Shown: one piece after another, positions 1-64,000 of the stretch
How positions within the stretch are numbered: position 1 is the first letter of the stretch
Layout: every line of letters begins with the position of its first letter
Source of the DNA: an uncultured Nitrosomonas sp.
GTDB taxonomy: Bacteria > Pseudomonadota > Gammaproteobacteria > Burkholderiales > Nitrosomonadaceae
Direction of reading: 5' to 3'
DNA: 64,000 bases
Assembly (NCBI GenBank): GCA_902826055.1
Contig: CADEDJ010000001.1
Coordinates: 1-64,000 of the forward strand
The notes under the pieces: model-generated
Database searches by the model: none
Told to the model about the DNA's origin: nothing
What the model saw: the letters and a program-made list of their open reading frames with translations, nothing else
Program-made: the position numbers and the translations under genes

Positions 1-176
1 CTTTACAACAAGCCGAAGCCCTGCGTCAATCCATCCTGAAAAAAGCCTTTTCCGGTCAATTGGTGCCGCAAGATCCGAATGATGAGCCTGCCTCGGAATT
101 GCTGGCGCGTATTAAGGCGGAGCGGCAGGCCTCTCAGGGCAATGTGATTGTCCGCCGCAAGGGGAAGCGAAGTTAA
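1..176 (+). CDS. hsdS: Type I restriction-modification specificity subunit HsdS, C-terminal fragment
   Basis: Only the last 57 codons are present, read in the frame that starts at base 3 and ends with TAA at 174-176; the gene runs off the left edge. The fragment contains the motif ILKKAFSGQLVPQDPNDEPA followed by a charged LLARIKAER helix, the typical end of HsdS proteins, which give type I enzymes their DNA target recognition. The next restriction gene on this strand is hsdM at 919, so the order here is S then M, with a nuclease gene and repeats between. Family identity is fairly secure from this tail; nothing can be said about the target recognition domains. Confidence 0.8.
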   Translation, partial: LQQAEALRQSILKKAFSGQLVPQDPNDEPASELLARIKAERQASQGNVIVRRKGKRS

Positions 177-197
177 CGGTGATTTGCTTGCTTGTTA

Positions 198-290
198 CGT
201 CATTCCCGCGCAGTGCCAGCCCCCGCGAAGGCGTGGGGCGGAATCCAGGTTTTCAGGGTAATGTGGATTCCCGCTTTCGCGGGAATGACG
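198..290. repeat. Palindromic intergenic repeat, copy 1 (REP/MITE-like)
   Basis: The outer ends are a perfect 13-bp inverted repeat: CGTCATTCCCGCG at 198-210 and CGCGGGAATGACG at 278-290. Inside, each half tends to fold on itself: the left half carries a GGAATCCAG box and the right half a TGGATTCCCGC box. The same architecture occurs at 797-883, so this is a dispersed family rather than a chance palindrome. No open reading frame crosses it convincingly. Confidence 0.75.
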
Positions 291-400
291 GATGTGATGA
301 GGGGTGACAGATATGATGAAGGGTGGCGGGCGTGACGAGGAATAACGGATGTGGCGAAGGTTGCCGGATATGACGATGAGTGGCAGGTGTAATGAGAAAT
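285..400. repeat. Degenerate ~18-20 bp tandem repeat
   Basis: Directly after the palindromic repeat come about six diverged units of roughly 18-20 bp. They share a TGACGGATATGACGAGG-like core: for example 286-303, 305-322, 324-341, then units near 342, 362 and 381. The first unit overlaps the GAATGACG end of the palindrome, so the array seems to have grown from its edge. No coding function is apparent. The rest of the 177-488 gap shows nothing else recognisable. Confidence 0.5.
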
Positions 401-488
401 GATTCATGATGGATAAAGTTGTGTCGGCGGGGGTATGTGAATAATGCGAAAGATGGTTTGGATGTGAGCGTTTGATTGGGGTTGCGTC

Positions 489-779
489 ATGGAAAAACAG
501 CCTGCGGTTTATATTCTGGCGAGTGGATACAACGGTACGTTGTACATTGGGGTAACCAGTCACTTGATTCAGCGGGTTTGGCAGCATAAACAGGATTTAG
601 TTGAAGGGTTTACGAAGAAATACGGTGTTCATTTCCTGGTTTATTATGAAATGCATGAAGAGATGCTGGCAGCGATTCAACGCGAGAAGCAACTTAAAAA
701 GTGGAATAGACAATGGAAAATAAATTTGATCGAAAAGATGAATCCGGCATGGAAAGATTTATGGGAAGAATTAGTATGA
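489..779 (+). CDS. Small GIY-YIG domain nuclease-like protein (96 aa)
   Basis: The protein is almost entirely one GIY-YIG domain. It has VYILAS at residues 7-12 and TLYIGVTS about ten residues later (the GIY and YIG halves), an Arg in the following helix (LIQRVWQH), a Tyr-Glu pair (VYYEMHE) and a REKQLKKWNRQWK basic helix. This is the stand-alone family related to YhbQ (COG2827), normally 80-100 aa, so it is full length. GIY-YIG domains cleave DNA with a metal ion; the role of these solo proteins is poorly defined. It lies between the hsdS tail and hsdM, and two copies of the same palindromic repeat (198-290 and 797-883) bracket it, suggesting it entered as a unit. Start chosen at ATG 489. 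Confidence 0.85.
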   Translation: MEKQPAVYILASGYNGTLYIGVTSHLIQRVWQHKQDLVEGFTKKYGVHFLVYYEMHEEMLAAIQREKQLKKWNRQWKINLIEKMNPAWKDLWEELV

Positions 780-796
780 GTAAGATCGCCATCGTT

Positions 797-883
797 CGTC
801 ATCCCCGAGTGTTTTTATCGGGGATCCAGAATTTTAGCCAGTTAGAGACTGGATTCCCGATTAGCATCGTCTCGGGAATGACG
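797..883. repeat. Palindromic intergenic repeat, copy 2 (REP/MITE-like)
   Basis: Outer ends are CGTCATCCCCGAG (797-809) and CTCGGGAATGACG (871-883), an inverted repeat with one mismatch. The left half folds as CCCCGA...TCGGGG followed by ATCCAG; the right half as TGGATTCCCGA...TCGGGAATGACG. Length and layout match the copy at 198-290. It ends 35 bp before the hsdM start, so it lies in the hsdM leader and could affect its expression. Confidence 0.75.
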
Positions 884-918
884 GGAGCGTTGAATATTGA
901 CTTGCTGAGGGTATCGGC

Positions 919-2391
919 ATGAACGCAACTGCATCGATCGTTTCCAAAGTCTGGAGTTTCTGCACCACGTTGCGTGACGATGGCGTGGGGTACGGCGACT
1001 ACCTGGAGCAGCTCACTTATTTGATTTTTCTGAAAATGGCGGATGAATACAGCCAGCCGCCGTATAACCGCCAGGTCGGCATCCCCGCCGAATACAATTG
1101 GCAAAGTTTGAAAATGAAGCGCGGTGCGGAATTGGAGGTGCATTACGTGGCGCTGCTGATGGAGCTGGGCAAGCTACCGGAGATGCTGGGGCAGATTTTC
1201 ACCAAGGCGCAGAACAAAATCCAGGATCCGGCCAAGTTGTACCGCTTGATCGATATGGTCAACGAAACCCAGTGGGTGACGATGGGCGCGGATGTGAAGG
1301 GAGATATTTACGAGGGGTTGCTGGAGCGCAACGCCGAAGATACCAAATCCGGCGCGGGGCAATATTTCACGCCGCGCGCGTTAATTAAAGCGATGGTGGC
1401 CTGCATGCGGCCGGAGCCGGGAAATACTATCGCCGATCCGGCGTGCGGCACGGGCGGTTTCTTTTTGGCGGCGTACGATTTTCTAGTGGCTGAATACGCA
1501 CTGGACAAAACGCAGAAAGCATTTCTGAAGCACGAGACGTTTTACGGTAACGAAATTGTCGCCAATACGCGGCGTCTGGCGTTGATGAACATGTTTCTGC
1601 ACAACATCGGCGAGATCGACGGCGACAGCATGATTTCCCCGAATGATGCGTTGGTGGCGGATTCCGGCAAGCGCTTCGATTACGTGCTGGCGAATCCGCC
1701 GTTTGGCAAGAAAAGCGCGATGAGTTTCACCAACGAGGAAGGCGAGCAGGAGAAAGACGAGCTGACCTACAACCGGCAGGATTTCTGGGCGACCACGTCG
1801 AACAAGCAACTCAACTTTGTGCAGCATATCCGCACCATGCTGAAAACCACCGGCAAGGCTGCCGTGGTGGTACCCGATAATGTGTTGTTCGAAGGCGGCG
1901 CGGGCGAAACGGTGCGCCGGAAATTGCTCGAAACCACCGATTTGCACACCATTCTGCGACTGCCGACCGGTATTTTCTACGCCAACGGCGTGAAGGCGAA
2001 CGCGCTGTTTTTCGATAACCGCGAGGCCAGCAAGGAGCCATGGACCAAGGCGGTTTGGTATTACGATTACCGTACCAACATCCACCACACGCTGAAAAAG
2101 AAACCGCTGCGCTTTGAGGATTTACAGGACTTCATCGCTTGCTATCACCCGCAAAACCGCCACCAGCGCCAGGAAACCTGGAGTGAGCAAAGCCCGGAAG
2201 GCCGCTGGCGCAAATACAGTTTCGAGCAAATCATGGCGCGCGACAAAACCAGTCTGGATATTTTCTGGATCAAGGATAAAAGCCTATCCGATCTGGATAA
2301 TTTACCGGAACCGGACGAATTGGCCGGTGACATCATCGAGAATCTGGAGGCGGGGTTGAACAGTTTTCGCGATATTGCAGGCAAGCTCTAA
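919..2391 (+). CDS. hsdM: Type I restriction-modification methyltransferase subunit HsdM
   Basis: 490 aa, a normal length for HsdM, the subunit that methylates adenine in the site chosen by HsdS using S-adenosylmethionine. The N-terminal helical HsdM_N domain occupies about residues 1-130. The N6-adenine methylase domain follows, with the SAM-binding DPACGTGG at 173-180 and the catalytic NPPFG at 259-263. The GQYFTPR segment at 147-153 is also family typical. The start ATG 919 is the first in-frame ATG. No hsdS or hsdR follows: the next gene downstream is convergent. The intact methyltransferase could act with the upstream S subunit or survive as an orphan. Confidence 0.93.
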   Translation: MNATASIVSKVWSFCTTLRDDGVGYGDYLEQLTYLIFLKMADEYSQPPYNRQVGIPAEYNWQSLKMKRGAELEVHYVALLMELGKLPEMLGQIFTKAQNKIQDPAKLYRLIDMVNETQWVTMGADVKGDIYEGLLERNAEDTKSGAGQYFTPRALIKAMVACMRPEPGNTIADPACGTGGFFLAAYDFLVAEYALDKTQKAFLKHETFYGNEIVANTRRLALMNMFLHNIGEIDGDSMISPNDALVADSGKRFDYVLANPPFGKKSAMSFTNEEGEQEKDELTYNRQDFWATTSNKQLNFVQHIRTMLKTTGKAAVVVPDNVLFEGGAGETVRRKLLETTDLHTILRLPTGIFYANGVKANALFFDNREASKEPWTKAVWYYDYRTNIHHTLKKKPLRFEDLQDFIACYHPQNRHQRQETWSEQSPEGRWRKYSFEQIMARDKTSLDIFWIKDKSLSDLDNLPEPDELAGDIIENLEAGLNSFRDIAGKL

Positions 2392-2529
2392 GCATGCAAA
2401 TCGAGAAATCAGGACTTGCTTCACTCAATAGCAATTACGCTAGTTGTTTCAGCTATTTCATCCGTTACCTTGATTTTTGTTGTGCGTAATAATAAATGCA
2501 ATGTCATGTTATCGATAGATCCAGAAAAA

Positions 2530-3735
2530 CTATTTGGCAATCGTAATGCTCGGCACCCCCACTCGCGGGATATCGGTGACAGTCATTTGAAACAGCAAAA
2601 ACAATAACTGAAAAGCATCGCGGTTCCAGCGTGCATACGGTCCTGTGGTATTGACAGCGTAATAGCGATTGTTCCAGCGGATGGAAAGATCGACATCAGC
2701 GGGCGAGGTATCAGCCACGATAAATTCCATGGTTAGATCAGGATTCTCGTTATTGAGGATGGGCGGTGTGCGTGGATCTTTTTCGACGTGATACCCCAAT
2801 TCATCCCCGAGCGCTTTGCCAAGAAAACCCAGAATGTTGTGAAAGCTTCTCAGGCGAAAAACACCTGTCATCGGCCATTCTCCGCCGTAATGACCAGCGC
2901 GGATATCAAATGCGATATCGCTGCTATTCCAGTCACCCACTAATTGCCGCAAATCTTCGCGTTCTTCTTCGGATAAGATATCGGGATCATAGTTAGTGAT
3001 GACAATCGGCCCGGCAACTTGTTTGCGCAGCATGTAAGTATTGTCTTGCGCGTTGTAGTGCACAGTAAATTCTTTTTGCAATGCTAAAAAACCTTCCGGT
3101 TTTACCGAACCTGCCGGAATCGTCCAGGTATTAATCAGCGGTAAGGGTTCTGCGAACAGATGATTGTGATCTTGAATCGCCGAAAGATGCAACACGATCC
3201 GTCGAAACATTTCATACCCCGTTTTCGCTGCCGGGCTATTGCGATAAGCACCGTTATCCTGCTTATCATGCAGTAAACGTACTTCCTGTGCCATCATGCG
3301 TAACAGCATATCAACATCGAAACGCTGGCGCAGCAACAATGTCAATTTGTTCTGCGTAAATGGCGTCAATAAACGTTTGGTAAAATCTTCCCCTTCGATT
3401 GGCACAATGCTGATGGTCGGATTTTCCGTAATGCTGCCTCCGAAAACCGGCAGTATCGATGCTCCTGCGAGTCCACCAAGTGCTGGCATTGCGCCCGCAT
3501 TGGCGTGAAAATTGAAAGTAGCGGCGATATTCGATACACCAGTGAAGTGAACCGGTTGACGGTAACGGGCGCGGACGATATTGATCAACAACTGTTGCGA
3601 GATGGCATCGGTAATGGCGTCATCATAAGCCAGCACAGCGCGGTTCAAAGCTATCGGCGATATACATCCGGTCATACTCAAGACCAGCAGACCCTGTAGT
3701 AACCACAACAAACACCTACGAAGAATAAAATTCAT
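2530..3735 (-). CDS. Predicted lipoprotein of unknown function
   Basis: I do not recognise the family. The reading frame opens at 3801, but the better start is ATG 3735. From there the N-terminus is basic, then hydrophobic, and ends in a lipobox LSMTGC with Cys at residue 24, which predicts lipidation and export. The mature protein (about 380 aa) has no further membrane segment. It contains an Ala/Gly-rich region, the phrase PTISIVPIEGEDF, and a C-terminal segment rich in aromatic residues. It is followed on the same strand, 70 bp upstream, by the gene of a PAS-GGDEF-EAL protein, so co-expression is possible. The 2392-2529 stretch after it holds only short chance frames. Confidence 0.75.
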   Translation of the reverse strand: MNFILRRCLLWLLQGLLVLSMTGCISPIALNRAVLAYDDAITDAISQQLLINIVRARYRQPVHFTGVSNIAATFNFHANAGAMPALGGLAGASILPVFGGSITENPTISIVPIEGEDFTKRLLTPFTQNKLTLLLRQRFDVDMLLRMMAQEVRLLHDKQDNGAYRNSPAAKTGYEMFRRIVLHLSAIQDHNHLFAEPLPLINTWTIPAGSVKPEGFLALQKEFTVHYNAQDNTYMLRKQVAGPIVITNYDPDILSEEEREDLRQLVGDWNSSDIAFDIRAGHYGGEWPMTGVFRLRSFHNILGFLGKALGDELGYHVEKDPRTPPILNNENPDLTMEFIVADTSPADVDLSIRWNNRYYAVNTTGPYARWNRDAFQLLFLLFQMTVTDIPRVGVPSITIAK

Positions 3736-3805
3736 GAAAATTTTCCCAGCCTGAAAGTTGAATGGTATTGCCAGCAATACTACCCAACAACATTTTCTCA
3801 TCCTG

Positions 3806-6412
3806 TTACGACACGATCAATTTCTCGAATTCTTCAATAGGAACCGGTGGGGAATAAAAAAAACCTTGCACATAATCGCACCCAAAACCAATGAGAAGAT
3901 TCTGTTGTTCTTCTGTTTCCACGCCTTCCGCGATAATTTTGATGTCCAGTTTGTGCGCCATCATAATGATGGCCTCGACCAGTGCCCGGTCAGTTGGATT
4001 CTCGCTCAGATTGCTAATAAACGAACGATCTATCTTGATATAGTCGATATCAAATTCCTTAAGATAGGAAAGCGACGCGAACCCAGTACCAAAATCATCA
4101 ATGGATACTTGAATACCTTTGTTGCGAAATCGCAGCAAGAAGTTTTGTACCGCAAGCGAGCTTCTTAATAGCAGGCCTTCCGTAATTTCCACGTTAATAC
4201 AATCGCCTGGCAAACCAACACGCGTTAGTTTCTCACACCAGCCGGGCTGATCGGTCACTTGAAATTGAATCGGTGATTTATTAATACTCACTTGAATCAA
4301 TGTACCAAATCGGTCAAGCCATTGCTGAATATGCATAATGGATTGATTGAAAACCCACTCGCCAATTTTTACGATTAATCCGCTTTCTTCTGCTAACGGA
4401 ATAAAAATATGCGGTCCTATCATGCCACGGCGGGGATGTTTCCACCGCAACAGCGCTTCAGCTTTGATGATGCTGCGCCGGGACAAATCCAAAATGGGTT
4501 GATAATAAATATGCAATTCATTACGCGCCAATGCTTTTCTCAAGTCATTGGTAAGAATCATCTTTTCACTTGCTTTATGCTGTAACGCAGGTGTAAAAAA
4601 ACAATAACGGTCACGCCCCGCCTGCTTTGCCGCGTACATCGCCTGATCAGCATACTTCATCAGACTGCCAATATCCACGCCATCTTCCGGATAAAATGCA
4701 ATACCGATACTGGTAGAAATATGATAATCCACGTGATCATCCAGAAGATTAAAGGGTGCGTCGAGTTCATGAATGATGTGCCGGGCGATTTTTTCTACAT
4801 GTTTCCGAATTTCGATATTAGGGATGATAATTGCAAATTCATCACCCCCCAAACGCGCAACGGTGTCGGTATCACGTACGCAGGATTTGATTCGTTGTCC
4901 AACTTCCTGCAGCAATTGATCGCCAGCCACATGGCCGAGCGTATCGTTGATATCTTTGAAGTGATCCAAATCGAGAAAAATTACGCCCAGTAATTGCCCG
5001 TTGCGATGCGATTTTCTTGTTTCCTGATCTAAGCGATCCTTGAACAAAATGCGGTTCGGCAACATGGTCAACTGGTCGAAATTTGATTGAAACAAAATCA
5101 GATCTTCCTTCTGTTTTCTTTCCGTAATATCGATAAATTGCGCAATATAGCCCTGTATTTTGCCATTTGAGCGATGAAGGGCATTGATAGTCAGCCATCC
5201 GGCGCGAATCGATCCGTCCTTATGTTGTCCCCAGATCTCACCCTGCCAGTGATGGTTGTTGTTGAGTTCCCGCCACATGCTTTGGTAAAAAGCCTTGTCA
5301 TGACACGAAGAAACAAAAATTCGCGGATTCTTATCAACCACGTCATGCAGTTCATACCCGGTAATTCGGGTAAATGCCGGATTGATTTGTTTGATCGAAT
5401 TATTTTCGTCCGTAATTAGGATGGCTTCGCTGCTGTTCTGATAAATGGCATCTACCAACAGTATGGAATCGAATACCTTTCTCAAATCAATAACATCCAC
5501 AGCACCAATGTTGCTAACGGATGGCGCTCCAGATTGGTGTAATGAAGCGAAATACAGGATATCCTCAACCAGTTTGCGGCCCGCTATATTGATCAGTGTC
5601 AATATCCAAGCTTTTCCTTCCATGGGATGATTAATCGCGGAAATCGATACATAGCATGAGAAATTTGTTTCATCTTTTTTGAGATTACAGATTCCCCCTG
5701 TCCATCTGCCCGCACAATCAATCTCAGCAGCGATCGCTTCTGTGATTACCAGAGGACCTGTTGAAGTCGAAATATTAAGGTGATTGATGGAATGCCCCTG
5801 AAGCTCATTGACTCCATAGCCAAACTGAATGCCAAATTGCGGATTTGCATAAACAATCCGTTCATCAACCGCCCGAATCAGACACACCCCAACCGGTAGA
5901 TCTTGTAATATATTGCTGTCAACTTGCAACATATTCTCAGTTATTTTATGGGCAGTGATATCTGTGGAAATTCCTAATTCACCGGTGATCTGCCCTTGAT
6001 CGTTAATTACAGGACTTTTTACAGTCCAAAACAACCGTGTTTGCCCGGATGACTTCACAATCATACGTTCTTCGCGTTTAATCGTTTGTCCCAATTCCAT
6101 CACGCGACTATCATCGAATATCACATCATCCGATGACTTCAAATCAAAAAATTTTTTATCATCATGTCCGATGATATCCTCGATTGATACCACAAAGAGA
6201 TCGAGCACTTTTTTATTGGCGTAGGTATACCGTCCCTGCCTATCCTTGGTATAAATGTAAGCATCTGCTTCATTAAGAATTTTTTCTAGCTGGCTGACTC
6301 TATTTTCCAGTGCACTGATATTGGAGCTGATCACTGAATCGAATGCCAGATGGGGTGAGGAAGGATTAAGTGTTTTGTTGCGAGTAGCTTTGGGTTTATT
6401 TTTTGGCGTCAT
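3806..6412 (-). CDS. PAS-PAS-PAS-GGDEF-EAL cyclic-di-GMP signalling protein
   Basis: 868 aa with no clear membrane segment, so probably cytoplasmic. Three PAS sensor domains lie at about residues 40-160, 170-290 and 325-440. They are followed by a GGDEF diguanylate cyclase domain (about 450-605, active-site ARLGGDEFAI intact) and an EAL phosphodiesterase domain (about 620-865, with KAEALLRW, DDFGTGFASL and EGVETEEQ intact). On motifs alone both making and breaking cyclic-di-GMP are possible; which dominates cannot be told. It is closely similar to the next gene on the same strand over the last PAS, GGDEF and EAL domains, pointing to tandem duplication. Start ATG 6412. Confidence 0.95.
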   Translation of the reverse strand: MTPKNKPKATRNKTLNPSSPHLAFDSVISSNISALENRVSQLEKILNEADAYIYTKDRQGRYTYANKKVLDLFVVSIEDIIGHDDKKFFDLKSSDDVIFDDSRVMELGQTIKREERMIVKSSGQTRLFWTVKSPVINDQGQITGELGISTDITAHKITENMLQVDSNILQDLPVGVCLIRAVDERIVYANPQFGIQFGYGVNELQGHSINHLNISTSTGPLVITEAIAAEIDCAGRWTGGICNLKKDETNFSCYVSISAINHPMEGKAWILTLINIAGRKLVEDILYFASLHQSGAPSVSNIGAVDVIDLRKVFDSILLVDAIYQNSSEAILITDENNSIKQINPAFTRITGYELHDVVDKNPRIFVSSCHDKAFYQSMWRELNNNHHWQGEIWGQHKDGSIRAGWLTINALHRSNGKIQGYIAQFIDITERKQKEDLILFQSNFDQLTMLPNRILFKDRLDQETRKSHRNGQLLGVIFLDLDHFKDINDTLGHVAGDQLLQEVGQRIKSCVRDTDTVARLGGDEFAIIIPNIEIRKHVEKIARHIIHELDAPFNLLDDHVDYHISTSIGIAFYPEDGVDIGSLMKYADQAMYAAKQAGRDRYCFFTPALQHKASEKMILTNDLRKALARNELHIYYQPILDLSRRSIIKAEALLRWKHPRRGMIGPHIFIPLAEESGLIVKIGEWVFNQSIMHIQQWLDRFGTLIQVSINKSPIQFQVTDQPGWCEKLTRVGLPGDCINVEITEGLLLRSSLAVQNFLLRFRNKGIQVSIDDFGTGFASLSYLKEFDIDYIKIDRSFISNLSENPTDRALVEAIIMMAHKLDIKIIAEGVETEEQQNLLIGFGCDYVQGFFYSPPVPIEEFEKLIVS

Positions 6413-6608
6413 AGCTTACGTTCAATTTCTTTTCAGTTAATTAAACTTACACATAAATGAATACTGATGAATACCAACTATCGCATCCTGAGCCTTAACA
6501 GCTTACCGTAAATCCGTATAAAAAGGCTATATTTATTATCACGATACAGCAGCGAGCAACGTTTACCTAGAACAACATTTCAATGTACGATCGCGCACTA
6601 ACTGCAAG

Positions 6609-9600
6609 TTATTTACGATTTGATTGTGCAACCAGCATTTTCTCAAATGCTTTGCCTTTAATTGGTTGTGAATAAAGAAAACCTTGCACATAATCACAAC
6701 CAAAATGAATGAGCAGATCTTGCTGTTCCTGTGTTTCCACGCCCTCGGCAATAGTTTTGATATCCAATTTATGCGCCATAACAATTATAGCTTCCACTAA
6801 TGTGCGATCGGTTTCACTGTTGATGAGTTGATTGATAAACGAATGATCAATCTTGAGGTAATCAATATCAAATTTCTTTAAGTAAGACAGCGAAGAAAAA
6901 CCGGTACCAAAATCATCGATAGATACTTCAATGCCATTATTACGAAATTCCAACAAGTATTCCTGAACAACCGCAGAATCCTTTAACAGTAAGCCTTCCG
7001 TAATTTCCACATTGATGCAATTCCCAGGCAATCCAAGTTGCGCCAAGTGATTTAACCAGTTAAATTTATTCATAAACTTAAATTGGATAGGCGACATGTT
7101 AACGCTGATTTGGATGATATAACCGAATCTTTTTTGGGATTGATGAATAAAAGCAATCGATTGTTTAAATACTAACTCGCCAATATCCAAAATCAATCCA
7201 CTTTCTTCCGCCAATGGAATAAATGTGACGGGACTGATCATTCCCCGCCGCGGGTGCTTCCAGCGCACCAATGCTTCCGCTTTGATAAAACGTCCACTCG
7301 ACAATTCTACAATCGGCTGATAATAAACTTGCAATTCATTTCTCGTTATTGCCTGCCTTAGATCATGAATCAATTCCATTTTTTCACGAGCTTCTCGCTG
7401 CATGGAGGGTGTAAAGTGGCAAAAACGGTTACGCCCTTCCAATTTTGCTGCATACATCGCTTGATCAGCATGTTTCATCAAGCTTTTCATATCATTGCCA
7501 TCTTTTGGATAGAAAACGATACCGATGCTGGTGGAAATATAATAGTCTGTTCGGTTCTGGCTAAAATTAAAAGGTTTATTCAAGCTTTGAATAATACGCA
7601 GCGCGATTGCATCAACCTGTCGATTATCCATGAAATCCGACAGAACAATTGCAAACTCATCGCCCCCTAAGCGCGCAACCGTATCGGTTTCACCGATACA
7701 CGACTTAAGGCGTACCGCAACTTCCATCAGCAGATCATCGCCTTTGTCATGCCCTAATGTATCGTTGATATCTTTGAAATGATCCAAATCCAGAAACAAC
7801 AGTGATAGCGGTAGTCTGCTACGGCGCGTTTTTTTGATTTTCATTTCCAACCGGTCTTTGAACAAATTCCGATTGGGAAGACCGGTTAGCTGATCATAGT
7901 TTGCCTGCGACAAAATAAGCTCTTCTTTTTTCTTTTTCTCGGTAATATCTGTAAACTGAGAAACATGATATTGAATACGGCCGTCGGGACGTCGAATGAC
8001 ACTAACGTTGAGCCATTTAGCATGAATCGTACCATCCTTGCGTAAATCCCAAATTTCTCCCTGCCAATGATCTTCATTTAACAATCGGCTGCGGATATCC
8101 TGATAGAAAGCTAGATCATGCCGCCCTGAACGAAATATTTCCGGACTCTTGCCGACCACATCCGCCATTTCGTAACCCGTCATGCGAGTAAAAGCCGGAT
8201 TAATTTGTATAATCAGATCATCCTCATTGGTTACCATAATCGCTTCATTGCTTGATTCATAAATGGTTGCTGCCAAACGCATAGAATCATCAATTCGCTT
8301 TTGCTTGGTAATATCCTGATACACACCGATTACACCGATGATTTCATGATTACCATTACGCAGCGGCACTTTGGAAGTTTTTAGCCATTTCATTGTTCCA
8401 TCAGGAGACATTTGAGGTTCTTCATAACCGAGTTTGGGAATCCCCGAATCCATTACCAGATGATCATCATTACGATAGCGCTCTGCTTGCAATTTCCAGC
8501 TCCACTGGTAATCATCACTACCAATGACATCCTGTACAGACTGGGCGCCGGCATCTTGGGCAAACACAGGATTACATCCCAAATAGCGCAAATTCTTATC
8601 TTTCCAAAAAATACGCACGGGTGCAGTATCAATAATCGTTTCAAGTAAGCTGCGCGACTCCGCGAGTGTTGCCTCCTTGAGTTTTTGGTCAGTAATATCG
8701 GTAATAGTCCCTACAAAACCCAGTACCTTGCCCGTTGGACTCAGTTCAGCCTGGGCACGCCCCAGAATCCATGTAACAACTTGTTCCTTGGAGAAGAAAC
8801 GATATTCGCACATAAATTGCTGCCGATATTGCACAGTCTTATACCATTCACACACTATCCTTTCACGGTCATCAGGATGAATTGCATTCGTCCAGCCATA
8901 ACCTAAAGCTGTTTGCTCATCCATATCAGCAATATTGCACCAGCGTTCATTGACATAAAGGCATTTACCTGTGGCATCGGTACGGAATATCCCCACTGGT
9001 GCCACTTCCGTAAGGCTGCGAAAGAGCTGTTCATTATTGCGTAATGCCATCTCCATCTGCTTTTGCGCCGTGATATCAACCAATACGCCCTGCCAATGCG
9101 TACTCTCATCATCTTTCCGGTGCGGTATGGAATAGCCGCGCAGCCACTTTTCACCCATTGGTGTCCGAACGGGATATTCGTATAACCAGGGCAACAATTT
9201 TTCCTGAGAATTACGAATAGACGCTTCCATTTCCGGTAACACATCAGGACGAATCATTTGAAACATAATCTCTACATCAGTCATACATTCGGTGGGCGAA
9301 AAACCAATTAAATCGGTTACTCCTTCACTCATGAAAGGAAGCGAGCGATGGCCATGCGCATCAATACAAAATTCAAATACTGCACCCGGGATACTGGCAA
9401 TAAGATTACGAAAACGCTTTTCACTTGTACGCAGTTCATAGGTACGCTGAATCACTGCATGTTCTAGATTCTCTTGATGTACCAGCAACCCAACATCAGT
9501 GGCTTTACGCTCGGTGATAATGCGAAATATACCCCGCGTTGCAACCGGTACACCGTCTACAGAATAGAGGCTTACGTTACCTTCCAGCCAAAGAATTTTT

Positions 9601-9923
9601 CCATCTTTTGCCACAAATGCCACCTCAATGAGTCCAACCTTCTCGCCCGACATAATGCGTTTTATGAATTCCTGGCAATGTACATGATGCTTAGGGTGAA
9701 CAACTTTAAAGATATCCAACATTGCAACTTCTTCGGCCGTATAACCAAGCGCTTCGCGCCAAGCACGATTAACGAACAGAAAATGTCCGTCTGGTGCAAT
9801 ACTCTGAATCAAGTCATTGATCCCGTCGAACAACTCCTTCAATTGTTCCTCACCCAGGATAGTTGCAACTGGAATTTTTACATGCGGGCTGGAAGATTGT
9901 TTAGTATTGATATCATTATTCAT
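6609..9923 (-). CDS. Multi-PAS GGDEF-EAL cyclic-di-GMP signalling protein
   Basis: About 1104 aa from ATG 9923; an in-frame TTG at 9974 would add 17 residues, but ATG is preferred. Five PAS/PAC units occupy roughly the first 690 residues; several carry the typical NPAFTRMTGY or VNRAWREALGY phrases. A GGDEF domain (ARLGGDEFAIVL) and an EAL domain (KAEALVRW, DDFGTGFSSL, EGVETQEQ) follow with intact catalytic motifs. No membrane segments are evident, so the stimulus is likely intracellular (redox, oxygen or a ligand). It is the paralogue of the neighbouring downstream gene, 196 bp away, with two extra PAS domains. Confidence 0.94.
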   Translation of the reverse strand: MNNDINTKQSSSPHVKIPVATILGEEQLKELFDGINDLIQSIAPDGHFLFVNRAWREALGYTAEEVAMLDIFKVVHPKHHVHCQEFIKRIMSGEKVGLIEVAFVAKDGKILWLEGNVSLYSVDGVPVATRGIFRIITERKATDVGLLVHQENLEHAVIQRTYELRTSEKRFRNLIASIPGAVFEFCIDAHGHRSLPFMSEGVTDLIGFSPTECMTDVEIMFQMIRPDVLPEMEASIRNSQEKLLPWLYEYPVRTPMGEKWLRGYSIPHRKDDESTHWQGVLVDITAQKQMEMALRNNEQLFRSLTEVAPVGIFRTDATGKCLYVNERWCNIADMDEQTALGYGWTNAIHPDDRERIVCEWYKTVQYRQQFMCEYRFFSKEQVVTWILGRAQAELSPTGKVLGFVGTITDITDQKLKEATLAESRSLLETIIDTAPVRIFWKDKNLRYLGCNPVFAQDAGAQSVQDVIGSDDYQWSWKLQAERYRNDDHLVMDSGIPKLGYEEPQMSPDGTMKWLKTSKVPLRNGNHEIIGVIGVYQDITKQKRIDDSMRLAATIYESSNEAIMVTNEDDLIIQINPAFTRMTGYEMADVVGKSPEIFRSGRHDLAFYQDIRSRLLNEDHWQGEIWDLRKDGTIHAKWLNVSVIRRPDGRIQYHVSQFTDITEKKKKEELILSQANYDQLTGLPNRNLFKDRLEMKIKKTRRSRLPLSLLFLDLDHFKDINDTLGHDKGDDLLMEVAVRLKSCIGETDTVARLGGDEFAIVLSDFMDNRQVDAIALRIIQSLNKPFNFSQNRTDYYISTSIGIVFYPKDGNDMKSLMKHADQAMYAAKLEGRNRFCHFTPSMQREAREKMELIHDLRQAITRNELQVYYQPIVELSSGRFIKAEALVRWKHPRRGMISPVTFIPLAEESGLILDIGELVFKQSIAFIHQSQKRFGYIIQISVNMSPIQFKFMNKFNWLNHLAQLGLPGNCINVEITEGLLLKDSAVVQEYLLEFRNNGIEVSIDDFGTGFSSLSYLKKFDIDYLKIDHSFINQLINSETDRTLVEAIIVMAHKLDIKTIAEGVETQEQQDLLIHFGCDYVQGFLYSQPIKGKAFEKMLVAQSNRK

Positions 9924-10086
9924 AAAATGAATGTATCCAGGATAAGCGTAAATCGAAATTAGCGAATCTTTCAATCATAATGAATACATTTTTAATCTAA
10001 AATACATAGGCCTATAAAATTACCGGCACACGTACAACATTCAAGAAAAAAACAACTCTAATTTACCTCAATTGGTGTTTAGGATG

Positions 10087-10157
10087 TTAAGGTAAGTGCG
10101 GCTGAGAAAAATTTGTTGAGTCGATGCAAGACATATTGCATACTAGCCGCGCCTTAA
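10087..10157 (+). ncRNA. Unidentified structured RNA element in the sdaA leader
   Basis: Nested complementary segments are visible: TTAAGG 10087-10092 pairs with CCTTAA 10152-10157; GCGGCT 10098-10103 pairs with AGCCGC 10145-10150; ATGCAA 10124-10129 pairs with TTGCAT 10136-10141. A TATTTTTTT run follows at about 10168-10175. It could be the terminator of a short transcript, an attenuator or a cis-regulatory leader of the serine deaminase gene. It does not match a riboswitch class that I recognise. The rest of the 9924-10230 gap shows nothing more apart from the hairpin at 10172-10206. Confidence 0.4.
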
Positions 10158-10171
10158 TTATTAGGATATTT

Positions 10172-10206
10172 TTTTCACACGATAACATTCCGGTGTTATG
10201 TGAAAA
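10172..10206 (+). promoter_or_regulatory. Bulged hairpin just upstream of sdaA
   Basis: TTTTCAC (10172-10178) pairs with GTGAAAA (10200-10206), and ATAACA (10182-10187) pairs with TGTTAT (10194-10199). A 3-nt bulge (ACG) lies between the two helices, and the loop is TTCCGG. In DNA the same sequence is a strong inverted repeat and could be an operator; in RNA it is a hairpin ending 24 nt before the sdaA start codon. Confidence 0.4.
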
Positions 10207-10230
10207 TTTCAATTTTATGCAGGTAATTTA

Positions 10231-11610
10231 ATGTTTATTAGTGTTCTTGATCTCTTTAAAATAGGTATTGGTCCATCCAGTTCGCATACTATGGGTCCAA
10301 TGGTTGCGGCCAAAGATTTTCGTGATCATATTCAAGCTTATGTGGCTAGCCATGCTGTGCCGCCTTTCATGCAAGTTCGTTGCACATTGCGTGGATCACT
10401 GGCATTTACCGGCAAAGGCCACGCCACCGATCGCGCTATCACATTAGGGATCCATCAATACACGCCGTTAGCGTTGGCAAAATTGGATGTCAACGAGTTG
10501 TTTGAAAAACTGTGGCAGCAAAAAACCATTCAAGTCAATGAATCCGCCATGATTCACTTTAATCCGCCCGAGGATATTATTTTCGACCGCGGAGAACCGT
10601 TGCCGGAACATCCCAACGGAATGATTTTCCAGTTGCTGGATGGCAGCGGAAAAACTTTACTTAGCGAAACGTATTTTTCAATTGGTGGCGGTTTTATCAA
10701 CACGTTGTCCGAAATTGGCCAATTGGTTGCACCGATAAAATTGGAAATGACCAAATCTTGCGGCTTTCCTTTTGATTCCGCCAATCAAATGATGAAAATG
10801 TCTACCGATAGTGGTTTATCCATTGCCGCCATGAAACGCAGCAATGAGTTAGAACGTATCAGTGAGCGCGAACTCAATGAGGGTTTGGATGCTATTTGGG
10901 ATGCGATGCGCACATGCCTGGAAAAAGGTCTAGTCGCAGAAGGCCGATTACCAGGCGGCCTTAACATTAAACGTCGCGCTCATTCGTTGTATCAGCAGTT
11001 ACAAAGCAATCCGCAAAAAGCCAACTTGAATGACTGGCTATGCGCTTATGCGATGGCAGTCAACGAAGAAAACGCTGCCGGTCATATGGTCGTCACCGCA
11101 CCTACTAATGGCGCGGCTGGTGTCATACCCGCGGTCATTTATTATGCCGTCAAGCACGAAGGCACTACACCGGAACAAGTACGCGATTTTCTTCTGGTAG
11201 CTGGCGCAATTGGTGGATTGATTAAACACAACAGCTCTATTTCCGGTGCTGAAGTCGGTTGTCAGGGAGAAGTGGGCTCTGCGTCAGCGATGGCTGCCGC
11301 AGGTTTATGCGCAATCAAAGGCGGCACAACAGAACAAATTGAAAATGCCGCAGAGATTGCACTCGAGCACCACCTCGGCATGACCTGCGATCCGGTAGGC
11401 AGTCTGGTACAAGTGCCTTGCATTGAACGTAACGGATTTGGTGCCATTAAAGCATATACTGCGGCATCGCTAGCGATTCGCGGCGATGGCCAACACTTCA
11501 TGTCATTGGATAATTGCATTGCTGCGATGAAACAAACCGGGTTAGAAATGTCAGTGAAATATAAGGAAACTTCGTTGGGTGGATTAGCCGTCAGTATTAC
11601 CGAATGTTAA
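10231..11610 (+). CDS. sdaA: L-serine ammonia-lyase (single-chain, iron-sulfur type)
   Basis: 459 aa, the usual length of the one-chain bacterial L-serine dehydratase, which turns L-serine into pyruvate and ammonia. The N-terminal domain begins with IGIGPSSSHTMGPM (residues 11-24), a family hallmark. The catalytic C-terminal domain carries the three cysteines expected to hold the [4Fe-4S] cluster: Cys344 (AEVGCQGEVG), Cys386 (MTCDPVG) and Cys397 (VPCIERN). The start ATG 10231 follows an AGG-containing site. The leader contains unusual secondary structure (see 10087-10206), suggesting control at RNA or operator level. It converges with the DUF3422 gene, only 15 bp apart. Confidence 0.95.
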   Translation: MFISVLDLFKIGIGPSSSHTMGPMVAAKDFRDHIQAYVASHAVPPFMQVRCTLRGSLAFTGKGHATDRAITLGIHQYTPLALAKLDVNELFEKLWQQKTIQVNESAMIHFNPPEDIIFDRGEPLPEHPNGMIFQLLDGSGKTLLSETYFSIGGGFINTLSEIGQLVAPIKLEMTKSCGFPFDSANQMMKMSTDSGLSIAAMKRSNELERISERELNEGLDAIWDAMRTCLEKGLVAEGRLPGGLNIKRRAHSLYQQLQSNPQKANLNDWLCAYAMAVNEENAAGHMVVTAPTNGAAGVIPAVIYYAVKHEGTTPEQVRDFLLVAGAIGGLIKHNSSISGAEVGCQGEVGSASAMAAAGLCAIKGGTTEQIENAAEIALEHHLGMTCDPVGSLVQVPCIERNGFGAIKAYTAASLAIRGDGQHFMSLDNCIAAMKQTGLEMSVKYKETSLGGLAVSITEC

Positions 11611-11625
11611 GACATCCTTGGTTCA

Positions 11626-12984
11626 TTAGTGCTTATCTCGATGCAATTTCCGGAAAACATGACGTACCCCCGTCACGATAAAGAAGACACTCAACACTAC
11701 CACGGGAATTGCCAGGCCTGTCAATAATTCAACATCAAGATCATATCCGCCTGCTTTCAAGGCTTTTAAACCATACCCCAAAATACCCAACAAATAATAA
11801 CTCAGCACTACCACCGATAAGCCTTCAACTGTTTCCTGCATACGCAATTGGACATGAGCACGATTATCCATTGATTTCAGTAAATCGCGAATCTGCGCTT
11901 CCATGGATAAATCGACACGTGTGCGCAATAACGCGGATGCACGTCCCAAACGCATGGACAATGTTTCGAGCTTGGTATGCACCAGTTCACAGGTCCCCAT
12001 TGCCGATGACAAGCGCTGGATCATAAATTCCTGCAGCATCTGCAATCCTTCTATGCGCTCTTCGCGTAATTCAGTAATACGCAATTTGACGATATCGTAA
12101 TAAGCTCTGGAGGCATTAAAGCGGTGGCTGGTTTGTGCCGACAATTGTTCGATTTCGGCTGCCAATCGCGTCAATTCATCGAGCAAACGTTGTTCATCCT
12201 CAATACAGTTCATTTCCACATTACTCGCAATCAGCTCTGCCAGCCTCTGATCGGCGCGTGCTAACTGCGGAATGATTTTGCGCGTGATCGGCAACGGCAG
12301 CATTGCCAGCATACGATAAGTTTCGATTTCGAGTAAACGCTGTACCAACCGTCCCACCTGACGGCTACGCAGGTTTTCATCATGGATCAGTATACGATCA
12401 AAATTATCACGATGAATCTGGTTATCGCTCCATACGCTGGCAGCCCTACCTGCTACCTTAGATCCAATGACTGTTCCAGAAGCAAATAGTGTCACTAATT
12501 CATGCAGACTACGTTTAGGACGAGAGCGATCTTCAAAAGCAATATGGGTCGCCACCAATAATTCACCCGGCAAGCATGCCAGCCATTCTTGCGGCACATA
12601 CCCGATGGCAGGATGTTCAAAAGGTATTTCAAAAGGTTTTGCACGGTAAACCGTATAAGTCGAATATTCAGTATGGCGTTCCCAACGGAGACGAAATTCA
12701 CCAAAATTGGCACTAAAATCATTCTCATGTGTGTTAGGGGGATTGATACCATAATGTGCGCATAACTCACTGATCAGTTTACGTTCCTGCTCCACCCAAT
12801 GGCGTTCTGACATTAATACCAGATGGGAAAGCTCAAAAGGCGGCGCAAGTAATTCATAGGCTACTGTATTCAACTCGTTATACAATTCAAGCCGATCCGA
12901 ATATTCTGCAATATCCAATAAATCCGCATTCGAGGATTCTCTGCGTTTACTGGTCAATAAAGGCGATGAAGGAGTGGAATTCAT
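11626..12984 (-). CDS. DUF3422 family membrane-anchored protein
   Basis: 452 aa, matching the usual DUF3422 length. The long N-terminal part is soluble with conserved phrases such as ERHWVEQER, FRLRWERHTEY and HIAFEDRSR. It is followed by a helical, coiled-coil-rich middle (about 245-390) and two C-terminal transmembrane helices (about 392-412 and 418-440), ending in a basic tail. The layout resembles CorA-like or other coiled-coil membrane proteins, but the function of the family is not known to me. Start ATG 12984. Its 5' side faces a divergent small membrane protein gene across 268 bp (12985-13252); I see no strong promoter there beyond a lone TTGACA at 13200-13205. Confidence 0.85.
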   Translation of the reverse strand: MNSTPSSPLLTSKRRESSNADLLDIAEYSDRLELYNELNTVAYELLAPPFELSHLVLMSERHWVEQERKLISELCAHYGINPPNTHENDFSANFGEFRLRWERHTEYSTYTVYRAKPFEIPFEHPAIGYVPQEWLACLPGELLVATHIAFEDRSRPKRSLHELVTLFASGTVIGSKVAGRAASVWSDNQIHRDNFDRILIHDENLRSRQVGRLVQRLLEIETYRMLAMLPLPITRKIIPQLARADQRLAELIASNVEMNCIEDEQRLLDELTRLAAEIEQLSAQTSHRFNASRAYYDIVKLRITELREERIEGLQMLQEFMIQRLSSAMGTCELVHTKLETLSMRLGRASALLRTRVDLSMEAQIRDLLKSMDNRAHVQLRMQETVEGLSVVVLSYYLLGILGYGLKALKAGGYDLDVELLTGLAIPVVVLSVFFIVTGVRHVFRKLHRDKH

Positions 12985-13252
12985 AATACTTTTAAATCAA
13001 ACGGCATTAATCTTATTAATAGCATACCTAACTTTCGTGACAAAAGGATGAATCTTGTTTGTACAAAAACCTGTAATTACAAACGCCAAGCAGCCGCTAA
13101 AACCAGCGATTAGTTCCTTTTAGTTTTTTTCATTTACTTTTATCAGTACATTTTTCACGGCTATCTGTGTATCATAAGTTGGAAAATTTTAAGTCTCTTT
13201 TGACAAGCGATTTTATTTCTTAACAGTAAATCAATAAATACAGGAAAAACCA

Positions 13253-13711
13253 ATGGGTGCCATTTTCTTTTATATTTTTATTTATTTTATTGGGTACTAC
13301 GGATCCAATGTCTTGAATATGCTAACGGTACGACCGCTCGTAACCAACCGGTTTATAGCTGCATTACTGCCGGTCTATGGGGTTGCTTTGACACACGCCT
13401 ATGTCATGGTAAGTAGCCCTCCCCCACAAGGTGCAGACATTACAGTTGAATATGCGCTGCTGGTGTATATCACTTTGCCGGTTGTAGTGGTTACATTAGG
13501 CGCAATTTATTTCATGTGGAACAGTAGAGGTAATCAGGAAGATCATGCCACTATTAATCCAGCCGCCAATGACAGCAAATCGGTCGAAACTAATGCGATT
13601 GAGCACCATAATACTGAAATAGAGAAATCATCTGACCCAATTGATCCTGCGGATGAAAAATTAATTGACAAAGGAACCCCTAGCCAAGGCAAAGACAACA
13701 AAGATATTTAA
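13253..13711 (+). CDS. Hypothetical small membrane protein with acidic tail
   Basis: 152 aa, family not recognised. Three hydrophobic segments are visible at about residues 3-24, 33-53 and 66-89. A hydrophilic, Asp/Glu/Asn-rich C-terminal tail of about 60 residues follows and is probably disordered. The start ATG 13253 has an ACAGGAAAAACC site upstream with good spacing. The hydrophobic segments and the ribosome-binding site argue that it is a real gene. It converges with the thioesterase gene downstream. Confidence 0.65.
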   Translation: MGAIFFYIFIYFIGYYGSNVLNMLTVRPLVTNRFIAALLPVYGVALTHAYVMVSSPPPQGADITVEYALLVYITLPVVVVTLGAIYFMWNSRGNQEDHATINPAANDSKSVETNAIEHHNTEIEKSSDPIDPADEKLIDKGTPSQGKDNKDI

Positions 13712-13760
13712 ATATAATGGCACAACCGATGCAGCAGTTTGTATGCGGTTTATTGTTGAA

Positions 13761-14246
13761 TTAATCTCCAAGAGACGTTCTATCGACAACCACATGCTCT
13801 TTCTGCGCACTCAGTGTGCCCTGTTCTATGATCGCCAAAGTCAATCGGGAAATCGCCACCCGTTTGCCGCTGTCTTCTTCAATAATATCCGTTTGCCAGA
13901 CCTGCGTCCTCCGACCCGTATGCAATGGAGTGCAAATGCCGATGACATAACCCTTGGTTACTGCACGAATGTGATTAATATTCAGTTCCAACCCAACTGC
14001 ACGGTACTTCTCGGGGTCAATTGTCATCCAACCAGACACACTACCCAATGTCTCTGATAACACGCAACTGGCACCCCCATGCAAAATACCAAATGGCTGC
14101 GTTGTCCGCTTATCCACCGGCATGCGCCCCTTGAGATAATCCGGCCCTAATTCAATAAACTGAATACCAATATACTCGCCCATATTGGCATTACGTAAAC
14201 CTTCCAAATAATCAATTGTATATGTTTTAAACCAAATAGCACTCAT
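13761..14246 (-). CDS. PaaI/YdiI-type hotdog-fold acyl-CoA thioesterase
   Basis: 161 aa. The hotdog thioesterase signature is clear: PFGILHGGASCVLSETLGS at about residues 51-69, where the HGG loop and the following Glu are the catalytic neighbourhood. ELNINHIRAVTKGYVIG supplies the second conserved strand. Members hydrolyse small or aromatic acyl-CoA esters; related proteins include PaaI and the 1,4-dihydroxy-2-naphthoyl-CoA hydrolase YdiI. The substrate cannot be told here. ATG 14246 has a good AGGGAG site on the minus strand. The first ~20 residues precede the hotdog core. Confidence 0.85.
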   Translation of the reverse strand: MSAIWFKTYTIDYLEGLRNANMGEYIGIQFIELGPDYLKGRMPVDKRTTQPFGILHGGASCVLSETLGSVSGWMTIDPEKYRAVGLELNINHIRAVTKGYVIGICTPLHTGRRTQVWQTDIIEEDSGKRVAISRLTLAIIEQGTLSAQKEHVVVDRTSLGD

Positions 14247-14398
14247 CCATCGCTCCCTTTTATTATTGTCATAACAAACCCCGCATTGTGGATCTAAAAC
14301 GCTCCTTTTGCCAAGTCAATGCAATCGTTGTAATCTTCATGTTGGATGTTTCTTTCAGTTTGTACAAGCTTTACAACATCATCACTTGGTTATTTTGA

Positions 14399-15094
<696 letters not shown>

Positions 15095-15105
15095 TCGTTC
15101 TAAGA

Positions 15106-15144
15106 CTTTCCTACCGCAGATCTGGATCGGTAGGAAAGCTTTTT
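15106..15144 (+). terminator. Intrinsic terminator after the aquaporin gene
   Basis: A perfect 11-bp stem, CTTTCCTACCG (15106-15116) with CGGTAGGAAAG (15128-15138), is separated by an 11-nt loop and followed by CTTTTTC. Confidence 0.9.
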
Positions 15145-15179
15145 CCCACTTGCCATCAAAACAGAGCATAAAACTTTAC

Positions 15180-15326
15180 ATGCAAATATCAATTATGATT
15201 TTTCTGTTGATCAGCAGCACATTTCTGGTAATTGTCTTGGCCGGAAATACGTTCGCCCCTACTCTCAGTGCGCCCGCACTAGAAGATCATATCAGGGTTA
15301 ATATTAAATATATTTCAATGGGATAG
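15180..15326 (+). CDS. Possible small hydrophobic secreted or membrane peptide (48 aa)
   Basis: A frame starting at ATG 15180 encodes a long hydrophobic stretch (about residues 3-24, ending LVIVLAGNTFA) resembling a signal peptide or one membrane anchor, then about 24 polar residues. No good ribosome-binding site is visible. The same frame extends upstream through the terminator at 15106, so the longer version is unlikely. It may be chance; it is listed because the hydrophobic profile is unusual for random sequence. Confidence 0.25.
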   Translation: MQISIMIFLLISSTFLVIVLAGNTFAPTLSAPALEDHIRVNIKYISMG

Positions 15327-15481
15327 CACATATGACCCGTTGGCCGTCCAGAGCTTCGATTGCGGTAGATTGGACAGTATTTCAAACAAGCATCAAGGTA
15401 CTAAGAAAATCACGCGGTAAATGACCAACGCTGCAAAAAGCTGTATGGAAACAGTTCATATTAATTATCGTTGGACATTGT

Positions 15482-15500
15482 TAACGTTTGAATAACGTTA
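15482..15500. promoter_or_regulatory. Palindrome upstream of the AI-2E family gene (candidate operator)
   Basis: TAACGTT (15482-15488) and AACGTTA (15494-15500) form a perfect inverted repeat with a 5-bp spacer, 73 bp before the downstream start codon. The symmetry fits a dimeric repressor site. No regulator can be named. The remainder of 15327-15572 shows nothing recognisable. Confidence 0.35.
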
Positions 15501-15572
15501 CACCTTGTGAAATACTCACGATCTAATTAAATGAGCAAGTCTTATATTCATATAACACAGAGAATTTAAACA

Positions 15573-16847
15573 ATGTCATTTAGCTTCGACAATTTTTATG
15601 AAACCAATCGCCGCATACTGATCTGGCTCATCCTGATCGGTTTATTGTGGCAACTGCGCGACTTTTTCGGGTTGATTTTTATCACGTTCGTGCTGACTTT
15701 TATCGCCACGCCGCTGGTTCATTTCGGCCGTAATAAATTCAAACTGCCACACCGCTTCTCCTTAGTATTGGTATACGTCATTTTTTTGCTGGTATTAGGC
15801 AGTTTCTTTCGTTATGTCACACCCAGTGTCATTGGCGAAGCCACTCGATTTATTGGCAATTTCAATGAAGTACAAACAAAACTGATAGAACTGGAACGCG
15901 ACATCGTCAGCAAATACCCTGGCTTGGAACGCCCCTTGCACGGCTACGTTCGCAGCACATTGGATGAAAACAGCTTGCGAACTATCGATAAAGTACTCAA
16001 CCATTATCGCCAAACCCTTGATTTTCCCAATGCTGATCAGCTACTGGATAAGGAACATAACCACTTCACAGAAGACACGCCCGAAGAACTCAGAAAATAT
16101 CATGATAAGGAGGCGGAGCTGTTGATAAACTTTCTGCTGACCAAGCAAATGGACAAGGTTCGGGAAGAATTACCCAAGTTTATCAAACACCTGTATCAGG
16201 CAATCGGCACCATGTCTCTTGCGCTACTTTTCAGTTTCCTGATTTTATTCGATAGCGTCCGCCTGAGCGGATTAATGAAAAGCTTACATGATTCGCGTTT
16301 AAAGGATTTTTATCTGGAAACCACACAACCGGTCATTCGTTTTGCATTTGTGGTAGGCCGGGCGATTCAGGCACAAGCGATGATTGCGTGCGTCAATACC
16401 ATTCTAACCTTGATCGGTCTCATGATTCTCGGCATTCCATCTGTCGCGTTATTATCGCTGATTGTTTTCGTGTGCAGTTTTATCCCCGTGCTGGGTGTGA
16501 TTATTTCTACATCGCCCATGGTACTTGTCGCTTTAAATACCGGTGGACTGACTCTGGCAATCGGTGTCGTCGTAATGATCACCATTATCCATATTATCGA
16601 AGCGTATGGTCTTAATCCCTTGATTTATGGCAAGCATTTAAAACTCAACCCCGTGTTGGTGCTCATTATTTTATTGGTTGCTTATCATAGCTTTGGTCTA
16701 TGGGGGATGATTCTCGGGGTTCCGGTTGCGTATTATTTTATCCACGAGGTATTCGGCGTTCCTTTATGGGACAAACAACCGCTACAATCGACTATTGCCA
16801 GCTTAAAGCCACCGAATGATACAAACCAATCCGATCAAATATCGTAA
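15573..16847 (+). CDS. AI-2E family transporter (YdiK/PerM-like permease)
   Basis: 424 aa. Two helices at about 12-52, a third at about 65-85, then a soluble loop of about 120 residues, are followed by a C-terminal cluster of helices from about 215 to 390. The segment SFIPVLGVIIST followed by a Gly-rich helix, and the ending GLWGMILGVPVAYY, are typical of the family. Members include a reported AI-2 exporter and Na+/H+ antiporters, so the name does not fix the cargo. The central loop is longer than in short members. Start ATG 15573. Confidence 0.85.
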   Translation: MSFSFDNFYETNRRILIWLILIGLLWQLRDFFGLIFITFVLTFIATPLVHFGRNKFKLPHRFSLVLVYVIFLLVLGSFFRYVTPSVIGEATRFIGNFNEVQTKLIELERDIVSKYPGLERPLHGYVRSTLDENSLRTIDKVLNHYRQTLDFPNADQLLDKEHNHFTEDTPEELRKYHDKEAELLINFLLTKQMDKVREELPKFIKHLYQAIGTMSLALLFSFLILFDSVRLSGLMKSLHDSRLKDFYLETTQPVIRFAFVVGRAIQAQAMIACVNTILTLIGLMILGIPSVALLSLIVFVCSFIPVLGVIISTSPMVLVALNTGGLTLAIGVVVMITIIHIIEAYGLNPLIYGKHLKLNPVLVLIILLVAYHSFGLWGMILGVPVAYYFIHEVFGVPLWDKQPLQSTIASLKPPNDTNQSDQIS

Positions 16848-16936
16848 CACCCTATTTCTAGGATTATTTTTTGTATGTTATAGTAAAAACGGCATCGTAT
16901 TACGCCACGTCTGTTAACGCACTGTGGAGGATCAAG

Positions 16937-17647
16937 ATGAAAAAAAGTAAGCTTGAGATACGCGAAGCAATCGTGGATACGGCTGTTGCACTCGCCGAAC
17001 GCTCATCGTGGGAAGCGGTACGTTTGTTTGATATTGCAGCACAATTGAATATTTCTCTGGATGATATCCGTCTTCATTTCCGTGAAAAGGAAGATCTAAT
17101 CGATGCCTGGTTTGACCGGGCAGACAACCAAATGCTTAAGGAAGCGGAAACAATCGAGTTTCTGTCATTATCGCCACGCGAGCGTCTTCAACATCTCATT
17201 ATGAGCTGGCTGGATTCATTCGCTGCGCATCGCAAAGTGACACGGCAAATGATCGGCGCCAAACTGGAACCGGGTCATCTGCATATCCAAATTCCTGCCA
17301 TTATGCGCATCAGCCGCACCGTGCAATGGATGCGCGAGGCCGCGCACCGTGATGCCACGTTTGTGCGCCGCGCGCTGGAAGAAACGGCATTGACCAGCAT
17401 TTATCTGGCAACTTTTACGCATTGGATGCGCGACGCGTCGGAAAATTCGCAGCGCACGCGGAACTTCCTGGCCCATAAATTAGCGCTGGCGGAAAAGCTG
17501 GATCACCTCGTTTATGGCGCTCCGCGTAAGGAAACTGCAACAGATTCCGCTGTCGATAGTCAGCCTTCACAATCCGGACCGGCTACGATTGAATCTTTAT
17601 CATCGACCGAACCCGTTGTGCATCAAATGCGCGCCAAGTCCGGCTGA
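16937..17647 (+). CDS. TetR-like protein with COQ9-type C-terminal domain
   Basis: 236 aa from ATG 16937, which has a GTGGAGG site; the frame is open further upstream but without a site. The first ~50 residues form a TetR-type helix-turn-helix (KLEIREAIVDTAVALAER, then VRLFDIAAQLNISLDDIRLHF). The C-terminal half, with RRALEETALTSIYLATFTHWMRD, resembles the COQ9 lipid-binding domain linked to ubiquinone biosynthesis. The last ~35 residues are Ser/Thr-rich and probably disordered. It lies 3 bp before the YdjM-like gene, so they are probably co-transcribed. The DNA-binding role is uncertain. Confidence 0.65.
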   Translation: MKKSKLEIREAIVDTAVALAERSSWEAVRLFDIAAQLNISLDDIRLHFREKEDLIDAWFDRADNQMLKEAETIEFLSLSPRERLQHLIMSWLDSFAAHRKVTRQMIGAKLEPGHLHIQIPAIMRISRTVQWMREAAHRDATFVRRALEETALTSIYLATFTHWMRDASENSQRTRNFLAHKLALAEKLDHLVYGAPRKETATDSAVDSQPSQSGPATIESLSSTEPVVHQMRAKSG

Positions 17648-17650
17648 GTC

Positions 17651-18715
17651 ATGGATCCGCTTACGCATGCGTTAAGCGGTGCTCTACTGGCACGGGCTGC
17701 CACACAGCCGCAACAGCAACTGCATCCCGGGCAACGTATTTTGCCGTTACGGCTGCAAATTGCCACAGGCTTCGCCGCAGCAGCATTTCCCGATATTGAT
17801 CTGGTTCTGCGGTTGATCGATACCCTCACGTATTTGAATTGGCACCAAGGCCCAACCCATTCATTGCTTTTGTTACCGATATGGGCATGGTTGCTGGCGC
17901 AGTTTTTTTCATCGATCAGTCGCAATCGTTATCACTGGAAATGTTTTGTGCTACCCGCCAGCTTGGGTATTGCCATCCATATCGCCGGCGACTTGATCAC
18001 TTCATATGGATTGATGTTGTTCGCACCATTCTCCATCGAGCGTTTTTCATTACCTTTAGTATTTGTCATCGATCCCTGGTTTACGCTGATCATCATCGTC
18101 GGCCTAATTGCCTCATGGCGCTATCCCCAGCAAAGAATTGCCGCGATTCTGGCGTTGGTAGTGTTATGCGGTTATGTATTTTTTTTATGGACTTTGCATC
18201 AACAAGCTGTCAATCTTGCCAAAAACCACATTCACTCAAATAATCTGCCAGAAGCGCAAATCAGCGTGCTACCGCAACCACTCTCACCGTTTCATTGGAA
18301 AATCATTATCCGTCAGGATGAAACTTACCACCTTGCCGACATTGACTTGCGGCAATCCAGTTCAAAACCGCAAGCAGAAGCTCATAAATGGTTGTTATCG
18401 AGAATGGCCGCAACCTACCGTCCAGAATCGGAAAATAATTGGCACATCCATCATCAATTTGGCGATGATCCCGCATACACGCCGCTGATCCGCGAAGCAT
18501 GGCACGATTCCGCTTTTCAACCCTTTCGCAGCTTCGTTCAGTTTCCAATATTGGAACGTATCGATAACTCAGAACATGGCCTCTGTGCCTGGTTCTACGA
18601 TCTGCGTTTCAAATTTCCCGAACTACCACCCTCTTTCCGCTATGGCGTGTGCCGGCTGAGTGGTGAGTCTGGTTGGAAGCTGGTTCGGCAAAAGGGATTG
18701 TTTTATATTGATTGA
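17651..18715 (+). CDS. YdjM/DUF457-type membrane-bound metal-dependent hydrolase
   Basis: 354 aa. It starts MDPLTHALSGALLAR, the family opening with a metal-binding His. FPDIDLVLRL (about residues 49-58) and HQGPTHSLLLLP (about 67-78) supply further conserved Asp and His residues. Four or five transmembrane segments occupy residues ~70-185. The C-terminal 160 residues form a soluble domain that bacterial members carry. The family is annotated as inner-membrane metal-dependent hydrolases and includes the LexA-regulated YdjM; substrates are unknown. It overlaps no neighbour and follows the TetR/COQ9-like gene by 3 bp. Confidence 0.85.
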   Translation: MDPLTHALSGALLARAATQPQQQLHPGQRILPLRLQIATGFAAAAFPDIDLVLRLIDTLTYLNWHQGPTHSLLLLPIWAWLLAQFFSSISRNRYHWKCFVLPASLGIAIHIAGDLITSYGLMLFAPFSIERFSLPLVFVIDPWFTLIIIVGLIASWRYPQQRIAAILALVVLCGYVFFLWTLHQQAVNLAKNHIHSNNLPEAQISVLPQPLSPFHWKIIIRQDETYHLADIDLRQSSSKPQAEAHKWLLSRMAATYRPESENNWHIHHQFGDDPAYTPLIREAWHDSAFQPFRSFVQFPILERIDNSEHGLCAWFYDLRFKFPELPPSFRYGVCRLSGESGWKLVRQKGLFYID

Positions 18716-18792
18716 CCATTTAAGTTAAGAAATTCACAAGCTAATATAAATTATTTTATAAACAATAGCATAAATAAAATCTAATAGAGTCT

Positions 18793-19309
18793 ATGTCTAT
18801 GAAAAATATTATCGCGAGCGATTTTTGGCAATGGGCATTCTCGGATTTTATGTCCAATGCCTTGCGTGGAGTTCTTGCTGAATACATTGTTGCTTGTGCT
18901 GCAGATTGCACACATTGTTCACGTACAGAATGGAACGCATATGATTTACAGACAAAGTCAGGACTGAAAATTGAAGTTAAATCAGCCGCCTATCTACAAT
19001 CCTGGGAACAAAAAAAAAACGAGTTCAATTCGCTTTGATATTGCTTTAAAAAAAGGATGGAATGCAGAAACCAATCAAAGTGCGGGGGAAGCCCTACGTT
19101 CTGCAGATCTGTATGTTTTTTGCATTTTTGCGGCAAAAGATAAAAAAATTGCAGACCCACTCAATCCCGATCAATGGTTTTTTTTAGTGTGTCCGACATC
19201 TGTACTGAACCAACATTTTGGAGTCCGGAAATCAGTTTCGCTCTCTACGCTGGAAGCTATTGGCCTCGAGCGATTAAACTTCGATACCTTGCGTGCAAAA
19301 ATTTTGTAG
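18793..19309 (+). pseudogene. PD-(D/E)XK nuclease-like gene split by a frameshift in a ten-A run
   Basis: The first frame (from ATG 18793) encodes about 80 residues including LAEYIVACAADC, WNAYDLQTKSGLKIEVKSA and YLQSWEQKK, then shifts into a stop at 19038. Removing one A from the run at 19010-19019 joins it to the downstream frame (SSIRFDIALKKGW ... DTLRAKIL, stop 19309), giving one protein of about 172 residues. The Glu...Asp...Glu-Val-Lys pattern with a following Ser-Ala is typical of PD-(D/E)XK-fold proteins. The family is otherwise unknown to me. This could be true decay, a sequencing error in a homopolymer, or transcript slippage. Confidence 0.7.
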
Positions 19310-19678
19310 AAATATACTGATCAATTGATTGCGTCTCTTGGTCAAAATTCTTAGTTGTAATGGAAGGAAAGTCAGCAACATTCAATAAATGCCGGTACAG
19401 TAGTTAGCGTGTGTAGTGGCCTCCCAATTAAACGGATCCCCTTAAATACCTGACCGGCGATAAGTTTCGGTTCGTAATGCAAATCGAAATATCGACTGGG
19501 CAGTTAAATTCAGCGCCAATGATTGATATCAAATACATGCTTAAGTCCGCACTAAGTAGCGCTGACGCTTGAATATCCAGATAGATATCTCTATCCGCCC
19601 GTGTATTGTCCGTTATTTGAGTACCAAACAATACACTAGCTTGGTTAGTGAATACTGCGATAGCAATGCAATTATCGG
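19310..19678. other. Intergenic stretch with an unexplained hairpin
   Basis: No convincing gene is present; a 91-residue frame on the minus strand overlaps the end of glnS and has no family features. One perfect 9-bp inverted repeat is visible, GTGTATTGT (19601-19609) and ACAATACAC (19628-19636), with an 18-nt loop. It lies downstream of glnS on the minus strand but has no T-run, so it is not a standard terminator. Confidence 0.4.
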
Positions 19679-21412
19679 TCAAGCACCCGCAGTTTTTCCC
19701 CACGAGTCGCGCAATGTGACGGCACGGTTAAACACCGGTTTTCCGGGTTTCATATCAATACGATCGGCGACAAAATAACCGTTACGCTCAAACTGAAAGT
19801 TTTGTTCGGGCTGGGCGTCATATAATGCCGCTTCCACATACGCGGCAATAATTTTTTTTGAGTCCGGGTTTAATGAAGTTTTGTAATCCTTGTCGCCGCT
19901 ATCCGGATAGGAATCGGTAAAAAGCCGCTCGTACAAACGCACTTCCGCCGCTTGCGCATGCTGGACGGATAACCAGTGGATATTGCCTTTGACTTTGCGG
20001 CTTTCCGCGCCGGGGGTTCCGCTTTTGGTGTCCGGATCGTAGGTGCAATGGATCGCTTCGATCTCACCCTGGGCATTTTTATCGACTTGCACGCATTTGA
20101 CGATGAAGGCGTAACGCAGCCGCACTTCAGCACCCGGAGACAGGCGGAAATAGCCTTTGGCCGGTACCTCCATGAAATCATCGCGCTCGATGTACAGTGT
20201 TCTGGCAAACGGGATCGTGCGTTTGCCCCATTCCGGTTTTTGCGGGTGATTGGGGGCAAAGCAATCCTCTTGCTGCTCTTCCGGATAGTTGTCGATGATC
20301 AGCTTCAGCGGCTTCAGAATGGCGATACGGCGCGGCGCATTTTCATTCAGGTCTTCACGCAGGCAGTCTTCCAGTATGCTCATATCGATCCAGGAATCCG
20401 CCTTGCTGATGCCGATGCGCTCGGCGAACAAACGAATGGCGCGCGGCGTAAACCCGCGGCGGCGCACGCCGGCCAGCGTGCTCAAGCGCGGATCATCCCA
20501 GCCATCGACCAATTTTCTCTCCACCAATTCGATCAATTTGCGCTTGCTCATCACAGTATAGGTTAGATTCAGGCGGGCAAACTCAATTTGCTGTGGATGG
20601 CACGGTACCTTATCTGTCAGTTGATCCAGCACCCAATCATACAGCGGACGGTGATCTTCAAATTCCAATGTGCATAAGGAATGGGTAATTTTTTCGAGCG
20701 CATCGGATATGCAGTGCGTGTAATCGTACATCGGATAAATACACCACTGATTTCCGGTACGTTGGTGATGCACGTGACGTATACGATAAATCACAGGATC
20801 ACGCATATTGATATTGGGTGAAGCCATATCGATCTTGGCCCGCAATACATATTGCCCATCGGGGAATTCACCGGCTTTCATGCGCCGGAATAAATCCATG
20901 TTCTCAGCAATGGGGCGATCACGGTAAGGGCTATTTTTGCCCGGACTGGTCAGTGTGCCCCGGTATTCACGGATTTCTTCGGCGGATAAGCCTTCGACAT
21001 AGGCTTTTCCTTGACCGATCAAGTGCTCAGCAAATTCGTAGAGTTGCTCAAAATAATCAGAAGAATAATATAAATGCTTACCCCAATCGAAACCCAGCCA
21101 TGAAACACTGTCGCAAATTGAATCGACATACTCCTGCGCTTCCTTTTCTGGATTGGTATCGTCAAAACGCAAATGACACACACCGTCATAATCATGCGCA
21201 ATACCAAAATTGAGACAAATGCTCTTGGCATGCCCGATATGTAAGTAACCGTTGGGTTCGGGTGGAAAACGCGTTTCCACGCGCCCCCCCCATTTTCCGG
21301 TTCGATTATCCTCATCAATGATATTGCGTATAAAATTGGCAAGCCCTGATTCCGCAGGCGAATTGCTTTCAGAGTTATCTTTCAAAGTTTTTCTCTCGAT
21401 ATGTGTGAGCAT
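19679..21412 (-). CDS. glnS: Glutaminyl-tRNA synthetase
   Basis: 577 aa from ATG 21412 (an in-frame TTG at 21421 is less likely). It attaches glutamine to tRNA-Gln in the cytoplasm. The class I catalytic domain shows the HIGH motif in [15 protein letters not shown] and the second motif as [16 protein letters not shown] and the active-site [14 protein letters not shown] are classic GlnRS segments. The C-terminal anticodon-binding beta-barrels follow from about residue 345 and finish near residue 560. Full length and intact. It is read leftward and stands alone, divergent from the rplM-rpsI pair across 220 bp. Confidence 0.97.
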
Positions 21413-21632
21413 TATATTCAACCGAATTAATATTTATACCTTAATTTTCTCTCGTTAAGAGAAATTATAGCGGTGATTACCTTAAAATCCATCATTCTTG
21501 AGCAACTTGCGCGCCTCAGTTTTATCAACTTATGCTGATTCAGTCCTTAAGTAGCCCGTACTTCAAATTTGACATTTCCCGATGCCTCCCTTAGAATTCA
21601 CGCCTCTTTTTGAATACGCAGGACAGGTTTTC

Positions 21633-22067
21633 GTGAAAACATTTTCAGCCAAACCGCACGAAGTAATACATGAATGGTTCGTTATTGACGCGACCGACAA
21701 GGTACTAGGTCGTCTCGCTTCGCAAATTGCACATCGGTTACGTGGCAAACATAAGCCCATCTACACGCCACATGTTGATACCGGCGACTATATCGTCGTT
21801 ATCAACGTCGATAAAATACGTGTAACCGGCAATAAAATGGAAGATAAAATTTATTATCGTCATACCGGCTACCCTGGTGGGATTTATGCAACTACATTTA
21901 AGAAAATGCATGCGCGTTTTCCAGCACGTCCGCTTGAGAAAGCTGTAAAGGGCATGTTACCTAAAGGACCATTAGGATACGCAATGATAAAGAAACTAAA
22001 AGTATATGCGGGTGATACTCATCCTCATGCTGCCCAACAACCTAAACCGCTTGAAATTAGAGCATAA
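21633..22067 (+). CDS. rplM: 50S ribosomal protein L13
   Basis: 144 aa from GTG 21633, chosen because L13 proteins begin [11 protein letters not shown] and a CAGGACAGG site precedes it; the frame is open 17 codons further upstream. Conserved L13 segments are seen: [31 protein letters not shown], and the [10 protein letters not shown] loop near residue 107. It is the first gene of the universal rplM-rpsI operon, 5 bp before rpsI. Confidence 0.97.
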
Positions 22068-22072
22068 TATTT

Positions 22073-22465
22073 ATGGCCACACAATATAATTACGGAACTG
22101 GTCGGCGCAAAAGCGCAGTCGCGCGTGTGTTTATTAAACCTGGTAAAGGTACAATTATCATCAATAATAAGTCGATCGATGATTATTTTTCTCGTGAAAC
22201 AGGTCGTATGATTGCCAAACAACCATTGGAATTAACTAATAATGCCAGCTCATTTGATATTATGGTTAATATACATGGCGGTGGCGAGTCTGGTCAGGCG
22301 GGAGCAGTTCGTCACGGTATCACTCGCGCACTAATTGATTATGATGCAACACTCAAGCCTGTATTAAGTAAGGCCGGATTAGTTACTCGTGATGCACGAG
22401 AAGTTGAAAGAAAAAAAGTGGGTTTGCGCAAAGCGCGGCGACGTAAACAATTCTCTAAACGATAA
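22073..22465 (+). CDS. rpsI: 30S ribosomal protein S9
   Basis: 130 aa, normal S9 length. It begins [14 protein letters not shown] and has the [15 protein letters not shown] loop. It ends in the basic [17 protein letters not shown] tail, whose terminal Arg reaches the ribosomal P site. It is co-transcribed with rplM and followed at once by a strong terminator. Confidence 0.98.
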
Positions 22466-22481
22466 TTTTTTATTTAACTAT

Positions 22482-22513
22482 AAAAAGCCGCCTCATTTAA
22501 TGGCGGCTTTTTT
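22482..22513 (+). terminator. Intrinsic terminator of the rplM-rpsI operon
   Basis: AAAAAGCCGCC (22482-22492) pairs with GGCGGC and the following T6 run (22502-22513) across a 9-nt loop. It separates the ribosomal operon from argC. Confidence 0.92.
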
Positions 22514-22561
22514 ATTGGCAATTCAGCAAGCAAAGTCTTCTAAAAACAATGAGGAATTACC

Positions 22562-23590
22562 ATGATTAATGTTGGTATTGTTGGCGGAACAGGTTACACA
22601 GGCGTAGAATTACTACGCCTACTCACACAACATCCTAAAGTAAGAATCAAGGCCATCACATCACGTAGTGAAGCAGGTATACCTGTAGCCGAGTTATTTA
22701 CTAACCTAAGAGGGCATCTCGATCTCAGATTCACTGATCCTGTTGATGCCAAACTCAATAAATGTAATGTAGTATTTTTTGCAACGCCCAATGGCATCGC
22801 TATGCAACAAGCAGAATCTTTACTGCAAGCTGGTGTCAAGGTTATTGATTTAGCAGCTGATTTTCGCATTAAGAATGTTGCTGAGTGGGAGAAATGGTAC
22901 GGTGTGCAACATGCCTGCCCAGCGCTGGTTGCTGAAGCTGTTTATGGATTACCGGAAATTAACCGAGAACAAGTCAGGAATGCACGTTTAATCGCTAATC
23001 CGGGTTGTTATCCAACAGCAGTGCAGCTTGGCTTTCTGCCACTCATAGAGGCCAATGTAGTTGACATCAGTCATCTCATCGCCGATGTAAAATCAGGTGT
23101 TTCTGGCGCGGGCCGGAAAGCTGAAATACATACCCTACATGCTGAAGCCTCTGATAACTTTAAAGCTTATGGCGTTCCAGGTCACCGGCATCTTCCTGAA
23201 ATCAAGCAAGGACTCTCCATTGTTGCCAAGCGGTCAGTCGGTTTAACATTTGTTCCTCATCTAGTGCCTATGATTCGGGGTATTCATGCCACGCTCTACG
23301 CCAAGCTGACCAAGCAAATTGATTTACAGAATCTCTATGAAAACCGCTACCAGAATGAATATTTTGTTGACGTGCTACCCGCTGGCAAACACCCGGAAAC
23401 ACGATCTGTACGCGGCTCCAACATTTGTCGTATCGCAGTGCATCAACCCCAGCACAGTGATACTGTGGTGATACTATCGGTGACCGATAATTTGGTAAAA
23501 GGTGCAGCAGGACAAGCGATACAAAATATGAATATTATGTTTGATTTACCAGAAACGCTGGGAATTCAGCAGATTCCGTTATCGCCTTAA
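22562..23590 (+). CDS. argC: N-acetyl-gamma-glutamyl-phosphate reductase
   Basis: 342 aa. It catalyses the third step of arginine synthesis, NADPH-dependent reduction of N-acetylglutamyl phosphate to the semialdehyde. The nucleotide-binding [14 protein letters not shown] is at residues 8-21, and the catalytic Cys149 sits in NPGCYPTA. The dimerisation/active-site segment [10 protein letters not shown] and the GHRHLPEI box are also present. This is the long, type 1 form. Start ATG 22562 follows a GAGGAATTACC site. Confidence 0.97.
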
Positions 23591-23779
23591 TATAATACCC
23601 AGAGCACTCGTAAAAAAATTTAGACTATTTATCTCATTGGCTGACTCTGCTTGTGACAAAATGCTTACCAACATTCACAAACATTGATATGATTCTCTGA
23701 ACTATTTCCATATAAGTCATATCACATGACATTGGCTATATTTAATAAAAATGGCTGCTAATCTGTGTTGAGTATGTAG

Positions 23780-24514
23780 TTGAATAATTTTTTTCAGAAA
23801 AAACCAAAAATTCTTTCGTCACGCGTTGTTATACGCCCTTATTTACCCTGGTCATATCGTTTAGTAATGGCAATTGTGTGCTGTCTAGTATTACTAACGC
23901 TTTCTTGGGCAATGTACGAAACCGGCAGGCAATCTGTAAATACTCATTTTGACTTGATTGAAGAAAAAATGGCCTTCTTGAATGATGCCGGAACTTGTAG
24001 ACAAACTAAAAAACAAAAATTATGCACTCAAATGGGTGATTTGATTCACCAACTGCAAATCAGTGATACGGCTAACGAAAATCTTGCTCAGCAAATAAAA
24101 TTGCTAACCAATGAGAACAATCAATTAAAGGAAAAAATGGTATTTTTCCAGCACTTGATGTCTGGAAATTCAAAAAATGGTATTTCTATTCATCAATTCA
24201 GTTTAAAAGAAACAGCAATTCCAGGTAATTATCGATATGCTTTAACGTTGATACAAGGCGGAGAAAGGCCAAGTGATTTTAAGGGAAACTTGAGATTCCA
24301 TGTTAAATTGCTACAAAATGATCAAAGAAAGACCATACCACTCCTCAATAAAGACTCGAAACAAGATTTTCCTATTAACTTTAAATTTCTTCATAGACTG
24401 GAAGAGAGTTTCCAAGTACCGCCGGATACTGTCGTCGAAAGCATTCAAGTACAGATTCATGACATTAATGATAAGAAAACAATACTAACCCAGGCTGCGC
24501 AACCAACGCCGTAG
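23780..24514 (+). CDS. Membrane-anchored coiled-coil protein (DUF6776-like)
   Basis: 244 aa with a TTG start at 23780; a stop immediately precedes it and no ATG lies before the membrane segment, so TTG is preferred. One transmembrane helix at about residues 30-48 follows a short cytoplasmic basic segment. A coiled coil (about 90-127) comes next, then a periplasmic beta-rich domain with QFSLKETAIPGNYRYALTL. This arrangement and its position just before the bactofilin gene are common in betaproteobacteria. Function is unknown; a scaffold partner of the bactofilin is a fair guess only. The 23591-23779 gap shows no clear element. Confidence 0.65.
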   Translation: MNNFFQKKPKILSSRVVIRPYLPWSYRLVMAIVCCLVLLTLSWAMYETGRQSVNTHFDLIEEKMAFLNDAGTCRQTKKQKLCTQMGDLIHQLQISDTANENLAQQIKLLTNENNQLKEKMVFFQHLMSGNSKNGISIHQFSLKETAIPGNYRYALTLIQGGERPSDFKGNLRFHVKLLQNDQRKTIPLLNKDSKQDFPINFKFLHRLEESFQVPPDTVVESIQVQIHDINDKKTILTQAAQPTP

Positions 24515-24525
24515 AGGAGAAACAT

Positions 24526-24990
24526 ATGTTTGGTAAAAAAAATAAAATTCAATTTAATAATCACATTGATACTCTCATTGGTGTCGATACGACCATTACT
24601 GGCGATGTCAGTTTCAGGGGGGGGTTACGAATTGATGGACATGTTATTGGCAATGTAATCGCTTGCGATGCAGAGCAAAGTACTTTAGTACTCAGTAACG
24701 AAGGGAGCGTCACAGGTCAAATAAAAGTTACCAATATCATTATCAATGGTACAGTAACAGGTCCAATTTTTGCTCAAGGTTATTTAGAACTACAAACAAA
24801 AGCAAAGGTTTATGGTGATATTCACTATGGTTCGCTTGAAATCCACTTGGGAGCTTCAGTAGAGGGAAAAATGATCCATCAAAATAAACTAAATTCTGAG
24901 AATAACCTTACATCTGAGAAAGTGATAACATTAATTTCATCAACACCTGAAAATCAACAAATAGCTACAGAAAATAAAAGTTTTAGCTAA
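24526..24990 (+). CDS. Bactofilin (polymer-forming cytoskeletal protein)
   Basis: 154 aa. The central DUF583 right-handed beta-helix (about residues 15-115) is made of short repeating rungs such as ITGDVSFRGGLRIDGHVIGNV and VTGPIFAQGYLELQTKAKVYGDI. Unstructured ends flank it, as in bactofilins, which polymerise without nucleotide and help organise the envelope. The start ATG 24526 has an AGAGGAGAAAC site and lies 11 bp after the upstream membrane-protein gene, so the two are probably one operon. Confidence 0.93.
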   Translation: MFGKKNKIQFNNHIDTLIGVDTTITGDVSFRGGLRIDGHVIGNVIACDAEQSTLVLSNEGSVTGQIKVTNIIINGTVTGPIFAQGYLELQTKAKVYGDIHYGSLEIHLGASVEGKMIHQNKLNSENNLTSEKVITLISSTPENQQIATENKSFS

Positions 24991-25031
24991 CGCAATACAC
25001 ACATGTTACTTTTTAATAATCGATTACGACA

Positions 25032-25388
25032 GTGCCGACACCTATGAATATTGAAAATAATACTCCACTCTTATTTACTGACAATGCTGCTGCCAAGGTC
25101 AAACAATTGATAGAAGAAGAAGGCAACAAGGATCTTAATCTGAGAGTTTTTGTCAGTGGTGGTGGATGTTCAGGCTTCCAATATGGATTTACGTTCGATG
25201 AATCAATCAATGAAGATGATACTGTAATGGAGAAAAACGGTGTCAAATTACTGGTTGACCCCATGAGTTTTCAATATTTGATTGGCTCTGAAATCGATTA
25301 TCAGGAAAATCTACAGGGTGCCCAATTCGTCATCAAGAATCCCGGTGCTACCAGTACTTGTGGTTGCGGTTCATCATTCTCAATGTAA
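25032..25388 (+). CDS. erpA: Iron-sulfur cluster insertion protein ErpA
   Basis: 118 aa from GTG 25032; ATG 25044 is an equally possible start that removes four residues. It is an A-type carrier that delivers Fe-S clusters to apoproteins. The three cluster cysteines are in place: Cys46 in [11 protein letters not shown], and Cys110 and Cys112 in STCGCGSSF at the C-terminus. The FTFDE and NPGATSTCG phrases favour ErpA over IscA. It converges with anmK, 28 bp apart. Confidence 0.94.
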
Positions 25389-25416
25389 CGCTTCCTCATT
25401 GCAGATTTAGCATTTA

Positions 25417-26517
25417 TCATGCGGGATAAATCGCACCCAGGATTCTTTCCCCTTTGGCACCGGTAACGGCTGATAGATTGCCTGTCTTGCGCAATAGTGT
25501 TTGCTGGGCCAACCAGGCAAATGCAAATGCCTCAACCCAATCAATCGCGACACCCAGTTGATCAGTGCGCATTATTTTCTTACCGGGTATAGCTTCGATC
25601 AATCGATTGATTAACTGAGTATTATGAGCACCGCCGCCACACACATAAATTTCTGCAGCAGTTGGACAATATTCATGGATTGATCGTGCAATCGCCATGA
25701 CGGTTAATTGTAACAACGTTGCCTGTACATCCTCCGGTAATTCTTTTCCCGCCAGTTTATGTTTAAGCCACTCCAGGTTAAATAATTCTCTTCCAGTACT
25801 CTTAGGCGGTTGCCGCGAAAAAAAATGATCATTTAACATATCTTCCAACAAAGAAGAAATAACTTTGCCTTTTGCCGCCCACTGTCCATTGTTATCATAA
25901 ATTTCTCCGGTATGGTGTAAACACCAGGCATCTAACAAAATATTTCCCGGACCACAATCAAAACCAACAATTGTGTTATTAGGGTCGAGACTAGTAATAT
26001 TGGCTATACCCCCGATGTTAACAATTACACGGTGACAGAGTGCACTTTTGAATAAGGCATGATGGAAAGCTGGCACTAATGGTGCGCCTTGACCGCCTGC
26101 AGCCATATCGCGACTCCTGAAATCTGATACTACGGCAATCTGAGTCAGCTCCGCCAGAAGTGCCGCGTTAACAAGCTGAATAGTATAGCCTTTTTCCACA
26201 TCGGGGCAGTGCCTGACTGTCTGACCATGACATCCAATAGCACTGACATGCTCGGATTTGACAGTAGTATTTGCCAACAGCTTGATAACTGTCTCGGCAT
26301 AAAGACAGGATAACCGTTTACCAAGCATCGCCGCACGGTGCAACTCATCGTAACCGGATTGTTGTAGCGCTAGCAACTGCTTGCGCAATTCACTATCGTA
26401 AGGACAAAATTGGGTTTGAATCAGTTTAGGATCCGAGCTATTAAAATCGACCAGAACCGCATCGACACCATCCAGGCTTGTACCTGACATGATGCCGATA
26501 TAGTAATTGGATTCCAA
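25417..26517 (-). CDS. anmK: Anhydro-N-acetylmuramic acid kinase
   Basis: 366 aa. It phosphorylates and opens 1,6-anhydro-MurNAc during peptidoglycan recycling, giving MurNAc-6-phosphate. The N-terminal GIMSGTSLDGVDAVL phosphate-binding loop, GCHGQTVRH, RDMAAGGQGAPLVPAFH and VNIGGIANIT are all present and intact. The C-terminal CGGGAHN box is also seen. Next upstream on the same strand is an M23 peptidoglycan peptidase gene, giving a small cell-wall pair. Confidence 0.96.
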   Translation of the reverse strand: MESNYYIGIMSGTSLDGVDAVLVDFNSSDPKLIQTQFCPYDSELRKQLLALQQSGYDELHRAAMLGKRLSCLYAETVIKLLANTTVKSEHVSAIGCHGQTVRHCPDVEKGYTIQLVNAALLAELTQIAVVSDFRSRDMAAGGQGAPLVPAFHHALFKSALCHRVIVNIGGIANITSLDPNNTIVGFDCGPGNILLDAWCLHHTGEIYDNNGQWAAKGKVISSLLEDMLNDHFFSRQPPKSTGRELFNLEWLKHKLAGKELPEDVQATLLQLTVMAIARSIHEYCPTAAEIYVCGGGAHNTQLINRLIEAIPGKKIMRTDQLGVAIDWVEAFAFAWLAQQTLLRKTGNLSAVTGAKGERILGAIYPA

Positions 26518-26600
26518 CGATTTATCAGCCTTTCAAAAATCAATAATCTTGAGGGAATCAGAATTAAAAAATCATTTCTAAATTTTAATTATTTCGCCAG

Positions 26601-27932
26601 CTATTCCAGAGCCGCATAATGGATGTTACGCATGATGTTCAAACGCGCTACCAAAGATTGTGTTTCTTTATGAAATGTATTTAAGTCTCTTTTTGTGATG
26701 GGAGGTGCAGAAGGAAGAGCAACTTTAGTAGGATCACGCTGCAAACCATCAACACGCAGTTCATAATGCAGATGCGGACCTGTTGCCATACCCGTGGAAC
26801 CCACATAACCAATCACATCGCCTTGGTTAACACGCTTACCTTTACTCATTCCGCTGGCAAAACGTGATAAATGACCATACGCCGTCTCAAACTTGCCATT
26901 ATGTTTGAGAACCACTAAATTCCCATAACCTCTCTGTGATCCGGAAAATGCAACAATACCATTAGCTGTCGCTTTTACCGGAGTACCCGTAGGTGCTGCA
27001 TAATCAATTCCTCGATGCGCTCGCCACTCCTTCAGTATGGGATGATAACGCGCATTACTAAAACCTGAGCTGATACGTGAGAAAGTCAGTGGTGACAGCA
27101 AAAAATCTTTGCGCAAGCTTTCTCCTTCAGGTGTGTAGTAACCATCCGCACCATTTGATGCTTTGAAATACACAGCTTGGTGTGATTTTCCTTTATTAAC
27201 GAATTCAACTGCCAGAACACGTCCCTTTTTAGTACGTGTGCCATTGTCCGAAGAAGTTTCATAAACAACAGTAAAGCGATCACCGCGACGCAAATCACGA
27301 TAAAAATCAATTTCGGAAGCAAAAATCTCCGTAAGCTGTGTAGCAATATTGTTAGGTATACCTGCACTGTCTGTAGCAGCAAACAGAGAACTGATAATTT
27401 CACCCGCTTTCATATGAATCTGACTATCCAGCTCAATCGGCTGCTCAGTCATTTTGAATGCATCGTCGGTTTTTTCCATCAAAAACAGCTCTTCGTTGCC
27501 ATAGAAGTAGCGTAACGTTAATAGCTCACCATCAGCATTTGTTTGCGCATAAATGGTTTTCCCAGGTTTTAGTTGGCGCATCGCCCTGCTATCACGTGCA
27601 GCTTGCAAAAAATCTGTTGAATCCTGATTATTAACATCAAGGCGAGTTAAAATTGTTGCAATCGTATCACCGCGGCGAATATTTTCCTGATGCCAGAATG
27701 TTTGATTAGCTTGGGTTTCGTAAATAACATCGGGCAATGACAGATCAAGGACGACTTCTTCTACCAGAATTTCTTCAAATGAGGGAGTATTGGGCGCAAT
27801 ACCAAATGCAGTGACTATACCGAATAGAGGAATACTGGATAAGGCAACCAACCAGCGAATTGTTTTTTTTGTTAATTTTGATGATTTTTGAGCTAGAATC
27901 CTTTGTTTACTGCTAAAGGGTGGATATAGCAT
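26601..27932 (-). CDS. M23 family murein endopeptidase (MepM/OapA-like)
   Basis: 443 aa from ATG 27932, chosen because a GGAGG site (27943-27947 on the complement) sits 10 nt before it; the frame continues about 44 codons further upstream without a site. There is one N-terminal membrane anchor (about residues 25-45), then a LysM/OapA-like region with RRGDTIATILTRL, and a linker. The C-terminal LytM domain has the zinc ligands HRGIDYAAP and HLHYEL plus GYGNLVVLKH. It cuts peptidoglycan cross-links in the periplasm. It is divergent from tyrS. Confidence 0.93.
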   Translation of the reverse strand: MLYPPFSSKQRILAQKSSKLTKKTIRWLVALSSIPLFGIVTAFGIAPNTPSFEEILVEEVVLDLSLPDVIYETQANQTFWHQENIRRGDTIATILTRLDVNNQDSTDFLQAARDSRAMRQLKPGKTIYAQTNADGELLTLRYFYGNEELFLMEKTDDAFKMTEQPIELDSQIHMKAGEIISSLFAATDSAGIPNNIATQLTEIFASEIDFYRDLRRGDRFTVVYETSSDNGTRTKKGRVLAVEFVNKGKSHQAVYFKASNGADGYYTPEGESLRKDFLLSPLTFSRISSGFSNARYHPILKEWRAHRGIDYAAPTGTPVKATANGIVAFSGSQRGYGNLVVLKHNGKFETAYGHLSRFASGMSKGKRVNQGDVIGYVGSTGMATGPHLHYELRVDGLQRDPTKVALPSAPPITKRDLNTFHKETQSLVARLNIMRNIHYAALE

Positions 27933-28077
27933 ATATGAAGTACCTCCAGTCATAATTATCTGCGACAGGCGCGAGTCTAACATGAAAACTGCCAAAACAT
28001 GTACTAAGGTACAATTGAAAATATAATAAAATATTTTTTTAAATACAAAATATAAAGCAATCAATAACTTAAATATT

Positions 28078-29280
28078 GTGAATACATCAACAAAAACTCA
28101 ACTGGAAATTATCAAGCGCGGAAGCCACGAATTATTAATTGAAGCAGAACTGGAAAGTAAACTGAAATCGGGGCGGCCTCTACGAATCAAAGCAGGTTTT
28201 GACCCAACAGCGCCGGATTTACATTTAGGTCACACGGTTTTGTTAAACAAATTACGCCAGCTGCAAGATTTGGGACACCACATCTTGTTCCTGATTGGCG
28301 ATTACACAGGCATGATCGGCGATCCCAGCGGGAAGAACACCACTCGTCCACCATTAACCCGCGAACAAGTCGCTGAAAATGCCCAATCGTACACTACGCA
28401 AGTTTTTAAAATCCTAAAACCCGAAGATACTGAAGTCGTGTTTAATTCATCCTGGATGGATAAGCTTAATGCCGCCGACCTCATCAAGCTCGCTGCCACG
28501 CATACTGTTGCACGGATGCTGGAACGCGATGATTTTGACAAACGTTACCGCAATAATCAGGCAATCGCTATCCATGAATTCCTCTATCCTTTAATTCAGG
28601 GATACGATTCCGTAGCACTGAAAGCAGATCTCGAGTTAGGGGGCACCGATCAAAAATTTAATCTCTTAGTTGGACGTGAATTACAAAAGCATTTTGGACA
28701 ACCCCCACAGTGTATCCTTACGATGCCTTTATTAGAGGGGCTTGATAGTATCAACAAAATGTCTAAATCCTTAAACAATTATGTTGGCATTACTGAAAAA
28801 CCAAAAGAAATTTTTGGTAAGTTAATGTCCATATCTGATCAATTGATGTGGCGATACCTGGAGTTACTGTCTTTTGAATCAATTAATACCATCGCCACAT
28901 GGCGTAGAGAAGTCGAGGCAGGCAGTAATCCACGAGACATCAAAGTAAAGTTTGCCCAAGAAATTGTCACACGCTTTCATAGTAAACATGAGGCAGAGCT
29001 AGCATTAGCCGACTTTGAAACGCGTTTTAGATACGGTTCACTACCGGATGAAATTACAGAAAAAATAATTAAAATACAAGAGGATGAGATTCCTTTAGTA
29101 CAATTACTAAAATTGACTGGCTTAACCTCCAGTACCAGTGAAGCACTACGCATGATTGATCAGCATGCAGTCAAATTAGACGGCGAAAAAGTGGAAGATA
29201 AAATCACTAAAATTAAACGAGGACAGTCCATTGTTATACAGGTTGGTAAACGAAAATTCGCCAGAGCCATCATCCAATAA
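28078..29280 (+). CDS. tyrS: Tyrosyl-tRNA synthetase
   Basis: 400 aa from GTG 28078. It charges tRNA-Tyr with tyrosine. The class I motifs are intact: [10 protein letters not shown] (HIGH type) and [12 protein letters not shown] (KMSKS). The [10 protein letters not shown] opening, the [14 protein letters not shown] loop and the C-terminal S4 RNA-binding domain (about residues 335-400) identify the TyrZ-like long form. It faces the M23 gene divergently across 145 bp. The 29281-29558 gap after it shows no gene or clear terminator. Confidence 0.97.
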
Positions 29281-29558
29281 TCTGAATATGTTACGAATAA
29301 TTTGCAGGCTATAGAAGAATCAAGTATACTGCGCTGCCAAAATTGATAGATCGTTACAATTTAATGATTATCAGCTTTGCTTGGTTTCATCGTTCCTGAC
29401 CTCTCTTCAATTTTTCAAGCTTTTCCGAAAAATGAGTAACAACCTTGGTTAGCAGCGATGCTTTTTAATTGCGCTGACAAGGTAATACACAATCATCATT
29501 ATTAATTGCATGTGGATATTGGTGGTGTGTCTCATTGTCATTTTTTTAGGAAAATAAC

Positions 29559-30929
29559 GTGTCTTTTGAAGATTTAAATTTACACCCCTCCATACTTAAA
29601 GCCATTCATGATGCGGGATATACCACCCCGACACCCATTCAGCAACAAGCCATTCCAGACCTTATTGCCGGTCAAGATGTAATGGCGTGTGCCCAAACCG
29701 GTACCGGAAAAACTGCTGCATTTATGCTGCCTGCATTGCATCTATTGTCTGAACCATCGCAAGTACGCAGCCGGGGACCGCGCATTCTAGTACTGACGCC
29801 CACCCGCGAACTGGCGCTACAAGTCTCCGATGCAGCAAAAAAATACGGCAAGTACCTGCCACGAACTAAAGTGGTAAGTATTTTGGGCGGCATGCCTTAC
29901 CCCCTACAAAATAAATTACTATCACAGCCGGTTGATATTTTGGTAGCCACACCCGGACGACTCATTGATCACATTCAACGCGGACGTATCGATTTTAGAC
30001 GCTTGCAAATGCTTGTGCTGGATGAAGCTGACCGCATGCTGGATATGGGTTTTATTGAAGATGTCGAAACCATTGCGGCTGCCACACCGATTACTCGGCA
30101 AACCCTGTTGTTTTCTGCCACTTTAGACAATGCAATCGATAAAGTTGCCGCAAAACTATTAAGAATGCCGAAACGTATCCAGGTTGCATCGCATAAAACC
30201 AAACTTGAAAATATCGAGCAACGTTTACATTACGCCGATGATATGTCGCACAAGAATCGCCTACTAGACCATGTATTGCGCGATGAAAAATTGAAACAAG
30301 CAATAGTCTTTACTGCTACTAAACGCGACGCAGATACCCTAGCCGACAACTTATATGCCCAAGGCTTTGCTGCTGCCGCATTACACGGTGACATGAACCA
30401 ACGTGAACGTAATCGTACATTAACCCGCTTACGTAATGGCGGTTTGCGTGTACTAGTAGCAACTGATGTTGCTGCCAGAGGTATCGATGTAGCTGATATT
30501 ACGCATGTGATCAATTTTGATCTACCTAAATTCGCTGAAGATTACGTGCATCGCATTGGCCGCACAGGTCGAGCAGGTGCAGCAGGCATAGCGGTTTCGT
30601 TTGCCTCGGCCAAAGATAATATGCACTTATCAAAAATTGAACGTTACACCGGTCAACGCATTGCTTCGCATGTTATCCCCGGCCTTGAACCTCGTATCAA
30701 GCCGCGGTTTCACAGTTACGGCACAAAAAGCACACCAAACGTAACACAAAAACGCAAAAGATCACCCTTTGCAGGTTACGGTAATCGTTCAAATTTTGGT
30801 GTAAGCAGTGAATTGAATGGAAACAGGAATGAGCAACGTGGCCGTTCGTTTAGTCACGACAATCGTAGCAATTCCTTTAGAAACCGTAACAATTCTAGCG
30901 CGGGTCAACACTTTGCAAGATCAAAGTAA
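29559..30929 (+). CDS. rhlE: DEAD-box ATP-dependent RNA helicase RhlE-type
   Basis: 456 aa from GTG 29559 with a TTAGGAAAA site. All helicase motifs are visible: Q motif (TPTPIQQQAIP), motif I AQTGTGKTAA, motif II LDEADRMLDMGF, motif III SATLD, and motif VI HRIGRTGRAG. The C-terminal ~80 residues are basic and rich in Arg, Asn, Ser and Gly, as in RhlE proteins, and probably bind RNA non-specifically. Such helicases remodel ribosome precursors and mRNA, often at low temperature; the ~280-bp leader would allow such control but shows no definite element. Confidence 0.94.
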   Translation: MSFEDLNLHPSILKAIHDAGYTTPTPIQQQAIPDLIAGQDVMACAQTGTGKTAAFMLPALHLLSEPSQVRSRGPRILVLTPTRELALQVSDAAKKYGKYLPRTKVVSILGGMPYPLQNKLLSQPVDILVATPGRLIDHIQRGRIDFRRLQMLVLDEADRMLDMGFIEDVETIAAATPITRQTLLFSATLDNAIDKVAAKLLRMPKRIQVASHKTKLENIEQRLHYADDMSHKNRLLDHVLRDEKLKQAIVFTATKRDADTLADNLYAQGFAAAALHGDMNQRERNRTLTRLRNGGLRVLVATDVAARGIDVADITHVINFDLPKFAEDYVHRIGRTGRAGAAGIAVSFASAKDNMHLSKIERYTGQRIASHVIPGLEPRIKPRFHSYGTKSTPNVTQKRKRSPFAGYGNRSNFGVSSELNGNRNEQRGRSFSHDNRSNSFRNRNNSSAGQHFARSK

Positions 30930-31017
30930 CTGAAATAGTTATAAGGACGGCTGGAAACCTCATCAAAAAGCTTCTTGCCGTCTTAATCAAGTCATTCACA
31001 TTTATATCTGTACAGAA

Positions 31018-33342
31018 TCAGCGTCCTATACCCCGGAAGGCAATTATAGCCAAAGCATAAGCAAGGATTGCAGCCCAGCCAACCATATGAAAGCCTCCTT
31101 GCATGACTAAAAAAACAGCTAATGGTGCAGCAATAACCGAAAAACAGCCATTAATACCCCAAGCCCACGGTACCCGCTGTGGATAAGCTTGGTTCAGTAC
31201 TCGCAAAGCAAGTGGAAAGGGTATACCCAACAAAAATGTTGGCAAAGTCAAAAGCACCAATCCAGCAATCCATTTCAGTGATTCTGGCCAAACTAATCCT
31301 GCAGTGAACAAAATAGGTTCCAAGAACAAGGACAATATAATCATGATGATGATGCCAGCTAAAATAAGAGTGGCGGTTTTATGAGATGTCTCAAGCCGTA
31401 CACTTAAAATACTGCCGGCACCCATGCCACATAGCAACGCGGCAACAACGCCGGCCGCACTATAAAGTGGGTGCCCCCAAAACAAGGTGAAATGCTGAAT
31501 CCACAGAATCTCCAGAAACATAAACCCTAACCCGATCGACGCAAAGTAGCCCAAAATAGCCAAACGCCCGCCTGGCGGCCAACTCAACCAAGCCAGTGGT
31601 ACCAGAATCAGAATAATAGCGGCTCCAGTCAATGCAATTCCTGTCAAAACCACCAGCACCGACCCCATTTCAACAAAAGCTAGCGTATTGCTTCCAAAAT
31701 ATTGCTTCACTTCTTGAAGGCGATCCCAACGGAGAAACTGATGAAAATAAGGTTTGCTATCATGAGGAGCACGTACATCGAACAAATAGTCATCAAAAAA
31801 AGCCGATGTGTCATTTGCAGTAAGCAATGCAGTAAATCCCGCCGTAAGCAGATCCTCTTCCATAACATGAAAGTGGTCTGTGGATACGACACCTTCTCCC
31901 GGCGACCATAACCGGTCAAACCCTTTGGTTTGCGAGAACGCAGCCAGCTTTTCCCGCGCCACATCATTCATCGGTCGCTTTGAGATAACGACAGACAACA
32001 TGTCCCAACTTCTGATAGCGGCGATATGAGCCGACAAATCAGATACACCCGCCGCGTGCAGAGTTTCTACAACCAATGCCAAAAGTTTTAAACTCTGACG
32101 TGGCGGCTGGTCCAGATAAACACTAAAGGATAATAAGCCATCTTCGTGCAACACATCCCATAAAACACGGAAAGATTCGCGCGTCAGCAGATAATCTTCC
32201 TGTAATGCCTGCAAACCAACGCCCCCGCCAAACGAACCTTGCGGTGGTAACACAATCAGGTCGTAATGTTCGCGAGGTGCACCTAGGTAGGCGCGACCTT
32301 CGCGCACGATAACGGTAAGTCGATCATCATGGTATTGCGCACGTAACCACCGTGCCACCACAGGATGAGGTTCTACTACATCTACCCGCACATCGTTATG
32401 GGACAACAAATGTGCCACCGTCGCCCCTCCTGCATGCAAGACAAGTGCGCGCGAAGGTGTTGCCAGTGCAAGCGGTAAAGCCTGTACGCTTTCATTCAAC
32501 ACTGTTGCATCCGGCAGTAATACTCCATAAGCATCACCATTACGATAAATATGTGGTGCCGCCGGCAAAATGCCACGAAACTGTAAGCTGAGGCCCTGCC
32601 CGTAGCGCAATGCGGGAGATTGCACGATTTGGATTCGACCCATCGGATGGGGAATATCGCTGACGACCCGCGCTTGGGGTAATTGCAATGCATAACTGAT
32701 CGCTTTGTATGAAGAGGGCTTAATATCGACACTAAACATTATGCTTGCGAGCACACACAGCAACAAAATCACGCTGGACCATGAGTGCCGCAACAACCAC
32801 GCGGCCAATACAAAGGCTGCCGCACAAATGGCAATAGCTTGTATTGGCGTAAAATAGCATAACAACAAAAGCGCCACCCCCGCTCCTGCTGCCGATCCCA
32901 GTAAATTGACCGCATACCGCTGCCCGATTGATTCGGTATCGCGCATAAAGATAAGTCCAAGAAATAGCGCTCCACTAAAAAAAGGCAAAAAAACAAGCGT
33001 AGCACTGGCTAACAATGGCCACCAACTACGAGCATCGATAAATAATAAGGAAAGATCTGTTAATGCCGCCGCTTGCAGCGCCAAAGGCAGGGCCAAAAGA
33101 CAGCTTGCTGCGGCAAACATAAGGCAAAATTGCGACACACTTTCAGCTCGAGGCAATAACTTGCCCCGTGCAAGCGCGAGAACCGTACCGCTACTGCCGA
33201 ATCCTAGCATAGCAAGAGATATTACTGCATATGCGAAATGATGGCCTTGCCCCTGTGCCAGCGCCTGCATCAATACGATTTGCAGCGCGATCAACGCCAA
33301 TGAGCTTAAAAATAATGCAATATCAACAGCAAGTAATCGCAT
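31018..33342 (-). CDS. Polytopic membrane protein with spermidine-synthase-like central domain
   Basis: 774 aa. About seven N-terminal transmembrane helices (residues ~7-215) are followed by a soluble Rossmann-type domain (~225-480) resembling spermidine synthase or a methyltransferase. A second helical bundle follows (~550-770). In the soluble domain the usual GGGDG loop reads HAGGATV, and the usual acidic pair for polyamine binding is replaced by LPPQGSFGGG. Authentic spermidine synthesis is therefore unlikely. The family is widespread and uncharacterised. It is read leftward, 25 bp before the pcm gene, so the two may be co-transcribed. Confidence 0.8.
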   Translation of the reverse strand: MRLLAVDIALFLSSLALIALQIVLMQALAQGQGHHFAYAVISLAMLGFGSSGTVLALARGKLLPRAESVSQFCLMFAAASCLLALPLALQAAALTDLSLLFIDARSWWPLLASATLVFLPFFSGALFLGLIFMRDTESIGQRYAVNLLGSAAGAGVALLLLCYFTPIQAIAICAAAFVLAAWLLRHSWSSVILLLCVLASIMFSVDIKPSSYKAISYALQLPQARVVSDIPHPMGRIQIVQSPALRYGQGLSLQFRGILPAAPHIYRNGDAYGVLLPDATVLNESVQALPLALATPSRALVLHAGGATVAHLLSHNDVRVDVVEPHPVVARWLRAQYHDDRLTVIVREGRAYLGAPREHYDLIVLPPQGSFGGGVGLQALQEDYLLTRESFRVLWDVLHEDGLLSFSVYLDQPPRQSLKLLALVVETLHAAGVSDLSAHIAAIRSWDMLSVVISKRPMNDVAREKLAAFSQTKGFDRLWSPGEGVVSTDHFHVMEEDLLTAGFTALLTANDTSAFFDDYLFDVRAPHDSKPYFHQFLRWDRLQEVKQYFGSNTLAFVEMGSVLVVLTGIALTGAAIILILVPLAWLSWPPGGRLAILGYFASIGLGFMFLEILWIQHFTLFWGHPLYSAAGVVAALLCGMGAGSILSVRLETSHKTATLILAGIIIMIILSLFLEPILFTAGLVWPESLKWIAGLVLLTLPTFLLGIPFPLALRVLNQAYPQRVPWAWGINGCFSVIAAPLAVFLVMQGGFHMVGWAAILAYALAIIAFRGIGR

Positions 33343-33367
33343 GCCAAGTAAGCTGCACGGTATGCTT

Positions 33368-34075
33368 CTATCCCCTCGTTAACGGGACAAAACGTACTGG
33401 CAGAAGATTTTGTGTACGCACCTGATCGCCATCTTTAGTGACGAGAACCAGCATCTGAATCATATAAGGACTACCCACGGGAATAATCATCCGACCACCA
33501 TCCTTAAGTTGCTCGATCAGTGGTGGCGGAATATGAGATGCAGCAGCGGTGACCACAATCACATCGAATGGAGCATGTTCACTCCAACCGTAATAACCGT
33601 CGGCATGCTTAATACTTACATTATCATAACCAGCGTGGCGTAAGCGCGCTTGTGCCTGTTGCGCGAGCTCCGCAACAATTTCTATGGTATAGACATCCTT
33701 GGCAATTTGCGCCAGCACAGCGGCTTGATAACCACTACCCGCACCTACTTCAAGTACACGAAAATCCGATCTTACTCGAGCTACTTCCGTCATATAGGCG
33801 ACAATATACGGCTGTGATATTGTCTGACCATAGCCGATGGGTACTGCGTGGTCTTCATAAGCAAAACGCTCTTCTCCTTGCGGTACAAATAAATGGCGAG
33901 GCACGACACGCATGGCATGCAAGACATTTCTATCCCGCACACCGCGAGCAACGATCTGCTCGCTGACCATTTTCTCACGTAATTCGCGCGCCCGGTCAGT
34001 ATCTATTGCCTGCACAGGAAAGGTTCCAAACAAACAAATCAGCATCGATAAAAGTAGCTGTCTATTCATTGTCAT
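33368..34075 (-). CDS. pcm: Protein-L-isoaspartate O-methyltransferase with N-terminal signal peptide
   Basis: 235 aa. Residues 1-23 form a signal peptide (MNRQLLLSMLICLFGTFPVQA), so the enzyme is predicted to be exported. The catalytic domain is complete: REKMVSEQI, RVVPRHLFVP, GYGQTISQPYIVAYM, and the SAM loop LEVGAGSGYQAAVLA (108-122). It methylates abnormal isoaspartyl residues to start their repair. Canonical Pcm is cytoplasmic and often beside surE and nlpD; here neither is present. How SAM would reach an exported form is unclear. Start ATG 34075; ATG 34069 is equally possible. Confidence 0.93.
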   Translation of the reverse strand: MTMNRQLLLSMLICLFGTFPVQAIDTDRARELREKMVSEQIVARGVRDRNVLHAMRVVPRHLFVPQGEERFAYEDHAVPIGYGQTISQPYIVAYMTEVARVRSDFRVLEVGAGSGYQAAVLAQIAKDVYTIEIVAELAQQAQARLRHAGYDNVSIKHADGYYGWSEHAPFDVIVVTAAASHIPPPLIEQLKDGGRMIIPVGSPYMIQMLVLVTKDGDQVRTQNLLPVRFVPLTRG

Positions 34076-34184
34076 ACTTTCTTATTTTTATGAGCGATTT
34101 TCATTACAACCCCGGAATCATCATTGAATAATAATAAAACGAACATAAATTCACATCCGCAGGCACTAATTTCCTTTTTTCCTG

Positions 34185-35153
34185 CTAACCTGGAAAGGTT
34201 GCAGACACCGCATTTCCATTATATTCATAAACTTCGGCTCGCACTTTCCCGCGCACCAACAATAATGGGCATAAAGTATTACTGATAACTTGACTGACAA
34301 CGCTGCCATAAACCATGCGCTCCACACCTGACCGGCCGTGAGTGCTCATGACAATCACATCCACATTATCTGCACAAGCGATACGAACAATGGTATCGGC
34401 CGGATCTCCAATCACAACCTGACAACGAGATGCGATGCCCGCAAGTTGTAACCGTGAATGTATTCGCTCCAAATAACAGGTTGCCTGCCGCACGACAGGC
34501 TGTTCTCCAAAATCATCACAAGAGGTAAATGCGGAGTCGATTGCCGATTCATGCTTCGTATCGTACAGCTCGGCAACACGAAGCAGATGGATAATTGCAC
34601 CTGTGTCTTGCGCAAACTGATGCGCAACTGGTAGCGCCGCTTCGGCCACGGGTGTACCATCAAGCGGCAAAAGAATGGTACGAAGTACAGAATCAGACTG
34701 CAATTCCACGCGGGCAGGCACCAGAAATATCGGAGGATGTGCGTTATGCAGTACTTCGTCTGCCACACTGCCCAATAGAGCCAACCCTAACCCCGTTCTG
34801 CCGTGCGTAGACATGGCAATCAAATCGACGTAAGCTTGTTCAGCTAAGCGCAAGATGCTATCAGCAGGCATTCCTGATAAAAACTTGCTCTCTACTTTAA
34901 AACCATGTTGTTTAAGCTGCTGCGAGATCGCATGCACTCGTTCGCTGGCTATATTCTCATGAGTTGGTGCAATCTCCATCTGTTCGGATTGGTGAGACCT
35001 GATGATATTATCGAACGAAGGAAAAATGGATGGCGACAGCGCTGTCATGAGTAAAAATTCTGTTCGCTGCGGCACACTAAAGCGCAATAGATGAGGAATG
35101 ACCAGCTCCGCCAGCTCAGAACCATCCAATGGTATAAGTACTCGCTTGATCAT
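34185..35153 (-). CDS. Tandem-domain universal stress protein
   Basis: 322 aa made of two Usp domains, about residues 1-147 and 153-305. Each starts with a hydrophobic strand and Asp (RVLIPLDGSELAE; TILLPLDGTPVAE). Each carries the ATP-binding tail: STHGRTGLGLALLGSVAD, then STHGRSGVERMVYGSVVS. Both loops look competent for nucleotide binding. Usp proteins help survival under stress, usually from the cytoplasm. A C-terminal ~15 residues lie beyond the domain. Start ATG 35153. Confidence 0.93.
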   Translation of the reverse strand: MIKRVLIPLDGSELAELVIPHLLRFSVPQRTEFLLMTALSPSIFPSFDNIIRSHQSEQMEIAPTHENIASERVHAISQQLKQHGFKVESKFLSGMPADSILRLAEQAYVDLIAMSTHGRTGLGLALLGSVADEVLHNAHPPIFLVPARVELQSDSVLRTILLPLDGTPVAEAALPVAHQFAQDTGAIIHLLRVAELYDTKHESAIDSAFTSCDDFGEQPVVRQATCYLERIHSRLQLAGIASRCQVVIGDPADTIVRIACADNVDVIVMSTHGRSGVERMVYGSVVSQVISNTLCPLLLVRGKVRAEVYEYNGNAVSATFPG

Positions 35154-35274
35154 TCATACACCCGTATTAATCGCAAATCTTGTATTGAGTATAGGCCTTC
35201 TCGCAACCATTTTCCAGGTTAAGAATATGCACCTCCAGAGTCGCTTCGCTATAAAAATGGGCAAACAACTATCA

Positions 35275-36057
35275 TTATTCTGATAAAAAAACGCGTTTAT
35301 GCAAAATCCGTACAATCCAATAAACAGCCAATGCTGCTACCAAGTGTTTCAAAGTATGACCACTAATAAATTGGTTGGTTAGATTATAAATTTGCATGTC
35401 CAGCAATTCAGCCGATTTGGCTACAGCATATAGAGCGATCACTTGATAGATATGTTTTGCATGTGTATAACGTGATGGATTGTACAAACTCAGCAAGATG
35501 ATGAGCACGATCGAATAGAACTGTACCACGATATAAAAATTCAGGTTTCCCGCACCGTGCTGTTCGGTCAAATACCAATACGATACACTCGAAATTCCCA
35601 GTCCGGTGAGAATGGGTAGCGACCATAATCCCACAATCGGATTGACGCGCTCACCGAGTGTAGCGGCAAGTAAGGCTGTTATTGCTACTGCGATTGGCAA
35701 CCGGTCCCACAACAAAGTCGCATTATCCGGCATCCAATGATAAGCCATCGAACCCAACGCCGCCGCCATAACGCTTAAAAATAAAACGCCATAAGGCAAG
35801 CACTCCATTCTGTTGTGAAATGCTTTTGGTACAGGCATTCGACAAACATGAAAAAGATATACCAACCCCATACCACCACTTAACAGAAAAGCCAAATTAG
35901 AAACAACATTACTGAAATTAGGAATACCAAAGAAATTTCGTTGGTCAGCAAACTGATGATAATCAACAGGCTGAGAAAGGGGAGGCAGTAACAAAGCCGC
36001 CACTACAACCGCAATTGATAATCCGCACAATATAAAAAGCTGCCGCATGTTCAGCAA
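35275..36057 (-). CDS. CREST/alkaline-ceramidase-like integral membrane protein
   Basis: 260 aa with about seven transmembrane helices. Conserved polar residues fit the CREST membrane hydrolase superfamily, which includes alkaline ceramidases: NVVSNLAFLLSGG (about 50-62), GSMAYHWMPDNATLLWDRLP (about 102-121) and SGHTLKHLVAAL (about 233-244). The Ser, Asp and three His would form the zinc site. The true substrate in this organism is unknown; since these bacteria are not known for ceramides, a lipid amide or other membrane substrate is possible. ATG 36048 is an alternative start. Confidence 0.75.
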   Translation of the reverse strand: MLNMRQLFILCGLSIAVVVAALLLPPLSQPVDYHQFADQRNFFGIPNFSNVVSNLAFLLSGGMGLVYLFHVCRMPVPKAFHNRMECLPYGVLFLSVMAAALGSMAYHWMPDNATLLWDRLPIAVAITALLAATLGERVNPIVGLWSLPILTGLGISSVSYWYLTEQHGAGNLNFYIVVQFYSIVLIILLSLYNPSRYTHAKHIYQVIALYAVAKSAELLDMQIYNLTNQFISGHTLKHLVAALAVYWIVRILHKRVFLSE

Positions 36058-36081
36058 ACCAGCGGTATGATGCTGAAATTC

Positions 36082-37431
36082 CTAATACATCTGCGCAACC
36101 GCTTCTCCAATCCGGCTAACGGCAATGATTTGGATGCCGGGAATCGGTTGCTTGGGTTTATTGGCCAATGGAATGATCGCCTGCTTAAAACCCAGTTTTG
36201 CAGCTTCTTTCAGCCGCTCCTGTCCGCGCTGCACTGGACGTATTTCTCCCGCCAGACCTATCTCTCCGATCACAATCGTTTTTTCCGCCAATGGCTTATT
36301 TTTTAAAGAAGAAACCACTGCCAGTATAACCGCAAGATCTGCTCCTGGTTCGGTGATTTTCACTCCCCCCACGGCATTGACAAAAACATCTTGATCATAA
36401 CAAGGAATGCCTGCATGGCGATGCAGTACCGCCAATAACATCGCCAGTCTGTTTTGCTCCAGTCCGACACACAATCGCCGTGGATTGGGTGTACGCGCTT
36501 CGTCAACCAAAGCTTGTATTTCTACTAACAGTGGGCGTGTGCCTTCCTGCGTGACCATGATACACGACCCGGCAACTTGCGCATCGTGATGCGAAAGAAA
36601 CAGCGCCGATGGGTTCTTCACTTCACGCAGACCTTTTTCTCCCATCGCGAAAACACCCAGTTCATTCACTGCACCAAAGCGATTCTTGAATGCGCGGATC
36701 ATGCGAAAACTCGAATGCATATCGCCTTCGAAATACAATACCGTATCCACCATATGTTCCAGTACACGCGGACCGGCTAACGCACCTTCCTTAGTGACAT
36801 GGCCAACCAGAATAATGCAAATGCCACTCGACTTGGCCAGTCGCGTTAATTGTGCGGCACACTCGCGCACTTGAGCGACAGATCCCGGCGCAGACTGCAA
36901 AGCTTCCGAATACACCGTCTGAATTGAATCAATAACAGCAATCGTTGGCTTGCGCTCAGAAAGTACGGTGTGGATTTTTTCCAACTGAATTTCCGCCAAT
37001 AAATCCACAGCCTTGACATCGAGCGCCAAACGTTTGGCGCGTAACGCTACTTGCTGCGCCGATTCTTCACCGCTTACATACAATACTGGACGGCGCTCGG
37101 ACATGTAAGAAAGGGCTTGCAATAGCAAAGTTGATTTTCCAATACCAGGATCCCCTCCAAGGAGAACCACGCCACCATGCACCATGCCACCGCCCAGAAC
37201 CCGGTCAAGCTCTTCCACACCGGTAGGATAGCGTGGTTCTTCATGGGCTTCGATGGTGCTTAAATTTTGTACTTGGCCTGTCTCTGATACAGGACTAAAA
37301 CGCGGCACCGATTTCTCTGCAATAGTTTCCACCAGAGCATTCCATACCTGACAATGCGGACACTGCCCCTGCCATTTCAAGGTTTGCCCGCCACACTCAG
37401 TACATGAATAAATAGATTTCTGTTTAGCCAT
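36082..37431 (-). CDS. radA: DNA repair protein RadA
   Basis: 449 aa. It has an N-terminal four-Cys zinc finger (CTECGG ... CPHC), then a RecA-like ATPase core with Walker A GGDPGIGKSTLLLQ and the RadA-specific KNRFG box (AFKNRFGAVNELG). The C-terminal Lon-protease-like domain without catalytic Ser contains GEIGLAGEIRPV. RadA promotes branch migration in recombination repair. It is read leftward with rfbC 9 bp upstream, though the two are functionally unrelated. Confidence 0.97.
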   Translation of the reverse strand: MAKQKSIYSCTECGGQTLKWQGQCPHCQVWNALVETIAEKSVPRFSPVSETGQVQNLSTIEAHEEPRYPTGVEELDRVLGGGMVHGGVVLLGGDPGIGKSTLLLQALSYMSERRPVLYVSGEESAQQVALRAKRLALDVKAVDLLAEIQLEKIHTVLSERKPTIAVIDSIQTVYSEALQSAPGSVAQVRECAAQLTRLAKSSGICIILVGHVTKEGALAGPRVLEHMVDTVLYFEGDMHSSFRMIRAFKNRFGAVNELGVFAMGEKGLREVKNPSALFLSHHDAQVAGSCIMVTQEGTRPLLVEIQALVDEARTPNPRRLCVGLEQNRLAMLLAVLHRHAGIPCYDQDVFVNAVGGVKITEPGADLAVILAVVSSLKNKPLAEKTIVIGEIGLAGEIRPVQRGQERLKEAAKLGFKQAIIPLANKPKQPIPGIQIIAVSRIGEAVAQMY

Positions 37432-37440
37432 TAAACTTGG

Positions 37441-37989
37441 TTAATCATAAACTTCCGCCTTACTAAATAGTGCGCCGCGAGCATCCTTTTCAGAAAGTAC
37501 CGGTTGATTGCCCGAGAGCGGCCAATCTATCGCCAAATTGGCATCATTCCACACAATACAACGTTCATATTCTGGCGCCCAGTAATCGGTAGTGTTATAT
37601 AAAAAATCGGCAGACTCGGAAAGCACCACAAATCCATGCGCAAAACCAGGCGGAATCCATAATTGCTTTTTGTTTTCCGCACTGAGAATCACACCAGCCC
37701 ATTGCCCAAAGGTCGCTGAAGAACGGCGCAAATCCACAGCTACATCAAAAACTTCACCCGTCACTACACGAACTAATTTCCCTTGCGCTTGCTTGATTTG
37801 ATAATGCAAGCCACGCAATACATAGTGAACCGAGAATGAATGATTGCTTTGTACAAAGCTTACCTTCTTTCCAACAGCTGATTCAAATTCGCGTAGATTA
37901 AAACTTTCAAAAAAGTAACCGCGATCATCAGTAAAAATATGCGGTTCCAGTAACACCACTTCTGGAAGTGCGAGAGAGGTAAATTTCAT
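37441..37989 (-). CDS. rfbC: dTDP-4-dehydrorhamnose 3,5-epimerase
   Basis: 182 aa from ATG 37989, matching the usual RfbC length; the frame is open to a TTG at 38019 that overlaps rfbA. The cupin enzyme converts dTDP-4-keto-6-deoxyglucose to dTDP-4-keto-rhamnose. Conserved active-site segments are present: DDRGYFFESFN, FVQSNHSFS, VLRGLHYQ with the catalytic His, and WIPPGFAHGFVVLS. It is paired with rfbA, but rfbB and rfbD are not in the window, so the dTDP-rhamnose route must be completed elsewhere. Confidence 0.95.
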   Translation of the reverse strand: MKFTSLALPEVVLLEPHIFTDDRGYFFESFNLREFESAVGKKVSFVQSNHSFSVHYVLRGLHYQIKQAQGKLVRVVTGEVFDVAVDLRRSSATFGQWAGVILSAENKKQLWIPPGFAHGFVVLSESADFLYNTTDYWAPEYERCIVWNDANLAIDWPLSGNQPVLSEKDARGALFSKAEVYD

Positions 37990-38015
37990 AATAAATCCGA
38001 TAATTGAAATCGCAG

Positions 38016-38948
38016 TCAAAATTCCCGTTTTAACACTTGCAACAAGTATTGGCCATAGCTATTCTTTGCCAGGGGTATCGCAAGTTTCTTCAACTGCGCT
38101 TCATCAATCCAACCTTGCTTGAAGGCAATTTCTTCCGGGCAGGCAATCTTCAATCCTTGCCGATGCTCAATGGTTGCAACAAACTGACTGGCATCAAGCA
38201 AAGATTCATGAGTGCCTGTATCAAGCCATGCATAACCCCGCCCCATAATCTCAACACTCAGTGCTGCACGGTCCAGATACATGCGGTTAAGATCGGTTAT
38301 CTCCAATTCATTGCGTATCGAAGGTTTAAGATTTTTCGCATAATCAACGACATGTTGATCATAAAAATATAAACCTGTCACTGCATAATGCGACTTCGGT
38401 TTCTTGGGCTTTTCTTCCAAATTAATCACGTTGCCATGAGAATCAAATTCAACCACGCCATAGCGATCCGGATCGTGAACATGATAGGCAAATACACTGG
38501 CCCCTTGTTCACGTTGCATCGCATTAGTCAGTAAATGATGAAAATCGTGGCCATAAAAAATATTGTCACCTAAAACCAGCGCCGAACAATTGTTGCCGAT
38601 AAACGATTCGCCAATGATAAATGCTTGTGCAAGGCCATCCGGTGATGGTTGCTCAGCGTAAGATATGGCGAGTCCCCATTGGCTGCCATCACGTAACAAC
38701 TCGCGATAATTTCCAACGTCACGCGGTGTTGAAATTATCAGAATATCTTGAATCCCCGCCAACATTAACGTGCTCAACGGATAATAAATCATGGGCTTAT
38801 CAAATACTGGAAGCAATTGTTTGGATACTGCCTGCGTGACCGGGTAAAGCCGTGTACCCGAACCGCCTGCAAGCACGATGCCCTTCCGTTTTGGAATCTT
38901 AAGTTTATTATAATTTGCTGGTATATATGAAATATCTGATGTTGACAT
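38016..38948 (-). CDS. rfbA: Glucose-1-phosphate thymidylyltransferase
   Basis: 310 aa. It makes dTDP-glucose from dTTP and glucose-1-phosphate, the first step to dTDP-rhamnose. The nucleotidyltransferase signature [14 protein letters not shown] is at about residues 24-37, so there is a ~22-residue N-terminal extension compared with most Rfb[20 protein letters not shown] and [19 protein letters not shown] are intact. It lies 26 bp before rfbC on the same strand. Start ATG 38948; no internal ATG precedes the signature. Confidence 0.96.
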
Positions 38949-39100
38949 AAATAAGATTCCGGATATTTACAGGCGCGCGAATAAATCACTTCTACCCGTT
39001 CAATTCATTAGAAAGATTCGAAATAGTATTATATCCGCTTTACCTTCCAGATAATTGTACGATGCGATAACAGCGGAATGTTCATGTAAAATTATCCACC

Positions 39101-40744
39101 ATGACGTATTTACAACCCTATTTCCACCTTCTTAAAAGATTCGTACTGCATAGGAAATCACTGATGCTAACGCTTGTTGCGATGCTAGTGGTAGCAACGG
39201 CTGTCGCCTCTTTACCTGTACTTGTGAAGTTTTTGCTTAACGGTACCTTTCTACAAAAGGATGTATCGCACATCCAAATTACATCGCTGGCTATCATCAT
39301 GCTATTCATCGTACGCGGTATAGCAAGCTATGCCAGAATTTATTTGCTTAATAAAGTCAGTAGTCTGCTAAGTGTTGATTTACACAGAAAAATTTTTGAT
39401 AAATTACTCGCACTGCCAGTGAACTATTATTCTCAACTTAGTAAATACGATATCGATAAATTGATCGCACAAACAAACCAAGCTTCTCGAAACTTGGTTA
39501 AAATTTTCGCCACATTTGTTCAGGAATGTTTGATCATCATCGGTCTGATGATTAGCATCTTATATCTCAATCTGGAATTTACTTTTCTGTTGTTGTTCAT
39601 ATCACCCTTGGTCATCATGATTAGCCAAATGACACTGGATCACATAAATAAATCAGAGCAAAAAAATTTTCCTGAGACGGATAACTTGGTTACGCAATTA
39701 CTACAAACCCTGAAAAACTACAGGGAAATTAGGGTAAATGGCGGGCAAAACCTTGAGAATCAGCGCTTGAGTAAAGCTGCTGAAACTATTTATCAAACTG
39801 AAATAAAACAAACATTAATTAAAGCCACAATTATTCCACTCGGTGAAGCAGCTACCGCAATAATTCTAGTTACAGCATTTTATTTTATTGCACAACAAAC
39901 GCTGAATAACGCATTTGGCGTGGATACAGTGGGCGCACTGACTGCTGCAGTATTACTGCTGATTCAGCCGATCCAGCGCATCGCCCATCTCCCTCAACAA
40001 ATGCAACATGAACAGGCAAACGTAGAAACAGTGCTCTCATTTCTTGATCAAGCTTCGGAACAAGACACAGGCACTCAATACATTGACCAGGTTTGTGGAA
40101 AAATAGCATTTGAGAAAGTTCGTTTTTGTGCTCGTGCACTCACAAAACCTGTATTAAATCATATTGATCTCATCATTAAACCCGGTGAAGCCGTTGTATT
40201 CACAGGTTATATCACGGCCGAGAAGAATGCACTGATCGACTTGATACTTCGCCTACAGCAGCCAATCCAAGGCAGAATTTTATTGGACGATCGCGCACTA
40301 GCCGACATTCAGTTAAATAACTTGCATGCTAATATTGCGATTATTACAAAAGACAGTGTGTTATTGGATGAAAACGTTGCTGGCAATATTGCCTATGGTG
40401 CAATGCGATGTGCCAATGAAGCAAAAATCACGGCGGTGGCGCACACTTCCCACGCGACTGAATTTATTCGGGAAATGCCGGAAGGATTACAAACAAAAAT
40501 TGATGAAAAAAATGCAATGATCACAAAAAAACAGTGTCACCAAATATCCATTGCACGCGCATTGCTTAAAAAACCACCGATATTGATTCTGGATGAGATA
40601 ACAGACGACCCCGATTCAAGCAGTCTATTACCCATTCTAGAAGATTTGATAAAAAACCGTACTACACTTATTTTTGCACAACATATTCCACAATTAATGA
40701 AAATCGATCGCATCGTTGTGCTAAAGAATGGATGTATCACATAA
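39101..40744 (+). CDS. MsbA-like ABC protein with degenerate ATPase motifs
   Basis: 547 aa, one intact frame. The N-terminal ~320 residues are a six-helix ABC exporter domain (LLKRFVLHRKSLMLTLVAML, LHRKIFDKLLALPVNYYS) resembling MsbA lipid flippases. In the nucleotide-binding half (about 335-547) the fold is recognisable, but nearly every catalytic motif has changed. Walker A reads GYITAEKN (369-376) with Lys375 kept but its glycines lost. The Q-loop Gln is Lys417, the LSGGQ signature is ITKKQ (474-478), the D-loop is DDPD and the H-loop His is Gln527. Only the Walker B ILILDE is normal. It is probably not an active ATPase by itself. It is divergent from rfbA in a polysaccharide region. Confidence 0.85.
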   Translation: MTYLQPYFHLLKRFVLHRKSLMLTLVAMLVVATAVASLPVLVKFLLNGTFLQKDVSHIQITSLAIIMLFIVRGIASYARIYLLNKVSSLLSVDLHRKIFDKLLALPVNYYSQLSKYDIDKLIAQTNQASRNLVKIFATFVQECLIIIGLMISILYLNLEFTFLLLFISPLVIMISQMTLDHINKSEQKNFPETDNLVTQLLQTLKNYREIRVNGGQNLENQRLSKAAETIYQTEIKQTLIKATIIPLGEAATAIILVTAFYFIAQQTLNNAFGVDTVGALTAAVLLLIQPIQRIAHLPQQMQHEQANVETVLSFLDQASEQDTGTQYIDQVCGKIAFEKVRFCARALTKPVLNHIDLIIKPGEAVVFTGYITAEKNALIDLILRLQQPIQGRILLDDRALADIQLNNLHANIAIITKDSVLLDENVAGNIAYGAMRCANEAKITAVAHTSHATEFIREMPEGLQTKIDEKNAMITKKQCHQISIARALLKKPPILILDEITDDPDSSSLLPILEDLIKNRTTLIFAQHIPQLMKIDRIVVLKNGCIT

Positions 40745-40820
40745 AATTCATATAAAACTCAATAGGTTGCGCAATACACTATACGCAATAATCCTCAATA
40801 CCCCAAGATTGATAAAATGA

Positions 40821-42680
40821 TTATTCCAATTCCTTATGATCACCATTGGTATATTCGGGCACCCATTTCTTAAGCTGATCGCGAACCTCTTGATCATCCA
40901 GAACCGTAACTTTAACTAACCACATCATTAATTCGGATAACCAGTGCTCATCTACTTCACGAGCTTGTGCAATGCGTAATTTTTCATGCGGCGTAGGAAG
41001 CGTATTTTCAGTGGCTGATAACAATTCTTCATGCAGCTTCTCCCCAGGACGCAATCCACTAAAAACAATACGAATATCTCCTTCACTTAGGCCGGACAAA
41101 TGTATCAAATCATTGGCCAGATCAACAATTCTGACCGGATCTCCCATATCCAGTACGAATATTTCGCCACCACCTTTAGTTCCTCCACCCATCAATCCAG
41201 CCTGTAAAACCAGTTGTGCAGCTTCAGGAATTGACATGAAATACCGCGTTATCTCGGGGTGTGTAATCGTAATGGGACCACCTTTTGCAATTTGTTCGCG
41301 AAATTTTGGAATAACACTACCCGTGCTTCCCAGAACATTTCCAAAACGTACCATCACAAAACAGGTTGGATGCGTTTGCTGCAGGGCTTGGCATACCATT
41401 TCCGCCAAGCGTTTGCTCGCACCCATAACACTCACTGGATTAACTGCTTTATCTGTTGACACTAAAACAAATTTCTTCACCTGAAAATTTATCGCAACTT
41501 GTGCTAAAACATAAGTGCCTAAAACATTATTGAGCAAAGCTTGACACGCATTTTCATGTTCCATCAGCGGTACATGCTTGTACGCGGCTGCATGAAAAAC
41601 AACAGACGGGTGAAATTGCGTAAATATTTGTGTCATTCGCGCATGATCCTTGATATCGCCAATAACAAAAGACATTCTGATCTCAGGATGGCGCAATGCG
41701 AGCTCTTCTTGGATGTTATACAATGCAAGCTCATTAAGCTCCAAAAAAACAATGCGTTCAGGATTGAAAGTAATGAGCTGTCGACATAATTCTGAGCCAA
41801 TCGAACCACCAGCTCCGGTCACGAGAATAATTTTTCCTGTCAGCAAACTATGAAGGCCATCATTGTCCAGAACAACAGGTGCTCTGCCGAGCAAATCATC
41901 TAACTCTATTTCACGAATCTTTGATACCGTTGTTTTGCCGCTAATCAAGTCTGAGTAAGACGGTACAGTCATGGCTTTAATACCCATTTCGGAACACATC
42001 TCCAGAGTTTGCCTGTGGATCCGATGGGGAACAGATGGTATTGCGATGATAACGTGTCCGACATTGAGTTTTTGCACCCAATGCGGCAATTCATTGATCA
42101 TGCCCAGCACACGCACACCTTGTAAGCGAGTACCCAATTTTCTGCGGTCATCATCCAGCATCCCAACCACATGCCAATCGCGGCTTCTAGCTAAATCCTT
42201 AACCAAATTAACCGCAGTTCTGCCTGCACCGATAATCAATACCAGTTTCGCTTCATAGCTCTCCAGGCTATACAGACGGCGTTCCTTCCAGGCGCGATAA
42301 ACCAGCCGGCTACCACCCATTATTAACAACAATAACAATGGCGCCAGAAAAATAACCGAACCAGGAATATTGGTCAGGAAACTGAGGGACCACAACGCCA
42401 GCAATACAGTGATTGTCCCGATTAATACTGCGACAAAAATTCTTTTTAAATCGGGTAAACTGGCATAGCGCCACACGCCTCTATAAAGCCCGAACCATAA
42501 AAAGAAACTGGTTTGGATAAGTACTATCCAGGGTAGAATTATTGAGAGTAACTCCTGCGCCGCAGAAGGAATTTCAAAATTAAAACGAAATAAGTAAGCA
42601 AACCACCATGCGAGAGCAACTGCAAAAAAATCATGAGTAAAAGCGATAAAAGTACGAATTCCAAGTCTGCTCACAAACAT
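40821..42680 (-). CDS. WbpM/FlaA1-type nucleotide-sugar 4,6-dehydratase
   Basis: 619 aa. Four N-terminal transmembrane helices (about 10-130) are followed by a first Rossmann domain (IIGAGRTAVNLVKDL) and the catalytic SDR domain with LVTGAGGSIGSELCRQL. The active site is STDKAVNPVSVMGASK: Met replaces the usual Tyr, as in WbpM-type enzymes with a Ser-Met-Lys triad. They convert UDP-GlcNAc to 4-keto-6-deoxy sugars for O-antigen synthesis. It lies 2 bp after the WbpL-like gene, the same pairing seen in the Pseudomonas aeruginosa O-antigen locus. Intact and full length. Confidence 0.94.
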   Translation of the reverse strand: MFVSRLGIRTFIAFTHDFFAVALAWWFAYLFRFNFEIPSAAQELLSIILPWIVLIQTSFFLWFGLYRGVWRYASLPDLKRIFVAVLIGTITVLLALWSLSFLTNIPGSVIFLAPLLLLLIMGGSRLVYRAWKERRLYSLESYEAKLVLIIGAGRTAVNLVKDLARSRDWHVVGMLDDDRRKLGTRLQGVRVLGMINELPHWVQKLNVGHVIIAIPSVPHRIHRQTLEMCSEMGIKAMTVPSYSDLISGKTTVSKIREIELDDLLGRAPVVLDNDGLHSLLTGKIILVTGAGGSIGSELCRQLITFNPERIVFLELNELALYNIQEELALRHPEIRMSFVIGDIKDHARMTQIFTQFHPSVVFHAAAYKHVPLMEHENACQALLNNVLGTYVLAQVAINFQVKKFVLVSTDKAVNPVSVMGASKRLAEMVCQALQQTHPTCFVMVRFGNVLGSTGSVIPKFREQIAKGGPITITHPEITRYFMSIPEAAQLVLQAGLMGGGTKGGGEIFVLDMGDPVRIVDLANDLIHLSGLSEGDIRIVFSGLRPGEKLHEELLSATENTLPTPHEKLRIAQAREVDEHWLSELMMWLVKVTVLDDQEVRDQLKKWVPEYTNGDHKELE

Positions 42681-42682
42681 GT

Positions 42683-43696
42683 TTATCCTTGATGGGGATA
42701 ATATTTCTGATTCCAGTCAGAAATAAACATTAATATCAAATAAATACTCGTCCAAATGACAACTACCCAATATTGTACGGTCAAATCTTGCAGACCGGCC
42801 CATACTGCACTTCCTCCCGAGGCTAACATCAATACATAAGCTAATAAGGCCATGTTTCGATGCCCAAAACCTCTTTGGATAATACACTGATAATAATGCT
42901 CACGATGCGCTTGCCAGATCTTTTCTCCGCGTACCAGACGTTTAATGAGTGTCACCGTTGAATCTGCAATAAAAGGAGAAAATATCAGCACAGGCACCCA
43001 CACAGACCATGTGTCATTCAGCCCACCAAGTATTCCCAGTACTGCAGCCAGAAATCCCAATGAAATCGATCCTGCGTCTCCGAGAAAAATACGCGCCGGA
43101 AAAAAATTATGTACCAGAAAAGCCATTGCCGCACTTGCTATTGTGAAATTGACGATTGCAAAATCATAATGTCCGGTCAAATATGCAAATAATCCGTAAT
43201 ACCCGAAACCAATAACCGCCATGCCTCCTGCAAGACCATCTGAACCGTCCATAAAGTTATACAAATTGGACATCCAAATAATCCAAATTATGGCGCATAA
43301 GGTAACCGCCCAACCATGACTATCAAGCAACTGGGCGAGCGAAAACCCGATTGCAGCGACACTTTGTATCAATAATCGATAGCTGACAGGTATATGCCAA
43401 ATATCATCAGCAAGCGAAACGGCTATCAACAAACTGATACCTATCCAGACCGAAATCGGTAATGCTGTCACGGAGAACAATAGCCATACAACTATGACGC
43501 CCAATAACAAACCTAAGCCACCAATACGAGGAATAGGTATTGTGTGAAGAGAACGTGAATTGGGATGATCTAGAGCCCAATTAGGGTTACGCTTTATCAA
43601 CCATAAAATTGAAAAAAAAGCGATGACAAATGATAACGATGGTGCTGCTACCATTAATATAGGAAAATCCAAAACCATAATGACCTGATCATCCAT
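42683..43696 (-). CDS. WbpL/WecA-type undecaprenyl-phosphate sugar-phosphate transferase
   Basis: 337 aa with about ten transmembrane helices. It belongs to the MraY/WecA family, which starts glycan synthesis on undecaprenyl phosphate at the inner membrane. The conserved cytosolic loops are present: LADDIWHIP (Mg-binding Asp pair), NLYNFMDGSDGLAGG, FLGDAGSISLGF and the HREHYYQ box. The pairing with a WbpM-like dehydratase directly downstream suggests it transfers a 6-deoxy amino sugar phosphate such as FucNAc, as WbpL does; this is inference. Start ATG 43696, with ATG 43678 also possible. Confidence 0.92.
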   Translation of the reverse strand: MDDQVIMVLDFPILMVAAPSLSFVIAFFSILWLIKRNPNWALDHPNSRSLHTIPIPRIGGLGLLLGVIVVWLLFSVTALPISVWIGISLLIAVSLADDIWHIPVSYRLLIQSVAAIGFSLAQLLDSHGWAVTLCAIIWIIWMSNLYNFMDGSDGLAGGMAVIGFGYYGLFAYLTGHYDFAIVNFTIASAAMAFLVHNFFPARIFLGDAGSISLGFLAAVLGILGGLNDTWSVWVPVLIFSPFIADSTVTLIKRLVRGEKIWQAHREHYYQCIIQRGFGHRNMALLAYVLMLASGGSAVWAGLQDLTVQYWVVVIWTSIYLILMFISDWNQKYYPHQG

Positions 43697-43789
43697 GGTA
43701 GGTCAAGAAGAAACATACGCCACTTTCTTATCATCATTGACAAAAAAGTGGCACAAGGTGATTAAACAGCTACTGGCCCTGATTTAACC

Positions 43790-45007
43790 TTAAAACATCG
43801 GATTGGCAGCATAACTCTGGTGTGCCGCAGCAGCCGCAGCACCGCGTTCAACCTTCATACCCATGTCAGATAATACAGTTTCAAGTGCATTCAAACAAAA
43901 AATCACATTTCCTACGCAGCAGGATGTACCCATTAGCCCAAAACGCCAGACTTTTCCTGAGAAATCACCCAAACCCGCACCAATCTCAAGATTATACTCA
44001 TCCAGCAAACGGCGACGCACTTCTTTCTCATCCACTCCGGCAGGTATAAACACTGAGTTTAGTTGCGGCAAGCGATATTCTTCTTTAACCACATAATTCA
44101 TGCCTAATGTAGCAAATCCAGCTTTTAATGCTTCATAATTGTAACGATGACGGGCCCAGGAATGTTCCAGACCTTCTTCAGCCAGCATCAGCAACGACTC
44201 ATGCAATGCATACAGCGCATTGGTCGGCGCGGTATGATGATAGGTACGTGTTGACGACCCCCAGTAATTTAGCAACAAACTGATATCCATAAACCAACTA
44301 TGCACTTTTTCCTTACGATTTTTAACCAGCTCAGTTACACGTTCGGAGAAACTGACTGGAGATAATCCAGGAGGACACGACAAGCATTTTTGACTACCGG
44401 AATAAATCGCATCGATTCCCCATTCATCTACTTTGATTGGTGTACCCCCTAACGAAGTAACCGTATCAACAATCGTCAAGCAATTATACTTACGTGCTAT
44501 TTCACACAAGGTTTTGGCATCGGATTGCGCACCGGTTGAGGTTTCAGCATGGACAAATGCAACAATTTTCGCATCAGGATTTTTCTTTAGCGCATCTTCA
44601 ACTTTTTGGGGATCTACCGGTTCACCCCATTTATCATCCACAACTACCGCCACACCGCCATGACGTTCCACATTCTCTATCATGCGGCCACCAAATACGC
44701 CATTGCGGCACACAATCACTTTGTCGCCAGGAACAATCATATTGACAAAACACATCTCCATACCCACTGATCCAGGGCCAGAAACTGGAAAAGTCATGCG
44801 ATTTTTGGTTTGAAAGGCATAGCGCATCAAGCCTTTTATTTCTTCCATCATTTCAGTGAAAACAGGATCAAGATGACCCAATGTCGGGCGTGCCATTGCA
44901 TTCAGTACACGCGGATGCGTATCGGATGGCCCGGGTCCCATCAAAACACGCTGTGGAGGATAAAAAACTTTGGCTTCTTTTTCGGGACGAAAATCTTCGG
45001 TATTCAT
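43790..45007 (-). CDS. Serine-glyoxylate / alanine-glyoxylate aminotransferase
   Basis: 405 aa from ATG 45007, with a TAGGA site; a TTG two codons upstream is less likely. It is a class V PLP-dependent aminotransferase. Key segments are MGPGPSDTHPRV, SGPGSVGMEM, HAETSTGAQSDA, DTVTSLGGTP and the PLP-binding lysine in YSGSQKCLSCPPG. Such enzymes transfer the amino group of serine or alanine to glyoxylate, giving hydroxypyruvate and glycine. That fits photorespiration-like salvage in an autotroph or the serine cycle. The C-terminus is Ala-rich. No pathway partners are adjacent. Confidence 0.92.
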   Translation of the reverse strand: MNTEDFRPEKEAKVFYPPQRVLMGPGPSDTHPRVLNAMARPTLGHLDPVFTEMMEEIKGLMRYAFQTKNRMTFPVSGPGSVGMEMCFVNMIVPGDKVIVCRNGVFGGRMIENVERHGGVAVVVDDKWGEPVDPQKVEDALKKNPDAKIVAFVHAETSTGAQSDAKTLCEIARKYNCLTIVDTVTSLGGTPIKVDEWGIDAIYSGSQKCLSCPPGLSPVSFSERVTELVKNRKEKVHSWFMDISLLLNYWGSSTRTYHHTAPTNALYALHESLLMLAEEGLEHSWARHRYNYEALKAGFATLGMNYVVKEEYRLPQLNSVFIPAGVDEKEVRRRLLDEYNLEIGAGLGDFSGKVWRFGLMGTSCCVGNVIFCLNALETVLSDMGMKVERGAAAAAAHQSYAANPMF

Positions 45008-45378
45008 GAACAATCCTAAATTAATAATATAATTTGATCTATTTTAAAAAGTGTTGATTCTAACAAGTGAATTGAGAGTTTACTATAAACTGACCGGGGC
45101 TCAATAAAATATGCTTATAGATATGCTAAGCAAATTTCATAAGTACTTGCTTTTCTTATTAAAAAAACGTTTATACAGGAATTGATGCACACACAGTTAA
45201 TACGGTACTTAAAAAAATAGTTAGACAAGATGGGCAATAAATTTTAATAATCGCTGTAACCATACCAAATAAGTCACTTTGAACTCAGGTTCTGATACCA
45301 TTAATTATTAGGATTGCTCACAAGAATTTAAATATTCAGCGGCTGAATAAAACATATCTGACAAAATACTGCCTTCTC
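45008..45378. other. Divergent intergenic region without recognised features
   Basis: AT-rich stretch between the aminotransferase (leftward) and a lipoprotein gene (rightward). It must hold promoters for both, but I see no convincing -35/-10 pair, riboswitch or repeat. Confidence 0.4.
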
Positions 45379-45915
45379 ATGAACTTTGCGCTAATACAGC
45401 CAGCTATAATTTTAATCATTGCCATCATACTTCCTGCGTGCATGACACCGCCAACTCGAGAGGCATTACTCAACCAAAAAGTTATTTACAGCCGCAGCAG
45501 CGACAAACATTATCTGGAAATTGCCAAATGCCTGAATAGTGATGAAGGTTTTCATGCACCGAAATGGCATCGTCACACATGGCGTGATATCAATACTTTT
45601 TTTATTTACCATGAAGCTGTGGAAGTGCATGGCTATCCACAAATGCACGATGAAGCCGCAAAGGCTTACTACGTTACCGAGATACATGATCCTAGATTTA
45701 TAGGAAACACTAACCAACCGATTACTGATGGTAATGGACTCTGGATAATGACCATTAAAGATGCCGGTAATGAAGCGCACGTAACATCTGAAATTGAAAT
45801 CCGCAGCAGCAAAAATCTGTTGAGCGATTATCCACCGATTTCTTATACACCTGATCCTAAAGCACCGCTATCCCAACGTTTATACAAAGTTGAAACAATT
45901 GACAAGTGTTTCTAA
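45379..45915 (+). CDS. Predicted lipoprotein, function unknown
   Basis: 178 aa, family not recognised. A hydrophobic N-terminus ends in the lipobox ILPAC with Cys at residue 21, predicting a lipidated envelope protein. The mature part has His/Trp-rich segments (HAPKWHRHTWRD) and a second Cys pair (KCL, and KCF at the end) that could form a disulfide. No partner is close; neighbours are an aminotransferase and a GMC oxidoreductase. Start ATG 45379. Confidence 0.7.
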   Translation: MNFALIQPAIILIIAIILPACMTPPTREALLNQKVIYSRSSDKHYLEIAKCLNSDEGFHAPKWHRHTWRDINTFFIYHEAVEVHGYPQMHDEAAKAYYVTEIHDPRFIGNTNQPITDGNGLWIMTIKDAGNEAHVTSEIEIRSSKNLLSDYPPISYTPDPKAPLSQRLYKVETIDKCF

Positions 45916-46146
45916 TGCTGCCAACGATTCTTCTTAGTGTATTTCCATAGACTTGTGGTGAGTGATCGTGAAATAACAATTAACTCCGGTTGATTGTTTT
46001 GTAGACATGTGCAAATTGAAAAACAGTACCCAATCTCCATAGCGTGAGAAATCGCACTTATTTTGGATTTTTTTCAATTTCTAATGATGACTAATAGATA
46101 AATCACGCGTACTTATTATTTCCTTTAATGATAGAAAATCAGGAGC

Positions 46147-47658
46147 ATGAATTTGATTCTCAAGAACAAATTAGACGTCTCAAATCAAAATTTAGAAGCG
46201 GTCTCAAGAATAAAATACGATGTTGTTATTATAGGATCCGGTGCTGGCGGCGGCACACTGGCGTACGCTCTGGCTACAAAAGGAATGCGTGTTTTACTTG
46301 TCGAACGTGGCATATCAATACCTAAAGAAAATGACAATTGGACAGAAAAAGGAGCGTTAGGCCAAAAATACAGAACGAGAAAAAATCCAATCAACCATTT
46401 TTATGTCGGTGGAGCTACGAAGCTTTACGGAGCTGCTCTTTATAGACTGAGGGCACAAGATTTTTTGTCCACTTCGCATAGTAATGGAGAATCGCCGCAA
46501 TGGCCCATAAGTTATGAGGAATTAGAACCGTATTATTGTAAGGCAGAACAGTTATACAAAGTTCATGGGGCGCTTGATGAAGATCCTACCGAGCCTTTCC
46601 ATTCCATGCCCTACCCCTATAGCCCCATTTCTCATGAACCATTCATCCAATCTATCGTTGATAAATTAAAACAAAACGGACATAAAGTCAGTTCAATTCC
46701 TAGGGGAATTGATATAGGACCCAAGCGGACATGTATTTTTTGCTCAACTTGTGATGGCTATGCTTGCAAGGTTCACGGAAAGATGGATACCGAGGTAGCA
46801 GCCATATTACCTGCTTTACAAACCGGAAATCTCGATTTGGTGTCAGAAGCCGAATGTTTACGCCTCACTACAAATTTATCAGGAACAAAAATAATCGAAG
46901 CCGATATTCGTCAACGATCTCAAATGCTTAAAGTCACAGGCCACACCTTTGTTGTTTCGGGAGGTGTCAAAGGTTCTCCGCAGTTACTTTTCAAATCTAA
47001 GTGTTCAACCCATCCAAATGGACTTGCGAATTCTTCTGGACTTGTTGGACGTTATCTTAGCGGTCATAACGCACAATTGCTATTTTGTTTGAACGGTTTG
47101 ACCAAAATTCCAAAACTACATCAGAAAACCTTTGCTCTGAATGAGTTTTATCATGGCTCTGCGACTTTTCCTTCCGCTTTGGGAGCAATACAAGCAGCTG
47201 GCCAAATTCCAGTATGGATGGGTTTTAATCGACTCCTGCAACCATTGATACGTATGCTTGCTTCGCGCAGTCTACTGGTATTTTTTATGAATGAGGTTTT
47301 TCCAAGTTATGAAAACCGTATTTTTTTGGATGAAAATGGCAATCTTAAAACTTCATTTACACCGAATAACTTAGAAAGTTTTTATGAGTTAAGAAAAATT
47401 GCCATCAATCTCTTTAAAAATGCGGGATTTCCAATTGTGCTTTGCAGGAAACAACCACTGCTATGGCATCCCGTTGGGACATGTCGTTTTGGAAGCGACC
47501 CGCAAAATAGCGTGCTTGATCAATGGTGTCGCACCCACGACATTGACAATCTATATGTGGTCGATGGTTCTTTCCTGCCTTCTGCAGGCGCTGTAAACAC
47601 GGCACTGACAGTAATGGCGCAAGCTCTGCGAGTTGGAGAACATCTACTGTCAAAATAG
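46147..47658 (+). CDS. GMC family FAD-dependent oxidoreductase
   Basis: 503 aa. The FAD-binding loop VVIIGSGAGGGTLAYAL is at about residues 26-42, and the C-terminal active-site box HPVGTCRFGSDP contains a conserved His. The final SFLPSAGAVNTALTVMA is also typical. A Cys-rich insert (RTCIFCSTCDGYACKVHG, about 197-214) marks the subgroup that oxidises bulky alcohols such as sterols or glucose-like compounds. The AGGAG site ends one base before ATG 46147, too close for good initiation; the TTG two codons later (46153) has ideal spacing and may be the true start. Substrate unknown. It stands alone; the 45916-46146 gap has no clear element. Confidence 0.88.
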   Translation: MNLILKNKLDVSNQNLEAVSRIKYDVVIIGSGAGGGTLAYALATKGMRVLLVERGISIPKENDNWTEKGALGQKYRTRKNPINHFYVGGATKLYGAALYRLRAQDFLSTSHSNGESPQWPISYEELEPYYCKAEQLYKVHGALDEDPTEPFHSMPYPYSPISHEPFIQSIVDKLKQNGHKVSSIPRGIDIGPKRTCIFCSTCDGYACKVHGKMDTEVAAILPALQTGNLDLVSEAECLRLTTNLSGTKIIEADIRQRSQMLKVTGHTFVVSGGVKGSPQLLFKSKCSTHPNGLANSSGLVGRYLSGHNAQLLFCLNGLTKIPKLHQKTFALNEFYHGSATFPSALGAIQAAGQIPVWMGFNRLLQPLIRMLASRSLLVFFMNEVFPSYENRIFLDENGNLKTSFTPNNLESFYELRKIAINLFKNAGFPIVLCRKQPLLWHPVGTCRFGSDPQNSVLDQWCRTHDIDNLYVVDGSFLPSAGAVNTALTVMAQALRVGEHLLSK

Positions 47659-47923
47659 TGACTGGTTGGTGAGACTTGGTCTTTTATGATAAAGAAAACA
47701 CCCCACCGCAATCAGCAGGGAACTGAACCCGAAGAGATTAAAACTCGGCGATCTCTACATTTTGATGCAGAAATCATACAAGTTAATGGTTTCAGAAAAG
47801 CATGCAAATTAAAATATCTGAGCTTAATGAAAGATTATGTGGTTATATATACAAAAGTGAAGGAAAGAAATCGAGCTATATACCTGATTCCTTTCCCCAA
47901 TTAACATTTAAACTGATTATTTT

Positions 47924-48313
47924 TTACTTTTGAGCAAAGAAACTGTATTCCCCATAACCTGTATCAAAAGAACCAAATGATCCACCCATATAATTAACCG
48001 ATCCTGTTGAGGTCAGGTTTGCACTATATACTTGGAAAGTATCGTTATTAGTCGCATCCTTGCGTAAGAATTGGATTCTACCAGTGCCTGGACAATAATA
48101 ACCTTGCATCGGAGCTCCTAAAATATCTCCTCTTATCAAGCGACATGCGCCCGTTGTAGCTTGAAAAGTAATATGCATAAAACCAGGTGTTTGGTTAGCT
48201 CTAACAGCCCAGGTTCCAACAACACTAGCGGGCCATGCAGCAGCAGCGATTTGAGAAAAAAATAGAAAAAAACTTAAACCTAAAAGATAGATAGTATTTG
48301 CTCTAATTCTCAT
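47924..48313 (-). CDS. Small secreted protein, function unknown
   Basis: 129 aa. Residues 1-25 are a clear signal peptide (IYLLGLSFFLFFSQIAAAA). The mature ~104 residues are Gly, Ser, Thr and aromatic rich with two Cys, and look like a compact beta-barrel or beta-sandwich (VVGTWAVRANQTPGFMHITF). I do not recognise the family. Start ATG 48313. In 47659-47923 only a 72-codon frame without family features is seen. Confidence 0.65.
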   Translation of the reverse strand: MRIRANTIYLLGLSFFLFFSQIAAAAWPASVVGTWAVRANQTPGFMHITFQATTGACRLIRGDILGAPMQGYYCPGTGRIQFLRKDATNNDTFQVYSANLTSTGSVNYMGGSFGSFDTGYGEYSFFAQK

Positions 48314-48663
48314 GATTGCATTCTCCTAACAAAGATTTGGCACTCCAGAAAATAATAGCGATTCTTTTTTCTTTCCATCAAAGCTATTATTTTATAATGA
48401 TACTCCACAATCGAACGATGTATAGGTAAATCTAAATCTGACTCAAAGATCAAAAAGTTGGCGCTGATATGAGTTAAGTTTTGTAGCGACTTTGAGATTG
48501 TGTTTTGCTATTTACATATCAAAATATTATGCAATAGAGCAATCTCCATAACCATTGCTTTTTCCAAACTACGCAATTAGAATCCCATTCGTTACTGTCT
48601 TTCTACAAATATGCCGATTGAACGATTAACGGCATAACTACTCAAAAAGCAGTAATGCAATGG

Positions 48664-48765
48664 GAAACTAGGGTTCCGGTCTAAAGCAAAACGGCGTCAG
48701 GTCCAAGAGTTTCCGGTCTCGTGATAACGAGGCTCCACGGAGGGAAAAAAGCCCGGGAGGTTAAG
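48664..48765 (+). ncRNA. Guanidine-I riboswitch (ykkC class)
   Basis: The conserved blocks of the ykkC RNA appear in order: CTAGGGTTCCGGTC at 48668-48681, GGTCCAAGAG at 48700-48709, CCACGG at 48735-48740, and GGGAAAAAAGCCCGGGAGG at 48742-48760. A hairpin CTCGT/ACGAG (48718-48722 with 48727-48731) and the short GGG/CCC stem (742-744 with 752-754) are visible. The consensus GGTCCGAGAG has one G-to-A change. The class binds free guanidinium and switches on export or degradation genes. It lies 60 nt before the permease and so controls the whole guanidine operon. Upstream, 48314-48663 shows no other recognised element. Confidence 0.93.
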
Positions 48766-48766
48766 G

Positions 48767-48790
48767 TGTAATGTACTGGTGTACATTACA
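48767..48790 (+). promoter_or_regulatory. Perfect 10-bp inverted repeat between riboswitch and permease gene
   Basis: TGTAATGTAC (48767-48776) and GTACATTACA (48781-48790) flank a TGGT loop. A TTTTTT run follows at about 48805-48810, not directly next to the stem. It may be part of the riboswitch expression platform (a terminator-like hairpin or a partner of the aptamer 3' end), or a protein-binding palindrome. Confidence 0.5.
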
Positions 48791-48825
48791 ATCTCGGTAA
48801 ATCCTTTTTTGTACGGAGTCTTGTT

Positions 48826-50271
48826 ATGTCAGGTTCAACAAAACAAACTGCTTCCTCGCAAGATACTCATGGAGCTGGTGATATGCTCAATCGCAGCATG
48901 AGTGTATGGCACAGTTTCACGCTGGGTTTTGCGGTTGTCTCACCAGTCGCCGGACTCTATGCCATCATCGGCGTACAAACAGTAGTGGCCGGTGGCGGCT
49001 GGTTTGCCGCATTGGCGGTCTGCTTACTCATGCAACTGCTGGTAGCTACGGTTTATGCGGAATTGTCTTCGCAATTTCCGATTGCGGGCGGCGCCTATAA
49101 ATGGGCACGGCAGCTCGGCGGTGCCATAGCCGGAAACTATGCGGGCGTGATCTATATTTGTTCCACCATCGCCATGGTCACCACAACCGCCTACACCGGT
49201 GGTTTCTGGCTGGCAACCTTCTGCGGGGTGTCAGATAATGGCGGTGAAATCATGGTGCTATGGGCCGCTTTGTTCCTGCTTCTTTGTACCTTGCTCAACC
49301 TGGCGCCCGTCAGCATTTTCAATCTGATAATCAAATTGGGTGTTTACGCCGAAGTCGTCGGATCTTTCGGCGTTGCATTGCTATTATTCTTTTTCTTCCG
49401 CCAGCATCCGTTCATGGAATTATTCCAGCATATGGGTACCGGCACAGCGCCCAGTGAAATGGCTGCATTTCTGGCGGCATTAGCTATATCAGGCTGGGCC
49501 TTTATCGGTTTTGATGCCTGCTCCACGACCGCCGAAGAAACCCATCAACCCAAGCGCATGGTACCTCGGGCAATTTTCATGTCGCTACTGCTTGTCGGCA
49601 CGGTAGTTTTATTCAACTCAGCCGCATTGATTCTGGCTTTTGAGCATGACACGTTGAGACATTCCAGTCATACATCCGATCCGGTTACGCCACTGATCGC
49701 CAGTAGCATTGGAGAATGGTTTGAAAAACCCTTTTTAGCAATCGTGATGACTGCTTTTCTGGCCTGCGGTGCATCAATGGTGAAATATACATCCCGTATC
49801 GTATATTCGATGGCACGAGAGGGCAATATGCCCGCAATACTGAGCCGGGTGACAGTTAGCAAGACGCCGCGTAATGCTGTCCTCTTTACCGTTTTGTTGG
49901 CAGGTTGCGGATTAATTTTCGGACTTAATGACGATGCCGTGGCCACCATTATCGCTTTCGGTACCGGCGGTTTATATGCCATGTTTACCTTCACGACCGG
50001 GTTTGCATTAGTTGCCCGGCTCACAGGGCGGTGGGATCCTCAACTCGGAGAATTAAAACTGGGTAAATGGGGATTAATCATCAATATCTTAGCGTTCATG
50101 TGGTCGTTATTTGAAGTCATCAATATTGCCTGGCCACGCCCTTATGCCATTTCGGCTGACGCGCCTTGGTGGCAATTGTGGGCAACTCCTCTGGTTTTAG
50201 GCAGCATTCTTACCATCACAACTGTGTATATTCTTTACAAAAAATGGTTTAGCGATAAGAAACTCTCTTAA
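48826..50271 (+). CDS. APC-family permease, probable guanidine importer
   Basis: 481 aa with about twelve transmembrane helices. The amino acid-polyamine-organocation superfamily pattern is clear: SFTLGFAVVSPVAGLYAI near the N-terminus, QFPIAGGAYKWARQLGG, and GWAFIGFDACSTTAEETHQPKRMVP in the middle. Start ATG 48826 has a GGAG site at 48815-48818. It is the first gene after the guanidine-I riboswitch and heads the carboxylase operon, so the likely cargo is guanidine (guanidinium). Homologues are often labelled urea or amino acid permease; the riboswitch is the reason for preferring guanidine. Confidence 0.9.
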   Translation: MSGSTKQTASSQDTHGAGDMLNRSMSVWHSFTLGFAVVSPVAGLYAIIGVQTVVAGGGWFAALAVCLLMQLLVATVYAELSSQFPIAGGAYKWARQLGGAIAGNYAGVIYICSTIAMVTTTAYTGGFWLATFCGVSDNGGEIMVLWAALFLLLCTLLNLAPVSIFNLIIKLGVYAEVVGSFGVALLLFFFFRQHPFMELFQHMGTGTAPSEMAAFLAALAISGWAFIGFDACSTTAEETHQPKRMVPRAIFMSLLLVGTVVLFNSAALILAFEHDTLRHSSHTSDPVTPLIASSIGEWFEKPFLAIVMTAFLACGASMVKYTSRIVYSMAREGNMPAILSRVTVSKTPRNAVLFTVLLAGCGLIFGLNDDAVATIIAFGTGGLYAMFTFTTGFALVARLTGRWDPQLGELKLGKWGLIINILAFMWSLFEVINIAWPRPYAISADAPWWQLWATPLVLGSILTITTVYILYKKWFSDKKLS

Positions 50272-50283
50272 AAGGAATTCATC

Positions 50284-51009
50284 ATGAATCAGCACAATAC
50301 AATAATCTGGAAACAATCCATCCCGGGAGGATGCCACTGGTCGGGCATCATCCGTCGCGGTACGACATTGCGGTTAACTGATGTCGATGGAGGCGCCAAT
50401 ACTGCGGTATTGTTTTTCAATCAGGAAGAAAAACTCGAGCGTTACAATATGGCGGACACCTTGAAATCCCAGCATACTTTCCGCTTGACCAAAGGACATG
50501 CTTGCCATTCGGATATGGGACGGATTTTCTGTTGCATCACGCAAGATACCGCAGGCTGGAACGATACCGTATGCGGCTTGAGCGACAGTCACTCAATCCA
50601 ACAACAATACGGCACTGCGCGCTATCAGGAACATCGCAATCAAATGTTTCGCAGCGGCCTGGATGGCATGTTGATTGAATTGGGAAAATGGGGATTGGGG
50701 ATGCGCGATATCGTTTCGAATATCAATTTTTTCAGCAAAGTAACCGCCAATAGCGCCGGGGAATTAACATTTCATCCTAATCACAGCAAAGCGGGCGATT
50801 ATATCGACTTGAGTTTCGTAATGAATACGCTGCTGGTGCTATCTGCGGCTCCCCATCCTTTGGATCCGAAGCAGCCTTATCAGCCCGGTGCAGTCACTTT
50901 AGAGCTGTTCGATACACCCGCTGAAGCCGCTAACGAATGCCTGCATATCGCCGAGAATATTCGCGCATTACAAAATGCCAAACATTTTTATTGTGAGGGT
51001 ACGCTATGA
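50284..51009 (+). CDS. DUF1989 protein, carboxyguanidine deiminase subunit (first of pair; 'urea carboxylase-associated')
   Basis: 241 aa, the longer of two DUF1989 proteins in the operon. Conserved phrases are [45 protein letters not shown] and SNINFFSKV. These proteins used to be called urea carboxylase-associated; together they are now known as the heteromeric carboxyguanidine deiminase (CgdA/CgdB) that removes ammonia from carboxyguanidine to leave allophanate. Which subunit name applies here I cannot say. It starts 12 bp after the permease and its stop overlaps the next start (ATGA), implying translational coupling and equal production. Confidence 0.88.
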
Positions 51010-51668
51010 ACACATTTAATCTGCAAACAAGCCAGCTTGATCCCAACCAAGCAGTCGTGAATGAAATTTGCGCCGCCGGTGAGCCTTGGACCAAGATTGT
51101 CAAGCAGGGACAATTTTTCCGTATCGTCGATCTGGAAGGCAATCAAGCCGTTGATACATTGTTTTTCAATGCCAATCACGCCTTGGAGCGTTATAGCGCG
51201 ACCGATACCATCCGTGCTCAAAATAAGCTGTATTTGACCACCGGCAGTAAGCTGTGCTCCAATTTTGGCAACACCATGCTGACAATCGTAGCGGATACCT
51301 GTGGGCGTCATGACACATTGGGCGGCGCCTGTGCGGCGGAAAGTAACACGGTTCGCTATGCGCTGGAAAAATACCCGATGCACAGTTGCCGCGACAATTT
51401 TTTGCATGCGCTGGCGCATGATACCGCTTGTGAACAATTAGGCATGAGCAAGCGCGATATTCCCAGCAACATCAATTTTTTTATGAATGTTCCTGTAACT
51501 GAAGACGGTGGCTTGGAATTTGTCGATGGTATCTCAGCGCCGGGTAAGTATGTCGAAATGCGTGCGGAAATGGATGTATTGGTATTGATTTCCAACTGCC
51601 CGCAACTCAACAATCCATGTAACGCGTATAACCCGACGCCGATCCGCTTGCTGGTCTGGGATGCCTAG
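51006..51668 (+). CDS. DUF1989 protein, carboxyguanidine deiminase subunit (second of pair)
   Basis: 220 aa, homologous to the preceding gene. Shared features are the [18 protein letters not shown] strand pair, [32 protein letters not shown] (with Cys and His possibly binding metal) and SNINFFMNV. It should form the deiminase together with the preceding product, acting on the carboxylase product in the cytoplasm. The ATG overlaps the upstream stop by four bases. A 66-bp gap follows before the carboxylase, containing a GGGGATAA site. Confidence 0.88.
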
Positions 51669-51734
51669 TTATGTATGACAACAAGCTGAGCAATGACACC
51701 CGGCTGACCATTTATCCAATAAGGGGATAATGCC

Positions 51735-54700
51735 ATGTTCGACAAAGTCCTGATTGCCAATCGCGGCGCTATCGCGTGCCGGATTATCCGCACCCTGCGC
51801 CGCATGCAGGTCAAAAGTGTAGCAGTCTATACCGAGGCCGATGTGTTATCGCGGCATGTCGCCGAAGCCGATGAGGCCTATTGCATTGGCAGCGGGCTGG
51901 CTGCAGAGAGTTATTTGCGTACCGATAAAATCCTGGAGATTGCCCGGCAAAGCGGTGCGCAAGCTATTCATCCCGGCTATGGTTTTCTCAGTGAGAAAGC
52001 CGATTTTGCCGAGCAATGCGCTATTCATGGCATCCGTTTTATCGGTCCTACCCCGCAGCAAATGCGCGCCTTTGGTTTAAAGCACACGGCACGCGCCTTG
52101 GCGCTGGAAAACCAGGTACCGCTTTTGCCGGGAAGCGGTTTGCTGGAGAATCTTGAGGCGGCTTGTCATCAAGCCAAGCATATCGGCTATCCGTTGATGT
52201 TGAAAAGTACCGCGGGCGGTGGCGGCATCGGTATGCGGCTGTGCTGGAACCAGGATGAGCTGATGAGTGCTTACGAATCCGTCAAAGCGTTGGCACAAAA
52301 CAATTTTAAGGATGCCGGGTTGTTCCTGGAAAAATATGTCGACCGTGCGCGCCATATTGAAGTGCAGATTTTCGGAGATGGCAATGGCCAAGTCGTTGCA
52401 CTCGGCGAGCGCGATTGTTCCATGCAACGACGCAATCAGAAAGTCATCGAGGAAACGCCTGCTCCCAATCTCGTTCCTCATTTGCGCCAGGCACTGCTGG
52501 ATACGGCGGTGCGCTTGGGAAAGGCTGTGAATTATCAGTCTGCGGGTACCGTCGAATATATTTTTGACGATACTACCGGTCAGTTTTATTTTCTTGAAGT
52601 TAATACCCGCTTGCAAGTTGAACACGGTGTAACAGAGGAAGTCACCGGTATCGATCTGGTGGAGTGGATGGTGCGGCAAGCCGCGGGCGATCTACCCTCT
52701 CTCGATTCTTTCACGATCGAACCCAGCGGCGCTTCCATTCAGGTGCGGGTGTACGCTGAAAATCCTGCCAAAGATTTCCAGCCTTCCAGCGGAATCCTGA
52801 CGGCGGCCGAATTTTCTGACGCCGCACGTGTTGAAACGTGGGTTGAACGCGGTATTGAGGTATCCGCATTTTACGATCCGATGCTGGCCAAAATTATTGT
52901 GCGTGCGCCGGAGCGGGACGCAGCCATTACAAAACTACTGAATGCATTGGATAACACATCGCTGCATGGCATTGAAACCAATCTGGATTATCTCAAGCAA
53001 ATTCTGCATAGCACAGTGTTTCGCAGCGGACAGCAAAACACGCAATTTCTCAATGGGTTTCATTATCAGCCGCACAGCATAGACGTCCTGAATGCCGGTG
53101 TGCAGACCACGATACAGGACTATCCCGGGCGGATCGGCTACTGGAATGTGGGCGTGCCGCCTTCCGGACCGATGGATAGCCTGGCTTTCCGTCTCGCCAA
53201 CCGCTTAGTCAACAATCCTGACAACAGCGCCGGGTTGGAAATCACGCTGGCAGGTCCGACGCTGCGCTTCAATTGCGATAGCGTTATTGCGATCTGTGGC
53301 GCGCCGATCGATGTATGCTTGGATAGCGAACCGCTACTGCAATGGCAGTCTCACTTCATCAAAGCAGGCGCGCTGCTGCAATTCGGCAAAGTCCGGCAAT
53401 CCGGCAGCCGGGTTTACTTGGCTGTGCACGGCGGCTTTCAGGTGCCCGATTATCTCGACAGCAAATCCACCTTCACGCTCGGACAGTTCGGCGGCCATGC
53501 GGGCCGTGTGCTGCGTGCCGGCGATGTGTTGCATGTTCGGCCGTTGCCATCTTCTCAGCCGGATTCGCAGCAAGTGCCGCAGCAGTGGATTCCGCGTTAT
53601 ACCAATCAGTGGGAGATCGCCGTCTTGTATGGGCCGCATGGCGCACCGGATTTCTTCACCGCAGCCGATATTGAACAGTTTTTTGCCGCTGAGTGGAAGG
53701 TGCATCACAATTCCAGCCGTACCGGCGTGCGTCTGATCGGCCCCAAGCCGCAATGGGCACGCAGCGATGGCGGCGAAGCCGGCTTGCATCCCTCCAATAT
53801 TCACGATAATGCTTATGCCATCGGGGCGGTTGATTTTACCGGAGACATGCCGATCATCCTCGGCCCTGACGGCCCCAGCCTAGGCGGATTCGTGTGTCCG
53901 GCCACAATCGCGCAGGCAGAATTGTGGAAAACCGGACAACTTAGACCCGGTGACAGTGTTCGCTTTTACCCGATATCGCTGGAACAAGCATTGGTATTGG
54001 AACAACAGCAAAATCAATTGATTCGGCAGCTTAATACGGATACCGGCGCGCCGGTAATTTCCCGCTCCGAAAAACCGGGCAATGCCGTTCTGCATCGAAT
54101 TCCGGAGAGCGCATCATCCGTGCAAGTGACTTACCGGCAATCCGGCGATAAATACCTATTGATCGAGTACGGCCCGCCCATCCTCGATTTGAATTTACGC
54201 TTCCGCGCTCACGCTTTGATGACATGGCTGCAACAATGCATAGACAAGCAGGAACTTAGCGGCATTCTGGATCTGACACCCGGTATCCGCTCGCTGCAGA
54301 TTCATTTCGATTCGCGCCGACTGGCGCGCGAAAAATTGCTGGAAATGTTGATTGCAGGCGAAAAACAGCTACCCGCGATTGACGAAATGGAAGTGCCGTC
54401 TCGTATCATTCATTTGCCGCTTTCTTGGGATGATGCTGCCACGCGGCTGGCGATCGAGAAATATATGCAATCGGTACGCAGCGATGCGCCCTGGTGTCCG
54501 AGCAATATCGAATTTATCCGCCGCATTAACGGACTGGAATCGATTGAAGACGTGCAGCATATTGTATTTTCGGCCAGTTATCTGGTAATGGGACTGGGCG
54601 ATGTTTATTTGGGCGCACCGGTTGCAACGCCATTGGATCCGCGCCATCGCTTGGTCACTACCAAATACAATCCGGCACGTACCTGGACGCCGGAAAATGC

Positions 54701-55358
54701 CGTCGGTATTGGTGGTGCCTATTTATGCGTGTATGGCATGGAAGGCCCGGGCGGGTATCAGTTTGTGGGCCGCACGATGCAAATGTGGAATCGTTACCGT
54801 CAAACAACCGATTTCAAGGATGATAAACCCTGGTTATTGCGTTTCTTTGATCAGATCCGTTTCTACCTGGTTAGCGAAAGCGAATTGCTCAGGCTGCGCC
54901 AGGATTTCATTAGCGGGCACTTCAAGCTGCGTACTGAAGAAACAGTTCTGAACTTGAAGCAATACCAAATTTTCCTGCAGCAACATGCTGCAAGCATTAA
55001 CACATTCAAAACCCGGCAACAAGCTGCATTCGAAGCTGAGCGCCAACGCTGGGAAGCCCACGGTCAATCGCAATATGTCAGTGAAGATGTACTTGATGAA
55101 GCGGATACCCAGAGCGAACTGGATTTGCCGCAAGGCTCCCAAGCTGTCAGTTCGCAGGTTACGGGCACGGTATGGAAAATACTGGCCGATGAAGGTGAAT
55201 CCGTGGAAGCAGGCAAGCCGGTGATCATGATTGAATCGATGAAAATGGAATTTCCGTTGGATTCGCCGGTTACTGGTACGGTGCAACAATTATTTTGCAA
55301 ACAAGGCGGGTATGTATCGGCCGGTCAAGTACTTTTCATCGTTCGGGAGAATCAGTGA
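51735..55358 (+). CDS. Biotin-dependent guanidine carboxylase (annotated homologues: urea carboxylase)
   Basis: 1207 aa, normal size for bacterial urea amidolyase-type carboxylases. Domain order: biotin carboxylase (about 1-450; [13 protein letters not shown] at 157-168 and [16 protein letters not shown] at 225-240), carboxyltransferase halves KipA/AHS2 and KipI/AHS1 (about 455-1030), and C-terminal biotin carrier domain with biotinylated Lys1170 in [11 protein letters not shown] and bicarbonate charge biotin, and the carboxyl group passes to the substrate. The guanidine-I riboswitch and the two deiminase genes indicate guanidine as substrate, giving carboxyguanidine; urea may be a secondary substrate. 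The stop overlaps the next gene by one base. Confidence 0.93.
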
Positions 55359-57184
55359 TGAGTCGTAAAATTCTTCCGCTACCCGATATTTCATCGTTGC
55401 AGCAACATTACGCAAGGGGTGAATGGTCACCACCCCAAGTAGTCGAAGCCCTCTATGCCGAAATTCAAAATGACCCGGATCATATCTGGATTTCCACGCT
55501 GTCATTGGAATCGTTGCGAAACTATGCGCGCAATATCGAGGCGCAAGGGATGGCATCACTGCCGCTGTATGGCGTGCCTTTCGCCATTAAAGACAATATC
55601 GATTTGGCAACATTACCAACTACGGCAGCTTGTCCGGCTTTTGCTTATACACCTTCCGGCAGTGCCACGGTTGTGCAAAGACTCATTGATGCCGGTGCCA
55701 TCCCCATCGGCAAAACCAATCTCGATCAATTCGCTACCGGATTGAATGGCACACGATCGCCTTATGGCGCGTGCCGCAATGCCTTTAACCCCGAGTATAT
55801 TTCCGGTGGCTCCAGTTCCGGTTCAGCAGTCGCAGTCGCCAAGGGGCAGGTGTGCTTTAGCCTCGGTACCGATACTGCAGGTTCCGGCAGAGTGCCCGCC
55901 GCTTTTAATAATCTGATCGGCTATAAACCGACCAAAGGCTGGTTCTCCGCTCACGGCATGGTGTCGGCCTGCCGATCCCTCGATACCCTATCCGTTTTCA
56001 CTTTTACCGCTGCGGATGCGGCACTTATTCTAGCTATTGCTGCCGCCTATGATGCAGAAGATAGCTATTCCAGGAAAAGAGAAGCACATGATTTCAATTT
56101 TGGCGCGGCGTCGCATTTTCGTTTTGGTATTCCACGCCAGCAACAACTCAAATTCTTCGATAATCAGGACAGTGAGCGGTTATTCTATGAATCCATTGCC
56201 CGAATACGTGCGATGGGTGGAGAAGCCATCGAAATAGACTTTACGCCATTTATCGAAACTGCCCGCCTGCTTTACGAAGGCCCGTGGATAGCTGAACGCT
56301 ATGCGGCAATCCGGTCATTTTTTGATTTACATAACGAGCAAATCATCGCGCCGGTACGTGAAATTATCGCAACTGCGAAACAGCGTTCGGCAGCGGATGC
56401 GTTTGAGGGAATCTATCAGTTACGCCAGCTCAAACAACAGGCAGACCGGATCTGGGCGAATATCAATTGCCTGCTGACACCGACCGCCGGTACCATCTAT
56501 ACCATTCAAGCCATGCAACAAAATCCGGTTCGTCTCAACACCAACTTAGGGTTTTACACCAATTTCATGAACCTGCTCGACTACGCAGCGGTTGCTGTTC
56601 CCGCAGGCCTTCAGCAGAATGGATTGCCTTTTGGTATCACGCTGGCAGCACCCGCACATCACGATGAATCGCTGCTGCATCTTGCGCACCGGCTGCAACA
56701 AGCCTACTCCCTCCCTTTAGGTGCAACAGGCATTGCGTTTCCGCACAATACCGATTTCCCGGCGGCATCCCGCTCCGGCCAGGTGTGGATAGCCGTATGT
56801 GGAGCGCATTTGTCGGGTTTACCGTTGAATGAACAATTAACCAGTCGCCAAGGCCGATTAGTAGCTAGCACGACCACGTCATCGGATTACAGGCTTTACG
56901 CATTGCCGGGAAAATCACCGCAACGGCCCGGTTTGATCCGCGTCAACCCAAACGAAGCAGGCGCTGCAATCGAAGTGGAAGTGTGGGAATTACCAGAATG
57001 CGAATTCGGCAGTTTTACCGCCAATATTCCCGCGCCACTAGGAATTGGCCGCATTACGCTGGCAAACGGTGAAACGGTACAAGGCTTTCTGTGTGAGCAC
57101 TATGCCATCATCAATGCAGAGGATATCAGCCATTTGGGTGGATGGCGCAACTACTTGCGACAACTGGATAAATCATTATCTTAA
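55358..57184 (+). CDS. atzF: Allophanate hydrolase
   Basis: 608 aa. The start ATG 55358 overlaps the carboxylase stop (TGATG); the frame is open upstream but this start matches the family. The amidase-signature domain (about 1-440) has the Ser-cisSer-Lys triad: Lys78 in FAIKDNIDLA, Ser152 in GGSSSGSAV and Ser176 in GTDTAGSGRVP. The C-terminal domain (about 475-600) is the second allophanate-hydrolase domain that decarboxylates the intermediate. Products are ammonia and CO2. It completes the guanidine route; the stop is 48 bp from a convergent HxlR gene. Confidence 0.96.
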   Translation: MSRKILPLPDISSLQQHYARGEWSPPQVVEALYAEIQNDPDHIWISTLSLESLRNYARNIEAQGMASLPLYGVPFAIKDNIDLATLPTTAACPAFAYTPSGSATVVQRLIDAGAIPIGKTNLDQFATGLNGTRSPYGACRNAFNPEYISGGSSSGSAVAVAKGQVCFSLGTDTAGSGRVPAAFNNLIGYKPTKGWFSAHGMVSACRSLDTLSVFTFTAADAALILAIAAAYDAEDSYSRKREAHDFNFGAASHFRFGIPRQQQLKFFDNQDSERLFYESIARIRAMGGEAIEIDFTPFIETARLLYEGPWIAERYAAIRSFFDLHNEQIIAPVREIIATAKQRSAADAFEGIYQLRQLKQQADRIWANINCLLTPTAGTIYTIQAMQQNPVRLNTNLGFYTNFMNLLDYAAVAVPAGLQQNGLPFGITLAAPAHHDESLLHLAHRLQQAYSLPLGATGIAFPHNTDFPAASRSGQVWIAVCGAHLSGLPLNEQLTSRQGRLVASTTTSSDYRLYALPGKSPQRPGLIRVNPNEAGAAIEVEVWELPECEFGSFTANIPAPLGIGRITLANGETVQGFLCEHYAIINAEDISHLGGWRNYLRQLDKSLS

Positions 57185-57232
57185 AACCGATTGTAAAACA
57201 AGCTACTTATCTCACCATCCTTGAATAATCAT

Positions 57233-57553
57233 TTACTCAGCCGCAACAGGATATTTCCTTCCCCATTCATCCATCGCCAGCAGGATAGCTTTAAGTGAAT
57301 GCCCTAACGGAGATAACGAATATTCGACACGTGGTGGAATTTCGTTGAAATCATTTCTGACAATTAATTGATGCACCTCCATCTCGCGCAATTGCCGGCT
57401 TAAGGTACGGTGGGTAATACCTGTCAAATTCCGTTGCAGCTCGTTAAATCGCATCGTGCCATTTAACAAATGATGGATAATTAGAACCTTCCATCGTCCG
57501 CCTATTACTTTCAGCGTAACTTCTACAGAACAACAAACTTGTTTAACTGGCAT
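57233..57553 (-). CDS. HxlR family transcriptional regulator
   Basis: 106 aa, a single winged helix-turn-helix of the HxlR/MarR-like type. CSVEVTLKVIGGRWKVLIIHHLLNG is the family opening, with a redox-candidate Cys pair (VCCSVEV, residues 7-8), and RFNELQRNLTGITHRTLSRQLREME is the recognition region. Such regulators are often repressors responding to thiol-reactive or aromatic compounds. It is transcribed away from the pirin operon, so it most likely controls that operon and itself through the inverted GTACTT sites in the 110-bp gap. Start ATG 57553. Confidence 0.92.
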   Translation of the reverse strand: MPVKQVCCSVEVTLKVIGGRWKVLIIHHLLNGTMRFNELQRNLTGITHRTLSRQLREMEVHQLIVRNDFNEIPPRVEYSLSPLGHSLKAILLAMDEWGRKYPVAAE

Positions 57554-57591
57554 TTTGAATCTCCTTGTTTATAACAGTATCCTTTTTGTGC

Positions 57592-57636
57592 GTACTTGTA
57601 ATTTAACCAGATCATATTAATCTACTACGTAAGTAC
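57592..57636. promoter_or_regulatory. Candidate HxlR operator region with inverted GTACTT half-sites
   Basis: GTACTT at 57592-57597 faces AAGTAC at 57631-57636, each in a wider TACTTGTA or TACGTAAGTA context. They lie between the divergent starts of the HxlR gene (57553) and the pirin gene (57663). HxlR-family boxes often contain TACT...AGTA symmetry, so binding here is plausible. Confidence 0.35.
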
Positions 57637-57662
57637 AAAATCTTGCTGGAGGATAATAAGCC

Positions 57663-58559
57663 ATGCTGACGACAATACAACCTGAAGTATCCGCAAAAAA
57701 ACTATCGCGCATCCTACGAAATGCAAACCAACATTGGGTTGGCGATGGCTTTCCGGTACGCACACTATTTTCCTATTCAACGCTGGGACCGATGATCAGC
57801 CCTTTTTTGCTGTTTGATTATGCAGGGCCATTGGAATTTCAGCCGACTAGACAGCGTCACGGTGTTGGCGAACATCCGCATCGCGGTTTTGAAACCGTTA
57901 CCATTGTGTATAGCGGCAAAGTGGAGCATCGTGACAGTTCCGGTGCTGGCGGAAAAATTGGGCCTGGCGATGTGCAATGGATGACCGCAGCTTCCGGTCT
58001 GGTGCATGAAGAATTCCATGGCCGCGATTTCGCCGAGCATGGCGGCGTGTTGGAGATGGTGCAATTGTGGGTGAACTTGCCGGCCAAAGACAAGATGTCG
58101 CCACCGCACTATCAAAGTATTCTGGAAAGCCAGATTCCTGTCATCGATCTGCCGGAAAATCAAGGAAAAGTACGCGTTATTGCCGGTGAATTCGAGGGAG
58201 CCGCAGGACCAGCACATACTTTTACGCCAATCAACGTCTGGGATTTGCGCTTAAACAATGAGCAGCCGATCGACCTTGCCGTGCCCGATGGCTATAACAC
58301 ATTGCTCGCCGTGCTCAAAGGATCGGTGCGTATCAACAATGAAACCGAAACCATTAACGCAGCAGAGGTCGGCTTATTTACTCAAGCAGGCGGTCATATT
58401 CGCATCAATAGCGCATCCGATACGACTGCGCTATTGCTGTGCGGTGAACCGATCAATGAACCCATCGTCGGCAGCGGCCCGTTTGTCATGAATACCGCGG
58501 AGGAAATCCGCCAGGCCATGGCAGATTACCAGAGCGGTAAAATGGGCAGAATCGCATGA
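57663..58559 (+). CDS. Pirin family protein (quercetinase-like bicupin)
   Basis: 298 aa. The N-terminal cupin carries the pirin metal ligands His71, His73 (HPHRGFET), His115 and Glu117 (GLVHEEFH), and PGDVQWMTAASG. The second cupin (about 165-285) lacks a full ligand set, as is usual. Bacterial pirins often have quercetin 2,3-dioxygenase activity or bind regulators; the physiological substrate is unknown. ATG 57663 has GGAGG at 57648-57652. It is the first gene of the operon controlled by the divergent HxlR regulator. Confidence 0.93.
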   Translation: MLTTIQPEVSAKKLSRILRNANQHWVGDGFPVRTLFSYSTLGPMISPFLLFDYAGPLEFQPTRQRHGVGEHPHRGFETVTIVYSGKVEHRDSSGAGGKIGPGDVQWMTAASGLVHEEFHGRDFAEHGGVLEMVQLWVNLPAKDKMSPPHYQSILESQIPVIDLPENQGKVRVIAGEFEGAAGPAHTFTPINVWDLRLNNEQPIDLAVPDGYNTLLAVLKGSVRINNETETINAAEVGLFTQAGGHIRINSASDTTALLLCGEPINEPIVGSGPFVMNTAEEIRQAMADYQSGKMGRIA

Positions 58560-58603
58560 ACGCACATAATTACGCGTAATGAACCGGTTGCATTTTTACA
58601 GAG

Positions 58604-58963
58604 GTGTTCAAAATGAACTTAGAAGAAAAACTCAACGATTTAAATAACATGATTCTCAGGGGTGAGATATTGGAATCGATGGACAAGTATTACCACCCCG
58701 ATTGTATCGTTATCGAAAAAAATGATGTGGTGGCAAAAGGCTTAAAGCAAGCCAAAAAGCGCGAATCCGAGTTATTTGAAGGCGTTGAAGCATGGCTTAA
58801 ATCGGAAATTGTATCCACAGCCGTAGGAGAAAACGTAACGATGACCGAGTGGCATTACGAATACACGCATAAAGATTTCGGGCACAAGAAATTCGATCAA
58901 GTAGCGGTGCAGCACTGGCAGGATGGCAAAATCATCAGTGACCGCTTCTATGCGTTGTACTGA
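58604..58963 (+). CDS. SnoaL-like/NTF2-fold small protein
   Basis: 119 aa. The cone-shaped NTF2-like fold is suggested by an N-terminal helix (LEEKLNDLNNMILRGEILESMDKYYHPDCIVIEKND), then a central helix and strands (TMTEWHYEYTH, VAVQHWQDGKIISDRFYALY). The Tyr-His pair and the final DGKI strand are typical of SnoaL/ketosteroid-isomerase relatives, which are isomerases, hydrolases or binding proteins. The exact role is unknown. It lies 44 bp after the pirin gene in the same operon, with GAGGTGTTC before the start. Confidence 0.8.
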   Translation: MFKMNLEEKLNDLNNMILRGEILESMDKYYHPDCIVIEKNDVVAKGLKQAKKRESELFEGVEAWLKSEIVSTAVGENVTMTEWHYEYTHKDFGHKKFDQVAVQHWQDGKIISDRFYALY

Positions 58964-59002
58964 ACAATCATTTCATCATCAATAACCTAAAGGAGCACAA
59001 CA

Positions 59003-59632
59003 ATGAACAAAACCTTCAAATACAACAAACTATCAAAGGATGATGCGGTTTTATTACTGGTAGACCATCAGGCGGGATTGATCTCGCTGGTACAGGATTT
59101 CTCACCGAATGAATTTAAGAACAATGTGTTGGCTCTGACAGCTTGTGGCAAGTATTTCAAATTGCCAACCATTTTAACAACCAGTTTTGAAGATGGTCCC
59201 AATGGCCCACTGGTTCCGGAAATCAAGGAAATGCACCCAACCGCGCCTTATGTTGCGCGCCCTGGCAATATCAATGCTTGGGACAACGAGGATTTTGTTA
59301 ACGCAGTCAAAAAGACCGGCCGCAAACAGCTAATCATTGCCGGCGTTGTTACCGAAGTCTGTGTCGCTTTTCCGGCACTATCTGCGATCGAGGAAGGTTA
59401 TGAAGTATTCGTAGTTACCGATGCCTCCGGTACTTTCAATGAAGTAACACGCGACGCGGCTTGGATGCGCATGCAGACAGCCGGTGTGCAATTGATGAGC
59501 TGGTTCGGCGTGGCGTGTGAATTGCACCGCGATTGGCGCAACGATATCGAAGGTTTGGGCGCTTTATTTTCCAACTATCTGCCCAACTATCGCAATCTGA
59601 TGACGAGCTACTTCACCATTACTAAAAAATAA
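59003..59632 (+). CDS. YcaC-like isochorismatase-fold cysteine hydrolase
   Basis: 209 aa, a full-length isochorismatase-fold protein. Asp21 (LLLVDHQAGL) and Cys120 (AGVVTEVCVAFPAL) match two of the three catalytic residues known in E. coli YcaC (Asp19, Lys84, Cys118 as I recall). The third falls at Arg86 (VARPGNINAWD) instead of Lys. The WDNEDF and VVTDASGTFNE segments are YcaC-typical. Relatives hydrolyse amides or similar bonds, but YcaC's own substrate is unknown. The start has an AAAGGAGCACAAC site. It sits in the pirin operon, 30 bp before an amidohydrolase. Confidence 0.92.
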   Translation: MNKTFKYNKLSKDDAVLLLVDHQAGLISLVQDFSPNEFKNNVLALTACGKYFKLPTILTTSFEDGPNGPLVPEIKEMHPTAPYVARPGNINAWDNEDFVNAVKKTGRKQLIIAGVVTEVCVAFPALSAIEEGYEVFVVTDASGTFNEVTRDAAWMRMQTAGVQLMSWFGVACELHRDWRNDIEGLGALFSNYLPNYRNLMTSYFTITKK

Positions 59633-59661
59633 ATGGTCACAAGCTCTAAAGGCGATGAATC

Positions 59662-61641
59662 TTGAGTGACACTGCGGTAAACCAGCGCCGCCGCCGTATT
59701 CTGCAAGCGGCGGGCGCATCTTTATTGCTTTCTAAAACTGGCGCATTAGCCGAGCCATCAGGAGGACCATCAATGCATAACATTAAAGCGCAACTGATAC
59801 TGCGCAACGGCCAATTCACCACGCTTGATCGTCAGAATCCGCAAGCTACGGCTGTTGCCATTTCGGATGGTCATTTCATCGCGGTAGGAATGGATAACGA
59901 GGTGATGCGCTTTGCCGATGACCAGACAAAAGTGATTGACCTCAACCGCCGCCATGCGATTCCGGGGTTAATCGACTCACATCTACACCTTATCCGCGGC
60001 GGACTCAATTACAACTTGGAATTACGTTGGGACGGTATCCCTTCGTTGGCGGATGCCATGCGCCGTCTGCAAGAACAAGTGGCACGCACACCCGCGCCGC
60101 AATGGGTGCGCGTTGTAGGCGGTTTTACAGAAATGCAGTTTGCCGAGAAACGTTTGCCAACACTCGATGAAATCAATGCCGTGGCACCGGATACCCCGGT
60201 TTTTATTTTGCATCTCTACGATCGCGCCCTGCTTAACCGTGCGGCGTTGCGCGCCTGCGGCTACAACCGCGATACGCCGAATCCGCCGGGCGGGTTGATT
60301 GCCAAAGATACCAACGGAGAACCCACCGGTCTACTATTGGCGGAACCCAATGCATTGATTTTATATTCAGCGCTCGCCAGAGGTCCTAAACTGCCGTATG
60401 ACTACCAGATCAACTCGACGCGCCACTTTATGCGGGAAATGAATCGCCTGGGCGTGACCAGCGTGATTGATGCCGGCGGCGGCTACCAGAATTACCCCGA
60501 CGACTACAAAATCATCGAAGACCTGCATCAAACTGGCGAGCTGACGCTACGGATTGCATACAACTTATTTACGCAGAAAGCCGGAGAAGAAGTTGCGGAC
60601 TTCACCAAATGGACCAAAATGCTGAAACCCGGCGACGGCGATGGTTATTATCGCCACAATGGTGCAGGTGAAATGCTGGTGTTTTCCGCAGCGGATTTTG
60701 AAGATTTCCGCATGCCACGCCCGGATATGCCGGCACACATGGAAAATGACCTGGAAGCTGTGGTGCGCATCCTCGTTAGCAATCGCTGGCCGTTCCGCCT
60801 GCATGCCACATACAATGAAACCATCTCACGGGCGTTGGATGTTTTCGAAAAAGTGAACCGCGACATTCCCTTTGCTGGATTGCACTGGTTTTTTGATCAC
60901 GCCGAAACCGTGACCGATGTCAACCTCGAGCGCATCGCCAAACTGGGTGGCGGCATTGCCATTCAGCACCGCATGGCCTACCAGGGTGATTTTTTTGTAC
61001 AACGCTATGGCCGCAAAGCTGCAGAACGCACACCGCCTTATCAACGTATGCTGGAAATGGGCGTAAATGTCGGTGCCGGTACCGATGCCACCCGCGTAGC
61101 CAGTTACGATCCTTGGAATGCACTCTATTGGCTCACTACCGGCAAGACTTTGGGTGGCCTTTCATTATATCCGGCGGCTAATCTCGTCGATCGCGAGACT
61201 GCATTACGGCTTTATACACAGGCCAATACCTGGTTCTCCAACGAAGAAGGCATCAAAGGCCAAATCAAAACCGGTCAATACGCCGACCTCGCCGTGCTGT
61301 CCGCTGATTATTTCAGTGTCCCGGAAAACGAGATCCGGCAGCTTGTCTCAGTACTCACAGTGCTTGGCGGACGGATTGTTTATGGTGACGATGAATTCAG
61401 TGCGCTTGCTCCACCCTTGCCACCCGCCATGCCGGATTGGTCACCAGTGAATTATTTCGGCGGCTATTTCAAACCTGCGGCAGGTGCAACGGCGCTACAT
61501 CCGTTTGCGCAAACAGGCTGCGGTTGCGGAAACAATTGTGTTGTGCACGGCCATGCCCATGGACGCGCCTATCAGGATGCTGTAGATGCCGGCGATCAAC
61601 GCGGTTTCTGGGGCGCGCTTGGTTGCTCATGCTGGGTATGA
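59662..61641 (+). CDS. Exported YtcJ-like amidohydrolase with Cys/His-rich tail
   Basis: 659 aa from TTG 59662, kept because it includes a Tat-like signal (RRRRILQAAGAS, residues 9-20, then a short hydrophobic stretch ending at GALA). The amidohydrolase-3 domain (about 40-570) has the metal-binding HLH at 107-109 (LIDSHLHL), later His residues (HWFFDHAE, IQHRMAY) and Asp in GAGTDATRVAS. The last ~45 residues are unusual: Cys620, Cys622 and Cys626 with His629, His631 and His633, then Cys655 and Cys657. An N-substituted amide or imide substrate in the periplasm is likely. The next gene, a porin, begins 46 bp after its stop. Confidence 0.88.
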   Translation: MSDTAVNQRRRRILQAAGASLLLSKTGALAEPSGGPSMHNIKAQLILRNGQFTTLDRQNPQATAVAISDGHFIAVGMDNEVMRFADDQTKVIDLNRRHAIPGLIDSHLHLIRGGLNYNLELRWDGIPSLADAMRRLQEQVARTPAPQWVRVVGGFTEMQFAEKRLPTLDEINAVAPDTPVFILHLYDRALLNRAALRACGYNRDTPNPPGGLIAKDTNGEPTGLLLAEPNALILYSALARGPKLPYDYQINSTRHFMREMNRLGVTSVIDAGGGYQNYPDDYKIIEDLHQTGELTLRIAYNLFTQKAGEEVADFTKWTKMLKPGDGDGYYRHNGAGEMLVFSAADFEDFRMPRPDMPAHMENDLEAVVRILVSNRWPFRLHATYNETISRALDVFEKVNRDIPFAGLHWFFDHAETVTDVNLERIAKLGGGIAIQHRMAYQGDFFVQRYGRKAAERTPPYQRMLEMGVNVGAGTDATRVASYDPWNALYWLTTGKTLGGLSLYPAANLVDRETALRLYTQANTWFSNEEGIKGQIKTGQYADLAVLSADYFSVPENEIRQLVSVLTVLGGRIVYGDDEFSALAPPLPPAMPDWSPVNYFGGYFKPAAGATALHPFAQTGCGCGNNCVVHGHAHGRAYQDAVDAGDQRGFWGALGCSCWV

Positions 61642-61687
61642 TGCATACAACGCTTTTCTTATTCAGCAAACCGGCATGTGCCAGCAG

Positions 61688-63037
61688 ATGGCAAAGAATC
61701 TTAAGCTCAACTTGACTGCTGCTGCGATGCTCACGCTATCATTACCAACGACTGCATCCGAATATCTGCCGCTACGATTTGAGGAAAATTGGGGAGCCAA
61801 TTGCAACAAAATCGCACCCAAATGCTGGCGTATCGGCGAAGCGGCCACGCTAACATTGGGTGCGGATGCGCGCGTACGCACCGAAGGTGAGTGGCCACTT
61901 GATTTTGGTATCGATAACGCTACCGGCAAGGGCGATGGTTTTACGCTATTTAGAGCAATGATGCATGGCGATCTACGCGTTGGCAAACATGCTCAAATGT
62001 TCGTACAGTTCGGAGCATATGATGAAGCCGGACGCCGAGGTGGGCCTATCAGTGTCGATCAAAGCACTCCCGATCTGCAGCAAGGTTTTTTAGCGTGGAG
62101 CGGTGACAAGTTTTCCTTGCGTGCAGGCCGGCAGGAAATGACGCTTGGCACTTCACGTCTGATCGCGGTACGAGAGGGCCCCAATATTCGCCTCGCTTTT
62201 GACGGTGCACGCGCCGGTTGGAAGCAGGGACCACATCGCATCGACGCCTTTGCCTTTCGTCCAGTTCTCAATAAGCCAGAAACCTTTGATGACACAGTTA
62301 ATAAATCGCAATTTCTGTACGGTTTGTATGCCACGCTCATCCCGAACAGTATTGCTCCTATCAAAATCGATCTCTATTGGCTTGACTACGAAAGAGATCA
62401 AGGGCGATTTGCAGTCGTAGAAGGACGCGAGCACAGGCATTCTTTCGGTACCCGTCTGTTTGGTTCTGCCAAAGGCTGGAATTGGAACATGGAGGCCATA
62501 CTCCAGATCGGCCATGTCGGTAATCATACCATTCGGGCCTGGACGATTACCTCTGATACTGGTTTTACTTTCGCTACGTTACCTTGGTCACCGCGATTCG
62601 GCTTGAAAGCGGATATTGCCAGCGGCGATAAAAATCCTCACGACGGACAACTCGGCACCTTCAACGCACTCTATCCCAATCCTACCTACTTCAGCGAGGC
62701 GGCATTCTTGGCACCTGCTAATGTCATGGATCTGCAGCCAACCGTGAGCATTAAACCTATTCCTACGTTAACTCTGCTGTTAGGCTGGAATTTTTTGTGG
62801 AAACATCATAAAGCTGATGCGGTTTACACACCACCCGCCCCCTTGGTAGCGATACCCGAAACCATTGGAACCGGCCGCTATATCGGTGATCAGATCAGAC
62901 TGGAAGGCAGTTACCGCCCTCATCCTCAGTGGGAAATCCGCGCCGCCGCTGTTCATTTCAACACAGGGGAAGCCTTAACGCAAGGTGGTGGCAAAAGCGT
63001 AAATTTCCTTATGACAAGTTTGGCATTCCGCTGGTGA
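61688..63037 (+). CDS. Outer-membrane porin (alginate-export/AlgE-like)
   Basis: 449 aa from ATG 61688, which starts a good signal peptide (KLNLTAAAMLTLSLPTTAS); ATG 61676 is four codons upstream, and the frame is open even further back into the amidohydrolase gene. The mature protein shows alternating beta-strands and many aromatic girdle residues. Segments like RTEGEWPLDFG, FLAWSGDKFSLRAGRQEM and a strand ending FNTGEALTQGG are typical of the alginate_exp porin family. It ends in an aromatic C-terminal residue (LAFRW), a sorting signal for outer-membrane barrels. It likely lets the operon substrate enter the periplasm. Confidence 0.75.
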   Translation: MAKNLKLNLTAAAMLTLSLPTTASEYLPLRFEENWGANCNKIAPKCWRIGEAATLTLGADARVRTEGEWPLDFGIDNATGKGDGFTLFRAMMHGDLRVGKHAQMFVQFGAYDEAGRRGGPISVDQSTPDLQQGFLAWSGDKFSLRAGRQEMTLGTSRLIAVREGPNIRLAFDGARAGWKQGPHRIDAFAFRPVLNKPETFDDTVNKSQFLYGLYATLIPNSIAPIKIDLYWLDYERDQGRFAVVEGREHRHSFGTRLFGSAKGWNWNMEAILQIGHVGNHTIRAWTITSDTGFTFATLPWSPRFGLKADIASGDKNPHDGQLGTFNALYPNPTYFSEAAFLAPANVMDLQPTVSIKPIPTLTLLLGWNFLWKHHKADAVYTPPAPLVAIPETIGTGRYIGDQIRLEGSYRPHPQWEIRAAAVHFNTGEALTQGGGKSVNFLMTSLAFRW

Positions 63038-64000
63038 GCAAGCCTGCCGATAATAGCTCTTCGAATACCTCGCACTCCGGTGCATGGGCACCCTTCAAAT
63101 TACCGATGTTCCGCGCCTTCTGGCTTGCATCGCTTGGTTCCAACATTGGCACTTGGATCAACAGCACCGCCTCTGGCTGGGTTATGACTGATCTGTCTTC
63201 CTCGCCAGTAATGGTATCTCTGGTACAAGCGGCAGCTTCATTGCCGATCGTGATGTTCGCATTGGCAGCCGGTGCATTTACCGATATCGTTGATCGCCGC
63301 CGCTACCTGATCGTCACGCAGATATGGATGGCGCTTTCAGCGGCCGCATTAGCCTTTCTCGCTGCAACCAATCAGCTGGATGCGTGGAGTTTGTTGGTGC
63401 TGACCTTTGCCCTCGGCTTAGGTTCGGCTATGGCAATGCCGGCATTGAGCGCCGCAATCGCTGAACTTGTGCCCGGAAACTTGCTGCCGCAAGCGGTTGC
63501 ATTGGGCTCGCTGTCGATGAATCTGTCGCGCTCGGTCGGCCCTGCTATCGGCGGCCTATTGCTCGCACAACTTGGCGCATGGGTTGCCTATGGCCTTAAT
63601 ATGATCTCGTTCATCGGTATGGTGATCATGCTATGTTACTGGAAACGCAAGCAAGACGAACAGACTCTACCGCCTGAACGTTTTTTTCAGGCATTACGGG
63701 CCGGTCTGCGCTATGCGTACATGGCATCGATTTTTCGTGCGGTATTAGTCCGTGCAACAGCTTTCATTGTCTTTGCGGCTTCCGTGTGGGCATTGCTTCC
63801 GCTTATCGCGCGGCATGAGCTTGCGGGTAATCCGGGAACCTATGGGCTGTTACTGACTTTTGTCGGCATTGGTGCAGTTATTGCCGCTATTCTGCTGCCG
63901 CGGATACGCATGCATGTCACCCGCGATCACCTCGTGCTTATCGCCACCATGATCTATGCCCTGAGTACCACAGGCCTCGCGATAATCCGAAGTGAAGCCT
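63034..64000 (+). CDS. Major facilitator superfamily transporter (EntS/MFS_3-like), 5' part
   Basis: The gene starts at GTG 63034, overlapping the porin stop (GTGA), and runs off the right edge; 322 codons are present. After a ~25-residue polar N-terminus come at least nine transmembrane helices. FRAFWLASLGSNIGTWINSTA and AAGAFTDIVDRRRYL (the MFS loop 2-3 motif) are clear, as is GSLSMNLSRSVGPAIGG. The MFS_3 family includes the enterobactin exporter EntS, so export is as likely as import. It is translationally coupled to the porin gene and belongs to the pirin operon. Confidence 0.9.
   Translation, partial: MSKPADNSSSNTSHSGAWAPFKLPMFRAFWLASLGSNIGTWINSTASGWVMTDLSSSPVMVSLVQAAASLPIVMFALAAGAFTDIVDRRRYLIVTQIWMALSAAALAFLAATNQLDAWSLLVLTFALGLGSAMAMPALSAAIAELVPGNLLPQAVALGSLSMNLSRSVGPAIGGLLLAQLGAWVAYGLNMISFIGMVIMLCYWKRKQDEQTLPPERFFQALRAGLRYAYMASIFRAVLVRATAFIVFAASVWALLPLIARHELAGNPGTYGLLLTFVGIGAVIAAILLPRIRMHVTRDHLVLIATMIYALSTTGLAIIRSEA

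Follow-up and report, generated by a model that had tools for sequence, protein, structure and literature searches.

Guanidine degradation in ammonia oxidisers and other bacteria

The closest described system is the guanidine pathway of betaproteobacterial ammonia-oxidising bacteria (AOB) such as Nitrosospira multiformis and Nitrosomonas, which 135 of 145 betaproteobacterial AOB genomes encode, in most cases close to a gene for an APC permease (PMC11410670). It comprises a guanidine-I riboswitch, an APC permease, a carboxyguanidine deiminase, a carboxylase with an Asp/Asp signature and an allophanate hydrolase, and urease is encoded elsewhere in the genome. The operon described here is located in a stretch of 64,000 nucleotides of an uncultured Nitrosomonas sp. 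(contig CADEDJ010000001.1; hereafter, the window). No difference in gene content to the described pathway was found, and the operon is a further member of this known type. Operons of Pseudomonas syringae DC3000 and of enterobacteria encode the same enzymes and carry the same riboswitch class; however, they have an ABC transporter instead of the APC permease (PMC11410670; PMC12186494), and the enterobacterial genes, unlike those of the window, are split between guanidine-I and guanidine-II switches (PMC12186494). Comammox Nitrospira are ammonia oxidisers that combine a guanidine-I riboswitch with an APC permease, as in the window, but they possess a nickel guanidinase and urease, whereas the window encodes an ATP-using carboxylase (PMC11410670).

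Guanidine-I riboswitches are described as usually transcriptional (PMC12186494; PMC11410670), and a platform in which an aptamer strand pairs with the start site is absent from the discussion of PMC11410670. A described expression platform for AOB guanidine-I riboswitches was not found in the literature searched, which covered few subscription papers. In the guanidine-II ON switch, access to the start site is controlled by alternative pairing, which is likewise proposed here. The Mbox of M. tuberculosis is linked to an upstream ORF (PMC12810186), and a riboswitch-linked short ORF also occurs in sister lineages of the window host. Both systems, however, use another aptamer class and other strands, whereas the candidate anti-Shine-Dalgarno (anti-SD) strand of the window is the 3' strand of helix P2 of the guanidine-I aptamer.

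Organisation of the operon

The operon consists of five genes in one orientation, which are preceded by the riboswitch leader (Table 1). A preliminary description of the locus had listed a permease, two DUF1989 proteins, a biotin carboxylase and an allophanate hydrolase in tight order, and both the gene set and the junctions (12-bp gap, ATGA overlap, 66-bp gap, TGATG overlap) were found as claimed. It had also recognised a guanidine-I aptamer in the leader, which was borne out by a cmscan search against all Rfam families: RF00442 is the sole match in the window, covers the model in full length and exceeds the gathering threshold of 63 bits. The riboswitch is present as a single copy in the 3.02-Mb genome, and its aptamer would be expected to bind guanidine. 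Other Nitrosomonas repeatedly show this order of genes behind the same riboswitch, which argues that the arrangement is more than chance.

Table 1. Features of the guanidine operon and its leader in the window
Feature	Position	Strand	Basis
Guanidine-I riboswitch aptamer (RF00442)	48657-48761	+	cmscan, 83.7 bits, E 1.9e-13
P2 3' strand plus loop bases, ATAACGAGGCTCC; putative anti-SD/anti-start strand	48724-48736	+	complementarity, covariation
CCGGGA, 3' strand of helix P3; alternative partner of 48792-48797	48753-48758	+	pairing in leaders
Hairpin GTAATGTAC...GTACATTAC between the two anti-P3 strands	48768-48789	+	sequence; form kept in alignment
TCTCGG, anti-P3 strand	48792-48797	+	alignment
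Permease Shine-Dalgarno GGAG, spacer and ATG (GGAGTCTTGTTATG; mimics P2 5' strand)	48815-48828	+	
APC-superfamily permease, 481 aa, putative guanidine importer	48826-50271	+	PF13520/PF00324
DUF1989 protein, UAAP1 (TIGR03425), 241 aa	50284-51009	+	319.7 bits, cut-off 206
DUF1989 protein, UAAP2 (TIGR03424), 220 aa	51006-51668	+	347.5 bits, cut-off 285
Biotin-dependent guanidine carboxylase (predicted), 1207 aa	51735-55358	+	TIGR02712; D700/D956
Allophanate hydrolase, 608 aa from ATG	55358-57184	+	PRK08186 852 bits, TIGR02713 806 bits

The permease is a probable guanidine importer, and its match to TIGR03428, the permease of urea carboxylase systems, reaches only 163 bits with a cut-off of 740. 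The two DUF1989 proteins both score above their cut-offs and adjoin the carboxylase, as is characteristic of the two subunits of the carboxyguanidine deiminase CgdA/CgdB; UAAP1 and UAAP2 proteins were later identified as this enzyme (Schneider et al. 2020, as cited in PMC12186494). The last gene encodes the Amidase and AH_C domains of an allophanate hydrolase and matches TIGR02713. Its start is likely the ATG at 55358 rather than the TTG at 55295, which is a mechanical start given in the ORF list. On the 3' side of the operon (57233-63037), the window contains genes for an HxlR-type regulator, a pirin-like protein, a SnoaL-like protein, a YcaC hydrolase and an Amidohydro_3 protein as well as another long ORF (61586-63037); these genes seem to form a unit of their own, which has no riboswitch.

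Guanidine as the likely substrate

The carboxylase matches the NCBIfam model TIGR02712, 'urea carboxylase', with 1955 bits (cut-off 1304), and automatic annotation would thus mislabel the operon in the way that had been anticipated. This name is what speaks for a role of the operon in urea use, with urea being degraded by urea carboxylase and allophanate hydrolase, the urea amidolyase route. Guanidine carboxylases, however, are marked by an Asp at the position of residue 1330 of the K. lactis enzyme, which is Asn in the yeast urea enzyme, and by a conserved Asp at 1584 (PMC11410670). The window carboxylase has both residues: D700, read off the alignment with 5i8i and 3va7, aligns with N1330, and D956, placed by counting along the same alignment, with D1584. 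Within the fetched set, residue 700 is Asp in every AOB-type carboxylase that covers it; a Pseudomonas copy with the allophanate hydrolase gene placed upstream (L064) has Asn. For riboswitch-linked homologues, kinetics that favour guanidine over urea are reported (PMC7266159). A urea operon would also be at odds with the guanidine-I riboswitch in front of the genes, with the DUF1989 pair, and with the presence of a urease and a urea transporter in the genome. The urea amidolyase reading was dropped on account of the signature residues and the gene context, and we consider it highly improbable.

Guanidine is the likely substrate of the carboxylase, and the claim of the preliminary description that this is a guanidine rather than a urea operon is upheld by the riboswitch class, the guanidine carboxylase residues and the UAAP1/UAAP2 pair. 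In the proposed pathway, guanidine would enter the cell via the APC permease and be carboxylated by the biotin enzyme using ATP. The DUF1989 pair would then deiminate the carboxylated guanidine to allophanate, and allophanate hydrolase would free the remaining ammonia and CO2, resulting in a total of three ammonia per guanidine. Both the transport of guanidine and its use in vivo are predictions from the gene sequences.

A predicted translational ON switch in the leader

The stretch from the Shine-Dalgarno sequence (SD) to the start codon of the permease, GGAGTCTTGTTAT(G), is a potential partner of the P2 3' strand, which is complementary to 48815-48827 over 13 bp, including two G-U pairs. We propose that, in the absence of guanidine, the P2 3' strand would leave its 5' strand and pair with the SD and the start codon, while the P3 3' strand would pair with the downstream TCTCGG, thereby shutting out the ribosome. 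Upon binding of guanidine, the aptamer would hold P2 and P3 together and free the start site, so that translation could begin. The riboswitch of the window is thus probably a translational switch rather than a textbook transcriptional one. We put the probability that a guanidine-I riboswitch drives this guanidine-breakdown operon as a translational ON switch by P2/P3 strand exchange at roughly 0.8; both direction and level of control are inferred from the leader and its relatives.

The pairing between the P2 3' strand and the start site (P2':start) was analysed in an alignment of 38 AOB leaders (A1), in which nine distal pairs were scored. The pairs are formed in 87.6% of the cells, as compared to 19-60% when the strands are slid against each other. 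Twelve cells are double-changed, a number reached by none of 500 shuffles, although the leader sequences are related and such counts are therefore not probabilities. The double changes replace G-C by A-U in seven sequences and A-U by G-C in four, and a single sequence has U-A instead of C-G. When partners were permuted among the 27 distinct strand pairs, the true combination gave 398 versus 352 (sd 9.4), and none of 5000 permutations was as high. On average, 7.6 of the nine pairs can form, versus 4.6 of nine for 347 control starts of other genes at the same loci; the controls included the operon's own starts, which makes the comparison conservative. In all 38 leaders, the start is located 84-94 nt from P3. 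The pairing of the P3 3' strand with TCTCGG is formed in 98.2% of the cells, and its lack of double changes is explained by the invariance of P3.

Structure predictions of the window leader are consistent with strand exchange. In the free fold, the SD is hidden in the P2 3' strand, and in the aptamer-enforced fold the AUG is free, with part of the SD still paired locally. The free fold is favoured over the aptamer fold by 12 kcal/mol in nearest-neighbour energies, which omit the ligand and tertiary contacts. Two leaders (L037 and L046) show almost no predicted pairing of the P2 3' strand with the SD in the ensemble, and the two leaders of N. eutropha (L038 and L040) are without the SD-start pairing element.

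The same leader could also be read as a transcriptional switch, in which the stem of the P3 3' strand and TCTCGG would form in the absence of guanidine and stop RNA polymerase at a T tract. The usual behaviour of the class points in this direction, as do the conservation of the anti-P3 stem in 98% of the cells, the T6 tract at 48805-48810, the T4-T6 tracts that around half of the close relatives possess, and clear terminators elsewhere in the class (e.g., L099, L107, L118 and L121). The usual platform of guanidine-I riboswitches is an intrinsic terminator, which is not a defining feature of the class. A scan of the window leader, however, detected nothing that resembles a terminator; a predicted pairing with the SD is found instead, and seven bases separate the stem from the T tract. 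Around ten relatives keep the stem without a T tract, and the covarying P2':start pairing would be left unexplained. The terminator reading of the leader was dropped due to the negative scan and the absence of T tracts in many relatives, and transcriptional control as the main mechanism appears unlikely; the T6 tract would allow for a transcriptional contribution next to the predicted control of translation. The lack of a terminator leaves the membership of the aptamer in its class untouched.

Distribution and variants of the leader and operon

Guanidine-I leaders of the class were also scored in 21 genomes outside the AOB; about four of the nine P2':start pairs can form in them (average by eye), which is near chance, and a generality of the pairing beyond AOB was dropped. 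Together with the several clear terminators in these genomes, this makes the pairing look specific to AOB within the sample.

In 13 of the 38 AOB leaders (L015, L018, L019, L021-L023, L031, L033, L043, L047, L049, L062 and L063), the SD-start element at 84-94 nt from P3 does not open the permease gene but a short upstream ORF, which is 14-90 codons long; the start of the permease follows around 70-300 nt after that of this ORF. The window leader has the direct form, in which the element opens the permease. The longer upstream ORFs are weakly constrained, with a dN/dS of about 0.5 for most pairs and above 1 for one pair, and the idea that they encode a conserved protein was dropped. It seems reasonably probable that the guanidine-I riboswitch of betaproteobacterial AOB is a translational variant specific to their lineage, with a start site that mimics the P2 5' strand and competes for the 3' strand; in N. 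communis-like and Nitrosospira-like bacteria, the start would drive a short leader ORF in front of the permease, and guanidine would act via leader translation.

Gene content also varies among the relatives. In four Nitrosomonadaceae/Nitrosospira-like loci (L031, L033, L047 and L049), the carboxylase directly follows the riboswitch and the permease, with 6-36 nt between the match ends of permease and carboxylase and no DUF1989 pair in between; in L033, neither a deiminase nor an allophanate hydrolase was detected among the downstream genes tested. In Nitrosomonas eutropha (L038:1658-7053, minus strand, and L040), the riboswitch is followed by the permease, two DUF1989 genes and a truncated carboxylase, which consists of the CT and biotin domains and lacks the whole biotin carboxylase domain. 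A complete carboxylase adjoins this operon divergently, and the truncated protein may be part of a shared-domain guanidine carboxylase or a product of decay. N. oligotropha-like and other loci (L048, L042, L056, L046 and L027-L029) lack an allophanate hydrolase gene immediately behind that of the carboxylase; the end of the carboxylase gene of L048 is overlapped by a gene resembling thiopurine methyltransferase. Nitrospira sp. palsa_1310 (L032) has the permease-DUF1989-DUF1989-carboxylase order of the window, and no aptamer motif was found within 500 nt of its permease.

Host and physiological role

The host is a Nitrosomonas. An uncultured AOB bin and a Nitrosomonas metagenome-assembled genome encode the closest carboxylases (95-96% identity), many Nitrosomonas sequences come next, and the window genome encodes nitrosocyanin; the suggestion that the operon belongs to an ammonia oxidiser is thereby supported. 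A search for amoCAB and hao did not find amoA, amoC and hao in this draft genome, and a host that does not oxidise ammonia was considered; it was dropped after a control within the genus and in view of nitrosocyanin. In the same search, amoA was likewise not found in 18 of 40 other genomes of the genus, mostly drafts; a single-contig genome of 89% completeness (G028) lacks it too. In four near-complete genomes that consist of one or two contigs each (G006, G020, G029 and G035), both amoA and hao are present three times. The missing genes are likely explained by a loss of repeated genes during assembly or binning.

The preliminary description had further proposed that guanidine would supply both nitrogen and energy in the form of ammonia, without a nickel urease. 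The latter part is contradicted by the genome, in which ureA, ureB, ureC, ureE, ureG and a urea transporter form one cluster on contig C2. The former part is doubtful: five AOB that carry the gene set all failed to use guanidine as their only substrate, and three of them converted part of the guanidine, but only in the presence of ammonium (PMC11410670). These data, and the reported inhibition of N. europaea at 1 mM guanidine (PMC11410670), would fit an operon that serves to detoxify or co-metabolise guanidine and not to support growth on it. However, the operon is headed by a putative importer and not by an exporter, and the product of the pathway is the cell's own energy substrate. We regard such a benefit to the cell as a tentative explanation, somewhat short of even odds.

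Significance

The new part of this analysis is the comparative evidence that a guanidine-sensing RNA may hide and expose a start site, which would be a variant of a known mechanism. For an operon that is mislabelled by automatic annotation in an important nitrifying guild, guanidine is confirmed as the likely substrate, and the idea that the operon replaces urease in this host is corrected. Should the proposed translational platform prove real, the common view of guanidine-I riboswitches as regulators of transcription would fail for ammonia oxidisers, and the gating of guanidine use in AOB could be tested by a simple reporter.
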